From the IMG/VR virus record IMGVR_UViG_3300046655_001278, positions 62,001 to 126,000 of that record: DNA of 64,000 nucleotides; one strand, 5' to 3'. Made by a program: the position numbers and the translations under genes. The notes under the pieces were generated by a model that saw only the letters and a program-made list of their open reading frames with translations, searched no databases and was not told the DNA's origin. Below, piece after piece: positions 1 through 64,000 of the stretch (its first letter is position 1; each line of letters begins with the position of its first letter). The DNA is from a virus.

Positions 1-183
1 TTCACTTAGTTCTTTGTTTAGTCCTGTTTGTGGATTGCTACCCCAGGGTGTAATTGCAAATTTAAGTTCATGTGATGAAAACTTGTTGTACAATACAGAT
101 GCAATTTCACGGGCATGATCTCCATAACCACTTCTTGATAATAATGGAGATACATATAAAATTCGTTTTTTATCTTTGCTCAT
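1..183 (-). CDS. Glycosyltransferase, N-terminal fragment (runs off window)
   Basis: Only the first 61 codons are present; the gene continues beyond position 1. The ATG is at 183-181 and overlaps the TGA of the preceding minus-strand glycosyltransferase gene (ATGA), so the two are translationally coupled. The N-terminus is a hydrophobic strand (ILYVSPLL, residues 8-15) followed by SGYGDHAREIAS (residues 18-29). This is the usual first Rossmann strand and glycine-rich loop of GT-B, family-4-like glycosyltransferases. Acceptor and donor cannot be inferred. The family call rests on a short stretch plus its neighbour and is moderate. Confidence 0.6.
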   Translation of the reverse strand, partial: MSKDKKRILYVSPLLSRSGYGDHAREIASVLYNKFSSHELKFAITPWGSNPQTGLNKELSE

Positions 184-1433
184 ATCTTTTCAAATCTATA
201 CTTAGGAGAAGGTTTAAATGAATCTATGCTTTTATTAATGCCACCCTTGATTCCGTTAACCATTTGTTCCACAGAAAAATTGCTTTCAACATATTCCCTT
301 CCAAGTTTACCCTTCTCGTTAAGTTTGTCCTTATCCTGATATAGAGTTATCATAGCAGATGCAAGTGCATCGGAAGATATATAATCTTCATATAAGTAAT
401 TAGTAGTTCCGTCACCAGTCAAATGTCTAAGTGTGGGTTCTACACCAATGCCCCATGTATTATTGTTGTCAATTTGATCAAGCAATCCACCTGTGCGATT
501 ACATATTATAGGTGTTTCACACGCAAGTGATTCTAATGTTGCAAGTCCAAATCCTTCGTTACATGAAGCATTTACAGTAACACTTGCAGTATTATACATT
601 TGAGATAAAATTTCTGGACTAACCTTGGTTGTAGAAAATAATATATTACTATCATTAAATAAGTTATCACACATCTTAATAATGTCGTGTTTATTTTGAC
701 CGACTTGATTTGTGTGAATCATCATCAATATGTGTTTAGACTCTGACTTGGGGAGGGTGTTACACATTTTATCAAATGCTTCCATGACAACAGGTAGTTG
801 CTTTCTTCTCATGTTTACATTATTACATAAAAAACAGAACTCACACCCATCACCTAAAAGATTACTTCGTGACTCTACTGAAAATTTATCTTCCTGTTTT
901 TTGAATGTATTCAAGTCTACTCCATGTGGAACATAGTCACATGAAACATTTCCACCTGTAACTTCTTGAACAATCTGATGTGTTAATTTAGAAATACACC
1001 CAATCCAGTCACAACTATAATAAATACCTTTATTAAAAAACGGAGTAGGGTAATTGTCCCACACATGATAATAGCAGATTGGAATAGTTCTGCGAACTTT
1101 ATTTTCAATTGCATATAACCACTTATAGAACCTTGGGTCCGACATATGTAGAATAGCATCAATCTTTTCTGCTTTACAAATTCCCTCTACAAGTGACTCA
1201 TTACCGTAATTATTATTGCAATACAGTCTTACATAACTACCAGATGTATTGTACATTTGGTCTAATGACTTACTAACATCTACAACTTTTCCATTTTCTG
1301 GATGATTTGTTTTTGATGCCAATTGTATCCAATTGAAGTCAGACAATGTGTTGACTATTATGTCTTTGCATATATTTGCTACACCACTTGGGTATCTTAT
1401 GTCATCTCCAATTAACAATACATTTGGTTTCAT
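180..1433 (-). CDS. Family-4-like (GT-B) glycosyltransferase
   Basis: This 417-residue protein is the normal length for a GT-B glycosyltransferase. The N-terminus has a Rossmann strand (NVLLIGDD) and a glycine turn (PSGVANICKDI). The C-terminal half contains the nucleotide-sugar EX7E motif EGFGLATLE near residue 293, followed by ACETPIICNRTGG. That arrangement is typical of the group-1/GT4 family, which uses an activated sugar nucleotide in the cytoplasm. The gene is followed by a second glycosyltransferase with a 4-base ATGA overlap, so the two probably act in one pathway, for example decorating a virion protein, DNA or host glycan. The acceptor is unknown. The ATG at 1433 sits 7 bases after a TTGACT-N17-TACGAT promoter, with no room for a Shine-Dalgarno sequence. 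Confidence 0.85.
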   Translation of the reverse strand: MKPNVLLIGDDIRYPSGVANICKDIIVNTLSDFNWIQLASKTNHPENGKVVDVSKSLDQMYNTSGSYVRLYCNNNYGNESLVEGICKAEKIDAILHMSDPRFYKWLYAIENKVRRTIPICYYHVWDNYPTPFFNKGIYYSCDWIGCISKLTHQIVQEVTGGNVSCDYVPHGVDLNTFKKQEDKFSVESRSNLLGDGCEFCFLCNNVNMRRKQLPVVMEAFDKMCNTLPKSESKHILMMIHTNQVGQNKHDIIKMCDNLFNDSNILFSTTKVSPEILSQMYNTASVTVNASCNEGFGLATLESLACETPIICNRTGGLLDQIDNNNTWGIGVEPTLRHLTGDGTTNYLYEDYISSDALASAMITLYQDKDKLNEKGKLGREYVESNFSVEQMVNGIKGGINKSIDSFKPSPKYRFEKI

Positions 1434-1440
1434 TAAATGT

Positions 1441-1469
1441 ATCGTACAAAAATTATCTCAATAAGTCAA
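1441..1469 (-). promoter_or_regulatory. Sigma70-type promoter, leaderless for the 180-1433 gene
   Basis: On the minus strand TTGACT (1469-1464) is followed by a 17-base spacer and TACGAT (1446-1441), then 7 bases and the ATG at 1433. The expected start of transcription coincides with the start codon. The -35 matches 5/6 and the -10 matches 4/6 of consensus. Confidence 0.6.
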
Positions 1470-1667
1470 CTAATATTTTTTATTGTCAAGAATGGGATTT
1501 GTTTCATCGACCTGTTCTTTAAACTCTTTATCTGTGAGATATAAATGTATTGCACGATTAACCAACTTCTGAAGTGTCATTTCGGAGGTTAGAGTTTCAA
1601 TTTTGAATTCTTTGTACTTGTCAGATAGTACCTTGACAGTAGTTAATTTATAATTTGCATCATTCAT
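1470..1667 (-). CDS. Small ribbon-helix-helix-like protein
   Basis: This 65-residue protein has the pattern of a CopG/Arc-type ribbon-helix-helix DNA-binding protein. A short strand with alternating side chains (LTTVKVL, residues 8-14) is followed by helix A (SDKYKEFKIET) and helix B (TLQKLVNRAIHLYL, about residues 31-44), with a charged tail. RHH proteins bind operators as dimers through the strand pair. It lies between a Zn-ribbon protein and the two glycosyltransferases on the minus strand and could regulate that small unit. The call is by pattern only. The ATG at 1667 is 6 bases downstream of an AATATTTAT box, with no Shine-Dalgarno sequence. Confidence 0.55.
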   Translation of the reverse strand: MNDANYKLTTVKVLSDKYKEFKIETLTSEMTLQKLVNRAIHLYLTDKEFKEQVDETNPILDNKKY

Positions 1668-1673
1668 TTATAC

Positions 1674-1682
1674 ATAAATATT
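1674..1682 (-). promoter_or_regulatory. AATATTTAT late-type box (minus strand)
   Basis: The minus strand reads AATATTTAT, 6 bases before the ATG of the ribbon-helix-helix gene. It is the same sense-orientation box seen upstream of many plus-strand structural genes, which argues that the motif is directional. Confidence 0.5.
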
Positions 1683-1725
1683 GTTGAAAAATAGTTTTAA
1701 TCAAAAAAAATTATAAAAACTAATT

Positions 1726-2343
1726 TTATAACGAATCCCACTTCGGTGGAGTTAATGGACACTTACTGCTAGTGAGTAGTAATTTGCCACTTCCACATCC
1801 ACACTTCATGCATTTAGCAACGTTGGTATTTTTATTTTCCGACCAAAAAGAACATGATCTGCATATCGTAAGACGAGTTTCCCATTGTTTCGCATTGACA
1901 ACAGGTCTTCCACTTTTAGTCCATGCTAATAATGATTGTGCTAAATTAGAGGGCATATCCTTAAATCCTAAATTTTTTGCGGTAGTAACTTGAAACTCTT
2001 CACGACTCATAGATTCTTTGTTATTATTTGAATCATTATTATCAGTTTTAACATCTTTGTTTTCTATGTGTGGTTGCTCAACAACCTTAGATTCTTCACT
2101 TCTCTGAATGGCATCTTGTCTACTACTTTCTAACATTGCTCTAAGTTCTTCTGCCTTCTTGACTTCACTTTCATTATTTTCTTTTACTTCGGTTGTATTA
2201 AATACTGATTTGTCTTGATCGTTTGAATTATCTTCTATTTGACCTCCTGGTTCAAATCCTTTATTTATATACAAACTGTGAACTTCTTCAAATGTAGATT
2301 TGATTACACCCCTCTTTTTATATCTTTGATAATATTTTGCCAT
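1726..2343 (-). CDS. Zn-ribbon protein with acidic/Asn-rich linker
   Basis: This 205-residue protein has three parts. A basic N-terminus (MAKYYQRYKKRG) is followed by a low-complexity E/N/D/K-rich middle (about residues 35-110) and a C-terminal cysteine cluster. The cysteines are C161-x2-C164, C178-x2-C181, C183 and C195, which would bind one zinc ion in a ribbon fold. Before the cluster, a helix ending LLAWTKSGRPVVNAKQWETRL leads into ICRSCSFW. Similar C-terminal Zn-ribbons occur in uncharacterised proteins of aquatic T4-like phages. No enzymatic motif is visible. A nucleic-acid or protein-binding role is plausible but is inference. Confidence 0.6.
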   Translation of the reverse strand: MAKYYQRYKKRGVIKSTFEEVHSLYINKGFEPGGQIEDNSNDQDKSVFNTTEVKENNESEVKKAEELRAMLESSRQDAIQRSEESKVVEQPHIENKDVKTDNNDSNNNKESMSREEFQVTTAKNLGFKDMPSNLAQSLLAWTKSGRPVVNAKQWETRLTICRSCSFWSENKNTNVAKCMKCGCGSGKLLLTSSKCPLTPPKWDSL

Positions 2344-2385
2344 AACGTTTTAAAATTAATTGTACACTAAATACTTATATAAGAG

Positions 2386-2700
2386 ATGGAAGAAAAAATA
2401 CTAAAAATTCCAAGTGACAACAAATTACTTGAAGATGACCTCAAAAAAGATATAAAAAAGTATATAGACCAAATCTTCATCAGGTTTACTGAGGACATAA
2501 CTATTAACCATATACCCGATAGCATTAAGTTGTTTTCTTTTGATAATACTGAATTACAAGTCATTGTTAAAAAAGCAAGTTATATAGCAAATATAGAAAA
2601 TGCAATCAAAAAATACACGGAGGAAGAAGAGTATGAAAAATGTGCAAAACTGTTAAACCTAATAGACATAATAAATAAAAATAGAAATATAAATACTTAA
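2386..2700 (+). CDS. Small protein with UVR-motif-like C-terminus
   Basis: This is a 104-residue mostly helical, charged protein. The C-terminal segment (ENAIKKYTEEEEYEKCAKLL and onward, about residues 73-98) resembles the UVR coiled-coil motif of UvrB and UvrC in its spacing of Ala, acidic and Leu/Ile residues. That motif mediates UvrB-UvrC contact. No other domain is present. It is the first plus-strand gene, divergent from the Zn-ribbon gene with 42 bases between them, and is followed by phoH 40 bases later. The function is unknown and the UVR resemblance is a pattern match only. Confidence 0.5.
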   Translation: MEEKILKIPSDNKLLEDDLKKDIKKYIDQIFIRFTEDITINHIPDSIKLFSFDNTELQVIVKKASYIANIENAIKKYTEEEEYEKCAKLLNLIDIINKNRNINT

Positions 2701-2740
2701 GCCGCTATAGTCGCTTTATAAACTACAAGGAGAAAAACTG

Positions 2741-3484
2741 ATGTCAAGGAAAAAGCACAAAGATATTACAAAAAGTATTATTACAGATACTCAACTTCAA
2801 GAAATAATAAGAACTAACGAAGAGATTAGAAAGTTAAAAATAACCCATAAACCATTCACAGACAATCAGAAAAAATTTTTAGATGTTGGTTTAAATGAAT
2901 CAACAAAATTAATGTTTGTTAACGGTCCTGCTGGAAGTGCGAAAACATATATCAGCATATATTGTGGATTGCAATTTTTTAACAATAATGTAATAGAAGA
3001 ACTCGTTTATATAAGAAATGCAGTTGAAAGTTCAGATCACAAATTAGGTTTTTTACCAGGAGCACAAGACGATAAAATGGCTCCGTACTTAGAACCAATG
3101 AAAGATAAACTAGAAGAATTTTTAGATATAGTAGATATAAAATACTTACAGGAAGAAGAACGCATTTATGGACTTCCGGTTGGATACTTACGTGGTGCGT
3201 CTTGGGAAAACAAGTGTGTAATCGTAGATGAAGCACAGAACATGACAGAAAAAGAACTAATCACGATAATGACACGTGTCGGTGAAAATTGTAAATTGTT
3301 TATTTGTGGTGATAATATGCAAAGTGACATTGGCAACAAATCGGGTTTTACAAATATTAAAAGACTTTTTGCTGATGAAGAATCTAAAAACCAAGGCATT
3401 TATAGTTTTGATTTCACAGAAGATGACATAATTAGAAGTGAATTGGTTAAATTTATAGTTAAACGAATAAAAAGTTTAAAATAG
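2741..3484 (+). CDS. phoH: PhoH-like P-loop ATPase
   Basis: This 247-residue protein has the compact PhoH core. Walker A is GPAGSAKT (62-69), then comes VYIRNAVESSDHKLGFLPG (about 89-107, typical of PhoH), and Walker B is IVDEAQNMT (161-169) followed by a helicase-like CGDNMQSDI segment. PhoH-family ATPases are widespread in marine phages. They are often linked to phosphate stress or RNA metabolism, but their role in infection is unproven. There is no fused nuclease (PIN) domain. The ATG at 2741 has a good Shine-Dalgarno sequence (AAGGAGA about 8 bases upstream), unlike many genes here. There is no other gene between its stop and the structural gene at 3549. Confidence 0.93.
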   Translation: MSRKKHKDITKSIITDTQLQEIIRTNEEIRKLKITHKPFTDNQKKFLDVGLNESTKLMFVNGPAGSAKTYISIYCGLQFFNNNVIEELVYIRNAVESSDHKLGFLPGAQDDKMAPYLEPMKDKLEEFLDIVDIKYLQEEERIYGLPVGYLRGASWENKCVIVDEAQNMTEKELITIMTRVGENCKLFICGDNMQSDIGNKSGFTNIKRLFADEESKNQGIYSFDFTEDDIIRSELVKFIVKRIKSLK

Positions 3485-3513
3485 AAAATATTTATAGAAT
3501 AAAAAAATATATG

Positions 3514-3522
3514 TATATTTAT
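3514..3522 (+). promoter_or_regulatory. TATATTTAT late-type box
   Basis: A TATATTTAT box lies in the 64-base gap before the structural gene at 3549, 26 bases from its ATG. A TATAAT hexamer at 3538-3543 lies 5 bases before the ATG and could be an alternative -10 element. No Shine-Dalgarno sequence is visible. Confidence 0.45.
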
Positions 3523-3548
3523 GTTATATATATTTTCTATAATTAGAT

Positions 3549-5303
3549 ATGGCCAATCAGAAAATTACAGATTTAAACAAGAGTAGCAAATTATCAAATG
3601 ACGATTTGTTCATAGTTGTTGATAAAGACGAATATGCGTCTTCACCATCGGGTGAAACTAAATCAATTACCGCACAAAAACTTGCCGAGCAACTTGCATT
3701 ATTAAAACATGATGATGTGGGGATTAGATTCAGTGAATTGGCAGACGTACCAAACGAGTACACAGAAGCAGCTGGTGGTTTTATTAAAATCAAAGACTCG
3801 GGTGACGGAATTGAGTTTTCAGACTCTCCTGGTCATTCTGAAATATCTGCTGATTATTCTGAATTCTATCAAGATGTCGAGAATTCACAGGAAATTATAT
3901 ATAGAGTGGGTGATGTACTTGCACGTGATTTGGGAACTAATACTTTTAGACACGCATCCTCTGACAATCCTGACACAGCTGAAGTTGTTGGAATAATAAG
4001 AAGAGTTCGTAAAGACCTAGAGGGAAGCATAGAAAGAATAAATGTTGCATTCGGTGGTCATATAAAATTTGAAGAAACAATATTCGTAGAAAAGTTTCAA
4101 ATAGACACATCAGAAATACAGGCGAACGAATCGGTATTGGTTGGAGGAAAAACTTATTTCTTAGGAAGAAATGGAAAAATCGCAGACTTTGATCCTGCTG
4201 AACAATTAAATGATGACGAACCTCATGTCAGCAAACCCTTAATTATCGCAACAGGACCTCAGAGTGGTGTTTTTGTAAATTATCGTGGACTTATATGTGA
4301 AAAAACAGATCAACCAAATAAATTTGTTGTAGAGCATACTGCAAGTTGTAGCAAAATTAAAGTTGGAGACTTTGTAAGAGTTCGCAGAAAAATTCAAAGA
4401 AATATATCGGGTGGATTTGGTGACGCAACCGAAAAAGTATCTGAATTTGAAGGGGTTACAGAAAGTGTGCTTCCGAGTTATCTAGACTTTGAAAGTGGTG
4501 ATAGTCCATATGTGTTGTGTAATTCTGCTTCACAAAACTCACCTGACGAATTGCAAATTGATGATGCATATGGATGTGAAAGTATAGGAATAGTTACAAT
4601 TGCAACTGCGGATTATTTTCAAGTTCAAACAAGTGGAATGGTAAAATTTGAAATGCCAAGTGGTCTGATGATGTCGGAATCGGACACCAACTCAAAACCA
4701 AATGCAATTTTTAAACGAGGGTACACTTATTACCTTGATTCGTTTGATATCACCACCGATGTAAATTCTTATGCAGAACAATCAAAGAAACTAAGACGCA
4801 CCGTATACGATTATACTGCGGATGAAATGGATGACTGGTTTGATAATAGTGTCGGTGACTCTGATATTAAAAATGTAACCAACGGAGTAACTCCATTCAG
4901 AAATACTACAATAAACAATCCTTTTAAAAGAGATCCTGATACAAGAAAAGTAGTATCTTATGCAAAACCATTATTCTACGCAATATCAGAAGATCAGATT
5001 TTACTATTAAGTGATCCGGTTTACCCAACACCATACGATACCTGCAATGCAATTAATCCAAGTGTAAGTGAACCGTGTGTGTCAAAAAAGACCGAGAAAA
5101 ACTTTACTACCACTGTTGATTATGTAGCAGACGAATATTTAAACAAACAATGGCCTGACGCAAGTAAAGGGGATGTTGCAAATGTAAATTCAGTTAATTT
5201 TAATACAGGAACAATACAACTTGAAAAGTACATTAAAACTGAATTTAATGTTACAGTTGGTGGAAACATAAATTATGGTAATTGGGAAAGATCGGAAAAC
5301 TAA
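3549..5303 (+). CDS. Virion structural protein (paralogue of the 702-residue protein)
   Basis: This 584-residue protein starts ITDLNKSSKLSNDDLFIVVD, a pattern common at the N-terminus of phage neck or tail-fibre proteins that attach to the particle. The body is beta-rich and polar with few Lys/Arg clusters. A segment near residues 195-255 (KTYFLGRNGK, then PHVSKPLIIATGPQSGVFVN) is clearly alike in order and wording to KVYYLWDRNH...PIISKPLFVSTGTNTGMVLN in the protein encoded at 5702-7810. The two share a domain and probably sit in the same structure. The exact position in the virion is not identifiable. No Shine-Dalgarno sequence precedes the ATG. Confidence 0.7.
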   Translation: MANQKITDLNKSSKLSNDDLFIVVDKDEYASSPSGETKSITAQKLAEQLALLKHDDVGIRFSELADVPNEYTEAAGGFIKIKDSGDGIEFSDSPGHSEISADYSEFYQDVENSQEIIYRVGDVLARDLGTNTFRHASSDNPDTAEVVGIIRRVRKDLEGSIERINVAFGGHIKFEETIFVEKFQIDTSEIQANESVLVGGKTYFLGRNGKIADFDPAEQLNDDEPHVSKPLIIATGPQSGVFVNYRGLICEKTDQPNKFVVEHTASCSKIKVGDFVRVRRKIQRNISGGFGDATEKVSEFEGVTESVLPSYLDFESGDSPYVLCNSASQNSPDELQIDDAYGCESIGIVTIATADYFQVQTSGMVKFEMPSGLMMSESDTNSKPNAIFKRGYTYYLDSFDITTDVNSYAEQSKKLRRTVYDYTADEMDDWFDNSVGDSDIKNVTNGVTPFRNTTINNPFKRDPDTRKVVSYAKPLFYAISEDQILLLSDPVYPTPYDTCNAINPSVSEPCVSKKTEKNFTTTVDYVADEYLNKQWPDASKGDVANVNSVNFNTGTIQLEKYIKTEFNVTVGGNINYGNWERSEN

Positions 5304-5305
5304 TC

Positions 5306-5683
5306 ATGGGATCATTATACGATATAGGAAACTTTAGGTACAAGCATTTTACATTTTATTCAACGTGTGGGATGGATGAAAGTGGATGCCAAGACTTTGA
5401 AGATGTTGATAAAGAGATAAAAGGTTTTCTTAACTCGGTGTGGCCATTACATGGATTGTTAATTGGAGATTCATCCGAGGGAGATTATGCGTTTGTAACA
5501 TATGTGAATCAACAGACCGACGATAAACTCGATGTTGTCAAACATATTTCAAAAATACACATCTACACAAGAATGAGCCTCGGTGGAGGAAAAGAACCAG
5601 AGTGGGTAAAGGCCGTTGATCCTGTACCCACACTCGACTCAACTGCGTCATCACAACAAATATCCAGTTCTGATGATTCGTAA
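5306..5683 (+). CDS. Small conserved protein between two structural paralogues
   Basis: This is a 125-residue protein. The ATG at 5306, just after the upstream TAA (5301-5303), is preferred over a TTG at 5282 inside the upstream gene, because it needs no long overlap and starts a natural N-terminus (MGSLYDIGNFRYKHFTF). It has an acidic middle (DFEDVDKEIKGF) and a Ser-rich tail. No family was recognised. Its place between two paralogous structural genes suggests a minor virion or assembly role, which is inference. Confidence 0.6.
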   Translation: MGSLYDIGNFRYKHFTFYSTCGMDESGCQDFEDVDKEIKGFLNSVWPLHGLLIGDSSEGDYAFVTYVNQQTDDKLDVVKHISKIHIYTRMSLGGGKEPEWVKAVDPVPTLDSTASSQQISSSDDS

Positions 5684-5701
5684 AATTTAGAAAGAGGAAA
5701 C

Positions 5702-7810
5702 ATGGCAACACTACAAAACAGATCAGCATTTAATTTAAGAGGGTGTCAACCAATTGGTGGTCAGGCACTACAAACTACATCAAGTTCATGTGATGCTGAT
5801 GTTCTTGAGAATATATATGAACAAGTAAAGCAAGCAGCCAAAGACTACAGATGGGAGTCTGAAAGAACTACATTACGAGCAAAACTTACATACAATTGTC
5901 CTAAAGTTGGTGATGCAGTAAGATGGGACCCTAAAATAAATGGATTTAATTTAGCATACGCAATGTATGATACTAACAATCCATCCGACCAAGAGCACCT
6001 AATAGAAGTTGTTGGTATCGTAGAAAGTGTTAGTGTAACCTGCGATGGTTCGGGTAGTGAAATAAACGCAAACGAAACCGAAACAAATGCAGTAATAGTA
6101 ACTTCCGGGAAAGTATCATTTGATCAACTTAAATCAGAATCATATCTTGAAAGTGGGAAAGTTTACTATTTGTGGGACAGAAACCATCCTGCTCATGTTG
6201 CACTTGGTAATAATGTTTCATCTGATGTACATGAACCGATAATCAGTAAACCACTTTTTGTTTCAACAGGAACAAACACCGGAATGGTTTTAAATTATCG
6301 TCCCATGACAGGTTCACCAACGGGTGGTAGAGCACAAACAGAAAAGTATGAAATTGATATAGTAAAAACGGCTGCCGAAGGTGGTGGTTGGTTCATAACA
6401 ATAAAAAACATAGGTGGAATTGCATCAAGACACCCACTAATTGCCCAGATTGACTATAACAGAAGAACCGGACCAAGAGAGTCACTGAATGGTCAAGAGG
6501 TTCATACTATGTTCAAAAACATAGGAATTCTTCATAGCAAGGCAGTTGCCGATCAACATCCAACGGACACACTTGAATCAGAAACATCTTTTTATGTTAC
6601 AAAAAATTCTGAGTTTGGTATTAGTGGAGGAATTTCGGATAATATAATTGATGGACTAAACGGAGTCGGTGAAATTACCGTAACACTTAAGTCAAATACG
6701 GCAAATACCCAAAGTTCATCGTTACTAAAATCATTAATACCATTTCAAACAAGTCCAACTGCTCGTAGATTTCCAAACATCAAAGTACGTGGTGAGTGTG
6801 CATATGCGAGTCAACGAGACAACACAGAATCAGAAGACGAAAACAATTTATACATTGACAACAACGACACGGATATTCCAGACTTGGTTGTTTCTCCATC
6901 TGGTGCATCAACTGCGTATAGTTTTGAAGGTGTAATCTTTGAAATTACACTTGAAAAAGATGCTCAAAATGAAGAAATTTATGTGCCAATGGCAGATGAA
7001 ATGTATTTTAAAATAGATAGTCCAAGTTTAGACGAACCAATTATTAACAAATTTAAACTAACCGCAGAGCAGACTGCCGTAGAAATTATACCAGTCAACG
7101 AACTAGGTGAGGGTATAACAAAAGAAAATGTAACTCTGTCAGTAATAACACAGGACGGAGAAGAACTAAACATTAAACATTGGGGAAGAACCATACAACA
7201 ATCTTCGTATATATGTGATAGTGAAAGATGTTGTGATGAAGATAAAGTTACTGTTGATGTTAATGATGGTCTCACAAATGCTTCTGCAAAACTTGAGGAT
7301 TTATTAGTGGCAGACGGAGATAGTAAATTTATGACAACCGGTGTTAACGGAAAAACAATAGACACAACACCAAGATTACATACACTTGATCCTGAAAAAA
7401 CAATAGACTTACCATCAGGAACACCATCGAATGGATTAAGGTGTACATTTAAAAACGCACGTGAAAACACTATATTCTGTTATCCAAAGAATGTATTATC
7501 GGGAACACAACCCTCATTTATGGCAATTTACTTTAACGAAGCAAGACAAGGTACACTAGGCATAAGAAACGCAAAGGATTACGATCCACGATATATAGCA
7601 ATAGAAATAGGTGGTCAAGATACACTTAATGGTGCAGTTGTTACCGTTACATTAAATTCCGGACAAGAAAATGAGTGTTGCATAGACTTTAAGTTTGATG
7701 GAAGTGCAAACGGAACACACTATACATTCAGAGAACTATATCAAGCAGGATTAATTGTAAAAAGATCAAGCAACTCTGACATATTATTTGGAATAGAGGA
7801 TGGGGTGTAA
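5702..7810 (+). CDS. Virion structural protein (paralogue of the 584-residue protein)
   Basis: This 702-residue beta-rich protein has a Shine-Dalgarno sequence AGAGG before the ATG. Near residues 155-210 it carries KVYYLWDRNH and then PIISKPLFVSTGTNTGMVLN, matching the domain in the 3549-5303 product. A second region (residues about 230-500) lists features such as ITVTLKSN and a Ser/Thr-rich link. Cysteine pairs occur late (ICDSERCCDED near 500, NECCIDF near 660). It is followed by a glycosyltransferase gene overlapping by one base (TAATG), so that enzyme is co-expressed with this virion protein. A tail-fibre or neck location is likely but not proven. Confidence 0.7.
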   Translation: MATLQNRSAFNLRGCQPIGGQALQTTSSSCDADVLENIYEQVKQAAKDYRWESERTTLRAKLTYNCPKVGDAVRWDPKINGFNLAYAMYDTNNPSDQEHLIEVVGIVESVSVTCDGSGSEINANETETNAVIVTSGKVSFDQLKSESYLESGKVYYLWDRNHPAHVALGNNVSSDVHEPIISKPLFVSTGTNTGMVLNYRPMTGSPTGGRAQTEKYEIDIVKTAAEGGGWFITIKNIGGIASRHPLIAQIDYNRRTGPRESLNGQEVHTMFKNIGILHSKAVADQHPTDTLESETSFYVTKNSEFGISGGISDNIIDGLNGVGEITVTLKSNTANTQSSSLLKSLIPFQTSPTARRFPNIKVRGECAYASQRDNTESEDENNLYIDNNDTDIPDLVVSPSGASTAYSFEGVIFEITLEKDAQNEEIYVPMADEMYFKIDSPSLDEPIINKFKLTAEQTAVEIIPVNELGEGITKENVTLSVITQDGEELNIKHWGRTIQQSSYICDSERCCDEDKVTVDVNDGLTNASAKLEDLLVADGDSKFMTTGVNGKTIDTTPRLHTLDPEKTIDLPSGTPSNGLRCTFKNARENTIFCYPKNVLSGTQPSFMAIYFNEARQGTLGIRNAKDYDPRYIAIEIGGQDTLNGAVVTVTLNSGQENECCIDFKFDGSANGTHYTFRELYQAGLIVKRSSNSDILFGIEDGV

Positions 7811-9180
7811 TGAATAATGATAACGTCACGATTATTGTCCCAATTTATAGACTAATATCCAACAGATTTAATAACTTTTGTTATTTAATCAAAAAATTGA
7901 ATAAACTAGACTGCGATGTGGTGGTTGTTGAACAAGAAAGTGACAAAACTCTGGTAATAGAGCAATACTTATTAAACTACACAAACATTACTCATTTAAT
8001 TTACAAAAGTAATTCCAACAAATTTAATAAATCAAAAATCATAAACTATGCAACCAAGGATGTTTATACCGAATATATATGGATTGTAGACGGAGATTTT
8101 TATACTGATTTTAATTTTGTCTTACAAAGTATTGATACAACAACAGACTTTATACGTCCATTTTCAGAAGTAATCTTTCTCGACAAAGAAGAAACATATC
8201 GTCTTCATTCGAGTGACATTGCACAATTAAACAACGAAACTGAATATAAATCTAATTCGCAAAATGGAAAATTTTCATTTATTGTTAGAAATTCATCTTT
8301 TGTTGATGCCGGTGGAATGAACGAAGATTTTGAGGGGTGGGGGTTTCAAGATTTAGATTTCGTAGAGAACAGACTTAAACCAGGAGTAAGTTTTGGCACT
8401 GTCTCGCAGACGGCATATCATATGTACCACGCACCTGCTTCACGTGAAAATGTAAATATCAATCGTCAACTTTACACAAACTACAATCGGGCTGCGATAA
8501 AACAACTTATATCAAAAAAAATAAAAGAATATAATGGTAAAACAGAAGTTGTATTAAATAAAAAAAGTTTATACCGTGAAAAACATCAAAAAGATGGTAC
8601 TGAACTTGAGACTTATCATCAAGAAACTGAAAAGAAAACACGAATAATAAAAAAATGGAATGAACCAAAGTTTGGTGTAGTATATTCATCAGATTCAAGG
8701 GTATTCTATCCTGGACTTGATGTAATAACCGTAAGAGACTCAAATTCTCATAAATTAAAAAATGTAAATGGTACATTTTCACGTGTTAAAACTGAAAATC
8801 ATTTTTTATATTACTATTACGAATATATTTGTCACATATACGAAGTATTGCCTAATGACAGAACACTGTTATTTGCAAATGATACTTTTTGTAGTAACTA
8901 TAGTGACATAAACGATTTAAATAGTAAGATAAAAAAAGTAAAGAATGGTGAAATACTAGATGTAGAGGAACAAGGTTATACATCTCTATATAAAGAGTTT
9001 AAGCACTCATTGCTCGATAGACCTTTTTCTAAAACAGGATGCTTTTTGGTAAATTCTAATAAAATCTTAAATAAAAAGTTTGATTATTATTATTCACTTT
9101 TAATGCAAATGAAAAACTGGAAACGAGAAGATTTCCAAGCACAGATAAGTGAGTTTAAAAAAGTTTTGTTTGACAAGTAG
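7810..9180 (+). CDS. GT-A glycosyltransferase with galactosyltransferase-type C-motif
   Basis: This protein has 456 residues. The first ~215 form a GT-A domain: an N-terminal strand VTIIVPIYR, a metal-binding DGD (94-96, in WIVDGDFY), and GGMNEDFEGWGFQDLDF (168-184). The last motif is the signature of the galactosyltransferase C-terminal (GT7-like) family, in which the GWG(x)(E/Q)D(x)D block binds the acceptor sugar. Gln replaces the usual Glu before D181. The last ~230 residues form a second domain of unknown fold, possibly another transferase. The start codon overlaps the stop of a virion protein gene (TAATG), which suggests that the glycan is placed on virion proteins. The substrate is unknown. 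Confidence 0.8.
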   Translation: MNNDNVTIIVPIYRLISNRFNNFCYLIKKLNKLDCDVVVVEQESDKTLVIEQYLLNYTNITHLIYKSNSNKFNKSKIINYATKDVYTEYIWIVDGDFYTDFNFVLQSIDTTTDFIRPFSEVIFLDKEETYRLHSSDIAQLNNETEYKSNSQNGKFSFIVRNSSFVDAGGMNEDFEGWGFQDLDFVENRLKPGVSFGTVSQTAYHMYHAPASRENVNINRQLYTNYNRAAIKQLISKKIKEYNGKTEVVLNKKSLYREKHQKDGTELETYHQETEKKTRIIKKWNEPKFGVVYSSDSRVFYPGLDVITVRDSNSHKLKNVNGTFSRVKTENHFLYYYYEYICHIYEVLPNDRTLLFANDTFCSNYSDINDLNSKIKKVKNGEILDVEEQGYTSLYKEFKHSLLDRPFSKTGCFLVNSNKILNKKFDYYYSLLMQMKNWKREDFQAQISEFKKVLFDK

Positions 9181-9196
9181 CAAACTATAATATAAT
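9170..9196 (+). promoter_or_regulatory. Sigma70-type promoter, near-leaderless for the HD gene
   Basis: TTGACA (9170-9175), a 15-base spacer and TATAAT (9191-9196) precede the ATG at 9206 by 9 bases. The hexamers are perfect; the spacer is short. The predicted leader is about 3 bases and no Shine-Dalgarno sequence exists. The -35 lies inside the end of the upstream gene. Confidence 0.6.
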
Positions 9197-9205
9197 CTTT
9201 TCTGT

Positions 9206-9874
9206 ATGAATTATACCGAAAAGCAACTTGAAGAAAATTATACTAAATTTCTGCAATTTATTGAAAACACATTTGAAGGAGACAGGCAAAAAAAGTTACT
9301 TCATATGTTTGGAACTGATGATGGGTGTCTTGGTTTACGTGCGTTGATTTCTCCTGCGAGTAGTATTGATAGATTTCACAACGCATATGATGGTGGATAT
9401 ATTGACCATGTTATGGGTGTATGTAAAACGGTTCGTGGGGTTAAAGTTCTACTACAAAGCATAGGTGCAAATATAGACTTTACGGATGACGAAATGATGT
9501 TCGCAGCCTTCAATCACGACCTTGGCAAACTTGGATCACTTGACGGAGAACAATATCAACACAACGATAGTGAATGGCATCGCAAGAATCAAGGAAAGTT
9601 GTATAACATAAATCCTGATATTCACTGGATGTCAGTCACAGATAGATCAATCTGGTTACTTCAGCACTTTGAAATTAAAATAACTGAGAAAGAATTTCTC
9701 GGAATAAAACTTTCAGACGGAATGTATGATGAAGCAAACCCACAATACCTAAAAGCATTTTCAAAAGAAGTGGGGTTGAAAACAGAACTTCCAAGAGTTA
9801 TTCATTGGGCAGATCATATGACTTGTTTGGCAGAAAAGTCCAATATGGATAACATAATGAAGTTTGAACCGTAA
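9206..9874 (+). CDS. HD-domain metal-dependent hydrolase
   Basis: The protein has 222 residues. The HD-superfamily metal ligands can be read in order: H68 in GGYIDHVMGV, the HD pair at 104-105 in FNHDLGKLG, and a late D203 in HWADHMT. H58 and a second cluster QHNDSEWHRK (around 120) may also contribute. HD enzymes hydrolyse phosphomonoesters or diesters, including (d)NTPs and signalling nucleotides. The substrate here cannot be told. Similar small HD proteins are common in marine T4-like phages. The gene seems to have its own host-type promoter and is followed by hsp20, which suggests an early or middle takeover role. Confidence 0.8.
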   Translation: MNYTEKQLEENYTKFLQFIENTFEGDRQKKLLHMFGTDDGCLGLRALISPASSIDRFHNAYDGGYIDHVMGVCKTVRGVKVLLQSIGANIDFTDDEMMFAAFNHDLGKLGSLDGEQYQHNDSEWHRKNQGKLYNINPDIHWMSVTDRSIWLLQHFEIKITEKEFLGIKLSDGMYDEANPQYLKAFSKEVGLKTELPRVIHWADHMTCLAEKSNMDNIMKFEP

Positions 9875-9876
9875 AC

Positions 9877-9907
9877 TTGACTTTTTTATATATTATAGTA
9901 TATTTAT
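9877..9907 (+). promoter_or_regulatory. Overlapping sigma70-type promoter and TATATTTAT box before hsp20
   Basis: TTGACT (9877-9882), an 18-base spacer and TATTTA (9901-9906) form a host-type promoter whose -10 lies inside a TATATTTAT box (9899-9907). Transcription from either would start near 9913, at the 5' edge of the structured leader. The gene could therefore be read in both phases of infection. Confidence 0.5.
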
Positions 9908-9912
9908 CATTA

Positions 9913-9966
9913 GAGTAATGCTCAAATGAGGTTACTCGGCGGATGCCCAAAACGGGATTCGTAACC
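9913..9966 (+). promoter_or_regulatory. Structured hsp20 5' leader with mutually exclusive stems
   Basis: GAGTAA (9913-9918) can pair with TTACTC (9932-9937), closing an inner CTC-AAAT-GAG hairpin. Alternatively GGTTAC (9930-9935) can pair with GTAACC (9961-9966) around a CCC (9946-9948)/GGG (9954-9956) hairpin. Both stems use bases 9932-9935, so only one can form at a time. The segment is markedly more GC-rich than its surroundings. Short reading frames start inside it: ATG 9926 (12 codons, MRLLGGCPKRDS) and ATG 9943 (9 codons), the latter ending at the Shine-Dalgarno sequence. This could be a thermosensor or an attenuation leader. No known riboswitch class was recognised. Confidence 0.4.
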
Positions 9967-9983
9967 AAATAGGAATAAATAAA

Positions 9984-10481
9984 ATGAAAAACTACGGATA
10001 TAATAAGTCCACAGGAACAGGACTTGGTAAACACGTTCCAAATTTAAGAGACGAATTTTTAACTCCATTCGACTCTATTTTTGACAAAATGGTCAATCAA
10101 GCATTTCCAAACTTCGGACAGGAATTCGGAGTAAACTTTTTTGGAAATAGTTCATATCCAAGAGTAAATGTTGCAGACACGACCAAAGAGGTAAGAATTG
10201 AAGCAGAAATTGCAGGACTTGGAAAAGAAGATGTCTCTGTTGAATATGAAGATGGGTTGCTCACAATTTCAGGTGACAAAAAGACCGAAATTGAAGATCC
10301 AGATGTAAAATATGTTTACAAGGAACTGAAAAGGTCCTCTTTTAAAAGGTCTTTTAAGGTCGATAAAACAACATTAAATGTTAATAAGATTTCCGCAAAG
10401 TTTGACAACGGAATTCTAAATATTACTATTCCAAAAAAAGAAGTAATTGAAACAAAATCAAAGAAGGTTAAAATCCTTTAA
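9984..10481 (+). CDS. hsp20: Small heat-shock protein, Hsp20/IbpA family
   Basis: The protein has 165 residues. A short N-terminal arm (about 1-50) precedes an alpha-crystallin domain (about 52-150) with the family's strands: PRVNVADTTKEVRIEAEIAG, GLLTISGDKK, FKRSFKVD and the conserved NGILNITIPKK near 140. It ends in a basic tail. Small heat-shock proteins are ATP-independent holdases forming oligomers. Phage versions are common in T4-like phages of cyanobacteria and other aquatic hosts and are thought to aid capsid or scaffold folding. The ATG has an AGGAA Shine-Dalgarno sequence at 9971-9975. The gene has its own promoter region, a structured leader and a terminator, making it a single-gene unit. 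Confidence 0.95.
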   Translation: MKNYGYNKSTGTGLGKHVPNLRDEFLTPFDSIFDKMVNQAFPNFGQEFGVNFFGNSSYPRVNVADTTKEVRIEAEIAGLGKEDVSVEYEDGLLTISGDKKTEIEDPDVKYVYKELKRSSFKRSFKVDKTTLNVNKISAKFDNGILNITIPKKEVIETKSKKVKIL

Positions 10482-10508
10482 TTATCTAACTTAAACAACT
10501 TAAAAATA

Positions 10509-10537
10509 AAAGGGGGTAAATTTACCCTCTTTTTTTA
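10509..10537 (+). terminator. Rho-independent terminator after hsp20
   Basis: The palindrome GGGTAAATTTACCC (10514-10527) is flanked by A-rich sequence and followed by CTC and then a run of T (10530-10537). The stem is about 5 bp with an AATT loop. It isolates hsp20 from the next gene. Confidence 0.75.
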
Positions 10538-10546
10538 TAACTATAT

Positions 10547-10555
10547 TATATTTAT
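10547..10555 (+). promoter_or_regulatory. TATATTTAT late-type box
   Basis: TATATTTAT lies directly after the hsp20 terminator and 59 bases before the ATG at 10615, so it can drive the membrane protein gene separately. Confidence 0.5.
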
Positions 10556-10614
10556 ACATATAATAATGTGTGTTGGTAGAATTACGAAAATAGAAAAGGG
10601 AGATATGTATTAAT

Positions 10615-11709
10615 ATGAAGTTATTTACTGCTATTATAGGCGGACTCGCACTTGCAGTAGCAGGAACGGCTGCTTTCTTTTCGGTGCGTGGTATTGGGTT
10701 ATTATTTGCAGGTGCGGCCATTGCAGCCATGGTTATGGCAGGAGTATTAGAGGCAGGAAAACTTGCAATGACTTCATTTTTGTATCGTTATTGGGAAAGA
10801 ATTCCAAGAATGTTAAAATGGTATTGCACAATTGCAGTTGTAGTTTTGATTGGAATTACTTCTTTGGGTATTTACGGATTTTTAAGTGATGCATATGATG
10901 ACACACGATCAAGAGTTGAAATGCACGAAAGTAACATAGAGACACTAAACAAAGAAATAGTAGTTATTGAAACTGAAATTGAAACACTTAAAAACACAGA
11001 TGTAACAGTTGAAGATAAAAAGACCGAAACGATTGCAGGTTTCCAAAAGATATATGATGATTTTGTAGCAGACGGAAGAAAACGACAAGATGCACTTGCT
11101 AATAGAAATAAAACCGACACAGAAGCAAGAGGACTACGCAGACAACAATTAATGGATCGTCTTGCAGTATTAGATAAATCTAAAAGTGAATTAGAATCAA
11201 AGGGTGGTGGGTTATTTAGTAACAATAAAAAGAAAATAGAAGAACTAAGGATAGCACAACAACCTGAAAGAGATTCTATCGCAAAGTCACTATCAGCAAT
11301 AACAGACGAAGAAACTTCCGCAACAAAATCATATAACGATGCTCTTGCAAAAATAGACGATCAGATTTCAAGTGAATACGATAAATTTGTGGAAAAAGTA
11401 AATGGTCTTCGTGATACAACAAACGATTTAGATAATGTAACTATCATAGAAGACAAGTATGATAAAATAAAAGAAAACCAAGCAGATATATTAAAAGAAA
11501 AAGAAGGAATCCGTGCAACCGATATTGGTAGTTTTCGTTTTATAGCAGAATCATTTAATATGCCAGTAGACCAAGTTGTAAAATGGTTTATTATTGTAAT
11601 TGTTTTGGTATTTGATCCCGTTGCAGTTGCACTTGTGTTAGCATACAACATTATGGTAGGCGGAAGAATGACCCTTGGAGAAGAGTTACCGAAAAAAAAA
11701 ATTGGATAG
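10615..11709 (+). CDS. Membrane protein with cytoplasmic coiled coil (zero-frame product)
   Basis: This is a 364-residue protein. Three hydrophobic segments lie at the N-terminus (about 5-25, 29-48 and 68-90). A long charged coiled coil follows (about 95-315, rich in Glu/Lys/Asp heptads), and one strong transmembrane segment lies near the end (about 323-347, [19 protein letters not shown]). The arrangement resembles uncharacterised phage membrane proteins with a central coiled coil; the function is unknown. In this frame translation stops right after a run of ten A residues (11692-11701). The -1 frame continues open for 260 codons, so a 622-residue frameshift product is likely. A GGGAG-type ribosome-binding site lies upstream (gggagatatg). 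Confidence 0.75.
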
Positions 11710-12482
11710 ATAATTTACCATTTGCTGACCGATTCCAAGAAGATGGTGATTTTATAGAAGATGTAGTTGAAGAAACACCAACTCCAACTCCAACTGAGAC
11801 ACCAACTCCAACACCAAGTCCGTCTCAAACTCCAACACCAAGTCCGTCTCAAACTCCAATTGAGACACCTACTCCAACACCAAGTCCTTCTCAAACTCCA
11901 ACCGAGACACCAACTCCAACACCAAGTCCGTCTCAAACTCCAACACCAAGTCCGTCTCAAACTCCAACCGAGACACCAACCCCAACACCAAGTCCGTCTC
12001 AAACTCCAACACCAAGTCCTTCTCAAACTCCATCCGAGACACCAACTCCAACACCAAGTCCGTCTCAAACTCCAACACCAAGTCCGTCTCAAACTCCAAC
12101 ACCAAGTCCTTCTCAAACTCCAACACCAAGTCCGTCTCAAACTCCAACTAGGACACCTACTCCAACACCAAGTCCTTCTCAAACTCCAACCGAGACACCA
12201 ACTCCAACACCAAGTCCCAACATAACACCATCTCCGATAATAGAAAACAAAAAGATACGAAAAGATGATGAGAATGTAATTTCAACACCAATGTACGATA
12301 CAGAACTAGAATCAAAAGGACCGTATTATGTACCTTGGAAAAAAAGTTCAATGGACGCACATAGTAAATATTTTGCAAAAACAATATACAAGAATAATAA
12401 AGGATATATACCAAATAGTACCCTTGGAAATGTACCAACTAAAGAAAAAAAAGAAGAATCTGACAATAAAGATGGTAAATAA
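11700..12482 (+). CDS. -1-frame continuation of the membrane protein: PT/PS-rich repeat domain
   Basis: After the A10 run the -1 frame reads [16 protein letters not shown] and then [17 protein letters not shown], with no stop until 12480-12482. No plausible start codon exists before 12291, so expression needs a -1 shift on A-AAA-AAA or a one-base correction of the homopolymer. The domain has about 150 residues of TPSPSQTP-type repeats. A compact end follows ([20 protein letters not shown] and onward, then a Lys/Glu-rich tail). Proline-threonine linkers like this usually act as extended spacers. Here it would follow the last transmembrane segment. Whether the shift is programmed or is a sequencing artefact cannot be decided from one sequence. 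Confidence 0.6.
11774..12217 (+). repeat. Coding minisatellite with 24-bp TPSPSQTP units
   Basis: Near-identical 24-bp units (ACACCAAGTCCGTCTCAAAC-type) are interspersed with variant ACCGAGACACCA units. Each keeps the -1 frame of the upstream membrane protein. There are no unique spacers, so it is a protein repeat, not a CRISPR. Repeat number is likely to vary between isolates by slippage. Confidence 0.85.
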
Positions 12483-12494
12483 ATTACTTAAACA

Positions 12495-12524
12495 TTGACA
12501 AATCAACTATTTAAGGGTTATTAT
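12495..12524 (+). promoter_or_regulatory. Sigma70-type promoter, leaderless for the 12532 gene
   Basis: TTGACA (12495-12500), an 18-base spacer and TATTAT (12519-12524) are followed 7 bases later by the ATG at 12532. The predicted transcript starts at the start codon. This promoter would also drive the late sigma factor gene that follows. Confidence 0.6.
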
Positions 12525-12531
12525 TTAAAAT

Positions 12532-12783
12532 ATGACTGTGTATATTTTTAGTGGATTGGTATTAGTAGTTCTTATTTTATTGTATATAATTTTTAATTTA
12601 TATAGAAAAGTTTCGTTATATGAAGAATGGACAATTGAAACACTAAACGAGTTAAACTCTACAGTTGAAACATGGAAAGAGTTAGACAGTAAACAATTAT
12701 TTGAAAAAGATGATGAAGTTGGAGTCATCTTTGATGAACTTAATATAACAATAAAAAACCTAGAGAAAAGGCTAGACAATTAA
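12532..12783 (+). CDS. Small single-pass membrane protein upstream of gp55
   Basis: The protein has 83 residues. One transmembrane helix (about residues 4-22, IFSGLVLVVLILLYIIFNL) is followed by a charged, helical tail (EEWTIETLNELNSTVETWKE and onward) likely to form a coiled coil in the cytoplasm. No family was recognised. The stop codon overlaps the next start by one base (TAATG), tying its expression to the late sigma factor. The ATG lies directly after a TTGACA/TATTAT promoter. Confidence 0.65.
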   Translation: MTVYIFSGLVLVVLILLYIIFNLYRKVSLYEEWTIETLNELNSTVETWKELDSKQLFEKDDEVGVIFDELNITIKNLEKRLDN

Positions 12784-13514
12784 TGGAAGAAGTAAAATTC
12801 AAGAAAAAAAGAAAACCAAGATCAAAAAACAAAAAAATATACTTTTCGCAAGATACAGAAGATGCAATTGTAGAATATAATAATTCAGAAGATGTAATTT
12901 TCAGAAATAATATATACAACGAAAGAATAAGTTACGCATTCGATAAACTAGCGGAAAATATTTTAAATACATTTAAGTTTTCTTATTTTCAGTGTAGTCA
13001 CGAAGAGGTACAACAAGAAGTTGTTAGTAATTTAGTAAGTAATATACACAAGTATAAACAAGGAAACGGAAAAGCATTTTCCTATTTTAGTATAATTGCA
13101 AAGAATTTTTTAATTTTATATAACAATGGAAACTATAAAAAATTTAAAAGACACGAAAGTGTTGATGACGAAGAAATAATTTACGAAAAGAAAGAACTCA
13201 CGGTCAATCCAAAAAGTGAAACTCATAAAAAAGAATTAAGTGAGTTTGTAACATTAATGATTGCGTATTACGATAAACACCTAGAACGATTATTTAAAAA
13301 GCAAAATGAATTTAAAATTGCGTGTGCAGTTATTGAAATATTCAGAAGAAGTGACTCAATAGAGAATTTTAACAAAAAAGCACTTTATCTGTATATCAGA
13401 GAAATGACAGATTGTAAAACACAGAATATCACAAAAGTTGTAAATAAAATGAAAGATATCCAGTCTCAGTTAACACGGTCATATATTGACAAAGGTTATA
13501 TTGACATGGATTAA
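12783..13514 (+). CDS. 55: Late-transcription sigma factor, gp55-like
   Basis: The protein has 243 residues, somewhat longer than T4 gp55 (185). A basic N-terminus is followed by IYFSQDTEDAIVEYNN (about 19-34), then RISYAFDKLAENILNTFKF (about 44-62). A region-2-like block AFSYFSIIAKNFLILYNNGNY (about 99-119) comes next. This order matches the gp55 family of aquatic T4-like phages, whose proteins replace host sigma on RNA polymerase and recognise a TATAAATA-type -10 element without a -35. The C-terminal ~100 residues are charged and could hold the sliding-clamp contact. It is translated after the small membrane protein (TAATG overlap) from a host-type promoter, as expected for a gene needed before late expression. 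T4 late transcription also needs gp33 and gp45, which were not found here. Confidence 0.85.
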   Translation: MEEVKFKKKRKPRSKNKKIYFSQDTEDAIVEYNNSEDVIFRNNIYNERISYAFDKLAENILNTFKFSYFQCSHEEVQQEVVSNLVSNIHKYKQGNGKAFSYFSIIAKNFLILYNNGNYKKFKRHESVDDEEIIYEKKELTVNPKSETHKKELSEFVTLMIAYYDKHLERLFKKQNEFKIACAVIEIFRRSDSIENFNKKALYLYIREMTDCKTQNITKVVNKMKDIQSQLTRSYIDKGYIDMD

Positions 13515-13547
13515 CTCTTATTCATTACCATAAAAAATATATACATC

Positions 13548-13556
13548 TATATTTAT
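13548..13556 (+). promoter_or_regulatory. TATATTTAT late-type box, near-leaderless
   Basis: TATATTTAT, then ATTT, then the ATG at 13561. The same 16-base arrangement (TATATTTATATTTATG) recurs before 35453. No Shine-Dalgarno sequence is present. This is the presumed promoter of the baseplate operon. Confidence 0.6.
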
Positions 13557-13560
13557 ATTT

Positions 13561-13965
13561 ATGGATTCTGATACTGAAATTTTTAAGGGAAAAACATTCT
13601 CTTCACTTGTAAAAGATATATACTTCAACTCAAATCACAAAAAAGAGCAAATCAATCAATTGATTAAAGATTTGCGTGAAATGGTAAAGGATATAGGTTC
13701 TGCGACTGTAATTGCACCAATGATAAAAGACTATATAGATGTTGGAGTTAAAAACGATGATCAACTTGTAAAATTGTCTGCCGTTTTAACTAGATTTATC
13801 AATGGTACATCTTCGTCATCAGATGATACGGGAGGCAGTGGTATGCTAACGGAAGGTGAAAAAGAAGAATTGTTAAATAATGTAAAAAAAGAGTTAAATG
13901 ATTTAGAAGAAAAATCAGCAAGTATTGATAAACAAATAAAGCAATCAAAGGATGGCATACAGTAA
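13561..13965 (+). CDS. Small protein at the head of the baseplate operon
   Basis: This 134-residue protein has a helical N-terminal part (KKEQINQLIKDLREMVKDIG), a Gly/Ser linker (TSSSSDDTGGSG near 92) and a C-terminal coiled coil (EELLNNVKKELNDLEEKSAS). It resembles assembly or adaptor proteins in layout, but no family was recognised. It overlaps the gp5-like gene by 14 bases, so the two are co-translated and may be partners in the baseplate hub; that is inference. Confidence 0.6.
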   Translation: MDSDTEIFKGKTFSSLVKDIYFNSNHKKEQINQLIKDLREMVKDIGSATVIAPMIKDYIDVGVKNDDQLVKLSAVLTRFINGTSSSSDDTGGSGMLTEGEKEELLNNVKKELNDLEEKSASIDKQIKQSKDGIQ

Positions 13966-16900
13966 ATTTACGAAAAAATCTGTGACCAAAGAAATTGGCA
14001 CAAACCACTTGATGACTGTACGCAGGGCATACTCAACTCCGCCTGATTCGGCCGAGTTTTATGAACTCGAACCTGCGGTGGTACTTGACATAATTCGTGA
14101 CGAAAACCATCCTGTCTTTAAGGATAAAAAAACTTGTCCTAAAATTACTGAACTTGAATGGCCAAAGGGATATAACGACAAAGAAAAACCAGATTATTCA
14201 TGGATAGGTCGTATAAAGGCAAGAGCAATTGTTAGTCAAAATAAAGCACCTCTTGAAGAACTTACTTGGATTTTGCCACTTGAAACTGGAATAAAAGAAT
14301 ATCCATTGTTAAATGAAACTGTGGTTATTGTAAAATATATTAATAATATCTACTATACTCGCAGAATAAATTCAAGAAATTTTTTAAATAATTCGGCAGA
14401 TTTTAGAACTGAACCTAGATTCGGAGCAGGTAATCGTCCAAGTAAAACAAATTGTCCAAATTTGGTAGGTGCCAGAAATCCATCAAACATAAGTCCTGCA
14501 AGCAATCAATACGGAGTTTTTCTTGGAAAATATTTTAAAGCAAATAATAAAGTAAGACCACTAAAGCACTTTGAGGGAGATACTATTATAGAAAGTAGGT
14601 TTGGTTCAAGTATTCGTTTTGGTTGCTATGAGGATGATCCGAAAATAGACATAGGAACAAACCAAGGCAACGGAGATGACTACAGTGGAAACTTGGGAAA
14701 TCCTATGATTTTAATTCGCAATAGACAGAGACCCAAACGTGGAAACGAGTCGACATTTTCCCATACAATTATGGAGGATATAAATGCAGATGGGTCATCA
14801 ATTCACATTACTTCGGGAAAAACAATACAAAGATTTTCACCAACATTAGTTGGTCCAAAACCAAAACCAAATGAAAAACCAAAAAAAGAACCAAAGAACT
14901 TTGCTGGATTGAGTAAACTTTCAAGTTCATCGGTTGGAACGGGACAGGTTCCGGGTCCGGGTAGTGTCAGTCCAAGTCCCACGCAAATGGGTCAGGTTTC
15001 GGCTGCTCCATTAAATAGCATGAATGCATCTTCTACCGGTGGGGGTGTTGGTCCAAGTGCAGCCGCAAGCAAAGCAAAAGCAGGAGACTGGTCGGGATCA
15101 ATTGGAGCAAGCATGAGTTCTGCGGTTGGTGAAAAAGATGGAACTGCAATTGGTGAACGACTTGGTAAGATGGGAATGGCAAATGCATCTAAACTTGTAA
15201 ATGTAGAGGGTGTATCACCAAATCCACGGATGGGGGCAAATGTGTCCGGAAGCATAGGTTCAACCGGAGTATCGTCATCGTCAAATGTTTACCACTCAAT
15301 TAATAGCAAGCAAGGAAAATCTAAATTTATTAAGGGAGTTGGTGTCGGAAATTTTTCACTAAACTCTGCATACGAAAGTGGAATTGAAGGTGCATTGGGA
15401 AAGGCACGTTCTGTTGGCAAGTCAACCCTTCTGAATAAAACCAAAGCAGGTAGAGCACTGTCAGCCGCAAATTCACTTGGAATAGATGTAGACGGAGTAA
15501 GAGACTTGGGTATAAATTCAGAAGACAGCCCTATGTTTAAAATATTTAAACTTGCTTCATTCGGGTTAAAGTCAATTTGTGCAAGTTTAAAAAATAAAAA
15601 AGGATTCGGAAGTAAGACAGAAGAATCTCTCGGTTGGATGCTTTCATTTGGAATAAACTTAGAGTTACTTGCATTACTTATGGCAATTTTTAGTAGATTG
15701 CGGAATTTAAAATTTAACTTTGGTGCAATGTTTGGCTTGGATTTAGATAAGTTTACATTTGATTTATGTGATTGGGTAAATCAAGTTGAGTTTGGGAATT
15801 CATTGACAGACACTTTCAAAGGAGAAGCAACTAAGTTAGTAGATCCACTCGACCCACGTGCAAAAGTGAAGGCAGTTGGTGATGATTTAAGTTCCAAGGG
15901 AATTTTGAATCCGTTTGCACGTAATGATCCTGATTTTAAACAACAATACTCTGCTATAATTACCGAGGAAGAAAAAGCAAAACTAAAAGCAGCCGGTTCA
16001 TCTTTTGGTTCTATGGGTTTGTCATTAAACAAAGGAAGTGAGCAAGTTGCGACTATGGGATTTGATCCAATAAGTGGGTTATTCCGACAAAAAGAAGCAG
16101 GAGCATCAACACAACTTAATTTTGGCAAAGCAAATGTTGCATCGGTAAATGTAGCAAAAAATGCAGGAGCAATAGATTATGCATCCTTTGGTGAGGGAGT
16201 TTCATTTGACGCAGGAGTAGGAATTGGGGGAACTGCACTTTCGGGTCTAGGTTCTATTTCACAAGATTCTTCACAGAGTTCAAGTGCAAATAATACAAAT
16301 CAACAAAGCCAACCACAACAAAGCCAACCACAACAAAATCAGACTCAACCAGAATCACGACCAAGTGCATCTAATAATAGATCAGGACAAACGAATGTTG
16401 GTTCAAGCGGGTCACCGCAAACACAACCAACAAGTTCATCTTCGTCTAGCACAAGCACACCAAGCAATGTTTCTTCAAAACCAACAACAACACGACCAAG
16501 TGCAGGACAACAAAAAACCGCAAACGAAAATCCAGATTCGGTAAATTCATTTCACACAGGCCAACCAATCACACGTTCTGACATAAAAGGCACACCAATT
16601 GAAAATGCCGACTTAAATGCAGTTGCACTTTTACATCCAGAAGACTACAAAACACTTACGGATAAAAAAGCAGTAAAACAATCCATAAAGCAAGCACAAC
16701 AGGCACGACAAAACACGTTTAATGCTGAGATGGAAAAGACCGAAACAGAAGCAATGGAACAGGCCGGAGGAAATTTAATGTTTGGAAAGCAATTACCTGA
16801 GTTAAGTGGAAACCAAATCTTGATTAACTCGGAACGAGTTATGTTTTCATCAAAAACCGGAGAAATGGTTACATTTGCAAAAGGAAAACTTGGTTTCGCA

Positions 16901-17194
16901 ACAGACAGTGAAATGACACTTAATGCAGTAAAGAGAATTGTAACAACAACATCTCAACATACATCTGTTGTTAGTCCAACCATTCACCTTGGGGCATATA
17001 CAACCACACGTCATCCTGTGTTGAAGGGAGATATTACCACAAATTGGTTGTCAAGTTTATGTGGGTGGTTATCAAGTCATGTTCACAATGACCCATATAT
17101 TACCACCGGTCCTCCTGCCCAACAAGGAACACTTGCGGGATTAAGAGCAAGGTTACCTACATTACATAGCACAAGAGTGTGGATAGATGGTTAA
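13952..17194 (+). CDS. 5: Baseplate hub/spike protein, gp5-like
   Basis: The protein has 1080 residues, nearly twice T4 gp5. The N-terminal ~330 residues (PDYSWIGRIKARAIV, ETVVIVKYINNIYYTRRINS, EGDTIIESRFGSSIRFG) fit the OB-fold hub domain of gp5/VgrG-like proteins. Next come a Gly/Ser-rich linker, a middle domain with a hydrophobic stretch (FGINLELLALLMAIFSRL, about 568-585) and a Gln/Ser-rich linker (about 780-880). The C-terminus (NQILINSERVMFSSKTGEMV, then ATDSEMTLNA and TIHLG) has the short repeated strands of a membrane-piercing beta-helix. It ends with TTGPPAQQGTLAGLRARLP, typical of spike tips. No lysozyme domain was seen. It lies next to gp25- and gp6-like genes. Confidence 0.8.
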   Translation: MAYSKFTKKSVTKEIGTNHLMTVRRAYSTPPDSAEFYELEPAVVLDIIRDENHPVFKDKKTCPKITELEWPKGYNDKEKPDYSWIGRIKARAIVSQNKAPLEELTWILPLETGIKEYPLLNETVVIVKYINNIYYTRRINSRNFLNNSADFRTEPRFGAGNRPSKTNCPNLVGARNPSNISPASNQYGVFLGKYFKANNKVRPLKHFEGDTIIESRFGSSIRFGCYEDDPKIDIGTNQGNGDDYSGNLGNPMILIRNRQRPKRGNESTFSHTIMEDINADGSSIHITSGKTIQRFSPTLVGPKPKPNEKPKKEPKNFAGLSKLSSSSVGTGQVPGPGSVSPSPTQMGQVSAAPLNSMNASSTGGGVGPSAAASKAKAGDWSGSIGASMSSAVGEKDGTAIGERLGKMGMANASKLVNVEGVSPNPRMGANVSGSIGSTGVSSSSNVYHSINSKQGKSKFIKGVGVGNFSLNSAYESGIEGALGKARSVGKSTLLNKTKAGRALSAANSLGIDVDGVRDLGINSEDSPMFKIFKLASFGLKSICASLKNKKGFGSKTEESLGWMLSFGINLELLALLMAIFSRLRNLKFNFGAMFGLDLDKFTFDLCDWVNQVEFGNSLTDTFKGEATKLVDPLDPRAKVKAVGDDLSSKGILNPFARNDPDFKQQYSAIITEEEKAKLKAAGSSFGSMGLSLNKGSEQVATMGFDPISGLFRQKEAGASTQLNFGKANVASVNVAKNAGAIDYASFGEGVSFDAGVGIGGTALSGLGSISQDSSQSSSANNTNQQSQPQQSQPQQNQTQPESRPSASNNRSGQTNVGSSGSPQTQPTSSSSSSTSTPSNVSSKPTTTRPSAGQQKTANENPDSVNSFHTGQPITRSDIKGTPIENADLNAVALLHPEDYKTLTDKKAVKQSIKQAQQARQNTFNAEMEKTETEAMEQAGGNLMFGKQLPELSGNQILINSERVMFSSKTGEMVTFAKGKLGFATDSEMTLNAVKRIVTTTSQHTSVVSPTIHLGAYTTTRHPVLKGDITTNWLSSLCGWLSSHVHNDPYITTGPPAQQGTLAGLRARLPTLHSTRVWIDG

Positions 17195-17225
17195 TATATG
17201 CAATAGGTTAATATATATGTATAGA

Positions 17226-17234
17226 AATATTTAT
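17226..17234 (+). promoter_or_regulatory. AATATTTAT late-type box, near-leaderless
   Basis: AATATTTAT ends one base before the ATG at 17236. No Shine-Dalgarno sequence is present. It could start an internal transcript for the gp25/gp6 part of the baseplate cluster. Confidence 0.5.
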
Positions 17235-17235
17235 T

Positions 17236-17652
17236 ATGAAAAAGACAGAATTAGTAAACATTATTAAACAAGCAGTGCGGGAAGAACTACGATCATCTCT
17301 TCCTGAGTTATTATCTGAGATCAAAACACAGACAAATACACAGAAAATAAAATCTACTAAAAAAAGAGAAACTGATCCAGTTTCTCTTGCAAAGCAGGTT
17401 CTCAAGACCGAACAAACAATAAAACCACAACGTACATTTAGTAAAAATGAAGCAATAAATAAAATATTAAATGAAACCGTAGGTGGAATACCACAAGAGG
17501 GGTCAAATGTGTCAAGTGGAATGGGTCAAAACTTTTCTGACACAAATGGTAATGAGGTTTCTTTAGACGCATTACCAGATCATGTTTCCAATGCGTTAAC
17601 ACGAAATTATTCAGAGGTATTAAATCTCGTTGATAAAAAGAAAAATGGCTGA
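17236..17652 (+). CDS. Small protein with KxELxxIIxxxxxEEL N-terminal helix
   Basis: This protein has 138 residues. The first ~25 form an amphipathic helix (MKKTELVNIIKQAVREELRS) closely like the N-termini of small proteins in the head cluster at 57443, 60292 and 61039. A Lys/Thr-rich linker and a polar C-terminus follow, ending in DALPDHVSNALTRNYSEVLN, which looks like an acidic helical end. Its function is unknown. It overlaps the gp25-like gene by 8 bases, so it could be a baseplate assembly factor. The shared helix is discussed among the findings. Confidence 0.6.
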   Translation: MKKTELVNIIKQAVREELRSSLPELLSEIKTQTNTQKIKSTKKRETDPVSLAKQVLKTEQTIKPQRTFSKNEAINKILNETVGGIPQEGSNVSSGMGQNFSDTNGNEVSLDALPDHVSNALTRNYSEVLNLVDKKKNG

Positions 17653-18115
17653 TGATTATGTAAATGAATCCGTTCCACTTGGAATTAAAATACCATATCA
17701 TAGAAATGATCTGGACGGATACTTTGCACAAAATAGATCAACATTACTTAGATATAAAACTAATTTAATGATGCTATTATTAACAAATAAAGGTGAACGA
17801 CCAATGATGCCAACATACGGTTCCACTTTGCGAGAAATATTATTCGAGCAAAATACAGCCGATGCGGTAGATGGACTTTTAGAGGATTCGATAACAGAGG
17901 CAATTGAGAGGTGGATGCCCGATGTACAAATTGATACCTTGGAAATTACACATGGATCAAATGATTTAATAACTGAACTTGATAGCATGGGAAACGAAGT
18001 AAGAAGAGTTGTTGGAAATGATACAAATGAATATACGGTAAATATAAATCTTATATTTTCTATAAAAGAAATACCTGAATCTGAACAAGATTTGCAACTT
18101 ACAATAGGGGTCTAA
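17645..18115 (+). CDS. 25: Baseplate wedge protein, gp25-like
   Basis: The protein has 156 residues from the ATG at 17645; an upstream TTG at 17630 is less likely. It has the gp25/IraD-like fold pattern: a first strand (VPLGIKIPYH), a helix and hydrophobic strand (LLRYKTNLMMLLLTNKGERP), then MMPTYGSTLREILFEQNTAD, the hallmark of the family. A helix (DSITEAIERWMPDVQI) and C-terminal strands (YTVNINLIFSIKE) follow. gp25 joins the tail tube and sheath start to the wedge in contractile systems. The gene is followed after one base by the gp6-like wedge gene, the same functional pairing as in other contractile tails. Confidence 0.9.
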   Translation: MADDYVNESVPLGIKIPYHRNDLDGYFAQNRSTLLRYKTNLMMLLLTNKGERPMMPTYGSTLREILFEQNTADAVDGLLEDSITEAIERWMPDVQIDTLEITHGSNDLITELDSMGNEVRRVVGNDTNEYTVNINLIFSIKEIPESEQDLQLTIGV

Positions 18116-18116
18116 A

Positions 18117-20087
18117 ATGGAGAGTGACAATTACAACGCAGTAACAAAAGATAAAGACATAAATTACCTTAGTCGTGATTTTGCAAGTTTTAAAGAAAAC
18201 CTTGTTCAGTATACTAAAACCTATTTTCCAGGTACACATACAGACTTTTCTGAAAACTCAACGGGAATGATGTTTCTTGAATTGGCATCATATGTAGGGG
18301 ATGTATTATCTTATTATATAGATTATCAATTTAAAGAAAGTTTTCTTCAATATGCAACTGAAAGAAAAAATATTTTAACTCTTGCAAATTATCTTGGATA
18401 CAAACCAAATGCTTCTAAACCAGCATCTACAATTGTTGACATAATGCACATTGTTCCATCCAAATTAGATGAAGATGGTAAAAACGTTCCGGACATGAAA
18501 TACGCACTAAATATTCAGTCTGGAATGGAAATAAGATCCTCCGCAAATACAGAGGTAGTCTTCAGAACAACAAATAGTGTCCAATTTGCAGAGAATACAA
18601 CCGAGTCACCACTCCAAATAACTGTATTTGAAAGAGATTCATCGGGTCAAGTATTGTTTTATTTACTCAAGAAAAGGGTTCATACAACGGCCGGCACACT
18701 TACCAAAAAAACAGTTGCTGTGGGGCAAGCATCTGAATTTTTTGAAATAGAATTAACAGAACCAAATGTACTTGAAATAGTATCAGTAAAAGATTCCGAT
18801 GGAAACATATACCACGAAGTTCCCTACATGGCACAAGATTTAGTTTTAATTGAGCAACAAAATACTCAAAAGTCATTTCCAAACTATGCTCAATATTCAG
18901 CAAGTACTCCATATGTTCTAAAATACATCAAGACATCAAGAAGGTATATATCTCATGTAAACACAAACAATTCAGTAACACTTGAGTTCGGCAAAGGTTC
19001 GGATAAGGTTGATGACAACATAATTTCACCAGACACCACCAACATAAATAGAAACATAAACATTACAAAAAGTTCACTCGACATGGGATTTGATCCAATG
19101 AACTTTTTAAAATCAGATTCTTATGGGTCTGCCCCAAGCAACACACAGATAACGGTTCAATATTACACAGGTGGTGGTACAGAATCTAATGTAAAATCAA
19201 ATGTACTAAATGCAATTGGTACTGTAAATTATGCCGACACAAATGAGTATCTTTCTGCTCAAGAAAAATTAGTCCTACAAACTGTTAAAAATAGTTTGAT
19301 AGTTAATAATCCCGATCCAGCACGGGGTGGTGGTGGAGAAGAAACCGATGAAGAAATTCGTCTAAAAGGTCTTGCAAACTTTTCATCACAAATGAGAGCG
19401 GTCACAAAAGAAGATTATGTAATTAGATGCTATGCAATGCCAAGTAAATACGGCAGTGTTGCAAAGGCATTTGTAACCAAGGACGGGATATTAGATACAA
19501 AGTCACAAATAGATGCAATAAAATCTTCAACTATGGGAGACACGGACGTACAACCAAGTGGACTAAATACGGTATATGGTGAAATAAACAATCCGTTTGC
19601 TGTAAATCTATATATTTTAAGTTATGACGAAAATCAAAAATTGGTAGCACCAAATGAACTTGTTTTAAACAACTTAATAAATTATTTATCAAACTTTAGA
19701 ATGCTAACGGATGGCATAAATATATCAAATGCATTCATAATTAATATTGGAATTTATTTTGAAATAAGTGTATTTCAAAGTTTTAACAAAAAAGAAGTAT
19801 TATTAAATTGTATCAATAAAATTACAGAACATTTTAATATAACGACTTGGCAAATTTCACAACCAATTGAAATTGGTAGTGTAGAACTTTTATTGTCAAA
19901 AACAAAAGGTGTAAAGTCAGTAGCACGACTTGACTTTATAAATTTAACAATAAATGATGGAGATTATTCCGAAAACGAATACGACATAGAAGGAGCAACT
20001 ATTAACAAAGTAATATATCCATCACAAGACCCGTCGATATTTGAAATAAAATATCCATCGAGAGATATAATTGGGAGGGTTGTATAA
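18117..20087 (+). CDS. 6: Baseplate wedge protein, gp6-like (baseplate J type)
   Basis: The protein has 656 residues, like T4 gp6 (660). The N-terminus reads INYLSRDFASFKENLVQYTK, then TDFSENSTGMMFLELASYVG and VLSYYIDYQFKESFLQYATE (about residues 16-80), the classic opening of gp6/J-type wedge proteins. A central DEEIRLKGLANFSSQMRAVT-like block (about 409-428) and KEDYVIRCYAMPSKYGSVAK match the conserved core. In the baseplate gp6 forms the ring that joins the wedges. It starts one base after the gp25-like gene and overlaps the next structural gene by one base (TAATG). Confidence 0.9.
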   Translation: MESDNYNAVTKDKDINYLSRDFASFKENLVQYTKTYFPGTHTDFSENSTGMMFLELASYVGDVLSYYIDYQFKESFLQYATERKNILTLANYLGYKPNASKPASTIVDIMHIVPSKLDEDGKNVPDMKYALNIQSGMEIRSSANTEVVFRTTNSVQFAENTTESPLQITVFERDSSGQVLFYLLKKRVHTTAGTLTKKTVAVGQASEFFEIELTEPNVLEIVSVKDSDGNIYHEVPYMAQDLVLIEQQNTQKSFPNYAQYSASTPYVLKYIKTSRRYISHVNTNNSVTLEFGKGSDKVDDNIISPDTTNINRNINITKSSLDMGFDPMNFLKSDSYGSAPSNTQITVQYYTGGGTESNVKSNVLNAIGTVNYADTNEYLSAQEKLVLQTVKNSLIVNNPDPARGGGGEETDEEIRLKGLANFSSQMRAVTKEDYVIRCYAMPSKYGSVAKAFVTKDGILDTKSQIDAIKSSTMGDTDVQPSGLNTVYGEINNPFAVNLYILSYDENQKLVAPNELVLNNLINYLSNFRMLTDGINISNAFIINIGIYFEISVFQSFNKKEVLLNCINKITEHFNITTWQISQPIEIGSVELLLSKTKGVKSVARLDFINLTINDGDYSENEYDIEGATINKVIYPSQDPSIFEIKYPSRDIIGRVV

Positions 20088-21331
20088 TGAACTTATTTTA
20101 TTACCCAAGCAAAGACACTACAATATATAAATTAAAATCTAAAAGAGAGTTAAACTACGGAAACTCTGAAATATTAGAAATAACCAACACACACAACAAT
20201 AGTAATGGTCATAATTTAAGTCAGATTTTAATAAAGTTTGATATACCAATCGACACAGACACACTTGAGTCTTATTTAGATTTCAGTGCTGAGTTAAACT
20301 TAAAAATAACCCATGTTGAAAATATTGATAGTGGAAATTTTCTTGAAGTTTTTCCTATTAATTGTGAGTGGACAGAGGGAACGGGTGCGGGTGTGGATTA
20401 TGATCCTGTGTATGGTCCAACCAACTGGTTATATTCATCTGATGTAAAGTGGTTGCATGATAACGATGGCATACTTGGTGCAACTTATTTTGATAAAAAA
20501 ATAGATTGTTGTGGAAACTATAAAAATATAAACACAGGAATAGAACTTACAGAAAAAACATCTGATCTTAGAATAAATGTTACTGATATAGTAAAGTATT
20601 GGATAAAAAATGATATTGAAAATAATGGATTTGTATTAAAGTTAAGAAATGAAAGTGTAACTAATCAATTTGGGAGTATTAAGTTCTTTTCATCTAGTAC
20701 TAATACTATTTATTCCCCACGTTTAAAAGTTTCATATGATGATTTTGAGTTTTTAGAAGTAAAAACGGAGGTTAAAACGGACAACGATTTAAGTGGGTCG
20801 TTAGGAAGTGGGTCGTTAGGAAGTGGAACACTTAAACATGAGTGTGATGGGGGAGACGGTTTAGACTTTGAAGAATTTGACATTGATAAAGTAATCACCG
20901 AATCTTGTGATTTCTACAAAACATTTAGTAGTGAAAAAATTGAGATAGAGAATTTGGAAGAACTTACAGGTGATGTTCATGTAAAAATAAAAAATATTAA
21001 AAAAGAATATAAAGTTTCGGAGATTATAAAATTTAGACTTGGGGTGCGTAATAAAAATCCCATTAAAAAAATAAAAAAGAGGGCTGTTTATACCGCATCG
21101 TATTACACCACAAACGAACTTTATTATTCAATTATTGACGCAGAGACGCAAGAGGTAATAATTGACTTTGACAAATATTCACGAATAAGTTGCGATACAA
21201 CTGGCCATTATTTTAATATATCTTTTTTAAATATAAGTCCCGGTAGGTATTACAAATTCTTGATATTAGTAAAATCAGAAGAGGGTGACTACATAACAGA
21301 AGAACAAAGAACATTTCACTTATCTATATAA
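20087..21331 (+). CDS. Structural protein with DNRLRE-like beta domain
   Basis: The protein has 414 residues. Residues 1-230 follow the DNRLRE/CBM-like pattern: YYPSKDTTIYKLKS, NYGNSEILEITNTH, then SQILIKFDIPI, EGTGAGVDYD and the late KVSYD. Such domains are jelly-roll-like and often bind surfaces or carbohydrate. A Gly/Ser linker follows (GSLGSGSLGSGTL, about 238-250, encoded by an exact 15-bp tandem repeat). The C-terminal ~150 residues are immunoglobulin-like in pattern (VSEIIKFRLGVRN, SPGRYYKFLILVKS). The gene is coupled to gp6 and to the next gene by one-base overlaps. It probably belongs to the baseplate periphery. Confidence 0.65.
   Translation: MNLFYYPSKDTTIYKLKSKRELNYGNSEILEITNTHNNSNGHNLSQILIKFDIPIDTDTLESYLDFSAELNLKITHVENIDSGNFLEVFPINCEWTEGTGAGVDYDPVYGPTNWLYSSDVKWLHDNDGILGATYFDKKIDCCGNYKNINTGIELTEKTSDLRINVTDIVKYWIKNDIENNGFVLKLRNESVTNQFGSIKFFSSSTNTIYSPRLKVSYDDFEFLEVKTEVKTDNDLSGSLGSGSLGSGTLKHECDGGDGLDFEEFDIDKVITESCDFYKTFSSEKIEIENLEELTGDVHVKIKNIKKEYKVSEIIKFRLGVRNKNPIKKIKKRAVYTASYYTTNELYYSIIDAETQEVIIDFDKYSRISCDTTGHYFNISFLNISPGRYYKFLILVKSEEGDYITEEQRTFHLSI
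20794..20826 (+). repeat. 15-bp tandem repeat encoding GSLGS linker
   Basis: The 15-bp unit GTGGGTCGTTAGGAA occurs twice in tandem, followed by a partial third unit. It encodes a flexible GSLGSGSLGS linker between two domains of the 414-residue structural protein. Confidence 0.7.
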
Positions 21332-21927
21332 TGAAAGAAATACCACAAATTTTAAAAGAATCAAATTTCAGTCAAGATAAAATTCAATCGTTATTTACAG
21401 AGGAAACCCTAGATGTAAATACAGATGGATTTGGTGTGATAAATTTTTCTCAAAACGAAGTAACAAATGATTCTAATTTAGAGGATTATTTTCTTACAAT
21501 AAAAACAGAAAAAAGAAAAATAGTTCCACCCAAAATAGAGTCGTATGCAACAACAGATGTAATTGAATTTCAAGGAGAAATACAATCATTTGAAGAAGCA
21601 CCTATTGAAGAAAACGAAGACTTGGTGAATATTGAGGAAGACTTAGATGACGCAATTAATAACGAGCAAATGCTACAAGCACAAATTGATGAACTCAGTT
21701 CAAAATTAGACGAAGAAATGGCAAGAAACATTAAATTTAGTGAAGATTCTGCCGAAATGTATCTGGCTGCAAGAGATACAATAATAGCACAAAGAATTGC
21801 AGCGGGTGAAGGAGCAGGTTCTGATGACTTTGAGGATATTTTTCCATTCTTACCAAAGTCATCAACCGAACGAGATACTTCAACTGCGAGAGTAGAGTCG
21901 TTTCCTTTTATGGGAATAAATCAGTAA
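21331..21927 (+). CDS. Acidic coiled-coil protein of the baseplate operon
   Basis: This protein has 198 residues. It has an N-terminal helix (EIPQILKESNFSQDKIQSL), an acidic middle (EEAPIEENEDLVNIEEDLDD) and a coiled coil (NNEQMLQAQIDELSSKLDEE, about 110-155), then a short disordered tail. It is acidic throughout. It is joined by a one-base overlap to the preceding structural gene and abuts the giant structural gene downstream, so it may act as its chaperone or trimerising partner; this is inference from position. No family was recognised. Confidence 0.6.
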   Translation: MKEIPQILKESNFSQDKIQSLFTEETLDVNTDGFGVINFSQNEVTNDSNLEDYFLTIKTEKRKIVPPKIESYATTDVIEFQGEIQSFEEAPIEENEDLVNIEEDLDDAINNEQMLQAQIDELSSKLDEEMARNIKFSEDSAEMYLAARDTIIAQRIAAGEGAGSDDFEDIFPFLPKSSTERDTSTARVESFPFMGINQ

Positions 21928-24900
21928 ATGGCAACTAATTTACAATATATTCAATCCGAACCGTCGGATGATAAAAAACTTACAAGAGGTTATTTTGTAA
22001 ACAAAGACACTCTAGATCTTTCGTATGAACTGAACCCAACGGAATATATTTTTGGAAAAAGTCCAAAAGACACCCTTGAGTTCACTGTGTATAATTTAGA
22101 CCAAGAAAAACTTGGGTGGAAGAATATCGAGGACACACCGGTGTATGAAAATCAAGTTCTAAATTACACAGATTACAATGGAGATTTTATTTCAGGAACA
22201 ACTCAGGTATTTTCTCAGAACTACTCATTAATAGGAAATGAGGTTTTTGTATCACCAAGTGCTGACTTGCAATCTCTCGAACTTGATCGTGGGAGTTATT
22301 ATATAAGGTATAGTTTTTTAAATAATATATGTGGTTCTTTTGAAAATCCAACAAAACTTGTAATAGCAGAAATATCACAAACCAGAACCGAGGTTAAAAT
22401 TATACCCGAGTGTTTAAAGACATCATCAAACCCAAGTGACGCATCTTTGACATTCGAATACTTAAATTTAATAAATAAAAGAATTCCTGGACCTTCACTA
22501 TACAATTTCACAGAAAACTTTATTAAAAAAATAGATGTAAGGGATTTATCTTTTCAAGACGAAATTGCATCTCTTGTAGAAAACTACGAAGATGTATTAA
22601 ATAAATCTAAACAAGTATTGGGTACTGATTTAGTAAAAGATGTTTATGAATCAATAGAAAGCATAAACAAAAAACTGATAGATCTTTACAAAAATATTTT
22701 ACTATCAAAATATAATAATGTATTTACACAAAGTGATTACTATTTTGAATTTTTAAATTCTATTAATTACTTGGTGAGTGTTCACCCAAGATTAGGAGAC
22801 TCCCAAGTTGATGAAGATGTTATAAATTTTTACAAAACAGTTTTAATTTCACTATTTGATGTAGATTATTTAAACTCTTTGTTTGTAGATAGATTTGATA
22901 CATATTTAAATAATTATATAAATTTTGGAGAAGGTGAAAAGTATCCGTTGATTTCAGTTACACCTACATTAGAAAATCAAAGTGATGAACAAAAACACCA
23001 ACCTTGTATTTTAAAATTATTTGATCCACTACCAACTAACATAGCAGTAGGTCAAAAACTTTATTTGTCGTCGTCAATTTACTCTGATGATGTAATGCAA
23101 AAAACTAATTTTTTTAAAACAAGCAAAGTATCTGCTTTTAAATTAAGAGGACCCGACAGATTCAAGATAATATCAACGAGTGGAACGACTCAACTAAATC
23201 GAGACGAGTTACAAAATGAGACTGAACCAAAACTTGATAAAGCAACTAAATCAATATCAAATTATTTTTCGGAAGATATAAATGTAAATAACCACGACTA
23301 CTCGGACTTTAAAGATTTCGTAAAATTTTCATCAGCAAGCAAACAACTTGAAATATTCATAGCAAAGCATTCTAAAATCTCAGATTTAATAAATAAAATA
23401 GATGCTATTGAATACGATATTCTATCATTACAAAAAAGAATAGAAAGCAATCTTGCAACAGAAGAAGATGCTTCTGATGCGATTAATATATTAAAAAAGA
23501 TTGATTTGGATAATTACAAAAAAAGTCTCGATGAATTACTTTATTCTTTAACCGACTATGAAAGATTTTTGTTTTATGAAGAGTCTGACAATGCGTTTCC
23601 AAGAAACGAGTACATTTACATATCTGGCATAACAGGATTAAACGAAACTGCGAATGGAAGATATATTAAGTATGGATACAACGACGGAAAATATGATTTT
23701 AAACACACAAACGGAAATTGGTTTATATGGTGGGAAGTTGAAGAAGCATCTTGGATTTTATCTGATACTCGTTATTTCAAATTATCAAATTGGATAAAAA
23801 TAAACGAAGATTCTTATTATTTTACATATAACATTTCTGAACTTACAAGTGAGGGATTTAATGAGTCTGATAGAATTGTATCTAATCGTGAGTTAGTACG
23901 TGTAGGACCCGAAATAGGAAAAATAGCACCGGACTATATATCCACAAGAGCAAAAGAGTGGACTCAGTCATTATCATATCAATGGTTTCAAAAAAAGCAT
24001 AAAGAAGCATCATACTACGACAGAGAAAACTACGAATCGTTGGCAATGAACATTCCTGAGTTTTTAAGAAGAAACGAAGAAAATGACGAATTTATTGATC
24101 TTTTAAATTTGGTAGGATTGCACTTTGATCATATTAATGGATACATAGAAAATTTAGGAAATTCAAGGAAAATAAGAAATAAAAATACAAAAGGAATACC
24201 AGATAAATTAATTTATTATTTTTTACAATCACTTGGAATAAATTTTGCAGGACAAAATATAAATCTCGATGATATACAAAAAAGCAATGTAAATGACAAA
24301 GAGACACAAACATATCGTAGAAATCAAATTTGGAGAAGAATCCTAAATAATCTACCGTATATTTTAAAAACAAAAGGAACATTATCTTCAATAACGGCAT
24401 TGTTAAGGTGTTACGATATTCCTGATCATTTATTTAGCATACGAGAATACGGAGGTGCATCTGAATACTCTGACAAAGAAGGTGACTCGGCATTTACATT
24501 TGACACATATGATTATGGTCTAAGCATTTCACATGAAAATCAGTATATTCAACTACCGTGGTCATATGAAAATAAAAAAGCAAGTTCTCTTGAACTAAAT
24601 ATTATATTTGATTCCAGTATCAATAATGGTTCTCACCGTGTAAAGCTAATAGAGGGTGAGAGTTGGGAACTTGGGGTACAGTTCTTAGCAGAAAACGATG
24701 GAGATTATGGTAGATTTTATATGCGTGTCGGTGAGCATGAACAAATGTGTCCTTCGGAATTAAAAAATCCTGTTTATATGTGGTTTGAAGAAGGTTTTGA
24801 TATTTTAGTTCAGAGAAGTGAATCATTTAACAGATTAAAACGAAAAACAATATCTTTGTATGTTAAAAGAAAAGTAGATAACAAAATTGTATTTAGTGAG

Positions 24901-27900
24901 AATACTGATATTATTATTGATGAAAAAAATTACGAGTCGTTTTCAAACGATGACTATATTTTTATAGGAAACTATACCGACCACACATACAAAGGAGTTA
25001 TAAACAGGTTGAGGGTTTATGCTTCACCCATTTCTGAAGATAAATTTGAAAACCACGTATTATTCTCTCAATCATATAATATATCTGATTTCTATAATCT
25101 CAGAGATACTTTATTATTTAAAAGTAATCTTGATTATCCACTTGATCTGTCGGACACCGCAAACTATAAAACTGGATATGGAATATTAAATAATAGTGCA
25201 TTTAGCAAAGATTTAAAATCTCATGCAAGGTGTTTTAATTTTATTAAGAAAGAATTTCCCTTTGATTTCGTGGGTAGGTACAAAAAAGAAATTGCCGATT
25301 TACCCGGATATGGAAACCATGCTTTCAATAATAATAAAATTAGAAACGAATCACAGGAATTAATCTCAACTTTAAACCCAAGATTTAGTGCTACAAAAAA
25401 ATCATTAGACAGAGCTGGTAAAGATTCAAATACAGTTGGTTTGTTTTTTGGTTCTAGTATACCCTTAAACGAAGAAATAATCAAATTTTTTGGAAAATTT
25501 AAATTAGGAGATTACATTGGAGACCCATCCTATTATGATAAACGTAAATATAAGGAATTGGAAAATTTAAGAAAAGTGTTTGTAAGAGAGGGGTTTTCTA
25601 AAATAGATTGGTCAAATTATCTTAATACATTGAAAGCATATTTAGACGAATCTTTATTTGAAAATTTTGAAAAATTATTACCCGCAAGAAGTCGTGTTAT
25701 TGCCGGATTGGTAGTAGAACCAACAATACTAGAACGATCTAAATTTAAAGGAATCAATGTCGATAATGAAATTCAAACCAATTATCAAAATATTACGATA
25801 GTAAATTCAACTGATAAAATAAAACCACTTAAAAACATTAGATTATCAGGTAGAAACAAAAATAAAGATATTGTATCATTTGCAAATGAAAAAGTTTTTG
25901 TAAATAAACCCGACAATGAAAACAAACTGTGTATTACCGCAGATAGTATGTATAAGAAAGTTGTAGGTAAAACTAACAAGACAAGTTTATACAATAATTT
26001 TTATGGAGAATTAAACTCCAACTCACTTGAATCTGATATACCGACATTCGGTCATGTATTTAAAGACGGAAACTTATATAGAACAGAATACACATCTAAT
26101 GAATTTTATTATGACACTCGGTGGAAATCTGGATTGGTTGATTATACTATATTAACAAAATTTTATATAGATATAAAAATACTAAAAAAAGATACAATTA
26201 ATGTAGATGAAAGACGTTTAATAAGTTCGGCCGAGGGAAGATATACTTCCCAACGAAATGTAAACAAAAAAATATGTTTTAAAAACTCAGCAAATACTTG
26301 GTTTATTTATTACGAACCTTATGTAGACCAATGGGTTTTGATTAAATACGACCCAAGAAAAGTTAGAAACACGGAAACACTTCTATCAGATGGATCAATA
26401 ATAAGATTTTATGCAAATGTAGATTCCGATAAATATTTTCCATCTGACTTTAATATTGTTGTGCCAAATGAAATATCTAAATTATTAGGTAATTTTACAA
26501 TTTGGAGTCCATTTTTTTTAAATAACAAAAAATCAGGACCTTTAAATTCCTACAAAAAATATGAACTAAGCACAGGTGTAACTTTTAACTCTAATAAAAG
26601 AATGAGATTATCAGGAACTGTAAACGGAGTAATTGATTGTCAAATATCTGGTTTATTTAACGGAACATATACACTTATATCAAACATAAACGGAGAGGAG
26701 GTAATAGAACGAAAGACTGGTGTAATTAGATTTAGAAATCAAAAAATAAAAGTTAGATTAGAAGGATTTTTCACAGGTATTCTTGAAAACGGTTTTGTTG
26801 GAAACAAAAATACAGATTCTAAGTTTATTTTAAGTGACGGACTTTACAATAATCAAAGATTTGGTGGGTGTTATTTTAGCAAAAAATATATGTTTGGAGA
26901 TATAAATGAAATAGTAGAAAATCATCCAGACAATGTAATAGTAAACTTAGATTTATACGATCCAACTAAAGTAAATAAATCTAATTACAACTTTAAAAAT
27001 CAAGTGTTGGTAAAAACACCAAAGTATGTAGGTTTTAATTTTTCAAACATAATAAATTCTACTAGAAAATTAGAAATAAAAAAAGAATCAGAAAATAAAA
27101 TATTTTATGAAAACGGAATTCCAATGAGGAATACCAAGGTCAAATATGAAAATAGTTTTATTCACAAAACACGTGATGTTTTAATTAACCCACTGATTAC
27201 TAAGTTAAAATTTAACACTAATGTTAAAATAGAAACTACTGAAATAAAAAATATTAAAGTAATTGCATATCATACCTCTTATGTAGACAGAGATTTAAAT
27301 AAAGAATTAGAATATAGAGTAAAATTTTTAAGAGAAAGTGAACAGGAGAATATTGAATTTTTGCTTAAGTTTGTATACGACAGAAAGCAAGAGTTGTATA
27401 ATTGCAATTTTAATTTATTTTCTTCTGGATTAAACTTGGAAGAAAACAAAGTTTATTCATCTTCATTTATAAGTCCTGATATTGTAATTGAAAATGATTT
27501 AGAACTAAATAACTTATCTAATGAAATCTATTCCAATACAGAACTTAATATAAAACTTACTAAAAATGATTTTGAAAGTGAGTTAAATACCGGAAGATAT
27601 TTGATTTTAAAATACAACAATTCTGAGTTTGACGATCACTTTATTTACTTAATGTGTTTAATGGATGATTCAGTTGATCATATACTTAATTTAAGTTCTA
27701 ACAATTTTATAGAGAATACAAAAGATCAAATATCATATGGGGGTATCAATTATTACAGAAATGAAGTAATAGATGGATATGATGTAAAATCTGACATTAT
27801 AGAAATTATCCAAAACAAACATAAACTATTGGACCAAACACTTGATATAGGTGACGATGTTACTCTTGAGGTATCTGCTAATAGTAAAATGAAATATTAT

Positions 27901-30900
27901 TCAGCAGTAAATCGTGAGTTAAATAATGATGCCGACGATGATGAAGAGGCAATTATATACACACACGATACACTTGATGCAATTTCTAATATTAGCATAA
28001 ATGATAAATTTTTATCTTATAGTTGTGAAATAAGACCACTTTTAAATCAAGCATACTATAATGAAAGCAATTCGTTAACAAAATATTTTCATGTAATCGG
28101 AACTGATGAATATAAAGGATTTTATATAAATGACTTTAATGGCAGATGGATTACTGCAAATGGTCAATATTTTAGAAGTTACAGAAAAAACAAAAAAAAT
28201 TCTTATATACATGAATCTGGAAACTGGTTAGTCTTCTATAGCATAACTAAACCAAATTGTAAAAAGGACTCAATAAAAGGTGCGTGGGTTTTGTTAAAAA
28301 TAGATTCCACAAACTTTGCGGAAAAGGAAGAAGGTGAATTGTTTACAGATCAATTTATATGGATGTACGGATTTAAACAATCCGAATTTAATGGAAATGT
28401 AAATAACGATTCTAATGAAATTTCTAGTGTAAAGTTTAGTACAAATTTTGGAACGGGACCAACTGACACAGATTTATTATACGAGTCAAATATAGATTTA
28501 TACGAAGACTTATCTAAAGATGAATTGTTTATTCAAACTGAGTCAACCAAGTCTTCTCGTAAAATTATAGACTCTTCGTTTACAATAATACCTGTAAAGG
28601 ATAAATTTCGATTTGCAGATAAATATGCAGTCAACTATATTGGTGCCAGAAACAATATATTAGCATGGTCTGTGATAATAAAGTCAGTCGAGAATAAACT
28701 ACCACCGAGGGCAGTGTATTCAAAGGTTTATCCGGAAAAGGATTTAGATGTAACAGTTGAAGTATCGTATGAAAATGCGTTTGAAAAAATTCTTCCAAAG
28801 GTAAGATTACTTGGTTCGGATGTACGTACATCAACAATAAATAAAATAGAAGGAACGTATTACAAAACAACAAAAATTATTAACAAATATCCTGTTTTTA
28901 GAAATGCACACGACTATTACATTTATTATGATACATACACAGACAAAGACGGATCAATGAATGTTTGGGTAGTTGGTGATGAAATAATACCATTAACCGA
29001 TCCAGTAAATTCGATTGTAAACACAGGCAAAGTAATTTTTATATCAGATTCGGGTGCGTGTGTAACTGATGAGTTTTATTTTAGACTTGGATACGACTTG
29101 ACTCCAAATATATTTTCATATAACGACAGAGACTTGGTTGTGGCAGAGGGGTTTAGAAATGCAAAACTACTTGACGACAGAGACACGATAATTGAGTGGG
29201 GTGCTAGAAGAAACATAGATGCGTGTTCTGTGTGTGATGATAACAATTCGTCTTCGTATTCGGTAAAAATAATACCAGAAAATGCATCTTCTTTGTATAT
29301 AGGTCCACGAATACAAGTTGATGATATAAGTGGGGAGCTAAACATCAGTATCAAGTGTAACAGACTAGATTGCACAGGTGACCTTTTTGATTTTTACGGG
29401 AACTACAAGAAATCCGATCAGTTTGGGGATTTTCAAAATCCCGTATACTTTAACAACAATACCGAAAATGTTCAATTTGAAATTACCGACACGGGTTGGG
29501 AACTTGGATATAATGTGGTTATATTTAATGATACTGTTAGTTTTATAAGTTCAAAAAATAAAAGAGTCAAAAATTTTGATTTGAAATACGAATATCCAAA
29601 ATATGGAACATATATTGCAGACACGGGAAGTGTGGTTAATATTGAAATAGAAAAAGACGAATATGATGATGTAGTTTTACTATCAAGTTCGGATGAAGTA
29701 AAATTCAACAATAAAATTTTTACAAAATCACATCAGTTACATAACCAAAGAGGTGTCTGGCACTGTAATGAAGAATTATTTATTTATTATTTTAGAAACG
29801 AAATAAACAATAAAGAGGGGTGGTGTGTTAATGACATATTGACCAACAAGAATGTAAAATATAAACAAAACATAAGACTTAATAGCAATGGTCGTGACCT
29901 TGATGAAATATATGGTGTTTATTATATGGAACGAGGTGGTGTAATAGACTTCAATATAGAAAATTGTTTGGTTGCAAATGCAGAAGTTTTATTTACTACA
30001 ACAGGACGAGAAAGTATAAATTCTACAAAACAAATAAATGAATCTGATCCAAACTCGTTCGCATATAGAGTAAGTACCCGTGGGTCATCAAAAGTTGACA
30101 CAGATGCATTTGAAGTTAGAAAACTTACCTCGTCTTCAAGTAACTTAATTGAGACATATATCCCATTTCAGTTTAAATATAAACCATCGTGCTTTGAACG
30201 AGATGTAAGAAACAATCCAGTTTTTAAAATAGAAACAAACGGAAAGTTTGACTCAAATGAAAAGTTAAAAATAGACATAAACTATTTAGATTTTCAAAAC
30301 ACGATAAGTGTTGAAAATAAACTATTAGACTCGTTTGATCGTGTAACCGGTACAAATAAACTTAGCAGACATATAGAGTTATATAGAAACGACACAGATC
30401 AAGACACATCAAGCACTCGTTCTATTGTGAAACATTTAATTGGAAAACAAATTTCTGATAATATGCCAGAAATTAAAAGAATTAATTTAAATATAGATTT
30501 GGATGTTGATTACTTTAGAGACAGAACACGAATCTATGATAATGAGTTTTTAATAGAAGAAGATGAAGACTTGGTAGAATCTTTTAGAGATGACGGAGAC
30601 GAAGAAGATGCGAAGGTTGATCGTATCGTAGAAATAAAACAACTAAACAAATATAAAGTAAACACAGAATATAGATTGTGTGATGTTAATAGAATAAAAA
30701 CACCTGGTAAATTAGTATCTCAGACAAAATCAAAACTACACAAAAGTAGTAAACGGAGATTGTTTAGAAGAAATAGTATAAATGATGTAAATTCAACTAT
30801 AGATATGTTTTCTGGTGATACAAACAAAACATCTCCAATAATAAGGACAAGATCAGTTTTTGACCGAGTCGGAGTGGAAAGTGGTTCACCAGACTCATTT

Positions 30901-32172
30901 TGGTTTATTGACGACATCCCTGTTGAGTCACAACAAGATTATTCGGAAGAACCCACACCAATTAAAGGTTGGTCCGATATTAATATTGAAGTTCGTGATA
31001 ATCTCGAATTACATTATGTATTTAATAATTCACGTGAAATAAATTATCCAGAAACACCAACACCTTCACCTTCACCTTCACCATCTAGGTCTAGGACGAA
31101 AACAAAAACAACTACTCAAACGAAAACAAAAACTAAAACCCCAACATATACACCCACACCAACAAAAACACCCACACCAACACCAACTAAAACTCCAAGT
31201 ATGTCAGCATCATTGTCCTATTCAAATACAAAGTCAATATCGTATAGTAAGTCAATAAGTTATTCAAAATCGAGATCATATACCGATTCCGGTACTCCAA
31301 CAAGATCTTCATCTAGGAGTATATCATATTCAAAATCAGAAAGTGCTTCAAAATCATATTCACAATCAAAAACACCAACATTAATACTTCCAAATAGTTT
31401 TGATGTAACTCAGGACGGAATGACACTTAGTTCAGTGATTTATATAACAGGTGGTCATTTATTAAATAAACAAATATTTGCAAGTTTGGCAGAAGTATCT
31501 GGTGTTGATCCAAATACATTCAACAACGCATCATTGAGTGGTGCTTACGCCCTTACCACATTTGCAAACGGTGGAAGGTGGGAACACATTGATTCTGAAA
31601 ATGGAATAAGACTACAAATTTATCGTGACAATCAAAACTGGTGGTATATTGCGGTGATTGATTATGCAAATGTAAAATTTAATAAACCGATATTTTTTGC
31701 TAGAGATATTAGTGTACGTCCTGAAACATTTGATAATTGGACACAGGACAAGCCATTAGAGTGGGGTCAACTATTTACCCATCCTGAATTATTTGCAAAT
31801 GTACCCACAAGTCTAAAAGATAAAGCAAACACATATAATGTAGATTCACAAAAAGAAATTCCATTTGATGTTGATCCAGACTCTCCGTATGTAATAACTT
31901 TAAAAATAAAACCAATTACTGGCTCATCATCAATGGCAGATGTAATTACAGAAAGTGATGTTGTGTATTTTCACGATTGGCAACTAGACTCAAGTGTATG
32001 TGATAATTACGAAAATGCACTCAACTTTACTTATAGAATAACTGAAGTAGTATCTAAGAATCCAGACGGGTGGACACTTAAATTACAAAATACAATGTTT
32101 ACAAATCCAACATTTATGTGTCCGATTGAGGTAATACAGAAATTTGGATATGTAACGATAATAAAGGCATAA
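21928..32172 (+). CDS. Giant 3414-residue baseplate/tail-fibre protein
   Basis: One uninterrupted frame follows the gp6 region, where T4 has gp7, gp8 and gp10. Residues ~690-840 (NIPEFLRRNEEND, FLQSLGINF, NLPYILKTKGTLSSITALLR, FSIREYGG) match a segment common in phage baseplate/tail proteins resembling P2 gpI. Residues ~865-1048 look like a LamG/concanavalin domain (SLELNIIFDSS, DDYIFIGNYTDHTYKGVINR). Degenerate modules of the form NG-x-Y ... W ... W recur near residues 565-620, 1434-1484, 2055-2130, 2305-2355, 2588-2645 and 3195-3255. Residues ~3041-3153 are a Thr/Pro then Ser/Tyr/Lys low-complexity stretch. The start directly follows the upstream stop. It probably spans the baseplate rim or forms a long fibre; the exact role is unknown. 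Confidence 0.75.
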   Translation: MATNLQYIQSEPSDDKKLTRGYFVNKDTLDLSYELNPTEYIFGKSPKDTLEFTVYNLDQEKLGWKNIEDTPVYENQVLNYTDYNGDFISGTTQVFSQNYSLIGNEVFVSPSADLQSLELDRGSYYIRYSFLNNICGSFENPTKLVIAEISQTRTEVKIIPECLKTSSNPSDASLTFEYLNLINKRIPGPSLYNFTENFIKKIDVRDLSFQDEIASLVENYEDVLNKSKQVLGTDLVKDVYESIESINKKLIDLYKNILLSKYNNVFTQSDYYFEFLNSINYLVSVHPRLGDSQVDEDVINFYKTVLISLFDVDYLNSLFVDRFDTYLNNYINFGEGEKYPLISVTPTLENQSDEQKHQPCILKLFDPLPTNIAVGQKLYLSSSIYSDDVMQKTNFFKTSKVSAFKLRGPDRFKIISTSGTTQLNRDELQNETEPKLDKATKSISNYFSEDINVNNHDYSDFKDFVKFSSASKQLEIFIAKHSKISDLINKIDAIEYDILSLQKRIESNLATEEDASDAINILKKIDLDNYKKSLDELLYSLTDYERFLFYEESDNAFPRNEYIYISGITGLNETANGRYIKYGYNDGKYDFKHTNGNWFIWWEVEEASWILSDTRYFKLSNWIKINEDSYYFTYNISELTSEGFNESDRIVSNRELVRVGPEIGKIAPDYISTRAKEWTQSLSYQWFQKKHKEASYYDRENYESLAMNIPEFLRRNEENDEFIDLLNLVGLHFDHINGYIENLGNSRKIRNKNTKGIPDKLIYYFLQSLGINFAGQNINLDDIQKSNVNDKETQTYRRNQIWRRILNNLPYILKTKGTLSSITALLRCYDIPDHLFSIREYGGASEYSDKEGDSAFTFDTYDYGLSISHENQYIQLPWSYENKKASSLELNIIFDSSINNGSHRVKLIEGESWELGVQFLAENDGDYGRFYMRVGEHEQMCPSELKNPVYMWFEEGFDILVQRSESFNRLKRKTISLYVKRKVDNKIVFSENTDIIIDEKNYESFSNDDYIFIGNYTDHTYKGVINRLRVYASPISEDKFENHVLFSQSYNISDFYNLRDTLLFKSNLDYPLDLSDTANYKTGYGILNNSAFSKDLKSHARCFNFIKKEFPFDFVGRYKKEIADLPGYGNHAFNNNKIRNESQELISTLNPRFSATKKSLDRAGKDSNTVGLFFGSSIPLNEEIIKFFGKFKLGDYIGDPSYYDKRKYKELENLRKVFVREGFSKIDWSNYLNTLKAYLDESLFENFEKLLPARSRVIAGLVVEPTILERSKFKGINVDNEIQTNYQNITIVNSTDKIKPLKNIRLSGRNKNKDIVSFANEKVFVNKPDNENKLCITADSMYKKVVGKTNKTSLYNNFYGELNSNSLESDIPTFGHVFKDGNLYRTEYTSNEFYYDTRWKSGLVDYTILTKFYIDIKILKKDTINVDERRLISSAEGRYTSQRNVNKKICFKNSANTWFIYYEPYVDQWVLIKYDPRKVRNTETLLSDGSIIRFYANVDSDKYFPSDFNIVVPNEISKLLGNFTIWSPFFLNNKKSGPLNSYKKYELSTGVTFNSNKRMRLSGTVNGVIDCQISGLFNGTYTLISNINGEEVIERKTGVIRFRNQKIKVRLEGFFTGILENGFVGNKNTDSKFILSDGLYNNQRFGGCYFSKKYMFGDINEIVENHPDNVIVNLDLYDPTKVNKSNYNFKNQVLVKTPKYVGFNFSNIINSTRKLEIKKESENKIFYENGIPMRNTKVKYENSFIHKTRDVLINPLITKLKFNTNVKIETTEIKNIKVIAYHTSYVDRDLNKELEYRVKFLRESEQENIEFLLKFVYDRKQELYNCNFNLFSSGLNLEENKVYSSSFISPDIVIENDLELNNLSNEIYSNTELNIKLTKNDFESELNTGRYLILKYNNSEFDDHFIYLMCLMDDSVDHILNLSSNNFIENTKDQISYGGINYYRNEVIDGYDVKSDIIEIIQNKHKLLDQTLDIGDDVTLEVSANSKMKYYSAVNRELNNDADDDEEAIIYTHDTLDAISNISINDKFLSYSCEIRPLLNQAYYNESNSLTKYFHVIGTDEYKGFYINDFNGRWITANGQYFRSYRKNKKNSYIHESGNWLVFYSITKPNCKKDSIKGAWVLLKIDSTNFAEKEEGELFTDQFIWMYGFKQSEFNGNVNNDSNEISSVKFSTNFGTGPTDTDLLYESNIDLYEDLSKDELFIQTESTKSSRKIIDSSFTIIPVKDKFRFADKYAVNYIGARNNILAWSVIIKSVENKLPPRAVYSKVYPEKDLDVTVEVSYENAFEKILPKVRLLGSDVRTSTINKIEGTYYKTTKIINKYPVFRNAHDYYIYYDTYTDKDGSMNVWVVGDEIIPLTDPVNSIVNTGKVIFISDSGACVTDEFYFRLGYDLTPNIFSYNDRDLVVAEGFRNAKLLDDRDTIIEWGARRNIDACSVCDDNNSSSYSVKIIPENASSLYIGPRIQVDDISGELNISIKCNRLDCTGDLFDFYGNYKKSDQFGDFQNPVYFNNNTENVQFEITDTGWELGYNVVIFNDTVSFISSKNKRVKNFDLKYEYPKYGTYIADTGSVVNIEIEKDEYDDVVLLSSSDEVKFNNKIFTKSHQLHNQRGVWHCNEELFIYYFRNEINNKEGWCVNDILTNKNVKYKQNIRLNSNGRDLDEIYGVYYMERGGVIDFNIENCLVANAEVLFTTTGRESINSTKQINESDPNSFAYRVSTRGSSKVDTDAFEVRKLTSSSSNLIETYIPFQFKYKPSCFERDVRNNPVFKIETNGKFDSNEKLKIDINYLDFQNTISVENKLLDSFDRVTGTNKLSRHIELYRNDTDQDTSSTRSIVKHLIGKQISDNMPEIKRINLNIDLDVDYFRDRTRIYDNEFLIEEDEDLVESFRDDGDEEDAKVDRIVEIKQLNKYKVNTEYRLCDVNRIKTPGKLVSQTKSKLHKSSKRRLFRRNSINDVNSTIDMFSGDTNKTSPIIRTRSVFDRVGVESGSPDSFWFIDDIPVESQQDYSEEPTPIKGWSDINIEVRDNLELHYVFNNSREINYPETPTPSPSPSPSRSRTKTKTTTQTKTKTKTPTYTPTPTKTPTPTPTKTPSMSASLSYSNTKSISYSKSISYSKSRSYTDSGTPTRSSSRSISYSKSESASKSYSQSKTPTLILPNSFDVTQDGMTLSSVIYITGGHLLNKQIFASLAEVSGVDPNTFNNASLSGAYALTTFANGGRWEHIDSENGIRLQIYRDNQNWWYIAVIDYANVKFNKPIFFARDISVRPETFDNWTQDKPLEWGQLFTHPELFANVPTSLKDKANTYNVDSQKEIPFDVDPDSPYVITLKIKPITGSSSMADVITESDVVYFHDWQLDSSVCDNYENALNFTYRITEVVSKNPDGWTLKLQNTMFTNPTFMCPIEVIQKFGYVTIIKA
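31048..31385 (+). repeat. Low-complexity TP/TK then SYSKS repeat region
   Basis: Inside the giant gene the DNA becomes ACACCAACACC-like and then TCATATTCAAAATC-like repeats, encoding about 113 residues. TPTPSPSPSPS-type and KTKTPT-type sequence leads into SYSKSISYSKSRSY-type sequence. It resembles in style the TPSPSQTP minisatellite at 11774-12217. It is probably an extended linker before the C-terminal domain. Confidence 0.8.
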
Positions 32173-33201
32173 ATGGAAACAGAACACACAACGCATTTAC
32201 ATTATAGTGTAAAGGACCTTTCTGGAAAAAAAAGAAAAGGACACTTACACGGAAAAATAATTGATGGTGGTGCAACCCGTGATACATCAAAGTTCGCACA
32301 TCTTGGAAACGACATAACAAATATTGAACTAGAGGAAGGTGAAGTTTACACACCAAGTGATTATGTTGATGTAATAGGTGGTTCTGATATCTTGACTAAC
32401 TCACTGACAATTGCAATGTGGATAAACTTTCGTGGAGAAAGCAATCCAAAAGAATCATTAATTCATACACGTGGAGACTCTGACAAATTTTCATTTATGG
32501 TAAATATAAATGATTCCGAAGGAGATGACGAATTAACCGGTTTACTTGGATACACATGGAATAATTCAAAAGAAAATGTATCAACAAGTGAAGGTGCAAG
32601 TACAAAGTGGAAATATCCGTTTGTTTCATTTGAAGAACAAATTCCAAAAAATAAATGGACCTGGTTGGTCTTAATGCTATATCCATCAGGAACAACTCGT
32701 CTTTTTGTTGATAATGTATATAAGTCAGTATATGACGAGGGTTATATTCGTGATAAACTATTATTAAAGGATATAGAAATAGGTAGATTCAGTGGTTATG
32801 TTGATTCAATTTATTTATTTTCTGACAATCTTGATTATGGTAATGTTGAACTAGGAGAGTCTGCAAAATACGATTTGGAGTACTTATATAATACAAGTAG
32901 AACAACTCCATTGCAACCAAAGGTTATACAACGACCCCCTAGAAAAAAGACTTTATATGAGGGAATACCCTTTTATTATATGCAGGATGATGAATATTTA
33001 GAAGCAAATTCTGAATATAATAATAGAACACAAAGCAGAGTTGATGGGGGTGAGTATCTTCACAATGTGATAAGATCACAAACTCAGGAAAATTTGAATT
33101 TACAAAAATATGAAGTAAACGGTGGACCTAATTCAGGTGCCCGTGTATTTGCTGATAATAAATTTATGTCTTTTGTTGGTGAACTTAGAGAAAATAGTTA
33201 A
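32173..33201 (+). CDS. LamG/concanavalin-like structural protein
   Basis: The protein has 342 residues. Residues ~55-225 form a LamG-like jelly roll: DYVDVIGGSDILTNSLTIAM leads into WINFRG, then SLIHTRGD, KWTWLVLMLYPSGTTRLFVD (strand-turn-strand) and IGRFSGYVDSIYLFSD. The last ~110 residues are polar and unassigned. Such domains often bind glycans, which fits a receptor-binding or fibre-tip role. The ATG abuts the stop of the giant gene, so the two are probably translated together and may act in one fibre. Confidence 0.75.
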   Translation: METEHTTHLHYSVKDLSGKKRKGHLHGKIIDGGATRDTSKFAHLGNDITNIELEEGEVYTPSDYVDVIGGSDILTNSLTIAMWINFRGESNPKESLIHTRGDSDKFSFMVNINDSEGDDELTGLLGYTWNNSKENVSTSEGASTKWKYPFVSFEEQIPKNKWTWLVLMLYPSGTTRLFVDNVYKSVYDEGYIRDKLLLKDIEIGRFSGYVDSIYLFSDNLDYGNVELGESAKYDLEYLYNTSRTTPLQPKVIQRPPRKKTLYEGIPFYYMQDDEYLEANSEYNNRTQSRVDGGEYLHNVIRSQTQENLNLQKYEVNGGPNSGARVFADNKFMSFVGELRENS

Positions 33202-33228
33202 TTGATGTGTAAAAAAAACTAATATATA

Positions 33229-33269
33229 AATATTTATTAAAACAGAACGAACTAAATATATATATTTAT
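33229..33269 (+). promoter_or_regulatory. Two late-type boxes before 33271
   Basis: AATATTTAT (33229-33237) and TATATTTAT (33261-33269) lie in the 69-base gap. The second ends one base before the ATG at 33271. No Shine-Dalgarno sequence is present. Confidence 0.6.
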
Positions 33270-33270
33270 C

Positions 33271-33930
33271 ATGGGTTATCTAAATAACGAAACAATAACG
33301 GTTGAAGCAACTTTAACAAAAAGAGGAAGAGAACTGCTTGCATCCGAGTCTGGACTTAACATCACAAGTTTTGCACTTGCAGATGATGAAATAGATTATA
33401 CATTATACGATCCAAATCATCCAGGTGGAACTCAATACTACGATGCGGCTATTAGAAGTGTACCTGTATTTGAACCACTTACAGACGAAACACAAGCACT
33501 TAAGTATAAACTTGTAACACTTCCACCTGGAACGCAATACATACCATTAATCAAACTTGGACAACAAAGCATTACACTTGATAAGAACTATAATGGTGTA
33601 GTTTCAATTTCTCCGACAACTGATCCTGTATATAACACAACACTTGGATATACAGCTGTTTTATCAGACAGACGGGTTGGCACACTTACAGGTTCGGGTG
33701 TAGACGGAACGGCTGCGTCATCATCTGCATTGTTTCTTGGTGACACTTCAAGTGAACAGGCACAAACTGTAGTTGGATTGACATTTACATTTAGACCAAA
33801 TGCTTCTATTGATAAAGATAGAACCGCAACATTAACAATCATTGGTAACGAAAGTGGTGGTTCGGTTACAATACCAGTTCGTGTATTTACAGACGCAATG
33901 GCAGAAAGTGGAATATCTGAATCATTATGA
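33271..33930 (+). CDS. Conserved structural protein (MGYLNN family)
   Basis: The protein has 219 residues. The start MGYLNNETITVEATLTKRGR, then ITSFALADDEIDYTLYDPNH (about 31-50), belongs to a family I recall as frequent in aquatic T4-like phages and uncharacterised. The C-terminal ~100 residues are strand-rich with a Ser/Ala loop and end in an Ig-like pattern (ATLTIIGNESGGSVTIPVRV). It overlaps the next gene by ATGA, so the two are coupled. A tail or neck location is likely. Confidence 0.65.
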   Translation: MGYLNNETITVEATLTKRGRELLASESGLNITSFALADDEIDYTLYDPNHPGGTQYYDAAIRSVPVFEPLTDETQALKYKLVTLPPGTQYIPLIKLGQQSITLDKNYNGVVSISPTTDPVYNTTLGYTAVLSDRRVGTLTGSGVDGTAASSSALFLGDTSSEQAQTVVGLTFTFRPNASIDKDRTATLTIIGNESGGSVTIPVRVFTDAMAESGISESL

Positions 33931-35420
33931 TATATAAACAAATAGAAGAAACCGATAAAGTATTTGGTCGTTCTCAGAAAATATCTTCAGGAAGTTTTAC
34001 AGAAGGTTTTCAATTATTGGGTATGCACATTGATGAAAGAGAATTAAATTCTGAACTTACAAAATATGTACAATCCGGAGTAGGTCAAACTGAAGATGAC
34101 TCTGATTTACTCGGATTAAATGCAGATGAACTGGCAACACAAAATTTTGTAAGTGATCCTGATTACTCTACATTTAATTCAAAGTTTTTAATACAGGGTT
34201 ATTCACCAAGTGTTGATGTAACTAACAATTACCATGACTCACACTGGACAACGGTACAATTTGGTGATTATTATGCAAATGTATACAACGAAGAAACTCA
34301 AATTGGTGAACTAGAAAACGAAAATGCAGAGGTTCAATTTACTATAACATACGGAAACAAATTTGGATATGGAAGTCGTGTTGGAACAAAATCTGCATCG
34401 GTCACAAAAGCAATATATTCCCAATACAAAAATTTGTTATTGGGTCCTGGTGATGATAGTTTCACATTTACATCTGATAATGCTAGTTTATCCGGTAAAG
34501 ACCGAGATTCTATATTTGTAATGAATATGTCCGCGACTGCATTAAAAGAAAAAATTGATGAAGGTAATCTAGAGTTTACTCTTAGTTTGACTGCAAGATT
34601 TACGTATAATGAAAATAATAATGAAGAATTTATAGAAAAAACATTTTCACAAACATTCAAAGATGATTCAAGATACGAGGGGAATATTTTATCGGCAACG
34701 GGTGAGAAGAAGGTAGAAAAGTCTTTTAATATAATAAAAGGAACTCTTGCTGATGGAAATCCAATAGAAACTGATAAATATGCCGTGGGAACGGGTGAAG
34801 GGGCAGGAGAAGGTTTTGGTTTAGTTTATCCAGACTTGGGAATTATAATTTTAAATCCATATGCACTTGCGTGTGAGTTTGGTACTAAAATAGAAACTTG
34901 GTATGACGAATGGTACTCACCCACAAAAACTGATATATTTCCACCAAGAGATGAAAATTGCGGAAGAGTTCTTGCTTGGTATGGTTCAATTGATCAAACC
35001 GCAACAACAGAACAAGCAGATGATGTAAAATACGGAATTGAAAGAAATCACCAAAACTTTTTAAAACTATTTTATATGTTAAAACTTGGTGGTGACATTA
35101 AATGTCGTAGTAGTGAATTAATTCCATCTAAGCACTACTTTATCAGAGTTAGGAATTCTGATTTTAATTATTCAAATAATCCTACTTTTATCTATCAAAA
35201 TAAAGAAGCAAGGCAACTTTCTCAGTCAGAAGGTCTCCCACTTGAGTATTTTTCAGGACGATTGAGATTTGATTCATTTTCCAATGACCCTAAAACTTAC
35301 ATTACAACAATTGGTTTGTATACAGAAAACAATGAACTTGTGGCAGTTGCGAAATTGAGTGTACCTGTTCTTAAAAGTTTTGATACAGAAACATTAATTA
35401 AAGTAAAATTAGATTTCTAA
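33927..35420 (+). CDS. Structural protein with C-terminal TTIGLYTENNELVAVAKL motif
   Basis: The protein has 497 residues. The ATG overlaps the upstream TGA (ATGA). The middle is beta-rich and acidic. The C-terminus (YITTIGLYTENNELVAVAKL, then SVPVLKS and KVKLDF) matches the end of the 1370-residue protein at 35453 (TTIGLYDGNDLVMVAKLAKP). The two genes share a terminal module, perhaps for assembly on a common partner. Similar ends occur in phage proteins of uncertain role. No catalytic motif was seen. Confidence 0.65.
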   Translation: MIYKQIEETDKVFGRSQKISSGSFTEGFQLLGMHIDERELNSELTKYVQSGVGQTEDDSDLLGLNADELATQNFVSDPDYSTFNSKFLIQGYSPSVDVTNNYHDSHWTTVQFGDYYANVYNEETQIGELENENAEVQFTITYGNKFGYGSRVGTKSASVTKAIYSQYKNLLLGPGDDSFTFTSDNASLSGKDRDSIFVMNMSATALKEKIDEGNLEFTLSLTARFTYNENNNEEFIEKTFSQTFKDDSRYEGNILSATGEKKVEKSFNIIKGTLADGNPIETDKYAVGTGEGAGEGFGLVYPDLGIIILNPYALACEFGTKIETWYDEWYSPTKTDIFPPRDENCGRVLAWYGSIDQTATTEQADDVKYGIERNHQNFLKLFYMLKLGGDIKCRSSELIPSKHYFIRVRNSDFNYSNNPTFIYQNKEARQLSQSEGLPLEYFSGRLRFDSFSNDPKTYITTIGLYTENNELVAVAKLSVPVLKSFDTETLIKVKLDF

Positions 35421-35439
35421 CCTAATATTTAATCAAAAA

Positions 35440-35448
35440 TATATTTAT
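35440..35448 (+). promoter_or_regulatory. TATATTTAT late-type box, near-leaderless
   Basis: TATATTTAT, ATTT, ATG: the same 16 bases as before 13561. No Shine-Dalgarno sequence is present. Confidence 0.6.
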
Positions 35449-35452
35449 ATTT

Positions 35453-38400
35453 ATGATTAAGAGTTTAAAGGTTTCTGATAAAACTGTAAGAAAGTTTAAA
35501 TCTAGCAAGAGTTGGAAACACTCTACCATCGACTCATTGACGAATTTAGTATTAGAACAAACACAGAATAACGGTCGTCAAGTGAAAATTCAGTTGGATG
35601 ATAACCTTGGACTTGCAACGGAGCAAAACAATAATACAACTGATATAAAAATAAAGTATGGAAAAAACACAACTGGCACGTTCTATCCAGTTACTCATAA
35701 AAACTATAATTCAGAATATGAAAAAGTAAACTACGATGGTTCTTATTATAGAAATGTGTATAATTCAGTTAAGCATTTATTTTATAATGATTACGGAATT
35801 TATACAAACGATGAAGATATAAAAAACCCACTGATGGTGTTTGGTTCGGAAACTGGTCAGTATAAGATAGAAAGTAGTGACTCAAATTCATTTGGTGATG
35901 TTCAAAATAATTACGAAAGAAGAATTATTCGTGATGAAATGTTAGTCATTGAAATTGCTAAGAAAAACTTTGGTGAAAAAATAAAACCAAACTCTTTTAA
36001 AATACGAGATTTTTCATCACCACATGGAGTAATTGAAATAATTGATGATGGTGCAACCAATTTAATGATAAGTGAGAACTCTTTTAATGAGATTAAAGAA
36101 GTTAAAAGATCAAAATCAAAAAAATTAAATAAAGAGGATTACGATGAAAAACTAAATTCATCAGATATGCTAGTTGGAAAAAAACTTGCATCTGATGGGG
36201 ATTATATACTTGCTGGTGTTCCCATGAATCAAGATTCACCAAGTGATCTATTAACAGGTAGTGCATCGTTATTCAGATACGACACAGAAACAAAAGAATT
36301 TAGAAGTGTGCGAGAATTTATGTGTCCTTTCACTCAACAAGGGTTGATAAATGAATCAAAATTAAATTCAAATAGTTTCTTAGTAACTGAATTGGGTGAA
36401 ATTCTATCGGGTAAAAACTATTCAATAAATGATAAGTTTGGAGAATCGGTTGAATTGAAAAATGGAACTTGTGCAATCGGTTCACCTGAGTCACATATAC
36501 ACGGTGTATGTAACGATGCCCGACAAGGTCATGTATTTTTGTATGATGTTGACAAAGGAGGTTCTGAAAATTGGGGTTTAACCGAAATATTAGAGGGTGA
36601 TCCTGGTTCTGAATTTGGTTCTTCTATTTCAATACATGGAAAATACATGGCAGTGGGTTCACCTGGTGCTTACAAGGGTAAGGGTGCTATATACATTTTT
36701 GAAAAAACTATTAGAAACAAAACGTCTCCTTGGTGGAGAATATCAGATGCACACTCTGACTTTTGCTATAATGAGATGTCAAAAACTCACCGTGGCATTC
36801 CTGTGTGTGATAAATTAAAAGAGTTAAACGAATCTGCGTATCGTTGGAAAATAAAAACTGCGTCACCTGAGAATTATGGTTTAACTTATTTTGGTACAAC
36901 GGAAGATGATGTATGTGAGCTAAATCAAATTGGTACTTTTGAAGATGATGATGAAGTTTCATCTTTTGGGTTTGAAACATCATTTCCAGTTTCACATTAT
37001 CATAAATTTGATAAGGAGCGACGTACACCTGAGTATGGAGAGGGTGATATTACGTGGAATTTGGTGGCAATAGTCAAAAGTGATAAAGTAAATCGCCTCG
37101 GTGAAAATATTAAATTGTATGACGATTTGTTAGTTTCAACATCACCAACATCTGATCATAAAAAGGCAGTTGTGTTTAAGAAATATAAATCAGATGATGG
37201 TTGTTTTTTATGGAAGCATACTCATTCTTTGCATAAAAACTTTATCTATAATTATGATTTTGAAAGTGTAAATATTTCTAAATATTTTAATGATATAAGA
37301 TTCAATCTTGAAGATGACACTATCACAATAGAGGTTGATGTGAAGCAAGTGGCCGAATCTACTGATGTAGGTTTTATATATAGATTTGACAAACTATTTG
37401 GGGAAGGAAAAGATGCATTTAACAGTAGACTTTTACATGGTGGTGAGGTAGTAAAATCAAATAAATTTAAACTTACTGATGTTCCTCCTGGAGAACATAA
37501 AATTTATATAGGTAGATATATTGATAAATATTTAGTTGGCATTCCTTCGGTCATATCATTTTCAATAAATCCTCATGTACAGGAAGTGGAGGAACGACCA
37601 CCTCAAGTTAAATACCCATATCAATATTTTTCAAATAAATATACAAACTATGGAGTATCACTTGAAACAAATGGCAAATATATTCTCATAGGTGATGACA
37701 ATGACAGAGTATATGTTGATACAGATTTAGAATTGACAAAGGGAGTATCATATTCATCGGGATCGGTATGGGTTTATGAAATTGAAAAAAATAGTATTTC
37801 CTACTTACAAAAATTATATGAAATAGAAGATGAAGAACGAAGATTCAATAACAGATTTGGATGTTCTGTGTCAATGATTGGTAACGACTTTATTGTAGGA
37901 TCGCCTTGTACAGATGAAAGTAAAATAATATTAGAAAATAAAGGGTTAGATGTTAAAATACCAGATTATGAACTTGGGGTAGAAAACTATGAAGAAGATT
38001 TTTATAATGTTCATCAATCATTGTTTACTTCATTTACATATGAATTTATAGGAGACGGTGACATTGATATGTTAATTTATATTGATGTAAAGGATTTAGT
38101 TGATATTAATTTGGAAAATATAACTGACTTTGAATTAAATGCTTCTTTCATATTTTCCGACAAAAATTATATAGATACTAACAATGGTGAACTTACCCGT
38201 GGTATTTACAAAAATAAAAACTACTTAACTGATAACAAAGTTTGCTTTGCAGTAAAAACAATTTCACACTTATTTGATCCAAATGAAAAAATTGAATTTT
38301 CATATTCAATAAAACGCAATAGTATACAAGGTACAACCACTTATTTTAGAATTGGTGAAAATAACAAAATAGAATCCCTTAAAAATATAAAAAGTGTAAA

Positions 38401-39565
38401 ACAAAAGAATAAAGTAAAAACAAGTTATGGAATTGATGTATCATTAAGTTCTACAAGAATTTATGTAGGGAATTCAATAATAGGTGATTGGCCGGTGGAT
38501 CAAATAACTGGATTTGATAACACAGAGATTGTATCATTTGATGATTGCTCTCACATTTATTCAAACCGAGGAGACATAATTTGGGGTAACTTGGAAAAGA
38601 ATGACTTGATTCTAGAAGGTTCAATACTTGCGTATGATGTCAAAACAATACGGGATGGTGGTAGGGTTTACGTGGGCAATGTGTTTTACAAAAACGGCAT
38701 TGCTGTAATATCAGAATTATCTGAGTATTATGAAAATCTTCTAAAATTTGGTGGTCGCACAGGATATGAAATTACATTTGATAGTATTAATAGCATTTAT
38801 GAAAATGAAATTTTGTGTAAAGTAAATCCACACGAATTTAACGCAAGTACAAATCCAACTTCCATCATTGAGTCAAATATTGCATTTGATGTAAATGGAG
38901 ATGGAAAGTTTGACATAATTGATTTATCGTTTATTTATCGTTACATACTCGGTTCTTTCAGAAGAGCACAGGTTGATGATTCAGAAACAGGTGAATTATC
39001 AAATACTCTTGTACTAGAGCAAAACTCTAACTGGCCAAATGAAGATGTATTGATGAGTGAGTCGGAAGATGCATTATTTATAAATGTATTACAAAATCTT
39101 ACAAGTGACATGAATTTAAGTAAGTCGGAGGAACTTAGAATTTTGGATAAACTAGATCAATTAAACTCACTAAAAGAAAATGGATTGGATATAGATGGTG
39201 ATGGTGTTGTATCGGCTAATGATGCAAAACTACTAGCAAGATACTTTGTAGGAAGGCAAGGCAAAGCACTTACAAGTGGCATAATAAATCCATTAAACTC
39301 TACCGCAATTCGTAAGAACGCATTTGAAATTGTACAATATCTAGACGAAAAAACTGGAAAATACAGTGGCAGGGAAATTATAAAAGACTTTTTAGATTAT
39401 GAAAAAAATGATCTTAATGATAAAAAAGGTAGTTATCTCGCACCATACGCAACAACGATTGGTTTATATGATGGAAACGATTTGGTAATGGTTGCTAAAT
39501 TAGCAAAACCAGTAAAAATCATACCAAACTACCCAATAAATTTTTTGATAAAATACGATGTTTAA
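35453..39565 (+). CDS. 1370-residue structural protein with FG-GAP-like repeats and a dockerin-like pair
   Basis: The N-terminus (about 1-240) carries a phage structural segment (GTFYPVTHKNYNSEYEKVNY, RRIIRDEMLVIEIAKKNFGE). Then come FG-GAP/beta-propeller-like repeats in which NxxFGxSV-type strands alternate with IVGSP: FGESVELKNGTCAIGSPESH, FGSSISIHGKYMAVGSPGAY, YGVSLETNGKYILIGDDND, FGCSVSMIGNDFIVGSPCTD and YGIDVSLSSTRIYVGNS. Near residues 1145-1167 and 1245-1267 are two calcium-loop segments, DVNGDGKFDIIDLSFIYRYI and DIDGDGVVSANDAKLLARYF, which match type I dockerin repeats. The end TTIGLYDGNDLVMVAKL is shared with the upstream protein. A receptor-binding or neck role is likely; calcium-dependent docking is inference. 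Confidence 0.75.
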   Translation: MIKSLKVSDKTVRKFKSSKSWKHSTIDSLTNLVLEQTQNNGRQVKIQLDDNLGLATEQNNNTTDIKIKYGKNTTGTFYPVTHKNYNSEYEKVNYDGSYYRNVYNSVKHLFYNDYGIYTNDEDIKNPLMVFGSETGQYKIESSDSNSFGDVQNNYERRIIRDEMLVIEIAKKNFGEKIKPNSFKIRDFSSPHGVIEIIDDGATNLMISENSFNEIKEVKRSKSKKLNKEDYDEKLNSSDMLVGKKLASDGDYILAGVPMNQDSPSDLLTGSASLFRYDTETKEFRSVREFMCPFTQQGLINESKLNSNSFLVTELGEILSGKNYSINDKFGESVELKNGTCAIGSPESHIHGVCNDARQGHVFLYDVDKGGSENWGLTEILEGDPGSEFGSSISIHGKYMAVGSPGAYKGKGAIYIFEKTIRNKTSPWWRISDAHSDFCYNEMSKTHRGIPVCDKLKELNESAYRWKIKTASPENYGLTYFGTTEDDVCELNQIGTFEDDDEVSSFGFETSFPVSHYHKFDKERRTPEYGEGDITWNLVAIVKSDKVNRLGENIKLYDDLLVSTSPTSDHKKAVVFKKYKSDDGCFLWKHTHSLHKNFIYNYDFESVNISKYFNDIRFNLEDDTITIEVDVKQVAESTDVGFIYRFDKLFGEGKDAFNSRLLHGGEVVKSNKFKLTDVPPGEHKIYIGRYIDKYLVGIPSVISFSINPHVQEVEERPPQVKYPYQYFSNKYTNYGVSLETNGKYILIGDDNDRVYVDTDLELTKGVSYSSGSVWVYEIEKNSISYLQKLYEIEDEERRFNNRFGCSVSMIGNDFIVGSPCTDESKIILENKGLDVKIPDYELGVENYEEDFYNVHQSLFTSFTYEFIGDGDIDMLIYIDVKDLVDINLENITDFELNASFIFSDKNYIDTNNGELTRGIYKNKNYLTDNKVCFAVKTISHLFDPNEKIEFSYSIKRNSIQGTTTYFRIGENNKIESLKNIKSVKQKNKVKTSYGIDVSLSSTRIYVGNSIIGDWPVDQITGFDNTEIVSFDDCSHIYSNRGDIIWGNLEKNDLILEGSILAYDVKTIRDGGRVYVGNVFYKNGIAVISELSEYYENLLKFGGRTGYEITFDSINSIYENEILCKVNPHEFNASTNPTSIIESNIAFDVNGDGKFDIIDLSFIYRYILGSFRRAQVDDSETGELSNTLVLEQNSNWPNEDVLMSESEDALFINVLQNLTSDMNLSKSEELRILDKLDQLNSLKENGLDIDGDGVVSANDAKLLARYFVGRQGKALTSGIINPLNSTAIRKNAFEIVQYLDEKTGKYSGREIIKDFLDYEKNDLNDKKGSYLAPYATTIGLYDGNDLVMVAKLAKPVKIIPNYPINFLIKYDV

Positions 39566-39576
39566 CATTTCAATCT

Positions 39577-39585
39577 AATATTTAT
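39577..39585 (+). promoter_or_regulatory. AATATTTAT late-type box
   Basis: AATATTTAT lies 28 bases before the ATG at 39614. Here the leader is long enough to carry a good Shine-Dalgarno sequence (AAGGAG at 39600-39605). Confidence 0.5.
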
Positions 39586-39613
39586 ATTAAAACTTCAACA
39601 AGGAGACAAAAAA

Positions 39614-40207
39614 ATGGCAGGAGACGCAGACTTACATACAAGTAAAAATTCAAGTTTAAAAAACGGAGCAAGTTTTTCCGACTTTAGAACTGGGCAAGAT
39701 AGAAGAAGAACCGGCATAATTGGTCGGTTTGAATCAGACGGAGCAGGAACATTTTACAGAAATTCGATGCCCGCACCAATTGCAGGATCTGCTCCTGGTG
39801 TAAATACATTCGCAAGAACCGGTGGTCGTGGCCAAGGTGTTAATTTCTTTACATACGGTCAAAATGTAAAGAAAGGTGATCAATCTTTTTTAAGTGGGGT
39901 TTCCCGTGCCGATGTGGGTGGTGTAGAAGCAGGAGCACAAAACGACACATTTAGTGGTGGTTCTACAATTGCAGGATTCACAACTCACATTGCAAAGGGT
40001 ATGTCTCAGTATAGTGACTATGGTGCTGATACCGGAGCAGTAGGAGATACTGCCGATGCAAGTTATTATCGTTCTGGTGGTGGAGCAAAGTTCGATACAG
40101 AACGATATGCTAACTATATGGCAAATATGGTTGGAACTCAAAGTGCAGAAGGTCTTGCATCTGCCGGAAAAGGAGTTCTTAGTAACTCACGTACCGGTGT
40201 TGAATAA
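39614..40207 (+). CDS. Gly/Ser-rich small virion protein
   Basis: This 197-residue protein is rich in Gly, Ser, Ala and Asp and short of hydrophobic core patterns. It contains FRTGQDRRRTGIIGRFESDG (about 25-44) and Ala/Gly-rich stretches. It has a strong Shine-Dalgarno sequence, AAGGAG, which suggests high expression. No family was recognised. It is the last gene of the late structural block before the replication operon, so it is probably a small virion component. Confidence 0.6.
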   Translation: MAGDADLHTSKNSSLKNGASFSDFRTGQDRRRTGIIGRFESDGAGTFYRNSMPAPIAGSAPGVNTFARTGGRGQGVNFFTYGQNVKKGDQSFLSGVSRADVGGVEAGAQNDTFSGGSTIAGFTTHIAKGMSQYSDYGADTGAVGDTADASYYRSGGGAKFDTERYANYMANMVGTQSAEGLASAGKGVLSNSRTGVE

Positions 40208-40217
40208 ATTTAAATAA

Positions 40218-40246
40218 TTGACTTTTTAGTTAATTTGGCATATTTT
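40218..40246 (+). promoter_or_regulatory. Sigma70-type promoter, leaderless for the replication operon
   Basis: TTGACT (40218-40223), a 17-base spacer and TATTTT (40241-40246) are followed by 5 bases and the ATG at 40252. It separates a late structural block from the replication genes and should start transcripts at the start codon. Confidence 0.6.
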
Positions 40247-40251
40247 AATTT

Positions 40252-40779
40252 ATGCCAAAAAACAAATTATGTCTCGGACTGGATTTAAGTTCTACTACGG
40301 TTGGTTATTGTTTTTCATCATCTTCAACTGATATTTTAAAAGCAGGATTCATTCCAGTTCATAAAGAAATCTCCATTAGAAGTAAAGCACATAAGGTTGC
40401 AGAGGAATTGAAAAATATTCAACTGCAACCTTTTGTTGTTATTGTAGAAGATTCGTTAAGTGGATTTGGTGGTGGGAGAACAAGTCAGCAGACTATTGTA
40501 AAATTAGCAAAGTGTAATGCCATAATAAGTTATGTTGTAGAAGAGTTGTATAATATAGAAGTACAACATATAAATGTATCTACCATGCGTAAAGCAGTAT
40601 TTGGAAAAAGCAGAGAAAAAGGATTAGATAGTAAAACATTTGTAAAGTGCAATCTTGAAAATATGCTTGATTTATCCGACTTTATTCACTATAATTCTAA
40701 GAATAATTATGATAAAAAAAACTATGATATGCTTGATGCCGTAGTCGCATCTTTGTATTATTGGTATTCTTTAAAATAG
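40252..40779 (+). CDS. RuvC-like Holliday-junction resolvase
   Basis: The protein has 175 residues, the size of RuvC. It shows the RNase-H-fold acidic residues in order: D11 in LGLDLSSTTVGY, E66 in VVIVEDSLSG and D159/D162 in NYDMLDAVVASLYY. A GGRTSQQTIVKLAKCNAIIS helix lies between them and HINVSTMRKAVFGKSR after E66. RuvC-like enzymes cut four-way junctions. T4 uses an unrelated endonuclease VII (gp49) for this step, so this phage has a different resolvase, unless gp49 lies outside the window. It is the first gene of a replication/recombination operon and shares one base with the primase start. Confidence 0.8.
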   Translation: MPKNKLCLGLDLSSTTVGYCFSSSSTDILKAGFIPVHKEISIRSKAHKVAEELKNIQLQPFVVIVEDSLSGFGGGRTSQQTIVKLAKCNAIISYVVEELYNIEVQHINVSTMRKAVFGKSREKGLDSKTFVKCNLENMLDLSDFIHYNSKNNYDKKNYDMLDAVVASLYYWYSLK

Positions 40780-41708
40780 TGGGCATCTCTGAACAAAAAC
40801 TTCTCAATCTTCTGCAAAAAGTATTAGGAGCTGGAAAAATCGTCTCTAAAGACGAGGCTATGTTTTTGTGTCCATTTTCCCATCATAGAAAACCCAAACT
40901 TGCGATTAATTTATCCACACAAAGATGGCAAAGTTGGATTGATACAAATGCAAAGGGAAGATCAATCTATGGTTTATTCAAAAAGATGAATGTTGCTCCG
41001 CAATATCTTACAGAACTTTCAAGAATTGTAAAGATACCCAAAAGTACGCAACAAAGTGAAGAAGAACAAATTAAAATTCATCTTCCATACGAATTTACCT
41101 CATTGCGGTATGATACTGAAAAAACGAGATCATCAAAGGCTGCGTTTAATTATCTAAGACAAAGAAACATATTTTCTTATGATATAGAAAGATATAATAT
41201 TGGATATTGCGAAAGTGGTGATTATGCGAATAGAATCATAGTACCATCATATGATTGCGACAATAATTTAAATTATTTTATAGCAAGAGATTTTACCGGA
41301 ACTGCGTATTTACGATACAAAAATCCACCAGTCAGTAAAGATGTTGTGGTGTTTGAGAATCAAATTGATTTCTCCGAACCACTTATTTTTTGTGAAGGTG
41401 TATTTGATGCTATGGCAATTCGTCGAAATGCAATTCCACTATTGGGGAAGAATATTCCAAGTAAACTAAAAACAAAATTAGTTGAACATGGAGTTTCTGA
41501 AATATGCATTGTTCTTGATAACGATGCATTTAAAAACGCATTACAAATTTCCGAAACATTGATGAACGAGAATGTTCGTGTCAAATTAGTAAAAATGGGA
41601 AATGACGATGCGGCGGACATTGGGTTTAATAAAATAATTCATAAAATTAGAAATGCAGAACTTCTTGATTTTAGTGAATTGATGAAGCAAAAGTTATGCA
41701 TGAACTAA
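40779..41708 (+). CDS. 61: DNA primase (DnaG/gp61-type, TOPRIM)
   Basis: The protein has 309 residues. The start is a GTG (40779) sharing its G with the upstream TAG; a TTG at 40761 inside the resolvase gene is less likely. The N-terminal zinc-binding region has CPFSHHRKPKLAINL (about residues 29-43), with fewer Cys than the CHC2 standard. The TOPRIM domain has FCEGVFDAMAI (about 206-216) and VLDNDAF (about 247-253), which carry the catalytic Glu and Asp-x-Asp. Primases make RNA primers for lagging-strand synthesis with the gp41-like helicase, which is not seen here. It is followed by the gp47-like nuclease with a 13-base overlap. Confidence 0.88.
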   Translation: MGISEQKLLNLLQKVLGAGKIVSKDEAMFLCPFSHHRKPKLAINLSTQRWQSWIDTNAKGRSIYGLFKKMNVAPQYLTELSRIVKIPKSTQQSEEEQIKIHLPYEFTSLRYDTEKTRSSKAAFNYLRQRNIFSYDIERYNIGYCESGDYANRIIVPSYDCDNNLNYFIARDFTGTAYLRYKNPPVSKDVVVFENQIDFSEPLIFCEGVFDAMAIRRNAIPLLGKNIPSKLKTKLVEHGVSEICIVLDNDAFKNALQISETLMNENVRVKLVKMGNDDAADIGFNKIIHKIRNAELLDFSELMKQKLCMN

Positions 41709-42400
41709 AAACAAATTTAAAGAACGTTGAAAAAGTATATCATCTCGCAGACATTCATATAAGAAACGTAAAAAGACACAACGAATATTCATTGGTATTT
41801 GAAAACTTTTACAAACAAGTAAAAGAAGATAATCTTGATAACGCAATTATTTTTATTGGTGGAGACATTGCTCATGCCAAAACAGAAATGAGTCCAGAGT
41901 TGATTCATCAAATATCTTCATTTTTAAGAGAGTGTTCTAAACTTCATCCAACGATTGTTATTGCTGGTAACCACGATTGTAATTTAAACAATCCTGATCG
42001 TCTTGATGTATTGTCTCCTATTATGGACATGATGGATGATGACAATTTATTTTATTTAAAAGATAGTGGTGCATATAAAATAGGTGATGTCGCAATTGGT
42101 GTATTTGGTATTTTTGATGATCCCAACGAATATGTACGTGGAACTGATATAACAGATAAATCTATTAATACAAAGATTGCAGTTTATCATGGTGCAGTAA
42201 AAAGAAGCAGAACTGATGTTGGTTATGTTGTTATGGGAGGTGACATTGAGTTGCCTATGTTCAATGGATATGATATAGTCATGTTGGGTGATATCCACAA
42301 ATATCAAACACTACAAGAATACCAAACAGAGCATAGATTTATACCCGAATCTAAAGTTGATGAATATAAACTAGAAGGATGGGAACTTGCAGATGTCTAA
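41696..42400 (+). CDS. 47: gp47/SbcD-like nuclease, catalytic half only (split gene)
   Basis: The protein has 234 residues, against about 340 for T4 gp47. All metallophosphatase motifs are present: HLADIHI (DxH), FIGGDIAH (GD), IVIAGNHDCN (GNHD), IAVYHGAV (H) and MLGDIHKYQ (the GxH block). Homology stops at LQEYQ (residue 210). It is replaced by 24 residues (beginning TEHRFIPESKVDEY) unlike the family, then a stop. The missing cap domain reappears at residue 17 of the protein at 43315. The Mre11/SbcD nuclease acts with the Rad50/SbcC ATPase on DNA ends in recombination-dependent replication. Whether the half is active with the C-part in trans is unknown. Confidence 0.85.
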   Translation: MHELKTNLKNVEKVYHLADIHIRNVKRHNEYSLVFENFYKQVKEDNLDNAIIFIGGDIAHAKTEMSPELIHQISSFLRECSKLHPTIVIAGNHDCNLNNPDRLDVLSPIMDMMDDDNLFYLKDSGAYKIGDVAIGVFGIFDDPNEYVRGTDITDKSINTKIAVYHGAVKRSRTDVGYVVMGGDIELPMFNGYDIVMLGDIHKYQTLQEYQTEHRFIPESKVDEYKLEGWELADV

Positions 42401-43362
42401 ACGATTTTTAATAAAGTGCAACCACATTCACATTGGTGATATTTTATTTGCAAGCAGTGTTGCAAAAAAATTAAATGAAGAACAAGGACCGTGTTCTGTC
42501 CATTTCTCAGTAAATTACTTGCAACCGATTGAGTTGCTCAATAATAATCCTTACATTGATAAAGTCTTTTTTAATGAAAGTTTCGGAACATACGATGAAG
42601 TTTTCAATTTAATCGGAGACACAGACACACTAAATCCATATGAATCTGCGGTATCTCAATTTCAAAGAATGTGTAATATAAAAAACTTCGATGATACCTT
42701 TGAAATTTATACAAACCCTTCTTTAGATTATTCAATTAGTGAAAGTTTTCGTGAACTTGTTAAAATAGGAGATTGGCCAAACTCATTAATTAAAGTAGGT
42801 TATCAGTGTGACTGGGATAAAAAAAGTTTTTTATTTACCGAAGAACAATACGAACGTGCTGAACACGGAGAAGACGGAACAGGATATGGTGATGGTTCTC
42901 GTAATGTATACGATATTATCAATTGTCTAGAAATTAATTCTAATATTATGTTATTTGCGTTGGGTCTTGATGATAAAATTTCAAAAAGATATCCTGCTAT
43001 CAATTCAACTAGCAAATTTACTTTTACTGCAAGTTTAATTAAGAATTGTGATTTTGTTATAGGAGCAGAGGGGTGTCTAACAAACATATCATCTGCGTTG
43101 GGTGTGAAAACAATAATTACCACAGATTACATACACCAAATGTTTGGACCCAAAGGAATTAAATGGCAACAAGAAGGTGGTGATTTAAATAACCTAGAAT
43201 GTCGTAAACCTTTTTTAGGACCTTGTAATTATTTTCCGAAAGCAGATCACATCCACCTCAATCCATATCTCACCGATCAACAAGTTGGAGAAGAAATTTT
43301 AAAAGTAGTTACACATGGAAGATAAAGAGAGTTACGTAAAAATAAAAAGACACAACGGTCAG
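42326..43362 (+). other. Insertion that splits the gp47-gp46 reading frame
   Basis: The segment from after LQEYQ of the nuclease half to before KPVVVYSGSMIQQ of the ATPase half has no counterpart in gp47 proteins. It contains a short new tail, a complete glycosyltransferase-like gene, and a new 16-residue start for the downstream part. The three reading frames lie in frames 2, 0 and 1 with overlaps of 8 and 11 bases, so no continuous or intein frame exists. No recognisable intron core or inverted terminal repeat was seen. Confidence 0.6.
42393..43325 (+). CDS. GT9/heptosyltransferase-like protein inserted in gp47
   Basis: This protein has 310 residues from the ATG at 42393; a TTG at 42387 is less likely. 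The N-terminus has FLIKCNHIHIGDILFASSVA (about residues 4-23), like the HxGD(x)(l)xtP loop of heptosyltransferases. The C-terminal half has FTASLIKNCDFVIGAEGCLT (about 214-233) and NISSALGVKTIITTDY, the place where GT9 enzymes have the (D)SGxxHxAxAxG nucleotide-sugar site. Here Cys-Leu-Thr-Asn-Ile-Ser replaces the usual motif, so activity is uncertain. It overlaps the nuclease half by 8 bases and the downstream gene by 11. A mobile or cargo role is inference. It is the fourth glycosyltransferase-like gene of the window. Confidence 0.7.
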   Translation: MSKRFLIKCNHIHIGDILFASSVAKKLNEEQGPCSVHFSVNYLQPIELLNNNPYIDKVFFNESFGTYDEVFNLIGDTDTLNPYESAVSQFQRMCNIKNFDDTFEIYTNPSLDYSISESFRELVKIGDWPNSLIKVGYQCDWDKKSFLFTEEQYERAEHGEDGTGYGDGSRNVYDIINCLEINSNIMLFALGLDDKISKRYPAINSTSKFTFTASLIKNCDFVIGAEGCLTNISSALGVKTIITTDYIHQMFGPKGIKWQQEGGDLNNLECRKPFLGPCNYFPKADHIHLNPYLTDQQVGEEILKVVTHGR

Positions 43363-45915
43363 AAACCAGTTGTAGTGTATTCGGGAAGCATGATTCAACA
43401 AAATCATGGTGAAAAACCATTTGGTCATGGTTATGTTTTGTGGGACCTGAAATCACGTACACATAAGCACACAGAAGTATTCAATGAATATGGATATTAT
43501 ACCATTGAAGTAAGAGATGGAAAGTGTGTAAGTGACTTGGATAAACTTCCCACGAAAGCAAGATTGCGGGTAAAAGTATTTAACACAACTGCAACTGAAA
43601 CTAAAGAAATAATTGCAGAGATACGAAAGAAAACAAGCATAACTGACTTAAATGTCACACGGTGCGATGCAATATCTGAAGCAAAAAAGTTTGATCGTGA
43701 CAATAAGTTTGATTTTGGTGACATATCACTTGTACAAGTACAAAATGACTTAATAGAAGATTATCTTCGCAGAAATTTTGTTGTTGATGATGACCAAGTA
43801 AAAACTGCTCTTGATATTAATAAAGAAATCAACGATAAACTTGTAGTAAAAGAAGTTCTTCGTAATTGCATCTGGAAACCAAAGAAGTTTGAATTCTCAA
43901 ATATGTTTAGTTACGGTGATGGTAACATTGTAGATTTTTCAAATATGAAAAGTGTCATGGGATTGTTTGCTTCAAATGCAAGTGGAAAAAGCAGTGTAAT
44001 GAGTGCATTGAGTTTTTGTTTGTTTGATAAATGTGATCGTGCTTTTAAGGCATCCCATGTTTTAAACACACAAACTGATTCATTTTATTGTAAACTAAAT
44101 TTTGAAATAGGTGGAGTAGATTATTTTATTGACCGTCAAGCAACAACAAAGAAGAACGGTGACGTAACTGTCGTGGTAGACTTCTGGAAGCATGATATCG
44201 ATGGTAACACAATATCGTTAAACGGAGAACAGAGGGCTGGGACAAATGCTATAATTCGTGATCATGTGGGTTCGTATGATGACTTTGTTTTGACTACATT
44301 AAGTTTGCAAAATAATAATGCAATTTTTATAGATAAAAGTCAAAGTGAACGAAAAGATTTACTTGCACAATTTATGGGCATAGATACATTTGATCAATTA
44401 CACTCTACTGCTTCCGAAGACATTAAAGAAATAAATGCTTTACTTAAAAGATTTAATCGTGACGATTTTGATGAAACTCTTGCAGATGTAAAAGAAAAAC
44501 TTGATAGAATAAATGAAGAGTATAATCAACAAGATAGTAAGACTAATGTAGCATTACTTGAACAGAAAAGATTAAATAAAGAATTGGCTGATAAAAATTC
44601 ATTATTTAAAAATTGTTCGTTTGATGAAACCGCAGTTGATATTGATAAATTAGAATTTAATAAAAATAATTTAAAAGAAAGACTTGAAATAGCAAAAGAT
44701 AATCGTTCGGATGAATCCACAAGAAAGAAAAGTTTAACATTAGAAAAGAAAAATTGCTCACAACAAATATCCGAACTAAAAGGTACAGAAGAAAAGTATA
44801 TAAGTGTATTAAAAGTTCGTGAAGATATTACAAAAGTAGAAAAAGATTTGGCCGTACTGAGAACATCAGTTAATGCTAAGTTAGATAAATTAAAACATTA
44901 TGATAGTCATCAATATGACCCAAAGTGTAAGTTTTGTGTTAACAATTCTAAAAATCTTATTGAAAGTGCAGAGCAAACTAAAACTGAACTTGATAAAGAC
45001 AAAGCAGCGGCGGACGAGTTGGTAAAACAAAAAACTATTTTTAGTGATATACTTGAAGATAATAAAGATGTAGAATCCAATTATGAATTGCTAAAAGATT
45101 TAAATAATAAATCTAATCAACTTGTGTTTGAAATAAACGAAGCAGATTCTAAAGTTCTTGCTTTGTCTAGTATGATTGAATCTCTTGAAAAAGATATTGT
45201 TTTAAATGATAAAAATATTAAAGAATATTATGAGTGCAAAGACATAATTGAGTTTAATAAAAATATACAAAAAGAAGTTGGTGAATTAAATTTAAAATTA
45301 AATTCTGTAAATAAAATTGCAAATGATGAAAGTGAAAAACTTCAAACACTTTTCGGTGAAGTTAAAATTGTAGAAAAAGAGCATGATGATGTAATCTCTT
45401 CAATTGAAGAAGCAAAAAGTTATGAAAGAAAAAAACGAGGATACGAGTTGTATCTCGATGCTGTCAAACGAGATGGTATATCATACGAACTTATTTCCAA
45501 AACTATTCCAAGTATTGAAAGTGAAGTAAATAATATACTTTCTCAGATTGTTGATTTTGGTATGAATCTTGAAATGGACGGAAAACATATTTACTCAAAA
45601 ATAACCTACGAGGATCGGCATTGGCCATTAGAGATGTGTAGTGGTATGGAACGATTCATAAGCAGTATTGCTATGCGTGTAGCACTTATTAATGTAAGTA
45701 GTCTTCCTCGTTCTAATTTCCTTGTTATTGACGAGGGGTGGGGTACATTAGACGGAGACAATATTAGTAGTGTATTTAACTTATTTACTTATCTAAAAGG
45801 TCAGTTTGAGTTTATCGTGGTCATTAGTCACTTGGATGTTATGCGAGATATGGTGGATGAAATTGTAGAAATTCAAAGAGAAGGTTCATTTAGTAAGATA
45901 AATTACGGAGCATAA
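43315..45915 (+). CDS. 46: gp47 cap domain fused to gp46/SbcC-like ATPase
   Basis: The protein has 866 residues. Residues 17-160 (KPVVVYSGSMIQQNHGEKPF, then YGYYTIEVRDGK) are the missing C-terminal cap of gp47. Residues ~190-866 are an SbcC/Rad50-like ATPase. Its N-terminal lobe EFSNMFSYGDGNIVDFSNMK leads to Walker A ASNASGKSS (219-227), and a long coiled coil (about 350-760) has a zinc hook CKFC (538-541) at its middle. The C-terminal lobe has signature MCSGMERFISS, Walker B LVIDEGW (803-809) and HLDVMRD. The fusion of cap and ATPase suggests that an ancestral one-chain gp47-gp46 was cut by the inserted gene. It closes the replication operon. Confidence 0.88.
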   Translation: MEDKESYVKIKRHNGQKPVVVYSGSMIQQNHGEKPFGHGYVLWDLKSRTHKHTEVFNEYGYYTIEVRDGKCVSDLDKLPTKARLRVKVFNTTATETKEIIAEIRKKTSITDLNVTRCDAISEAKKFDRDNKFDFGDISLVQVQNDLIEDYLRRNFVVDDDQVKTALDINKEINDKLVVKEVLRNCIWKPKKFEFSNMFSYGDGNIVDFSNMKSVMGLFASNASGKSSVMSALSFCLFDKCDRAFKASHVLNTQTDSFYCKLNFEIGGVDYFIDRQATTKKNGDVTVVVDFWKHDIDGNTISLNGEQRAGTNAIIRDHVGSYDDFVLTTLSLQNNNAIFIDKSQSERKDLLAQFMGIDTFDQLHSTASEDIKEINALLKRFNRDDFDETLADVKEKLDRINEEYNQQDSKTNVALLEQKRLNKELADKNSLFKNCSFDETAVDIDKLEFNKNNLKERLEIAKDNRSDESTRKKSLTLEKKNCSQQISELKGTEEKYISVLKVREDITKVEKDLAVLRTSVNAKLDKLKHYDSHQYDPKCKFCVNNSKNLIESAEQTKTELDKDKAAADELVKQKTIFSDILEDNKDVESNYELLKDLNNKSNQLVFEINEADSKVLALSSMIESLEKDIVLNDKNIKEYYECKDIIEFNKNIQKEVGELNLKLNSVNKIANDESEKLQTLFGEVKIVEKEHDDVISSIEEAKSYERKKRGYELYLDAVKRDGISYELISKTIPSIESEVNNILSQIVDFGMNLEMDGKHIYSKITYEDRHWPLEMCSGMERFISSIAMRVALINVSSLPRSNFLVIDEGWGTLDGDNISSVFNLFTYLKGQFEFIVVISHLDVMRDMVDEIVEIQREGSFSKINYGA

Positions 45916-45929
45916 AACATATTTAGATA

Positions 45930-45938
45930 TATATTTAT
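45930..45938 (+). promoter_or_regulatory. TATATTTAT late-type box
   Basis: TATATTTAT lies 20 bases before the ATG at 45959, with another TATTTAT overlapping the ATG itself. No Shine-Dalgarno sequence is present. Confidence 0.5.
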
Positions 45939-45958
45939 TATGTACCTAAATTGTATTT

Positions 45959-47002
45959 ATGGAAAATTCCGAAAAAAATCAAAAAGTCCAAGAAACCCTG
46001 ATTAAAGCAGGATTGCGTAAAGGATACTTTACACTTGTAGAGGGTGTGTATGATCCTGGTATTTTAAAAGCAGTATTTCTAGCAGGAGGTCCTGGTTCGG
46101 GTAAATCTGCTACGGTTGATACATTATTCAATTTTCCACCAGATGCGGCTAATTTATCACCAAGTGGATTGAAGATTGTTAATAGTGATCCTGCATTTGA
46201 GATATTACTTAAAAAAGCAGGATATGATCTGAATCTATCTAAAATGGATGATGAAACATTTGCCAAAGTAACAAGTGACGATCCAAATAGTATTCGTTCC
46301 CGTGCGAAGAAAATTATGCTTAAACAATTTGAGTTATTTAAAGATGGTCGTTTGGGTATTATCGTAGATGGAACTGGTGATAATTATAACAAAATATCAA
46401 AGCAAAAGAAAGAACTTGAAAAACTTGGATACGATTGTTATATGGTATTTGTAAATACAACATTAGATGTGGCACAACAAAGAAACGCAATGCGTAAAAG
46501 AAAACTTCCACGAAAAATAGTAAAAGATATTTGGACAGATGTACAAAAAAATCTTGGTAAGTTTCAAGGTTTGTTCAAAGCAAATTTCGTTATAGTAGAC
46601 AATTCAGAAGATACTCGCAGTAAAACAAAACCTGGTAGATTAGATTTAGTTCCACGGTTAATGAAAGAAGTTGCAAGATTTATATCCAAACCAATTAAAA
46701 ATCCAATTGGAAAGAAATGGATTAAAATGATGATGGCACATGATAAAATGAGTAAAAGTGGTGATAAACGAAATCGTGTTACAGAAGAACTTGATTTAGT
46801 AAAGATGGAAGATGTTGTTCTTCCTATGGATTTAGAGAGACACTTAAGTCGTTCTATTCACGTAATTAAAAAATTTAATTTAAATGAAAGAAAGAATTTA
46901 GCAGTATTAACACGATTAGTGGAGAGTTTACAACTTAGCAGAAATCAGTTAGTAAAGTATTTTCATAAAATCCGTACCATGAAATTCAAAGGAGAAGATT
47001 GA
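45959..47002 (+). CDS. P-loop kinase, zeta-toxin/polynucleotide-kinase-like
   Basis: This protein has 347 residues. Walker A is GGPGSGKSA (43-51), preceded by AVFLA. A second acidic strand IIVDGTGDNYNKISKQ lies about residues 133-148. The Arg-rich lid QQRNAMRKRKLPRKIVKDIW (about 177-196) precedes NFVIVDNSED. This fits the AAA_33/zeta-toxin-type kinases, a group that includes 5'-hydroxyl polynucleotide kinases and UDP-sugar kinases. The C-terminal ~110 residues are helical and basic, without a recognised fold. It is placed a few genes before the NMNAT-ligase fusion, so a healing role on nucleic-acid ends is a reasonable guess, but the substrate cannot be told from sequence. Confidence 0.72.
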   Translation: MENSEKNQKVQETLIKAGLRKGYFTLVEGVYDPGILKAVFLAGGPGSGKSATVDTLFNFPPDAANLSPSGLKIVNSDPAFEILLKKAGYDLNLSKMDDETFAKVTSDDPNSIRSRAKKIMLKQFELFKDGRLGIIVDGTGDNYNKISKQKKELEKLGYDCYMVFVNTTLDVAQQRNAMRKRKLPRKIVKDIWTDVQKNLGKFQGLFKANFVIVDNSEDTRSKTKPGRLDLVPRLMKEVARFISKPIKNPIGKKWIKMMMAHDKMSKSGDKRNRVTEELDLVKMEDVVLPMDLERHLSRSIHVIKKFNLNERKNLAVLTRLVESLQLSRNQLVKYFHKIRTMKFKGED

Positions 47003-47003
47003 T

Positions 47004-47354
47004 ATGTTTGATGTTATTTTTGACGAACTAATCAAAGAAGATAAACTAGGAGAAACTTGGAGAATAGAACTTGCTCCAAATCATTCTCGTTATAGTTTTT
47101 CGTCAAAAAAGTCTGGAAATGAAAATTGGGCAAAATCACTTGCTATGAAGTTATTGAAACAAGATAAAGATGAATACAAGTTTATTGGAGTATTTAGTGA
47201 GGGTGAAACTGACGATGGACCAATTGTTGATGGTTATATTTTTCATTGTACAGAAGAGTACTTTAAAAATGTCCCTCACTTGCATCGTGATAAAAGAAAA
47301 GCAATTAAACAACATCTTAAAACAAATAAAATAATTGAATATTTTGAGGATTAA
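47004..47354 (+). CDS. Small protein after the P-loop kinase
   Basis: A 116-residue alpha/beta protein with a helical, basic C-terminus (HLHRDKRKAIKQHLKTNKII). The ATG begins one base after the kinase stop, so it is co-translated with it. It contains strands WRIELAPNHSRYSF and KFIGVFSEGE. No family was recognised. It may be a partner of the kinase; that is inference from position only. Confidence 0.55.
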   Translation: MFDVIFDELIKEDKLGETWRIELAPNHSRYSFSSKKSGNENWAKSLAMKLLKQDKDEYKFIGVFSEGETDDGPIVDGYIFHCTEEYFKNVPHLHRDKRKAIKQHLKTNKIIEYFED

Positions 47355-47355
47355 T

Positions 47356-47883
47356 ATGAGCATTAAAGAATATAACAGATATAAAGATGATCCTTTTTGG
47401 ATGAAATCAAAATATGATGGAGTGTCGGGTGAACAAAGATTACCTGTTCAAAGAAGATTACGCAAGGGTGGGATTAAGTTTAAAAAAGGTGATGAGATTT
47501 TATATTACCCGAGGGGTAAAGTGATTATGGTAGGAAAAGAAGCAGAGCAAGCATGGAGAGATTTCCAATCAGCTGCTTCTGATGAAGATTTTTATATGTC
47601 GCAATACGAGGAGTCAATTAATATGGAAAAAACAAATGAAATTAAATTAACAAGTCCAGAGTACAAAAAAGCAATTAACTTTATGTCTGATATGCATTCT
47701 AGTATTCTTAAAGCAAAAGATAAAGTTATAAGTTTTCTAAGAAGAAAAGGATATGACGATATGGCAGATGAACTTGACGGAATGTCTAAGATTGAGTTCA
47801 ATAAATTTGTTCAACGTAAAGTGTATGAAGAAAAGTTAAGAAAAGAAATAAGAAATATTCTTACTGAGATTTTAAACAAATAG
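47356..47883 (+). CDS. Conserved phage protein with KKGDEILYYPRGK domain
   Basis: The protein has 175 residues from the ATG at 47356, which has a GAGG Shine-Dalgarno sequence; an upstream TTG at 47335 was rejected. The N-terminal half (FKKGDEILYYPRGKVIMVGK, then AEQAWRDFQSAASDEDFY, about 37-75) is a pattern I recall in uncharacterised aquatic-phage proteins. The C-terminus ends in a helix EKLRKEIRNILTEILNK, similar in look to the small head-protein helices. It shares one base with the GTG of the NMNAT-ligase gene. Confidence 0.6.
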   Translation: MSIKEYNRYKDDPFWMKSKYDGVSGEQRLPVQRRLRKGGIKFKKGDEILYYPRGKVIMVGKEAEQAWRDFQSAASDEDFYMSQYEESINMEKTNEIKLTSPEYKKAINFMSDMHSSILKAKDKVISFLRRKGYDDMADELDGMSKIEFNKFVQRKVYEEKLRKEIRNILTEILNK

Positions 47884-50402
47884 TGATCACAAAAAATACA
47901 GATATTTTAACCAAAAAACTTACTGATTATTTGGTTGAAGAAACTTTAGAGGAGGACTCTAAAGTAAAAACTATTCTTGGAATTTATCCTGGACGGTTTC
48001 AACCTGCTGGTATACACCACTATAAAACATACAAGCATTTAAAAAAGAAGTTTAGCAAATCTTTTGTTGCAACCAGTAATAAAACTAATACAACAGATAG
48101 TCCATTAAATTTCAAAGAGAAAAAAATGGTATGGTTAAAGCATGGAGTTAAAGATGTTGTTGCTGTTAAGAATCCATATGTATGCGATGAAATTACTAAA
48201 CGTTACGACGAAGATACTACCGCAGTGGTTTTCATGTTTGGTGAAAAAGATGCAGGACGATTAAAAACAACAAAGGCAGATGGTTCACCTGCTTATTACC
48301 AACCATACGAAGAAAATAAAAGAAACTTAAAAGGTTTTAAGCAACATGGTTATTTCATAGTTGCTCCTCATGTGAGTATTAAGGTGCTTGGCAAAGAAGT
48401 AAGTGGTACACGGATACGAGATTTACTTGGTTCTCCTAAACACGATGAAATGACAAAAATTCAAGCATTTGAGGAATTGTTTGGTTGGTATGATGAAAAG
48501 ATATTCAAATATTTGACAAAAAAATTCGGAACATTGTTTGAGAATAGAGAAATTTATGAAAGTTTCATACATGAGTATCCAAACTTAGAAGGTTATATAC
48601 ATAATTTACCAAATGTATGTAATGAAATAAGTTCTGTGTTTGCACATGGAAAATCATTAGTAGATGACGGACCTAGTATTTTTTATCCAGGAAAAACATA
48701 CGAGAAAAATACATCCAATTATGCCGAGCAACTTGGGTACGAATTAATTGATCACATTGCTGGTAAAAACAATGAAGGAAGAAACACAAGTTACCGAGAG
48801 TGGGGAAACTACGCAGGACCAGTACCCGCAGTTAGTTTTTACACATCGGGTGTTTCAGATGAACAAACTCCCAACAACCAAGTTGACACAGAATCTACGA
48901 GAACTGCACATGGCCAGTGGGAAAGTTTTATATCTCAGGTGGCAGAAACTGCTGGATATAAACTTGTAGACTTTATTGGTTCTGAAAAATCTATTCGTAA
49001 AAAAGATGAACAAGGTGACGAAGATTTGAAATCAGGTAATACTATTGACACCGATAAAGCAGAGGAAGGTGACAAAATAGACCAAGGTGTAAAGGGTCAA
49101 GTAGTAAACGAAAATTTATTAACAGAAGGAGGTGCGGCTGGACACATGAGTCATCCCTTTGATGATCGTGAGTTAACATTTGGTGATTTAAAAGAAATGA
49201 TTCGTAGATCACTTGCAGGTGAATTAAATGTTGAAAAAGAAGTTACTGAAAAACTTGATGGACAAAACTTAATGTTTTCTTGGAAAGATGGTCAGTTGGT
49301 GGCCGCAAGAAATCAAGGTCATCTAAAAAACGCAGGTGCGGCTGCTCCTAATGTAAAAGAATTTTCAAGTATATTTGCTGATCGTCCTGATAATATTCGT
49401 GACGCATTTGTAGGTGCAGTTGAAGATTTAGAAACTGCTATATCTGGTCTTACAGATGCACAAAAGAATAAAGTATTTCGTGAAGGTGAACGTTTTATGA
49501 ATATAGAGGTAATGACACCTGCGACACAAAATGTTATTCCTCAGAATGTAGATATGTTAGTATTCCACGGAACACAAGCATATGATTCCGCAGGAAAAGC
49601 AGTATCAGAAGATTCCGAGGGAAACGATATAACAGGTGAACTTAAAGACTCTGCAAGAATGCTTAAAGGTATGTTGAAACAAATAAACGCAGATGTTCAA
49701 AAACGATATTCATTGAACGCACCAATTGTGGTGGAACTTCCTAAAAGTAAAACATTTGGAGATTCATATGCAAAGTATTCTGCTAAAATAGATAAACTTA
49801 AAAACAAATTTAGATTAAAAGATAACGATAAAGTAATGAAGTATCACGATTCTTGGTGGAGAAACTTGCTTGATAAACAACAAACAAAAAATAAAGAGAT
49901 ATTTCCCTCGAATGTATACGAAGCACTCGTTGGTCGTTGGGCATATAATGATAAGTCTAACAAAATCACTACAATTAAAAAAGAATTATCTGATCATCCA
50001 AAACTACTTGCTTGGGTTACTAAATTTGAAAAAGAAGATATTACAAAACAATTTGAAGAAAATATGTGGCCATTTCAATTCATCTTTTTGAAATTGGGTG
50101 CGGAAGTATTAAAAAATGTAAAAGGATTCGTTGCGGCTGGTGGAAGTGATGATATTGCAAAAGCACTTGATTCTCACGTTAAAACACTTGAAGGCAAGAA
50201 GATAAGTTCGGTGGAATCACCTGATAAGTTTAAGAAAGACATGGAGAAACTAAATAAGAATCTTGCTCGTCTTAATTCTATTGGTGGAAGCAATGCAATT
50301 GCACCAACAGAAGGTGTAGTATTTCAATACAAAGGTGGAACATATAAACTCACAGGTACATTTGCTCCTATAAATCAAATTATGGGTATAATGAGGTTTT
50401 AA
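47883..50402 (+). CDS. NMNAT-like nucleotidyltransferase fused to a polynucleotide-ligase-like domain
   Basis: The protein has 839 residues and starts at a GTG sharing its G with the upstream TAG. Residues ~28-205 are a HIGH-superfamily adenylyl/cytidylyltransferase: GRFQPAGIHHYK (37-48; the usual HxGH is altered), KYPYV-type middle, MFGEKDAGRL and VSGTRIRD (173-180). A linker region follows to about 415, including GGAAGHMSHPFDDRELTFGD. Residues ~450-839 carry nucleotidyltransferase-ligase motifs: EKLDGQN (motif I, lysine K457), FMNIEVMTP (about 539), EGVVFQYKG (motif IV, 810-818) and TYKLTG (motif V, K822). Ligases of this fold seal nucleic-acid nicks through an AMP-lysine. NAD+ synthesis or end-repair is possible; the substrate is unproven. 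Confidence 0.8.
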   Translation: MITKNTDILTKKLTDYLVEETLEEDSKVKTILGIYPGRFQPAGIHHYKTYKHLKKKFSKSFVATSNKTNTTDSPLNFKEKKMVWLKHGVKDVVAVKNPYVCDEITKRYDEDTTAVVFMFGEKDAGRLKTTKADGSPAYYQPYEENKRNLKGFKQHGYFIVAPHVSIKVLGKEVSGTRIRDLLGSPKHDEMTKIQAFEELFGWYDEKIFKYLTKKFGTLFENREIYESFIHEYPNLEGYIHNLPNVCNEISSVFAHGKSLVDDGPSIFYPGKTYEKNTSNYAEQLGYELIDHIAGKNNEGRNTSYREWGNYAGPVPAVSFYTSGVSDEQTPNNQVDTESTRTAHGQWESFISQVAETAGYKLVDFIGSEKSIRKKDEQGDEDLKSGNTIDTDKAEEGDKIDQGVKGQVVNENLLTEGGAAGHMSHPFDDRELTFGDLKEMIRRSLAGELNVEKEVTEKLDGQNLMFSWKDGQLVAARNQGHLKNAGAAAPNVKEFSSIFADRPDNIRDAFVGAVEDLETAISGLTDAQKNKVFREGERFMNIEVMTPATQNVIPQNVDMLVFHGTQAYDSAGKAVSEDSEGNDITGELKDSARMLKGMLKQINADVQKRYSLNAPIVVELPKSKTFGDSYAKYSAKIDKLKNKFRLKDNDKVMKYHDSWWRNLLDKQQTKNKEIFPSNVYEALVGRWAYNDKSNKITTIKKELSDHPKLLAWVTKFEKEDITKQFEENMWPFQFIFLKLGAEVLKNVKGFVAAGGSDDIAKALDSHVKTLEGKKISSVESPDKFKKDMEKLNKNLARLNSIGGSNAIAPTEGVVFQYKGGTYKLTGTFAPINQIMGIMRF

Positions 50403-50404
50403 TC

Positions 50405-51268
50405 ATGGAAGAGAAAAAGTTATCTAGAATTGCACGTAGAAAACTTTCACAGGCCGCAAGACGAACTGCAAAGAAACGTGCAACTAAAAAGAAACTATTT
50501 GCAAAAAGAATGAAGTCTCCTGCCAAATTAAAAGCAACTGCTGAGAAGGCGGCAAAGAATCTAATCGTAAAAAAAATGACAGGTGGAAAATCATATAGCA
50601 ATCTTTCAGTTGGCCAAAAAGAACTTATAGATAAAAAGTTATCTAATAAAAAAGGTATTGTTGCAAAGGTTGCAAGAAAGATGCTTCCTATTGTGAAGAA
50701 AAAAGAAAAAGAACGAATTAAAAAAATTCGTGCAAAAAAGGTTGAATCTGAAAGTCTTTCAAACCAAGAAACTATATCTCATGGAGTGCTAACTTTGAAT
50801 ATAAATGGATCGCACCTTGAAGTATCGGCAAGAAAAAAAGATGGAAAACTAATTCCTTATACTTTTAAAGAATTAAACGATGCAAAAAAACATTGCAAAA
50901 AAGTTGGTGGAAAAACTTTTCAATCACCAAAAACAAATTTATATTATGTTGAGTTTACAAAACTGGATGGACCAATGAGTGAAGACAAAGAAAAAGAAGA
51001 AAATTTAAAAGATTTAAAAGCAATACTTGATGTTGCAAAAATGCTGAGTGACAAAAGTCCTTATTTTAAAGGTCGTGGTAGTAAAAAAGAATATATTAAA
51101 ATGCTAGTGCATAAAATAAAAAAATTGTCGGAAGCAAAACAGAAAAAAATAATTTCAACAATTGATGCATATAATAAAGTCAGAAAACCAACGATGCCTA
51201 AAAGTCGTGCAATGAAAAATAAAAAGGCATATGATAGAAAAGACTTTAAAAAAGGAAGGTATGATTAA
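50405..51268 (+). CDS. Highly basic conserved phage protein
   Basis: The protein has 287 residues. The N-terminal ~115 are very rich in Lys/Arg/Ala (SRIARRKLSQAARRTAKKRA, then LKATAEKAAKNLIVKKMTGG), ending in VARKMLPIVKKKEKERIKKI. This is a pattern of nucleic-acid-binding basic proteins seen in aquatic T4-like phages. A small alpha/beta region (VLTLNINGSHLEVSARKKDG, about 127-180) and a helical basic tail follow. It could bind DNA or RNA, perhaps as a partner of the ligase just upstream (two bases apart) or as a packaged DNA-binding protein. There is no catalytic motif. Confidence 0.62.
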   Translation: MEEKKLSRIARRKLSQAARRTAKKRATKKKLFAKRMKSPAKLKATAEKAAKNLIVKKMTGGKSYSNLSVGQKELIDKKLSNKKGIVAKVARKMLPIVKKKEKERIKKIRAKKVESESLSNQETISHGVLTLNINGSHLEVSARKKDGKLIPYTFKELNDAKKHCKKVGGKTFQSPKTNLYYVEFTKLDGPMSEDKEKEENLKDLKAILDVAKMLSDKSPYFKGRGSKKEYIKMLVHKIKKLSEAKQKKIISTIDAYNKVRKPTMPKSRAMKNKKAYDRKDFKKGRYD

Positions 51269-51662
51269 GTTAAATGGAAATGTCTATTTAAAAACAAACG
51301 AAGTTGAAATTCAAATTGAAAAAGTAAGTAAACGATTTCGTACATCACACCGTGCTATTTTACCGCAACAAGTTACTTATCTTGATCGTGAGTTTGTAGA
51401 TTGCATAAGAGACGAAGCAAAGAATTTATCTTTATCTCTTTTTTATTTGTATGGGTATAATGAAGATCACGCATCTACCAAAAAAATAATACAAGGTGTA
51501 CACGATAGAATGAGAAATGAAGAAAGTTGTGATAGTCGTTTAAGATTTATGCAGTATGATTTATCTGACTCACAACGTAAAAAGCACAGATTGAGATATG
51601 AAAACTTTTTAGTAAATGTTTTTTTAGATGAGTGCATAAAACTATTTGAAAATTTACATTAA
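51261..51662 (+). CDS. Small unassigned protein at the end of the repair block
   Basis: The protein has 133 residues from the ATG at 51261, which overlaps the upstream gene by 8 bases and has an AAGGAAGG ribosome-binding site; an ATG at 51231 is possible but lies well inside that gene. It is mixed and charged with a Cys (ESCDSRL near 88) and helical end FLDECIKLFENLH. No family was recognised. It is the last gene before the packaging cluster. Confidence 0.5.
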   Translation: MIKLNGNVYLKTNEVEIQIEKVSKRFRTSHRAILPQQVTYLDREFVDCIRDEAKNLSLSLFYLYGYNEDHASTKKIIQGVHDRMRNEESCDSRLRFMQYDLSDSQRKKHRLRYENFLVNVFLDECIKLFENLH

Positions 51663-51666
51663 TAGT

Positions 51667-51695
51667 TTGACAAACTTTATTTTAGGTGAGATAAT
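51667..51695 (+). promoter_or_regulatory. Sigma70-type promoter, leaderless for the 51702 gene
   Basis: TTGACA (51667-51672), a 17-base spacer and GATAAT (51690-51695) are followed by 6 bases and the ATG at 51702. It is the best consensus promoter of the window, and the predicted transcript starts at the start codon. Confidence 0.65.
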
Positions 51696-51701
51696 GCCAA
51701 T

Positions 51702-52328
51702 ATGGCTAAAATGGATAAAGATGATTTAAAGTACGTTATTAAACGATCAAAAAAACTATTCGCGGGTGAAGAAATACCAAAGGTACATGGATATGAAGGT
51801 GAAAAAGAAGAAGTAAAAGTTCGTGCAGTTGGAGAAATATGGACTGACAAAGACGGAAAAGAGTGGAAACAAATTGGTGCTAATACCAAAGTTAGAACCG
51901 AAACCGTGTTTGACAAGTTAAGAAAAATAGCAAGAACCGCTCCAAATTGTCCCAAAGAAGTTTGTACCTGTGATACTACTAAATTTTTAGATAAACGAAT
52001 GGTTGCTATGAAAGGATTGTGTTTTGATTGTGTTCAAGAACATGAGCAAAAGTTAAAAGACGAAGGAAAGTATGAAGACTACGAAAAAAAGACAATGCTT
52101 GAAAACGAAAAAAGTTTTTTGTTAGATGCTAAAATCAAAATGGGTGAATCTAAACATTACATTGAAAATGATCCTCAATTTCTAAATGAAGATGGTTCTC
52201 TTGAAAAGTGGAATATACCCGAAAAGTCTAAATTATTAGATGAACTTAATGCCGACATCACAGAGGTTGATGATCGTATTAAGAGTATTGAAAAAGAACT
52301 TGAAAAATTTTCACAATGTGATTTTTAA
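51702..52328 (+). CDS. Cys-motif protein directly upstream of terminase
   Basis: The protein has 208 residues. An N-terminal basic helix (KDDLKYVIKRSKKLFAGEE) is followed by a strand-rich part (GEIWTDKDGKEWKQIGANTK) and four clustered cysteines: CPKEVCTC (about 86-93) and CFDC (about 108-111), which could bind zinc. The C-terminus is an acidic coiled coil (LDELNADITEVDDRIKSIEK). It sits 66 bases upstream of the large terminase, where a small terminase or packaging adaptor could be, but gp16-like features are not clear. Its host-type promoter implies expression before late genes. Confidence 0.55.
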   Translation: MAKMDKDDLKYVIKRSKKLFAGEEIPKVHGYEGEKEEVKVRAVGEIWTDKDGKEWKQIGANTKVRTETVFDKLRKIARTAPNCPKEVCTCDTTKFLDKRMVAMKGLCFDCVQEHEQKLKDEGKYEDYEKKTMLENEKSFLLDAKIKMGESKHYIENDPQFLNEDGSLEKWNIPEKSKLLDELNADITEVDDRIKSIEKELEKFSQCDF

Positions 52329-52380
52329 AAGATTCAACGATACCTTGAAACTTTTTATATTATAGAAAATTAAATACATA

Positions 52381-52389
52381 TATATTTAT
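52381..52389 (+). promoter_or_regulatory. TATATTTAT late-type box
   Basis: TATATTTAT ends 5 bases before the terminase ATG at 52395. No Shine-Dalgarno sequence is present. Confidence 0.6.
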
Positions 52390-52394
52390 CCTTA

Positions 52395-53996
52395 ATGGCA
52401 GGAAACCAAAAAGTACCATTAAGGGAAATAATAAAACAAGAGTATACAGAGTGCTTAAAGTCACCTATATACTTTATGAAAAAGTATTGTAAAATCCAAC
52501 ATCCAACACTTGGTACTATACCTTTTCATTTATATGAATTTCAAGAAAAAACTTTAGAGAGTTTTAAAGACGAACAATTTAATATTGTTTTGAAGGCACG
52601 TCAGATGGGAATATCCACACTTGTATCTGGATATGCTCTGTGGTTAATGACCTTCTTCACCGACAAATCAATTCTATGTATTGCCATTAACCAAGAAACT
52701 GCAAAGAATATCGTTACTAAAGTAACTCATATGGCAGATTTTCTACCTTCGTGGTTACGAAGTGAGTGTACAGAAAAAAACAAGTTAAGTATGAGGTTTA
52801 AAAACGGAAGTAATATACGTGCGGCCTCAAGTAGTGTGGATGCTTCTCGTTCATCCTCTCTGAGTTTACTTATCGTGGACGAGTGTGCGTTTATTACAAA
52901 CATGGAAGATATATGGACTGCATCGCAATCTACAATTACAACGGGTGGTCGTTCTATTCTATTATCAACTCCAAATGGTATCGGTAACTTTTTCCACAAA
53001 ACTTGGGTTGGTACTATGGACGGATCAAATGACTTCAATCCAATTAATTTGCATTGGTCATTACATCCTGATCGCGATCAAAAGTGGAGAGATTTACAAA
53101 CAAAAGTTCTTGGTGAAAAAGACGCAGCCCAAGAATGTGATTGTGACTTTATTAGCAGTGGTCGTTCGGTGGTAGACGCAAGTTTAATTGAGTGGTACAA
53201 AGAAAATACAATGCGTGAACCTGTAGAAAAAAGAGGAGCAAACAAAGAATATTGGATATGGGAATATCCAAACCACAACAAAGATTATGTAGTTGCGGCC
53301 GATGTTGCGAGAGGAGATGGACGAGATAAAAGTGCTTTTCATGTATTTGATGTGGAAGGTGTGAGACAGGTTGCTGAGTTTAAGGGTGAAGTAGAAACAA
53401 AAGATTTTGGTAATTTATTGGTTGCAGTTGCAAGTGAGTTCAACGGAGCATTGTTGGTAGTGGAAAATGCAAATATAGGTTGGGCGGTGTTACAACAGAT
53501 TATAGATAAAGGATACAACAATTTATATTACACTCAAAGAGATTATCAATACATAGATGAGTTTTCACAACATACAAATAAATTAAATAGAATGGAGAAG
53601 AAACAGGTTCCCGGATTCACAACATCTATTAAAACTCGTCCATTGATTATCAGTAAAATGGAACAATATGTTCGTGAAAAAGAAGTTGAAATTGTTTCAG
53701 AAAGAACATTAGAAGAACTTTTTACATTTGTATGGAACGGACAAAAAGCAGAAGCAATGCAAGGATACAATGACGATTTGGTTATGAGTTTATGTATTGC
53801 ACTTTGGGTTCGTGATACTGCATTACGATTTCGTTCGGAAAGTATTGAAACACAAAAAAGTTTATTTGATTATATGGGAAGTACAACTAACATGGATGTT
53901 GGTAAAAATTATCGTCAAAATGGACTTGAATCAAATCCATATGAAATGAAGAACCCACGTGGAGGAACTGAAAGTTTAGATTGGTTGCTTCAATAA
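52395..53996 (+). CDS. 17: Large terminase subunit, gp17-like
   Basis: The protein has 533 residues (T4 gp17: 610). The ATPase domain has a Walker A variant KARQMGIST (67-75), Walker B LLIVDECAF (158-166) and motif III STPNG (191-195). The C-terminal RNase-H-fold nuclease has D303 in VVAADVARGDGRDKSAFHVF, E357 in LLVVENANIG and an Asp near 460 in GYNDDLVMSL. The enzyme drives DNA into the prohead through the portal and cuts the concatemer. In T4 it is followed by the sheath and tube genes; here a lipoprotein gene comes next and then the portal. The portal is reached after 689 bases. Confidence 0.96.
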   Translation: MAGNQKVPLREIIKQEYTECLKSPIYFMKKYCKIQHPTLGTIPFHLYEFQEKTLESFKDEQFNIVLKARQMGISTLVSGYALWLMTFFTDKSILCIAINQETAKNIVTKVTHMADFLPSWLRSECTEKNKLSMRFKNGSNIRAASSSVDASRSSSLSLLIVDECAFITNMEDIWTASQSTITTGGRSILLSTPNGIGNFFHKTWVGTMDGSNDFNPINLHWSLHPDRDQKWRDLQTKVLGEKDAAQECDCDFISSGRSVVDASLIEWYKENTMREPVEKRGANKEYWIWEYPNHNKDYVVAADVARGDGRDKSAFHVFDVEGVRQVAEFKGEVETKDFGNLLVAVASEFNGALLVVENANIGWAVLQQIIDKGYNNLYYTQRDYQYIDEFSQHTNKLNRMEKKQVPGFTTSIKTRPLIISKMEQYVREKEVEIVSERTLEELFTFVWNGQKAEAMQGYNDDLVMSLCIALWVRDTALRFRSESIETQKSLFDYMGSTTNMDVGKNYRQNGLESNPYEMKNPRGGTESLDWLLQ

Positions 53997-54018
53997 CAAA
54001 ACAAAACGGAGAAAACAA

Positions 54019-54627
54019 ATGAAGATAACGCAAAATATACTAATAACAATGGGATTATTATTTTTTACTGGGGGATGTGCAACGCAATCATTATTACCAA
54101 CACAAGGAGTATATACTGAATCATCATTTGAAACATATACGCAAGTTGAGGGTGTCGTTGAAAATATAGAAATTGGAAAAACAAAGTATTCTGATTTAGT
54201 CAAACTGGGGTTAGACTTAGAAAATATTCCAAATGTAAAACGACTTACTTATCTTGATGTTATGAGTAAATTTAAATTAGATAGTCCATCAAGATATACA
54301 TTGTTTAACAAAATAGAACTTCCGTCTGGTGTCTTAAAAACATTGGCAGCCAGAGAAGATGGACTTGCATATGAAATAAATTTAGAAAGAATAAAAAACC
54401 AAAGAGAAGGAAGTGTCATTTTAGATATACTAAACTTTAGAAAAAATGTACACACAACTGGATGGAAAATAAGTGTATTAATATTAATGGTAGATGATAC
54501 TGTAGAGTATGTATTATACTCTGGTGAAAAAAATATTGATACTTTAAAACGAGAAAGAAATCCTCTTGGTCCATTTCAAGGATTTGATGGTGGTGACATC
54601 ATCGGTGCGGCTAGTGATTTAAAGTAA
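54019..54627 (+). CDS. Phage-encoded putative lipoprotein
   Basis: The protein has 202 residues. A signal peptide (MKITQNILITMGLLFFTGGC, Cys at 20) ends in TGGC, close to the lipobox, with Thr at -3 instead of Leu/Val/Ile. After it come a polar segment (QSLLPTQGVYTESS) and an alpha/beta domain of about 150 residues (NIEIGKTKYSDLVKLGLDLE onward; the IEIGKT(K/T)-type opening recalls SmpA/BamE-type outer-membrane lipoprotein domains). A Shine-Dalgarno sequence CGGAGA precedes the ATG. It lies between terminase and portal, where T4 has gp18 and gp19. A role in envelope change or superinfection exclusion is inference. Confidence 0.65.
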   Translation: MKITQNILITMGLLFFTGGCATQSLLPTQGVYTESSFETYTQVEGVVENIEIGKTKYSDLVKLGLDLENIPNVKRLTYLDVMSKFKLDSPSRYTLFNKIELPSGVLKTLAAREDGLAYEINLERIKNQREGSVILDILNFRKNVHTTGWKISVLILMVDDTVEYVLYSGEKNIDTLKRERNPLGPFQGFDGGDIIGAASDLK

Positions 54628-54635
54628 TATATCTA

Positions 54636-54664
54636 TTGACATATATGTATATATTTTGTAGAAT
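54636..54664 (+). promoter_or_regulatory. Sigma70-type promoter before the portal gene
   Basis: TTGACA (54636-54641), a 17-base spacer and TAGAAT (54659-54664) lie 21 bases before the portal ATG at 54686. A TATTTAT (54669-54675) lies between them, so a late box overlaps the same short leader. Confidence 0.55.
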
Positions 54665-54685
54665 CAACTATTTATAAGAATTGTT

Positions 54686-56530
54686 ATGGCAGAAGAATCA
54701 AGAACAAAGAAACTTTTTGGTGGTCTTAGAAGATTATTTTCAACTGGTGTGGTTGTAAGAAATGTAGGTGGAAAAAAATTAAAAGTTGCCGATACAGATA
54801 ATTTACAATACTCAAAAAGAATACGTGACAAGTATGACCGTATGCACACATTATATAGTGATTATGCAAATGGTTTTAATAATCTTGGATTTCAAAGTGC
54901 TAGATTAGAGTTATTTAGTGATTATGAAGTGATGGATACCGATCCTATTATTTCAAGTGCATTAGATATTTACTCAGATGAATCAACCACTAGAAGTGAA
55001 TTTGGTGAAATTCTTAAAATTACAAGTTCGGATTCTAATGTTAAAGGTATCCTTGAAAATTTATTTTATGATATATTAAATGTTGAATTTAATTTGTGGG
55101 GGTGGATTCGCAATATGTGCAAGTATGGAGATTTTTATTTACATTTAGAAATAGAACCTGAATATGGAGTTATGAATGTAAAACCAATTTCTACATATGA
55201 AATGACTCGCATAGAAGATTCTGATCCTGAAAACCCACAACTTGTAATTTTTAAACAAGAGGGTTCTACTAGAGCAGATTATGAAAACTATGAAATTGCA
55301 CACTTTAGATTATTAGGTGATACGAATTATTTACCATACGGTAAAAGTATGGTAGAGTCAGCAAGACGTTCGTGGAAGCAACTTCAATTGATGGAAGATG
55401 CTATGTTGATTCACAGAATAATGAGAGCACCTGAAAAAAGAATGTTTTATATTGATATTGGTAATATTCCACCAAATGAAGTTGATAACTTTATGCAAAA
55501 AGTTATTAATAAAATGAAAAAAGTTCCGTTTGTTGATGAAAAAACAGGTGACTATAATTTAAAATTCAATATGCAAAATATGACCGAAGACTTTTTTATG
55601 CCAGTTCGTGGTGGTGATAGTGGTACTCGTATTGAAAATCTTGGTGCAATGACCTATGATGGAACGGATGATATAGAATATATTAAAAATAAAATGATGG
55701 CTGCACTTAAAGTTCCAAAAGCATTTTTAGGGTATGATGAAAGTATAACAGGTAAAGCAACTCTAGCCGCAGAAGATATAAGGTTTGCGAGAACAATTGA
55801 GAGATTGCAGAGAATTACGATAAGTGAATTAACCAAGATTGCAATAGTTCATCTTTATTCACAGGGGTATACAGATGCTAAGTTAGTAGATTTTAGTTTG
55901 AAGTTGACCAACCCTTCAACTATTTTTGAAGAAGAACGTGTAAGAATTCTTTCCGAAAAATTAAATACTGCACGTGATATGATTGATGCTAAGATGTTTT
56001 CAAAGAATTGGGTATATGATAAAATATTTGGATTACCTGAAAACGAAATCAATGAAATTAGAAGTGATTTCGTGGATGATGCAAAAGAATTTTTCCGACT
56101 TGAGAGTATTCAAAATGAAGGAAACGATCCGGCCGATCCGAATCAAGCAGTAGATGCGGATGAAGAGGATAGTTGGGGTTTTGGTAAAATGGATACTCAA
56201 ACCGAAAAAGATGAAGATAAAATTCATCAAAGAAAGAAAGAAGAAAAGAAACGAAAAAATGTTAATAAAAAATACGATCATCCCGATGAAAAACCTATGG
56301 GTAGAGACCCACTTGGTGCAGATGAAAGACGTGTTAATGGAAGAGATTGGGGTGATTCCCCACTTAAACTTGAATCAGACTTAAATAAATTAGATTTATT
56401 TTTAAATAAAAAGGCAAAAAAAGAATCAGAAATGTCTAAATTAATCTGCGAAAAAACTAAAGATGAAACACAAACTACGGAAAAAAAAGAAGTAGATTAT
56501 TTAGATGATAAGAATATTATTAAAAAATAA
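54686..56530 (+). CDS. 20: Portal protein, gp20-like
   Basis: The protein has 614 residues (T4 gp20: 524). The N-terminal part has YSDYANGFNNLGFQSARLEL and the conserved TDPIISSALDIYSDESTTRS (about 90-109). The core has LWGWIRNMCKYGDFYLHLEI, the clip/stem region AMLIHRIMRAPEKRMFYIDI and DDIEYIKNKMMAALKVPKAF, all standard for T4-type portals. The C-terminal ~120 residues are longer than in T4 and very charged (RKKEEKKRKN and others). It forms the dodecameric DNA gate at the head vertex. It starts the head-assembly cluster, and its end is followed by a tandem late box and a GTG-start gene. Confidence 0.95.
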   Translation: MAEESRTKKLFGGLRRLFSTGVVVRNVGGKKLKVADTDNLQYSKRIRDKYDRMHTLYSDYANGFNNLGFQSARLELFSDYEVMDTDPIISSALDIYSDESTTRSEFGEILKITSSDSNVKGILENLFYDILNVEFNLWGWIRNMCKYGDFYLHLEIEPEYGVMNVKPISTYEMTRIEDSDPENPQLVIFKQEGSTRADYENYEIAHFRLLGDTNYLPYGKSMVESARRSWKQLQLMEDAMLIHRIMRAPEKRMFYIDIGNIPPNEVDNFMQKVINKMKKVPFVDEKTGDYNLKFNMQNMTEDFFMPVRGGDSGTRIENLGAMTYDGTDDIEYIKNKMMAALKVPKAFLGYDESITGKATLAAEDIRFARTIERLQRITISELTKIAIVHLYSQGYTDAKLVDFSLKLTNPSTIFEEERVRILSEKLNTARDMIDAKMFSKNWVYDKIFGLPENEINEIRSDFVDDAKEFFRLESIQNEGNDPADPNQAVDADEEDSWGFGKMDTQTEKDEDKIHQRKKEEKKRKNVNKKYDHPDEKPMGRDPLGADERRVNGRDWGDSPLKLESDLNKLDLFLNKKAKKESEMSKLICEKTKDETQTTEKKEVDYLDDKNIIKK

Positions 56531-56547
56531 TTAGTTAAAATCTAATT

Positions 56548-56562
56548 TATATTTATATTTAT
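56548..56562 (+). promoter_or_regulatory. Tandem TATATTTAT boxes
   Basis: Two overlapping TATATTTAT copies (56548-56556 and 56554-56562) lie 31-45 bases before the GTG start at 56593, in the gap after the portal gene. Confidence 0.5.
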
Positions 56563-56592
56563 ATTCAAATATATATTTTAAAGAACATTAAT

Positions 56593-57462
56593 GTGAAGAA
56601 ACTCAAACATAGTAAATACAAAAATACTGGTATTTTATTCGAACTTTTGGTAAGGCAAATTACCGCTGATATACTAGATGGTAATGAAAAGTCGTCTGCT
56701 AATTCCTTATTAAAAAGACATTTCTGTGAAAATACTTGTTTGGGAAAAGAGCAAAGACTTTATCAACTTTTAATAGAAGAATCAACGAATGATAAAGCAA
56801 AAGCAGAATCATTGTTGCACGAAGTAAAAGAAAGTCATCAAAAACTATCTAATAAAGATTTAGCAACTGCTAGATATAATCTTGTAAAAGAAATAAAAGA
56901 AACATATCCGATTAATGACTTGTTTCGTGCCAAAATTAAAAATTACAAGACCTATGCTAGTATCTACAAATTATTCGAGAGTCATAATCCGAATACTTAT
57001 TGTGACCCGAAAGAAATTTTTGAATCAAAAAATACTATAATTGGAAATTTGGTTTCTGCTCACGATAAATCAAACGGTAATGTTGATGTAAGTGATTACG
57101 AAAAGCAAAATGAAGATTTAAGATTAATTACCTATAAACTTTTGGTTGACAATTTTAATAAGAAATACAGTAAACTTGACGAATCACAACAGACTTTATT
57201 GAAAAATTATATTCACAATATTTCAAATACTAATAGTTTAAGAGAATACATAAACGAACAAGTACCTCAAATAAAGAAAAGTATTTCAAAGTATTCCAAG
57301 AATATAAATGACGAAGTTGTCAAAATAAAATTAAAAGAAGTGGTATCTCAGTTAGAAAAAACAACTGAAGGTCGTGTGGTTAGAGATTCTCAAGTGTCTA
57401 CATTGCTTATGAGTTATGAGTTAATAAAGGAACTTAAGAAAAATGCCAACGACACGAAATGA
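56593..57462 (+). CDS. Conserved head-cluster protein with KHSKYKNTGILFELL motif
   Basis: The protein has 289 residues from a GTG at 56593; the ATG two bases upstream runs into TGA at once. The N-terminus (KKLKHSKYKNTGILFELLVR, then QITADILDG) is a pattern I recall in uncharacterised aquatic-phage head genes. The rest is helical with Lys/Glu-rich stretches (KESHQKLSNKDLATARYNLV, about 80-99). It overlaps the next small gene by 20 bases. Its position between portal and prohead protease suggests a role in head assembly or as an internal protein, but no enzymatic motif was seen. Confidence 0.65.
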   Translation: MKKLKHSKYKNTGILFELLVRQITADILDGNEKSSANSLLKRHFCENTCLGKEQRLYQLLIEESTNDKAKAESLLHEVKESHQKLSNKDLATARYNLVKEIKETYPINDLFRAKIKNYKTYASIYKLFESHNPNTYCDPKEIFESKNTIIGNLVSAHDKSNGNVDVSDYEKQNEDLRLITYKLLVDNFNKKYSKLDESQQTLLKNYIHNISNTNSLREYINEQVPQIKKSISKYSKNINDEVVKIKLKEVVSQLEKTTEGRVVRDSQVSTLLMSYELIKELKKNANDTK

Positions 57463-57928
57463 ACTAAAGAATATAATTCGCAGTTTAGTATCAGAAATTT
57501 TAGAAGATGATTCTGATTTAAATGAAATGAATACCACTGCAAACGCAGATGGTTATCAAACGCCTCATGCATTTGCGGGTACAGATGAAAAAACACACAA
57601 GAAAAAAATTAAATCACGTGCAGAAGTATTTGATTATAAGACAACAGAGGATGAAAAAAACAATACTGTAAAAATAAACGAGGGTAAGAGTTTATATCAT
57701 ATAATGAGAGATCATCCGGATTATAGTCCAACTCAAAAAGTTGGGGTGATGGTTAGAGAAATTAACAAAAATATAAATGAAATTGACAAATTAATAAATC
57801 TAGTTTCAAAATACAAATCCGAGAATAGTGTAAATTCACAAAAATACTGGAGAACAACTCGTAGGTTTCTTGAAAAAATAGACGAAAAGATTAAGACAAT
57901 TTCACATAAAATGAAAGACCTAAAATAA
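57443..57928 (+). CDS. Small head-cluster protein with tag-like N-terminal helix
   Basis: The protein has 161 residues. The N-terminus TRNELKNIIRSLVSEILEDD (about 4-23) matches the KxELxxIIxxxxxExL helix shared with the proteins at 17236, 60292 and 61039. IxE/LxE sequences follow (ILE, LNE), close to the T4 prohead-protease consensus. The C-terminal half is helical (MVREINKNINEIDKLINLVS). It is coupled to the preceding gene by a 20-base overlap and to the next by one base (TAATG). It may be an internal or core protein of the prohead; this is inference from position and helix. Confidence 0.6.
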   Translation: MPTTRNELKNIIRSLVSEILEDDSDLNEMNTTANADGYQTPHAFAGTDEKTHKKKIKSRAEVFDYKTTEDEKNNTVKINEGKSLYHIMRDHPDYSPTQKVGVMVREINKNINEIDKLINLVSKYKSENSVNSQKYWRTTRRFLEKIDEKIKTISHKMKDLK

Positions 57929-58314
57929 TGAAAAATTGTACAAGATTAGATGTAGTATCATCAAGCACAATAAGCACCGAGCAAAAATTAAGAGAATTGG
58001 TAACAAAACAAAAGAATCCTAAAAAAGTAGTTGCTTCGTCTGAAGGAAAAGCACTTGCTTCAAAATTAGGAAAGAATTGGAAAGCAGTTGGAAACTCTGC
58101 CGAAATAACAAACACACTTGATGAAATTTCTGGAACAATCAAAGTCACCCGTGATCAAAAAACAAATCATTATTCGTTTAATATTAGATTTGATATGAGT
58201 GTTTTAAATAAAAAACGTGCAATAAACACAGATACAATCAAGCAAGAAATAAGTAATGGGTTACTTGCATTGGTAAAGTCTTCTGCTGATTTAGGAAATC
58301 AATTGGGAGATTAA
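57928..58314 (+). CDS. Small alpha/beta head-cluster protein
   Basis: This is a 128-residue protein. The ATG shares a base with the previous TAA. The first part is helical and polar (STISTEQKLRELVTKQKNPK). A beta-rich part (GTIKVTRDQKTNHYSFNIRF) and a C-terminal helix (TDTIKQEISNGLLALVKSSA) follow. No family was recognised. Its position suggests a head-related role. Confidence 0.55.
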   Translation: MKNCTRLDVVSSSTISTEQKLRELVTKQKNPKKVVASSEGKALASKLGKNWKAVGNSAEITNTLDEISGTIKVTRDQKTNHYSFNIRFDMSVLNKKRAINTDTIKQEISNGLLALVKSSADLGNQLGD

Positions 58315-58318
58315 ACAA

Positions 58319-59155
58319 ATGTGCGAGTGTAGTTGTAATTCTCAATTAAACGAAGAAACTGATCCTGCACTTGAACAGTACAAAAAAGTTCTTAAAGACT
58401 TAGGTGATTCTGTAAAGTCTGCTCACAAATCAACTGAGGGTAAAAAACTTTCAATTGAATATTGGAAAGATGTAGTTAAACTTTTAAAAAAAGCAAAACT
58501 AGGAATTTCTATGATGGAATTGGGAATTGATGATGAAGAAGAACTAGAAACAGACCACGATGCAACAACTAAAAAAGTAAAATCTAAATCTGATGGTGAA
58601 GCAGATTCTGAAGAGTCAGAGTCTAGTTCTGATGAAAACGAAGACGATGATACTTCTAAAAAATTATCTGAATTGGGATTAAAAAACGAAGAAGCAAAAT
58701 CAAAATCACAACAAAGATTATTTGGTATGGTTCATGCACTTAATAACGGTGAATTAAAAAAGTCAGATGTAAGTGATGATTTATATCAAAAAATCAAAAA
58801 GATTTCTGATGGAATGACAAAAAAAGATGCAAAGAAGATGGCAAAAACAAACCATGATGATCTTCCTGAAAAAGTTCCATCAAATGAACACTATGATATA
58901 CTTAATCATTTATCTATTTTGTTAACTGAAAGTGGATGTCGTGTAGGGGAATCTGATGGTGCTGAATTTAAAATAGATAATAATAGTCGTATTCATACTA
59001 TTAAATTTGACGATAAATTTTACTTAGTTTCTGAGAGTTATAATTTTGAACTTGGCACATCAAACGATATTCAGAATGTAGTAGATACATTTGTGAAACT
59101 TACTTCAAATTCAGAAGACTCTCTTAAACACGAATATAATACATCTTTAAATTAA
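58319..59155 (+). CDS. Head-cluster protein with DUF3008-like segment
   Basis: This protein has 278 residues. The N-terminus MCECSCNS is Cys-rich. An acidic linker (DSEESESSSDENEDDDTSKK, about 98-117) separates it from KSQQRLFGMVHALNNGELKK (about 133-152) and GMTKKDAKKMAKTNHDDLPE. Together these fit the DUF3008 pattern, a short helical motif seen in many phage proteins and of unknown function. The C-terminus is alpha/beta (SILLTESGCRVGESDGAEFK). It starts four bases after the upstream stop. No catalytic residue was seen. The early Cys cluster could bind metal. Confidence 0.6.
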   Translation: MCECSCNSQLNEETDPALEQYKKVLKDLGDSVKSAHKSTEGKKLSIEYWKDVVKLLKKAKLGISMMELGIDDEEELETDHDATTKKVKSKSDGEADSEESESSSDENEDDDTSKKLSELGLKNEEAKSKSQQRLFGMVHALNNGELKKSDVSDDLYQKIKKISDGMTKKDAKKMAKTNHDDLPEKVPSNEHYDILNHLSILLTESGCRVGESDGAEFKIDNNSRIHTIKFDDKFYLVSESYNFELGTSNDIQNVVDTFVKLTSNSEDSLKHEYNTSLN

Positions 59156-59200
59156 ATTGTTTTTGTAAAAATAGACAATTAAATCGTAATACGTATATAC

Positions 59201-59208
59201 TTATTTAT
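59201..59208 (+). promoter_or_regulatory. TTATTTAT late-type box variant before gp21
   Basis: TTATTTAT lies 4 bases before the ATG of the prohead protease at 59213. It differs from the main box in its first bases. No Shine-Dalgarno sequence is present. Confidence 0.4.
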
Positions 59209-59212
59209 TGAT

Positions 59213-59842
59213 ATGGCAAAAAAAATATTAGTATCCACAATGCCCTTTGAATTCTCACCTGAACAAATAAGTGAAAGTATAGATAAGAATTCGGGAAGAT
59301 TGATTGTAAGAGGTATTTTACAAAAAGCATCCGAGCAAAATCAAAATGGTAGAGTTTACTCACGACCTTTGTTAGAACGGGAGGCAGGAAAATATCAACA
59401 ATTAATTGATGATAGACGAGCACTTGGTGAATTAGACCATCCTGAAAGCAGTGTAGTGAATTTACAAAATGTAAGTCACAATGTAACTAAGATGTGGTGG
59501 GACGATAATAACCTTGTGGGCAATGTTGAAGTTCTTGGAACACCAAGTGGTAATATTTTGAAAGAGTTGTTTAAAAGTGGAATTACTTTAGGAATTAGTT
59601 CACGTGGAATGGGTACTACACGTGAACATGAAGGTAAAACAATGGTAAACGATGATTTTGAATTGGTTGCATTTGATTTTGTAAGCAACCCATCAACCCG
59701 TGGTGCATTCTTAGAACCTGTGAATCTAAATGAATCTGTTAATTCAGAAAACAAAGTTGTTACTGAAGGTCGTGTTTGCACAAAGTATTGTAAGGTAGAA
59801 GGAATTATACACGAAATTTTAGGTGAACTTGGAGAAATGTAA
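59213..59842 (+). CDS. 21: Prohead protease, gp21-like
   Basis: The protein has 209 residues, the size of T4 gp21. The serine-protease residues can be read: H76 in LGELDHPESS, S129/S130 in GITLGISSRGMG and D155 in FDFVSNPSTRGAF. The N-terminal part (RLIVRGILQKASEQNQNGRV, then YSRPLLEREAG) is typical of the U9/S80 herpes-like prohead proteases. The enzyme cleaves scaffold, portal-side and capsid proteins after (I/L)-x-Glu in T4, clearing the head for DNA. A late box variant precedes it and a small tag-bearing gene follows. Confidence 0.92.
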   Translation: MAKKILVSTMPFEFSPEQISESIDKNSGRLIVRGILQKASEQNQNGRVYSRPLLEREAGKYQQLIDDRRALGELDHPESSVVNLQNVSHNVTKMWWDDNNLVGNVEVLGTPSGNILKELFKSGITLGISSRGMGTTREHEGKTMVNDDFELVAFDFVSNPSTRGAFLEPVNLNESVNSENKVVTEGRVCTKYCKVEGIIHEILGELGEM

Positions 59843-59843
59843 A

Positions 59844-60305
59844 ATGAGTACTGAGATTAAAAAAGCAATTAAGTCAGCAATTCTTGAAGTATTAAAGGAA
59901 GAAAAAGCAAAGCAATTAAATGAGTTTAATCCAGACACAGGTAGATTTGAAGATGACGGGTTGTCGTCTGAGCAAAAAAAACTTACATCAGAGAAGATTT
60001 CAAAGTTTGGTAATTATCAAAAGTATATAGCACACGAAGCAAAAGATATGGATGTAGCAAAAGATATTTGTAACATCGTTGAAAATGCTTCTAAATATAT
60101 TTTGAACGAAACTGATGATTGGTTTGATGCTATGAGTGTTAAAAGAAATCTTAAAGAAATTAAAACTATGGCAAAGGAATTCTACAAAACTGCAAAAGAA
60201 CGACAAGTTTATACACAACGAATGCAGAGTTTGTATGAAGATATGGGTAATATACTAAACAGATATTTTGAAATTAACGGAGAAATAACCGATGAACAAA
60301 AGTGA
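59844..60305 (+). CDS. Small helical head-cluster protein
   Basis: The protein has 153 residues from the ATG at 59844, one base after the protease stop; a GTG at 59823 inside the protease gene was rejected. The N-terminus MSTEIKKAIKSAILEVLKEE (1-20) is a variant of the shared small-protein helix, followed by QLNE, which fits an LxE cleavage site. The rest is a long helix bundle (MDVAKDICNIVENASKYILN, about 68-87). It overlaps the next gene by 14 bases. It is probably a prohead core or internal protein, by position. Confidence 0.6.
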   Translation: MSTEIKKAIKSAILEVLKEEKAKQLNEFNPDTGRFEDDGLSSEQKKLTSEKISKFGNYQKYIAHEAKDMDVAKDICNIVENASKYILNETDDWFDAMSVKRNLKEIKTMAKEFYKTAKERQVYTQRMQSLYEDMGNILNRYFEINGEITDEQK

Positions 60306-61026
60306 ACTTAAAAAATTTGTAAGAAAAGTTTTACTTGAAAAACTTGATTGCAAACCAAATGTACATGGTAAACTAATTAAGAAGACTATTAGTTTTCGTG
60401 GAATTAATAGAGAGTGCGTTGCCGAGGGAACAATTGAAGATGCTAATTTATACGCACATGAAAATAATTTAGAATATGTAAACTCTGACGATTCATACTT
60501 TGGTGGTCACTTTATATGTGAAATGACATCGTATGAATTTCAACCTGATCCTGAGTTTTATGGTGAGATCATGGAAACAAATATGACTGCACGTGAACAA
60601 CTTGCAAGAATTTGTGGATCAAATGATCAAGTACTCACAGAAGTAGATGCGTGTAATGCAGAAAAGTTGGTAGAGTTTATATGTACATCTGAAGAATTTA
60701 AAAGTAACTACACAGACATAGTATTTGAGAACATAAACGAAAGTATCAATAATAAACTTCATGACAAATCACAATTCAAAAAGTTATTTTCTTATCTAGT
60801 TGAACAATCAATAAAATGCTCAACTGAAGATGAATTTAATATGTCAGATGCTGAAGTTAATTATGCAACTGAAGTTTTATCAAAGCATTTTTTCAAAGAG
60901 CACACATCTTCCACAGAAGAAACATTAGAACCAATTGAAACAAAATGTGGAAAAAAATCTTTTAAACAAGGAAACGCATTTGAAAATATGCAAAGAATAG
61001 TATCAAACCATAGAATATTTCTATAA
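60292..61026 (+). CDS. Head-cluster protein with tag-like N-terminal helix
   Basis: The protein has 244 residues. The N-terminus MNKSELKKFVRKVLLEKL (1-18) matches the KSELxxfVRxVLLExL helix of neighbours, with LLE as a possible protease site. Beyond it is a mixed domain with Cys residues (GINRECVAEGTIEDANLYAH, about 36-55; HFICEMTSYEFQPDPEFYGE). The end KKSFKQGNAFENMQ contains GNAF, also found in the next protein's repeats. No known family was recognised. Position implies head assembly or a packaged protein. Confidence 0.6.
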   Translation: MNKSELKKFVRKVLLEKLDCKPNVHGKLIKKTISFRGINRECVAEGTIEDANLYAHENNLEYVNSDDSYFGGHFICEMTSYEFQPDPEFYGEIMETNMTAREQLARICGSNDQVLTEVDACNAEKLVEFICTSEEFKSNYTDIVFENINESINNKLHDKSQFKKLFSYLVEQSIKCSTEDEFNMSDAEVNYATEVLSKHFFKEHTSSTEETLEPIETKCGKKSFKQGNAFENMQRIVSNHRIFL

Positions 61027-61038
61027 GGAAACAAAATA

Positions 61039-61809
61039 ATGAAAATAACAAAATCAGAATTAAGAGAAATAATCCAAGAAGTAGCAGACGAACTTGGTCT
61101 ATTTGAAGGTCTTACGGCTGCTCAAGAAAAACTACCAGAACCATTAAAGAAAGCAATTCTTAAAAAGCAAGGAAAGTCCGATGACTCCGATGATGAAAAG
61201 AAGGATGTAGAAGAAGGTCTTACTAAAGCACAAGAAAAGTTACCCGAACCTCTCAAAAAAGCAATTCTTAAAAAGCAAGGAAAGCAAGAAGAATCTGATG
61301 AAGATTCTGAAGAAGAGAAAATTGAAGAAGGAAATGCGTTTGGTGCGGCCGTTAAGAAAGCAAGAGAAAACGGAGAAAAAGAATTTGAAGTGGGTGGAAA
61401 AAAATATAAACTCAAGGAAAAGAAAGAAATTACCGAACAAGAAGATACCGAAGAATTTGTAGGTGATTCATCTGACGAAGAAGATGTGGAAGAAGGAAAC
61501 GCATTTGGAGCAGCCGTCAAAAAAGCAAGAGAGGACGGAGAAGATGAATTCGAAGTAGATGGAAAAACATACAAAGTAACCGAGCAATCAGATTCATCGG
61601 ACATAGGAAAAAAAGATAATCATGTTGATGTAGCAGATTGTAAAGATTGTGATGATCCCGGAGAAGGTAAACTTACAAGTGAAGATGTTGACGAAAGTAT
61701 TACTGAGATTGAAGTTGATGGAAAAACCTATAAAGTAGGACAAAATTGGTCAAAAATCACACTTGCTGAAAAACTAGATAGAATGCTTGGAAATCGTAAA
61801 ATTTTGTAA
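61039..61809 (+). CDS. Repeat-built head-internal protein candidate
   Basis: This protein has 256 residues. The N-terminus MKITKSELREIIQEVADELG (1-20) is the shared helix, ending in LFEG, a match to the T4 (L/I)-x-E|G cleavage pattern. Two copies of EGLTxAQEKLPEPLKKAILK (about 23-42 and 59-78) follow. Two copies of EEGNAFGAAVKKARE(D/N)GE then FEV(D/G)GKxYK (about 97-130 and 153-184) come next, and a final EVDGKTYKVG. The units are separated by acidic links (DSDDEKKDVEE). This looks like a modular protein meant to be cut into repeated basic units. DNA binding inside the capsid is inference. Confidence 0.65.
   Translation: MKITKSELREIIQEVADELGLFEGLTAAQEKLPEPLKKAILKKQGKSDDSDDEKKDVEEGLTKAQEKLPEPLKKAILKKQGKQEESDEDSEEEKIEEGNAFGAAVKKARENGEKEFEVGGKKYKLKEKKEITEQEDTEEFVGDSSDEEDVEEGNAFGAAVKKAREDGEDEFEVDGKTYKVTEQSDSSDIGKKDNHVDVADCKDCDDPGEGKLTSEDVDESITEIEVDGKTYKVGQNWSKITLAEKLDRMLGNRKIL
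61107..61284 (+). repeat. Duplicated 72-base module in the head-internal protein gene
   Basis: 61107-61178 and 61213-61284 encode nearly the same 24-residue unit (EGLTxAQEKLPEPLKKAILK then KQGK), with different synonymous codons. They are a duplication that has diverged, not recent slippage. Confidence 0.75.
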
Positions 61810-61837
61810 AATATTACACCAAAAACACTTAAAAACG

Positions 61838-61867
61838 AAAAAAGGGAAGAAAATCTTCCCTTTTTTT
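61838..61867 (+). terminator. Rho-independent terminator before the scaffold gene
   Basis: GGGAAG (61844-61849) pairs with CTTCCC (61855-61860) across an AAAAT loop, preceded by A6 and followed by T7 (61861-61867). It ends the portal-to-repeat-protein transcript. Confidence 0.88.
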
Positions 61868-61908
61868 ATATATTTTTATATATTTTTAAATATTTGTTTA
61901 TGTAAGTA

Positions 61909-61948
61909 TATATTTATCTTTTCAAAATGTTCTTACTTTATTAAGAAC
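61909..61948 (+). promoter_or_regulatory. Late box and leader hairpin before scaffold/capsid genes
   Basis: TATATTTAT (61909-61917) is followed by the hairpin GTTCTT-N8-AAGAAC (61929-61948), which would lie close to the 5' end of the mRNA. The leader is about 100 bases and ends in AAGGATAATT ahead of the scaffold ATG. It is the longest leader in the window, on the gene pair expected to be most abundant. The 216-base gap holds nothing else visible. Confidence 0.5.
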
Positions 61949-62025
61949 AACTAAAAAAAGGTTTTAATTATTTGAAGTCCTATTAAAATGACTTTATCAA
62001 ACTAATCTATAAAGGATAATTAACC

Positions 62026-63366
62026 ATGAGTAAATTACTTAAAGAAGCTATTGCTGATGCGAAAGCAGTTCGTGAGACAGCCCTTGCCAACGCAAGACTT
62101 GCCCTCGAAGAAGCATTCGCACCACGTTTGCAAAGTATGCTTACCAAGAAACTCAGAGAAGAAGAATTAGAATTAGACGACGAAGAATCAGAAGACGAAG
62201 TTTCTGATGAAGTTGAAGAAGGTTCTTACTCCGAAGATGACGAGGAAGTAGATATTGCAGATGAAGCACCAGAAGAAGAACCCGCTGAAGAAGAAGCACC
62301 TGCTGAAGAAGCACCTGCTGAAGACGAAGTAGGGGGAGACGAAGAAATTGCTGACGAAATCGAAGATCTTGAAGGAGACGACGAAGAAGCAGTTGAAGAA
62401 GATTCATTTGACCTTGATACTATTATTAGGGAACTTGAGCAAGAAATTGAAGAAGGTTCATACTCTGAGGAAGACGACGAGGTGGAACTTGATGAAGCAT
62501 CATGTTCAGAAGACGATGAAGACGAAGCAATTGAAGAATCCGAAGAATCCGAAGAATCCGAAGAAGAAGAAGCAGTTGAAGAGCAATCTAAATCATCTGA
62601 ACTTGGAAAAGGTGGAGACGAACACGTAGTTGTTGCTGATAGTGACGACGAAGAACTTCCTGCTGGAACCGAGACTGTTGCTGGTGAACCAGGAACCGAA
62701 GGTGAAGAAGAAAAAGTTGCCGAAATTGACGAAGAAATTGATATTGAAATTGTTGAAGAATCCGAAGAATCCGAAGAATCTGAAGAATCTGAAGAAGAAG
62801 AAGCAGTTGAAGAATCAGTTGAAGGGTCAGACGAAGATGAAGAAGACGAAGAAATCAATCTTGAAGAAATCCTCAGAGAACTTGAGGAAGAAACCAATAT
62901 TGAGGACGAAGAAGAAGAATCATCTGACGTTTCCGAACTTAAAAGTGCCAACGAAAAACTTCAAAAAGAAAATGATGAATACCGCAAAGTTTATAAATTT
63001 TTGCGAGGTAAGTTAAATGAAGTAAATCTCCTTAATGCAAAGTTACTTTACACAAATAAGTTGTTTAAGAAACACGCACTAAGTGAAGATCAAAAGTTGA
63101 AAGTCGTAGAAAGTTTTGACCTTACGAAGAATGTTCGCGAAGCAAAATTGGTATACGCAACACTTGGAGAGAGTTTTAGAACTCAAGCAACTGAAGTAGT
63201 GGAAGAATCAAAGTCTGCTCCTAAAAAGAAAAAGACAGAAAAGAATCCATTGACAGAAGGTATTGCATCCAAGGCAATCAAATCAACAAAACCCTCCAAG
63301 AAGATTTTATCTGAAGGCAACGAACTTGCTGACAGATTCAAGAAACTTGCAGGCATTAAATCATAA
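62026..63366 (+). CDS. 22: Prohead scaffold protein, gp22-like
   Basis: The protein has 446 residues, longer than T4 gp22 (269). The N-terminus (SKLLKEAIADAKAVRETALA, then NARLALEEAFAPRLQSMLTK, 2-41) and the C-terminal helix (ANEKLQKENDEYRKVYKFLR, about 307-326, then LNEVNLLNAKLLYTNKLF) are typical of gp22. The extra length is a very acidic middle (about 45-300) of EESEESEE and DEE runs, with IEEGSY and VEEGSY sites that fit prohead-protease cutting. The scaffold forms the prohead core and is later digested. A good Shine-Dalgarno sequence (AAGGATAA) precedes it. The capsid gene starts 33 bases downstream. Confidence 0.9.
   Translation: MSKLLKEAIADAKAVRETALANARLALEEAFAPRLQSMLTKKLREEELELDDEESEDEVSDEVEEGSYSEDDEEVDIADEAPEEEPAEEEAPAEEAPAEDEVGGDEEIADEIEDLEGDDEEAVEEDSFDLDTIIRELEQEIEEGSYSEEDDEVELDEASCSEDDEDEAIEESEESEESEEEEAVEEQSKSSELGKGGDEHVVVADSDDEELPAGTETVAGEPGTEGEEEKVAEIDEEIDIEIVEESEESEESEESEEEEAVEESVEGSDEDEEDEEINLEEILRELEEETNIEDEEEESSDVSELKSANEKLQKENDEYRKVYKFLRGKLNEVNLLNAKLLYTNKLFKKHALSEDQKLKVVESFDLTKNVREAKLVYATLGESFRTQATEVVEESKSAPKKKKTEKNPLTEGIASKAIKSTKPSKKILSEGNELADRFKKLAGIKS
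62537..62820 (+). repeat. 9-bp acidic repeats in the scaffold gene
   Basis: GAATCCGAA-type 9-bp units recur in two blocks (62537-62580 and 62756-62820), coding ESEESEE runs with an AVEE end in each. They are prone to copy-number change. Confidence 0.7.
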
Positions 63367-63399
63367 CAAAAATTCAAATTATATTGAGGATAAATTAAA

Positions 63400-64000
63400 A
63401 TGAGTGAAATCAGTAAATTATTAAAGGAAAGTAGCAACCCTCAAGAACGTCTTATGGCAGAAACCCGTGGTTTGGTAAACAAATGGGAAAAAACAGGACT
63501 TCTTGAAGGAATTTCTACTGACACAGAAAAGAGTGGTATGTCCATTCTTTTAGAAAACCAAGCAAAGCAGTTGATCGACGAAGCAACACGCACAGGTACT
63601 TCTTCTGGATCAGAAGAGTGGAGTGGAGTAGCACTTCCACTTGTACGTCGTGTATTCGCAGAAATCGCATCAAAGGAATTCGTTTCCGTTCAACCAATGA
63701 ATCTTCCATCTGGATTGATTTTCTACTTAGACTTTAAGTATGGAACAGCACAATCCCGTCAGGGTAGTGGAAGTCTCTTCGGTGGATCATCAGACGCAAA
63801 ACTCGGTTCAACCGACAAAGCAGAAGGTGGTCTCTACGGAGAAGGACGTCATGGTTACTCAATCAATGACGTAAGTGTATCATTGGCTGCAACCACCGAG
63901 AAAATCACACTTCCAAGTGATGCCGATCTTGATGGTGTTCGTGCATTCCAATTCACAGACTCTGCTGATAACGTAGTATCAGTTGACGGTGAAGGTAATG
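63400..64000 (+). CDS. 23: Major capsid protein, gp23-like (5' part)
   Basis: 200 codons are present; the gene runs off the window. The ATG at 63400 has a GAGGA ribosome-binding site 9 bases upstream. Residues 23-37 (RGLVNKWEKTGLLEG) resemble the T4 gp23 pro-segment. LIDE|ATRTG (58-66) fits the (I/L)-x-E cleavage rule near the T4 position (E65). Downstream, VALPLVRRVFAEIASKEFVS and VQPMNLPSGLIFYLDFKYG (about 78-117) match the conserved T4-type capsid core. Six of the seven Phe codons are TTC, unlike the TTT-rich neighbours, as expected for a highly expressed gene. It forms the hexamers of the head. Confidence 0.95.
   Translation, partial: MSEISKLLKESSNPQERLMAETRGLVNKWEKTGLLEGISTDTEKSGMSILLENQAKQLIDEATRTGTSSGSEEWSGVALPLVRRVFAEIASKEFVSVQPMNLPSGLIFYLDFKYGTAQSRQGSGSLFGGSSDAKLGSTDKAEGGLYGEGRHGYSINDVSVSLAATTEKITLPSDADLDGVRAFQFTDSADNVVSVDGEGN

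Follow-up and report, generated by a model that had tools for sequence, protein, structure and literature searches.

The window analyzed here is a stretch of 64,000 nucleotides (positions 62,001 to 126,000 of IMG/VR record IMGVR_UViG_3300046655_001278), and the record containing it is viral and 130.6 kb long. At the locus under study, three consecutive open reading frames (ORFs) occupy three different frames and overlap by 8 and 11 nucleotides (nt), respectively (Table 1), confirming the layout and coordinates given in a preliminary description of this DNA. We refer to the three ORFs as piece 1, the insert, and piece 2. Piece 1 carries the metallophosphoesterase motifs DxH, GD, GNHD, YHG, and GDIH, all of which are invariant or nearly so across fused relatives (i.e., those in which the nuclease and Rad50 domains share one reading frame, as they do not in the window itself), and the model of one fused relative, L067, matched an Mre11-type fold. 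Classical Mre11 proteins carry GHxH where this phage family carries GDIH. Piece 2 bears the hallmarks of Rad50/SbcC-gp46 proteins, namely, Walker A and Walker B motifs, a signature motif, and a CxxC zinc hook, and Rad50 structures matched a fused relative upon structure comparison. The nuclease is preceded by a primase-like gene in the window and, likewise, in L001, L002, and L128.

Table 1. Coordinates of genes and predicted features at the split nuclease locus (window positions)
Feature	Position	Strand	Details
Primase/Toprim-like gene, 5' of piece 1	40761..41708	+	Weak Toprim and DnaG matches; 13-nt overlap with piece 1
Piece 1, Mre11-like	41696-42400	+	234 aa; Metallophos PF00149, E 2e-8
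Mre11/gp47-like phosphoesterase core, residues 1-209	41696..42322	+	PF00149, E 2e-8; phrog_100 SbcD-like, E 3e-17
Piece 1 novel C-terminal tail	42323..42397	+	25 aa; same length in all marine split loci; none in fused relatives
Insert, GT9-like gene	42393-43325	+	310 aa; ATG start (mechanical TTG start, 42387)
Piece 2, cap and Rad50	43315-45915	+	866 aa; SbcC-like phrog_77, E 8e-41
Piece 2 novel N-terminal tail, MEDKESYVKIKRHNGQ	43315..43362	+	16 aa; mostly conserved as Y[VI]K[VI]xRxN
Phosphoesterase core, predicted final three strands, KPVVVYSGSMIQQNHGE..., on piece 2	43363..43476	+	Mapped from the fused L067 model
Nuclease capping domain (approximate boundaries)	43477..43872	+	Mapped from the L067 model and alignment
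Rad50/gp46-like ATPase with coiled coil (approximate start)	43873..45915	+	phrog_77, E 8e-41
Walker A motif ASNASGKS	43969..43992	+	From sequence
Zinc-hook CxxC (CKFC)	44926..44937	+	Both Cys invariant in 12 relatives

Fused and split relatives

Relatives of the locus were drawn from viral contigs, annotated phages, and genome contigs. The nuclease and Rad50 parts lie in one frame at 199 loci (163 distinct sequences), including those of Microcystis phage Mel-JY01, in which the fused protein is a single annotated CDS of 1,066 aa, and of a 735-kb phage. The split form was recovered at 40 loci (30 distinct sequences) from many assemblies, and the identical layout of these loci rules out chance or assembly error. 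All split loci except one contain the glycosyltransferase (GT)-like gene, and the GT-split form occurs on 37 contigs besides the window's own record, some of which represent near-identical populations. The arrangement is a conserved state of an entire clade and not a peculiarity of the window's genome. The preliminary description had proposed that an ancestral single-chain gp47-gp46 protein was cut by the insert and had suggested that uninterrupted relatives be sought; these were found many times over, and in our trees the marine GT-split clade is nested among them, which bears out the proposal. Together, these data show that one chain is the ancestral form in this phage family and that, in the marine clade, a gene lodged in a nuclease-core loop has divided it into two chains with separate coding sequences.

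Most fused loci have 51 to 81 nt between GDIH and the SGS motif, and L287 and L288 have the longest junction loops measured (81 nt). In L128, the primase-like gene and the fused nuclease are separated by an extra 380-aa gene with no family assigned (positions 2255-3397). In L337, a Flavobacteriaceae MAG contig (positions 1427-2170), the nuclease and the start of the cap are in frame and a stop follows shortly afterwards.

Position of the break

Similarity between the window proteins and the fused relatives extends as far as LQEY (piece 1, residue 209) and restarts at KPVVVY (piece 2, residue 17); a loop whose length varies is present at this site in the fused relatives. The loss of homology after LQEY, downstream of the catalytic motifs, had been noticed in the preliminary description and was upheld by alignment to fused relatives. 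For the L067 nuclease and cap, the model (mean pLDDT 90) resembles Mre11 structures (3qg5, E 3e-13), and the break maps between its strands 207-210 and 220-223. More specifically, L067 strands 220-223, 240-245, and 250-255 precede the capping domain and correspond to residues 17-54 of piece 2 (~38 residues), and the metal-binding motifs are all on piece 1. According to this model, the break is within the phosphoesterase core and not at a domain border. The earlier placement of resumed homology at residue 17 of piece 2 was correct, but the resumed part had been taken to be the cap only, with the break ahead of it, whereas residues 17-54 are predicted to form the last three core strands. Since piece 2 would carry these strands, a complete core would need two-chain assembly.

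Integrity and selection of the split genes

In each marine split locus checked, piece 1 consists of exactly 209 + 25 aa, the insert is intact, and the leader before the conserved part of piece 2 measures 18 to 19 codons, and the ORF overlaps are retained in all marine-clade split loci. Pooled pN/pS values for close pairs were 0.11-0.17 (nuclease), 0.10 (Rad50), and 0.32 (GT). For the tails, which comprise few codons, the corresponding values were 0.25-0.28 (C-terminal tail, overlap excluded) and 0.18 (N-terminal tail). All parts of the locus are intact and, as judged from these values, under purifying selection, tails included. Neither half had a second copy in 8 split records of 77 to 170 kb (one Metallophos match and one Rad50 match in each; these records are possibly fragments), and no second Metallophos gene was detected in the window's own 131-kb record. 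No Shine-Dalgarno motif was found 5' of piece 2 in the 11 loci checked, which, together with the overlaps, suggests that piece 2 is translated by coupling.

The inserted gene

The AlphaFold2 model of the insert (pLDDT 78) had as its best Foldseek matches the GT9 structure 3tov (E 1.6e-9), WaaF (1psw), and WaaC (2h1h), and no nuclease fold was seen in it. By sequence, the sole hint was again 3tov, around the GD motif (E 0.14), and a Pfam search gave only a sub-threshold DUF354 match and no GT9 family match. The predicted fold supports the preliminary assignment of the insert as GT9-like, with a putative GT-B fold nearest to GT9 members, the heptosyltransferases. It is like WaaC, WaaF, and 3tov in predicted fold and in its N-terminal GD motif, but differs from them in having ~10% identity, no GT9 Pfam match, and an occurrence restricted to the nuclease slot. 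In a profile scan for GT relatives, 37 of 37 sit in this slot, and none were found in phage records or in the genome scan.

The GT gene recombines as a cassette between lineages. The pair L005 and L029 shares 97% (nuclease) and 93% (Rad50) identity and only 59% in the GT; at the DNA level, their identity drops from ~95% to 45-73% through the greater part of the GT and rises again where piece 2 begins. The opposite pattern was observed for L026 and L038 versus L008, L013, and L036, which are ~67-72% identical in the flanks and 79-80% identical in the GT. Both flank trees were rejected by the GT alignment. The nuclease and Rad50 segments of the marine split loci also reject each other's trees, so recombination in the marine group is not confined to the insert; given this conflict, the break region of these loci is also a recombination boundary.

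An independent split in huge phage LR756508.1

In LR756508.1 (L001), a huge phage of 484 kb, a gene encoding 305 aa interrupts the equivalent protein, again at this loop. The product of this gene contains a TnsA-like nuclease domain just over the Pfam cutoff (27.2 versus 26.5 bits) and matches an HNH-endonuclease PHROG. Its nuclease part is also similar to a Bacillus phage Moonbeam protein annotated as a NUMOD3 endonuclease. The gene is homing-endonuclease-like. An analogy with the nrdA gene of Aeromonas phage Aeh1, drawn in the preliminary description, proved apt, and an independent lineage has such a gene in the same loop. L001 clusters with the fused L144 and L145, apart from the marine clade. 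The trees call for two separate split lineages: a single split event common to the marine clade and L001 was tested, as one split clade, and rejected (AU test, P = 0.005; lnL difference, 65).

The C-terminal tail of L001 piece 1, EVEEMVVEEDELEKYLNSGWKL, aligns to the marine tails in register and without gaps. The mean BLOSUM62 score of this alignment was 38, as against -17 (standard deviation, 10) for shuffles and at most 21 for natural 22-mers; scores this high were reached by 0 of 20,000 shuffles and 0 of 61,080 natural 22-mers. A profile HMM built from the marine tails scored the L001 tail at only -0.9 bits, and similarity between the N-terminal tails of L001 and the marine clade was not significant (P = 0.06). 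Nothing convincing resembling the tail motif was found elsewhere in 3.3 Mb of loci or in phage records, and an Rfam scan of L001 for introns gave nothing relevant. Most simply, related elements would have entered this site on two occasions, bringing the tail-coding segment; the L001 and marine tails may alternatively be convergent.

Discussion

We regard it as highly probable that the window locus encodes a genes-in-pieces Mre11-Rad50 nuclease, the slot of which now holds a GT cassette. The two chains would fold together, with all metal-binding motifs coming from piece 1 and the final strands of the core coming from piece 2, along with the cap and the Rad50 ATPase. The novel tails may serve as docking or capping segments, and recombination-nuclease function would be retained by the two-chain assembly.

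Among the alternatives, the one that fares best, though still improbable, is that the GT-like protein works with the nuclease as a third partner (a subunit, a regulator, or a DNA-modifying sugar transferase) for which the split was selected. The restriction of this GT family to the slot, where it is always intact and overlaps both pieces, would fit such a role, but the GT evolves fast and has been replaced between lineages independently of its flanks, and a different gene occupies the slot in LR756508.1.

It is very unlikely that the protein is made whole by an intron, a split intein, or two programmed frameshifts. An HN pair close to the end of the N-terminal tail resembles an intein C terminus, and the frame advances by +1 from the nuclease to the insert and again from the insert to the cap. 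However, the His and Asn of that tail vary, the residue following them is not limited to C, S, or T, no intein N-block is present, and the 25- and 16-aa tails lack intein blocks or splice residues. No Rfam match at E ≤ 1, and with it no group I or II catalytic core, was detected in the window, and the ORF that occupies the insert leaves no space for a ribozyme. No slippery site is evident, and a double shift would embed the GT in the chain. The preliminary description, which had excluded an intein and deemed an intron unlikely, is in line with the Rfam scan, the frames, and the residues, none of which favor either. Equally hard to sustain is the proposal that piece 1 is a decaying remnant, with only the cap-Rad50 chain in use, or that nuclease activity has been lost. 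The cut does fall in the catalytic domain itself, but all motifs are kept, the length of piece 1 is constant across the marine split loci examined, and its pN/pS is like that of Rad50. The least credible alternative is reversed polarity, in which the split is ancestral and the fused forms are later joins: T4 gp47/gp46 and cellular SbcD/SbcC are indeed separate genes (PMC3175470), but these meet at the Mre11/Rad50 border and not within the nuclease core, the two split lineages hold separate positions among fused ones, and fusion is also seen in the distant L003 and Mel-JY01.

Precedents for genes in pieces are nrdA of Aeromonas phage Aeh1 (mobE), T4 topoisomerase gene 60 (mobA), and phage 25 gene 43A/43B (PMC2988022). 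As in the window, a gene that is continuous in relatives is cut in these phages at a functionally critical region into separately translated pieces, splicing is not involved, and the pieces are presumed or shown to reassemble. The precedents differ from the window in that their inserts are endonucleases, whereas the window has a GT as its insert and a recombination nuclease as its target; moreover, the window state is fixed across a clade, its insert has been exchanged, and the same loop is cut in another lineage as well. The homing-endonuclease feature of genes in pieces is thus absent from the window insert, the only endonuclease-like insert being that of LR756508.1. To our knowledge, the phage genes-in-pieces cases known so far have endonuclease inserts. 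Fractured genes with split inteins, reportedly described by Dassa and colleagues in 2009, are said to have a gene that separates the two parts of a broken phage gene; the window differs from these in lacking intein segments and any sign of protein splicing.

Mre11 and Rad50 are known to occur as single-chain fusions (Mimivirus R555 and others), with homologs in marine viral metagenomes (PMC3175470). They combine an N-terminal Mre11-like part and a C-terminal Rad50-like part in one chain, and the fused relatives described here are of the same kind, whereas an internal cut has done away with the single chain in the window and its clade. The terms split and fission do not occur in that report (PMC3175470). 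What is new here is a cut, predicted to run through the folded core of a recombination nuclease, that is fixed in a clade and filled by a swappable non-endonuclease gene; an unrelated lineage also has a cut at this loop, accompanied by a matching tail. It can now be tested whether proteins broken by mobile elements are rescued by docking tails that these elements provide and whether broken genes turn into cargo slots, and the predicted natural two-chain Mre11 is on offer for studies of split-enzyme assembly.

As to history, we consider it an evenly balanced proposition that a homing-endonuclease element with a tail-coding segment made the first opening in the loop and that the GT later replaced the endonuclease in the marine clade. 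No endonuclease was found in the slot of any marine locus, so that for this clade the endonuclease-first order rests on one distant phage, and no GIY-YIG endonuclease was found in the window's own record. More tentatively, the loop could be a recurrent cargo slot, in which a homing-type element supplies short tails through which the broken protein docks and functions in two-chain form, and which outlives the endonuclease to hold exchangeable cargo. If so, it would offer a non-splicing, harmless entry route into an essential gene.

Several other genes of this virus were recorded in passing. An HNH endonuclease-like gene lies elsewhere in the same record, outside the window (G000:C1:39123-39257 [L339]; E 1e-15). 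Immediately 3' of the Rad50 piece is a zeta-toxin/AAA-like kinase gene (window positions 45959-47002; PF06414, E 3e-11), and window positions 35453-39565 encode a 1,370-aa protein that combines FG-GAP repeats (PF14312, E 7e-14) with a type I dockerin (PF00404, E 7e-9), which is unusual in a phage.
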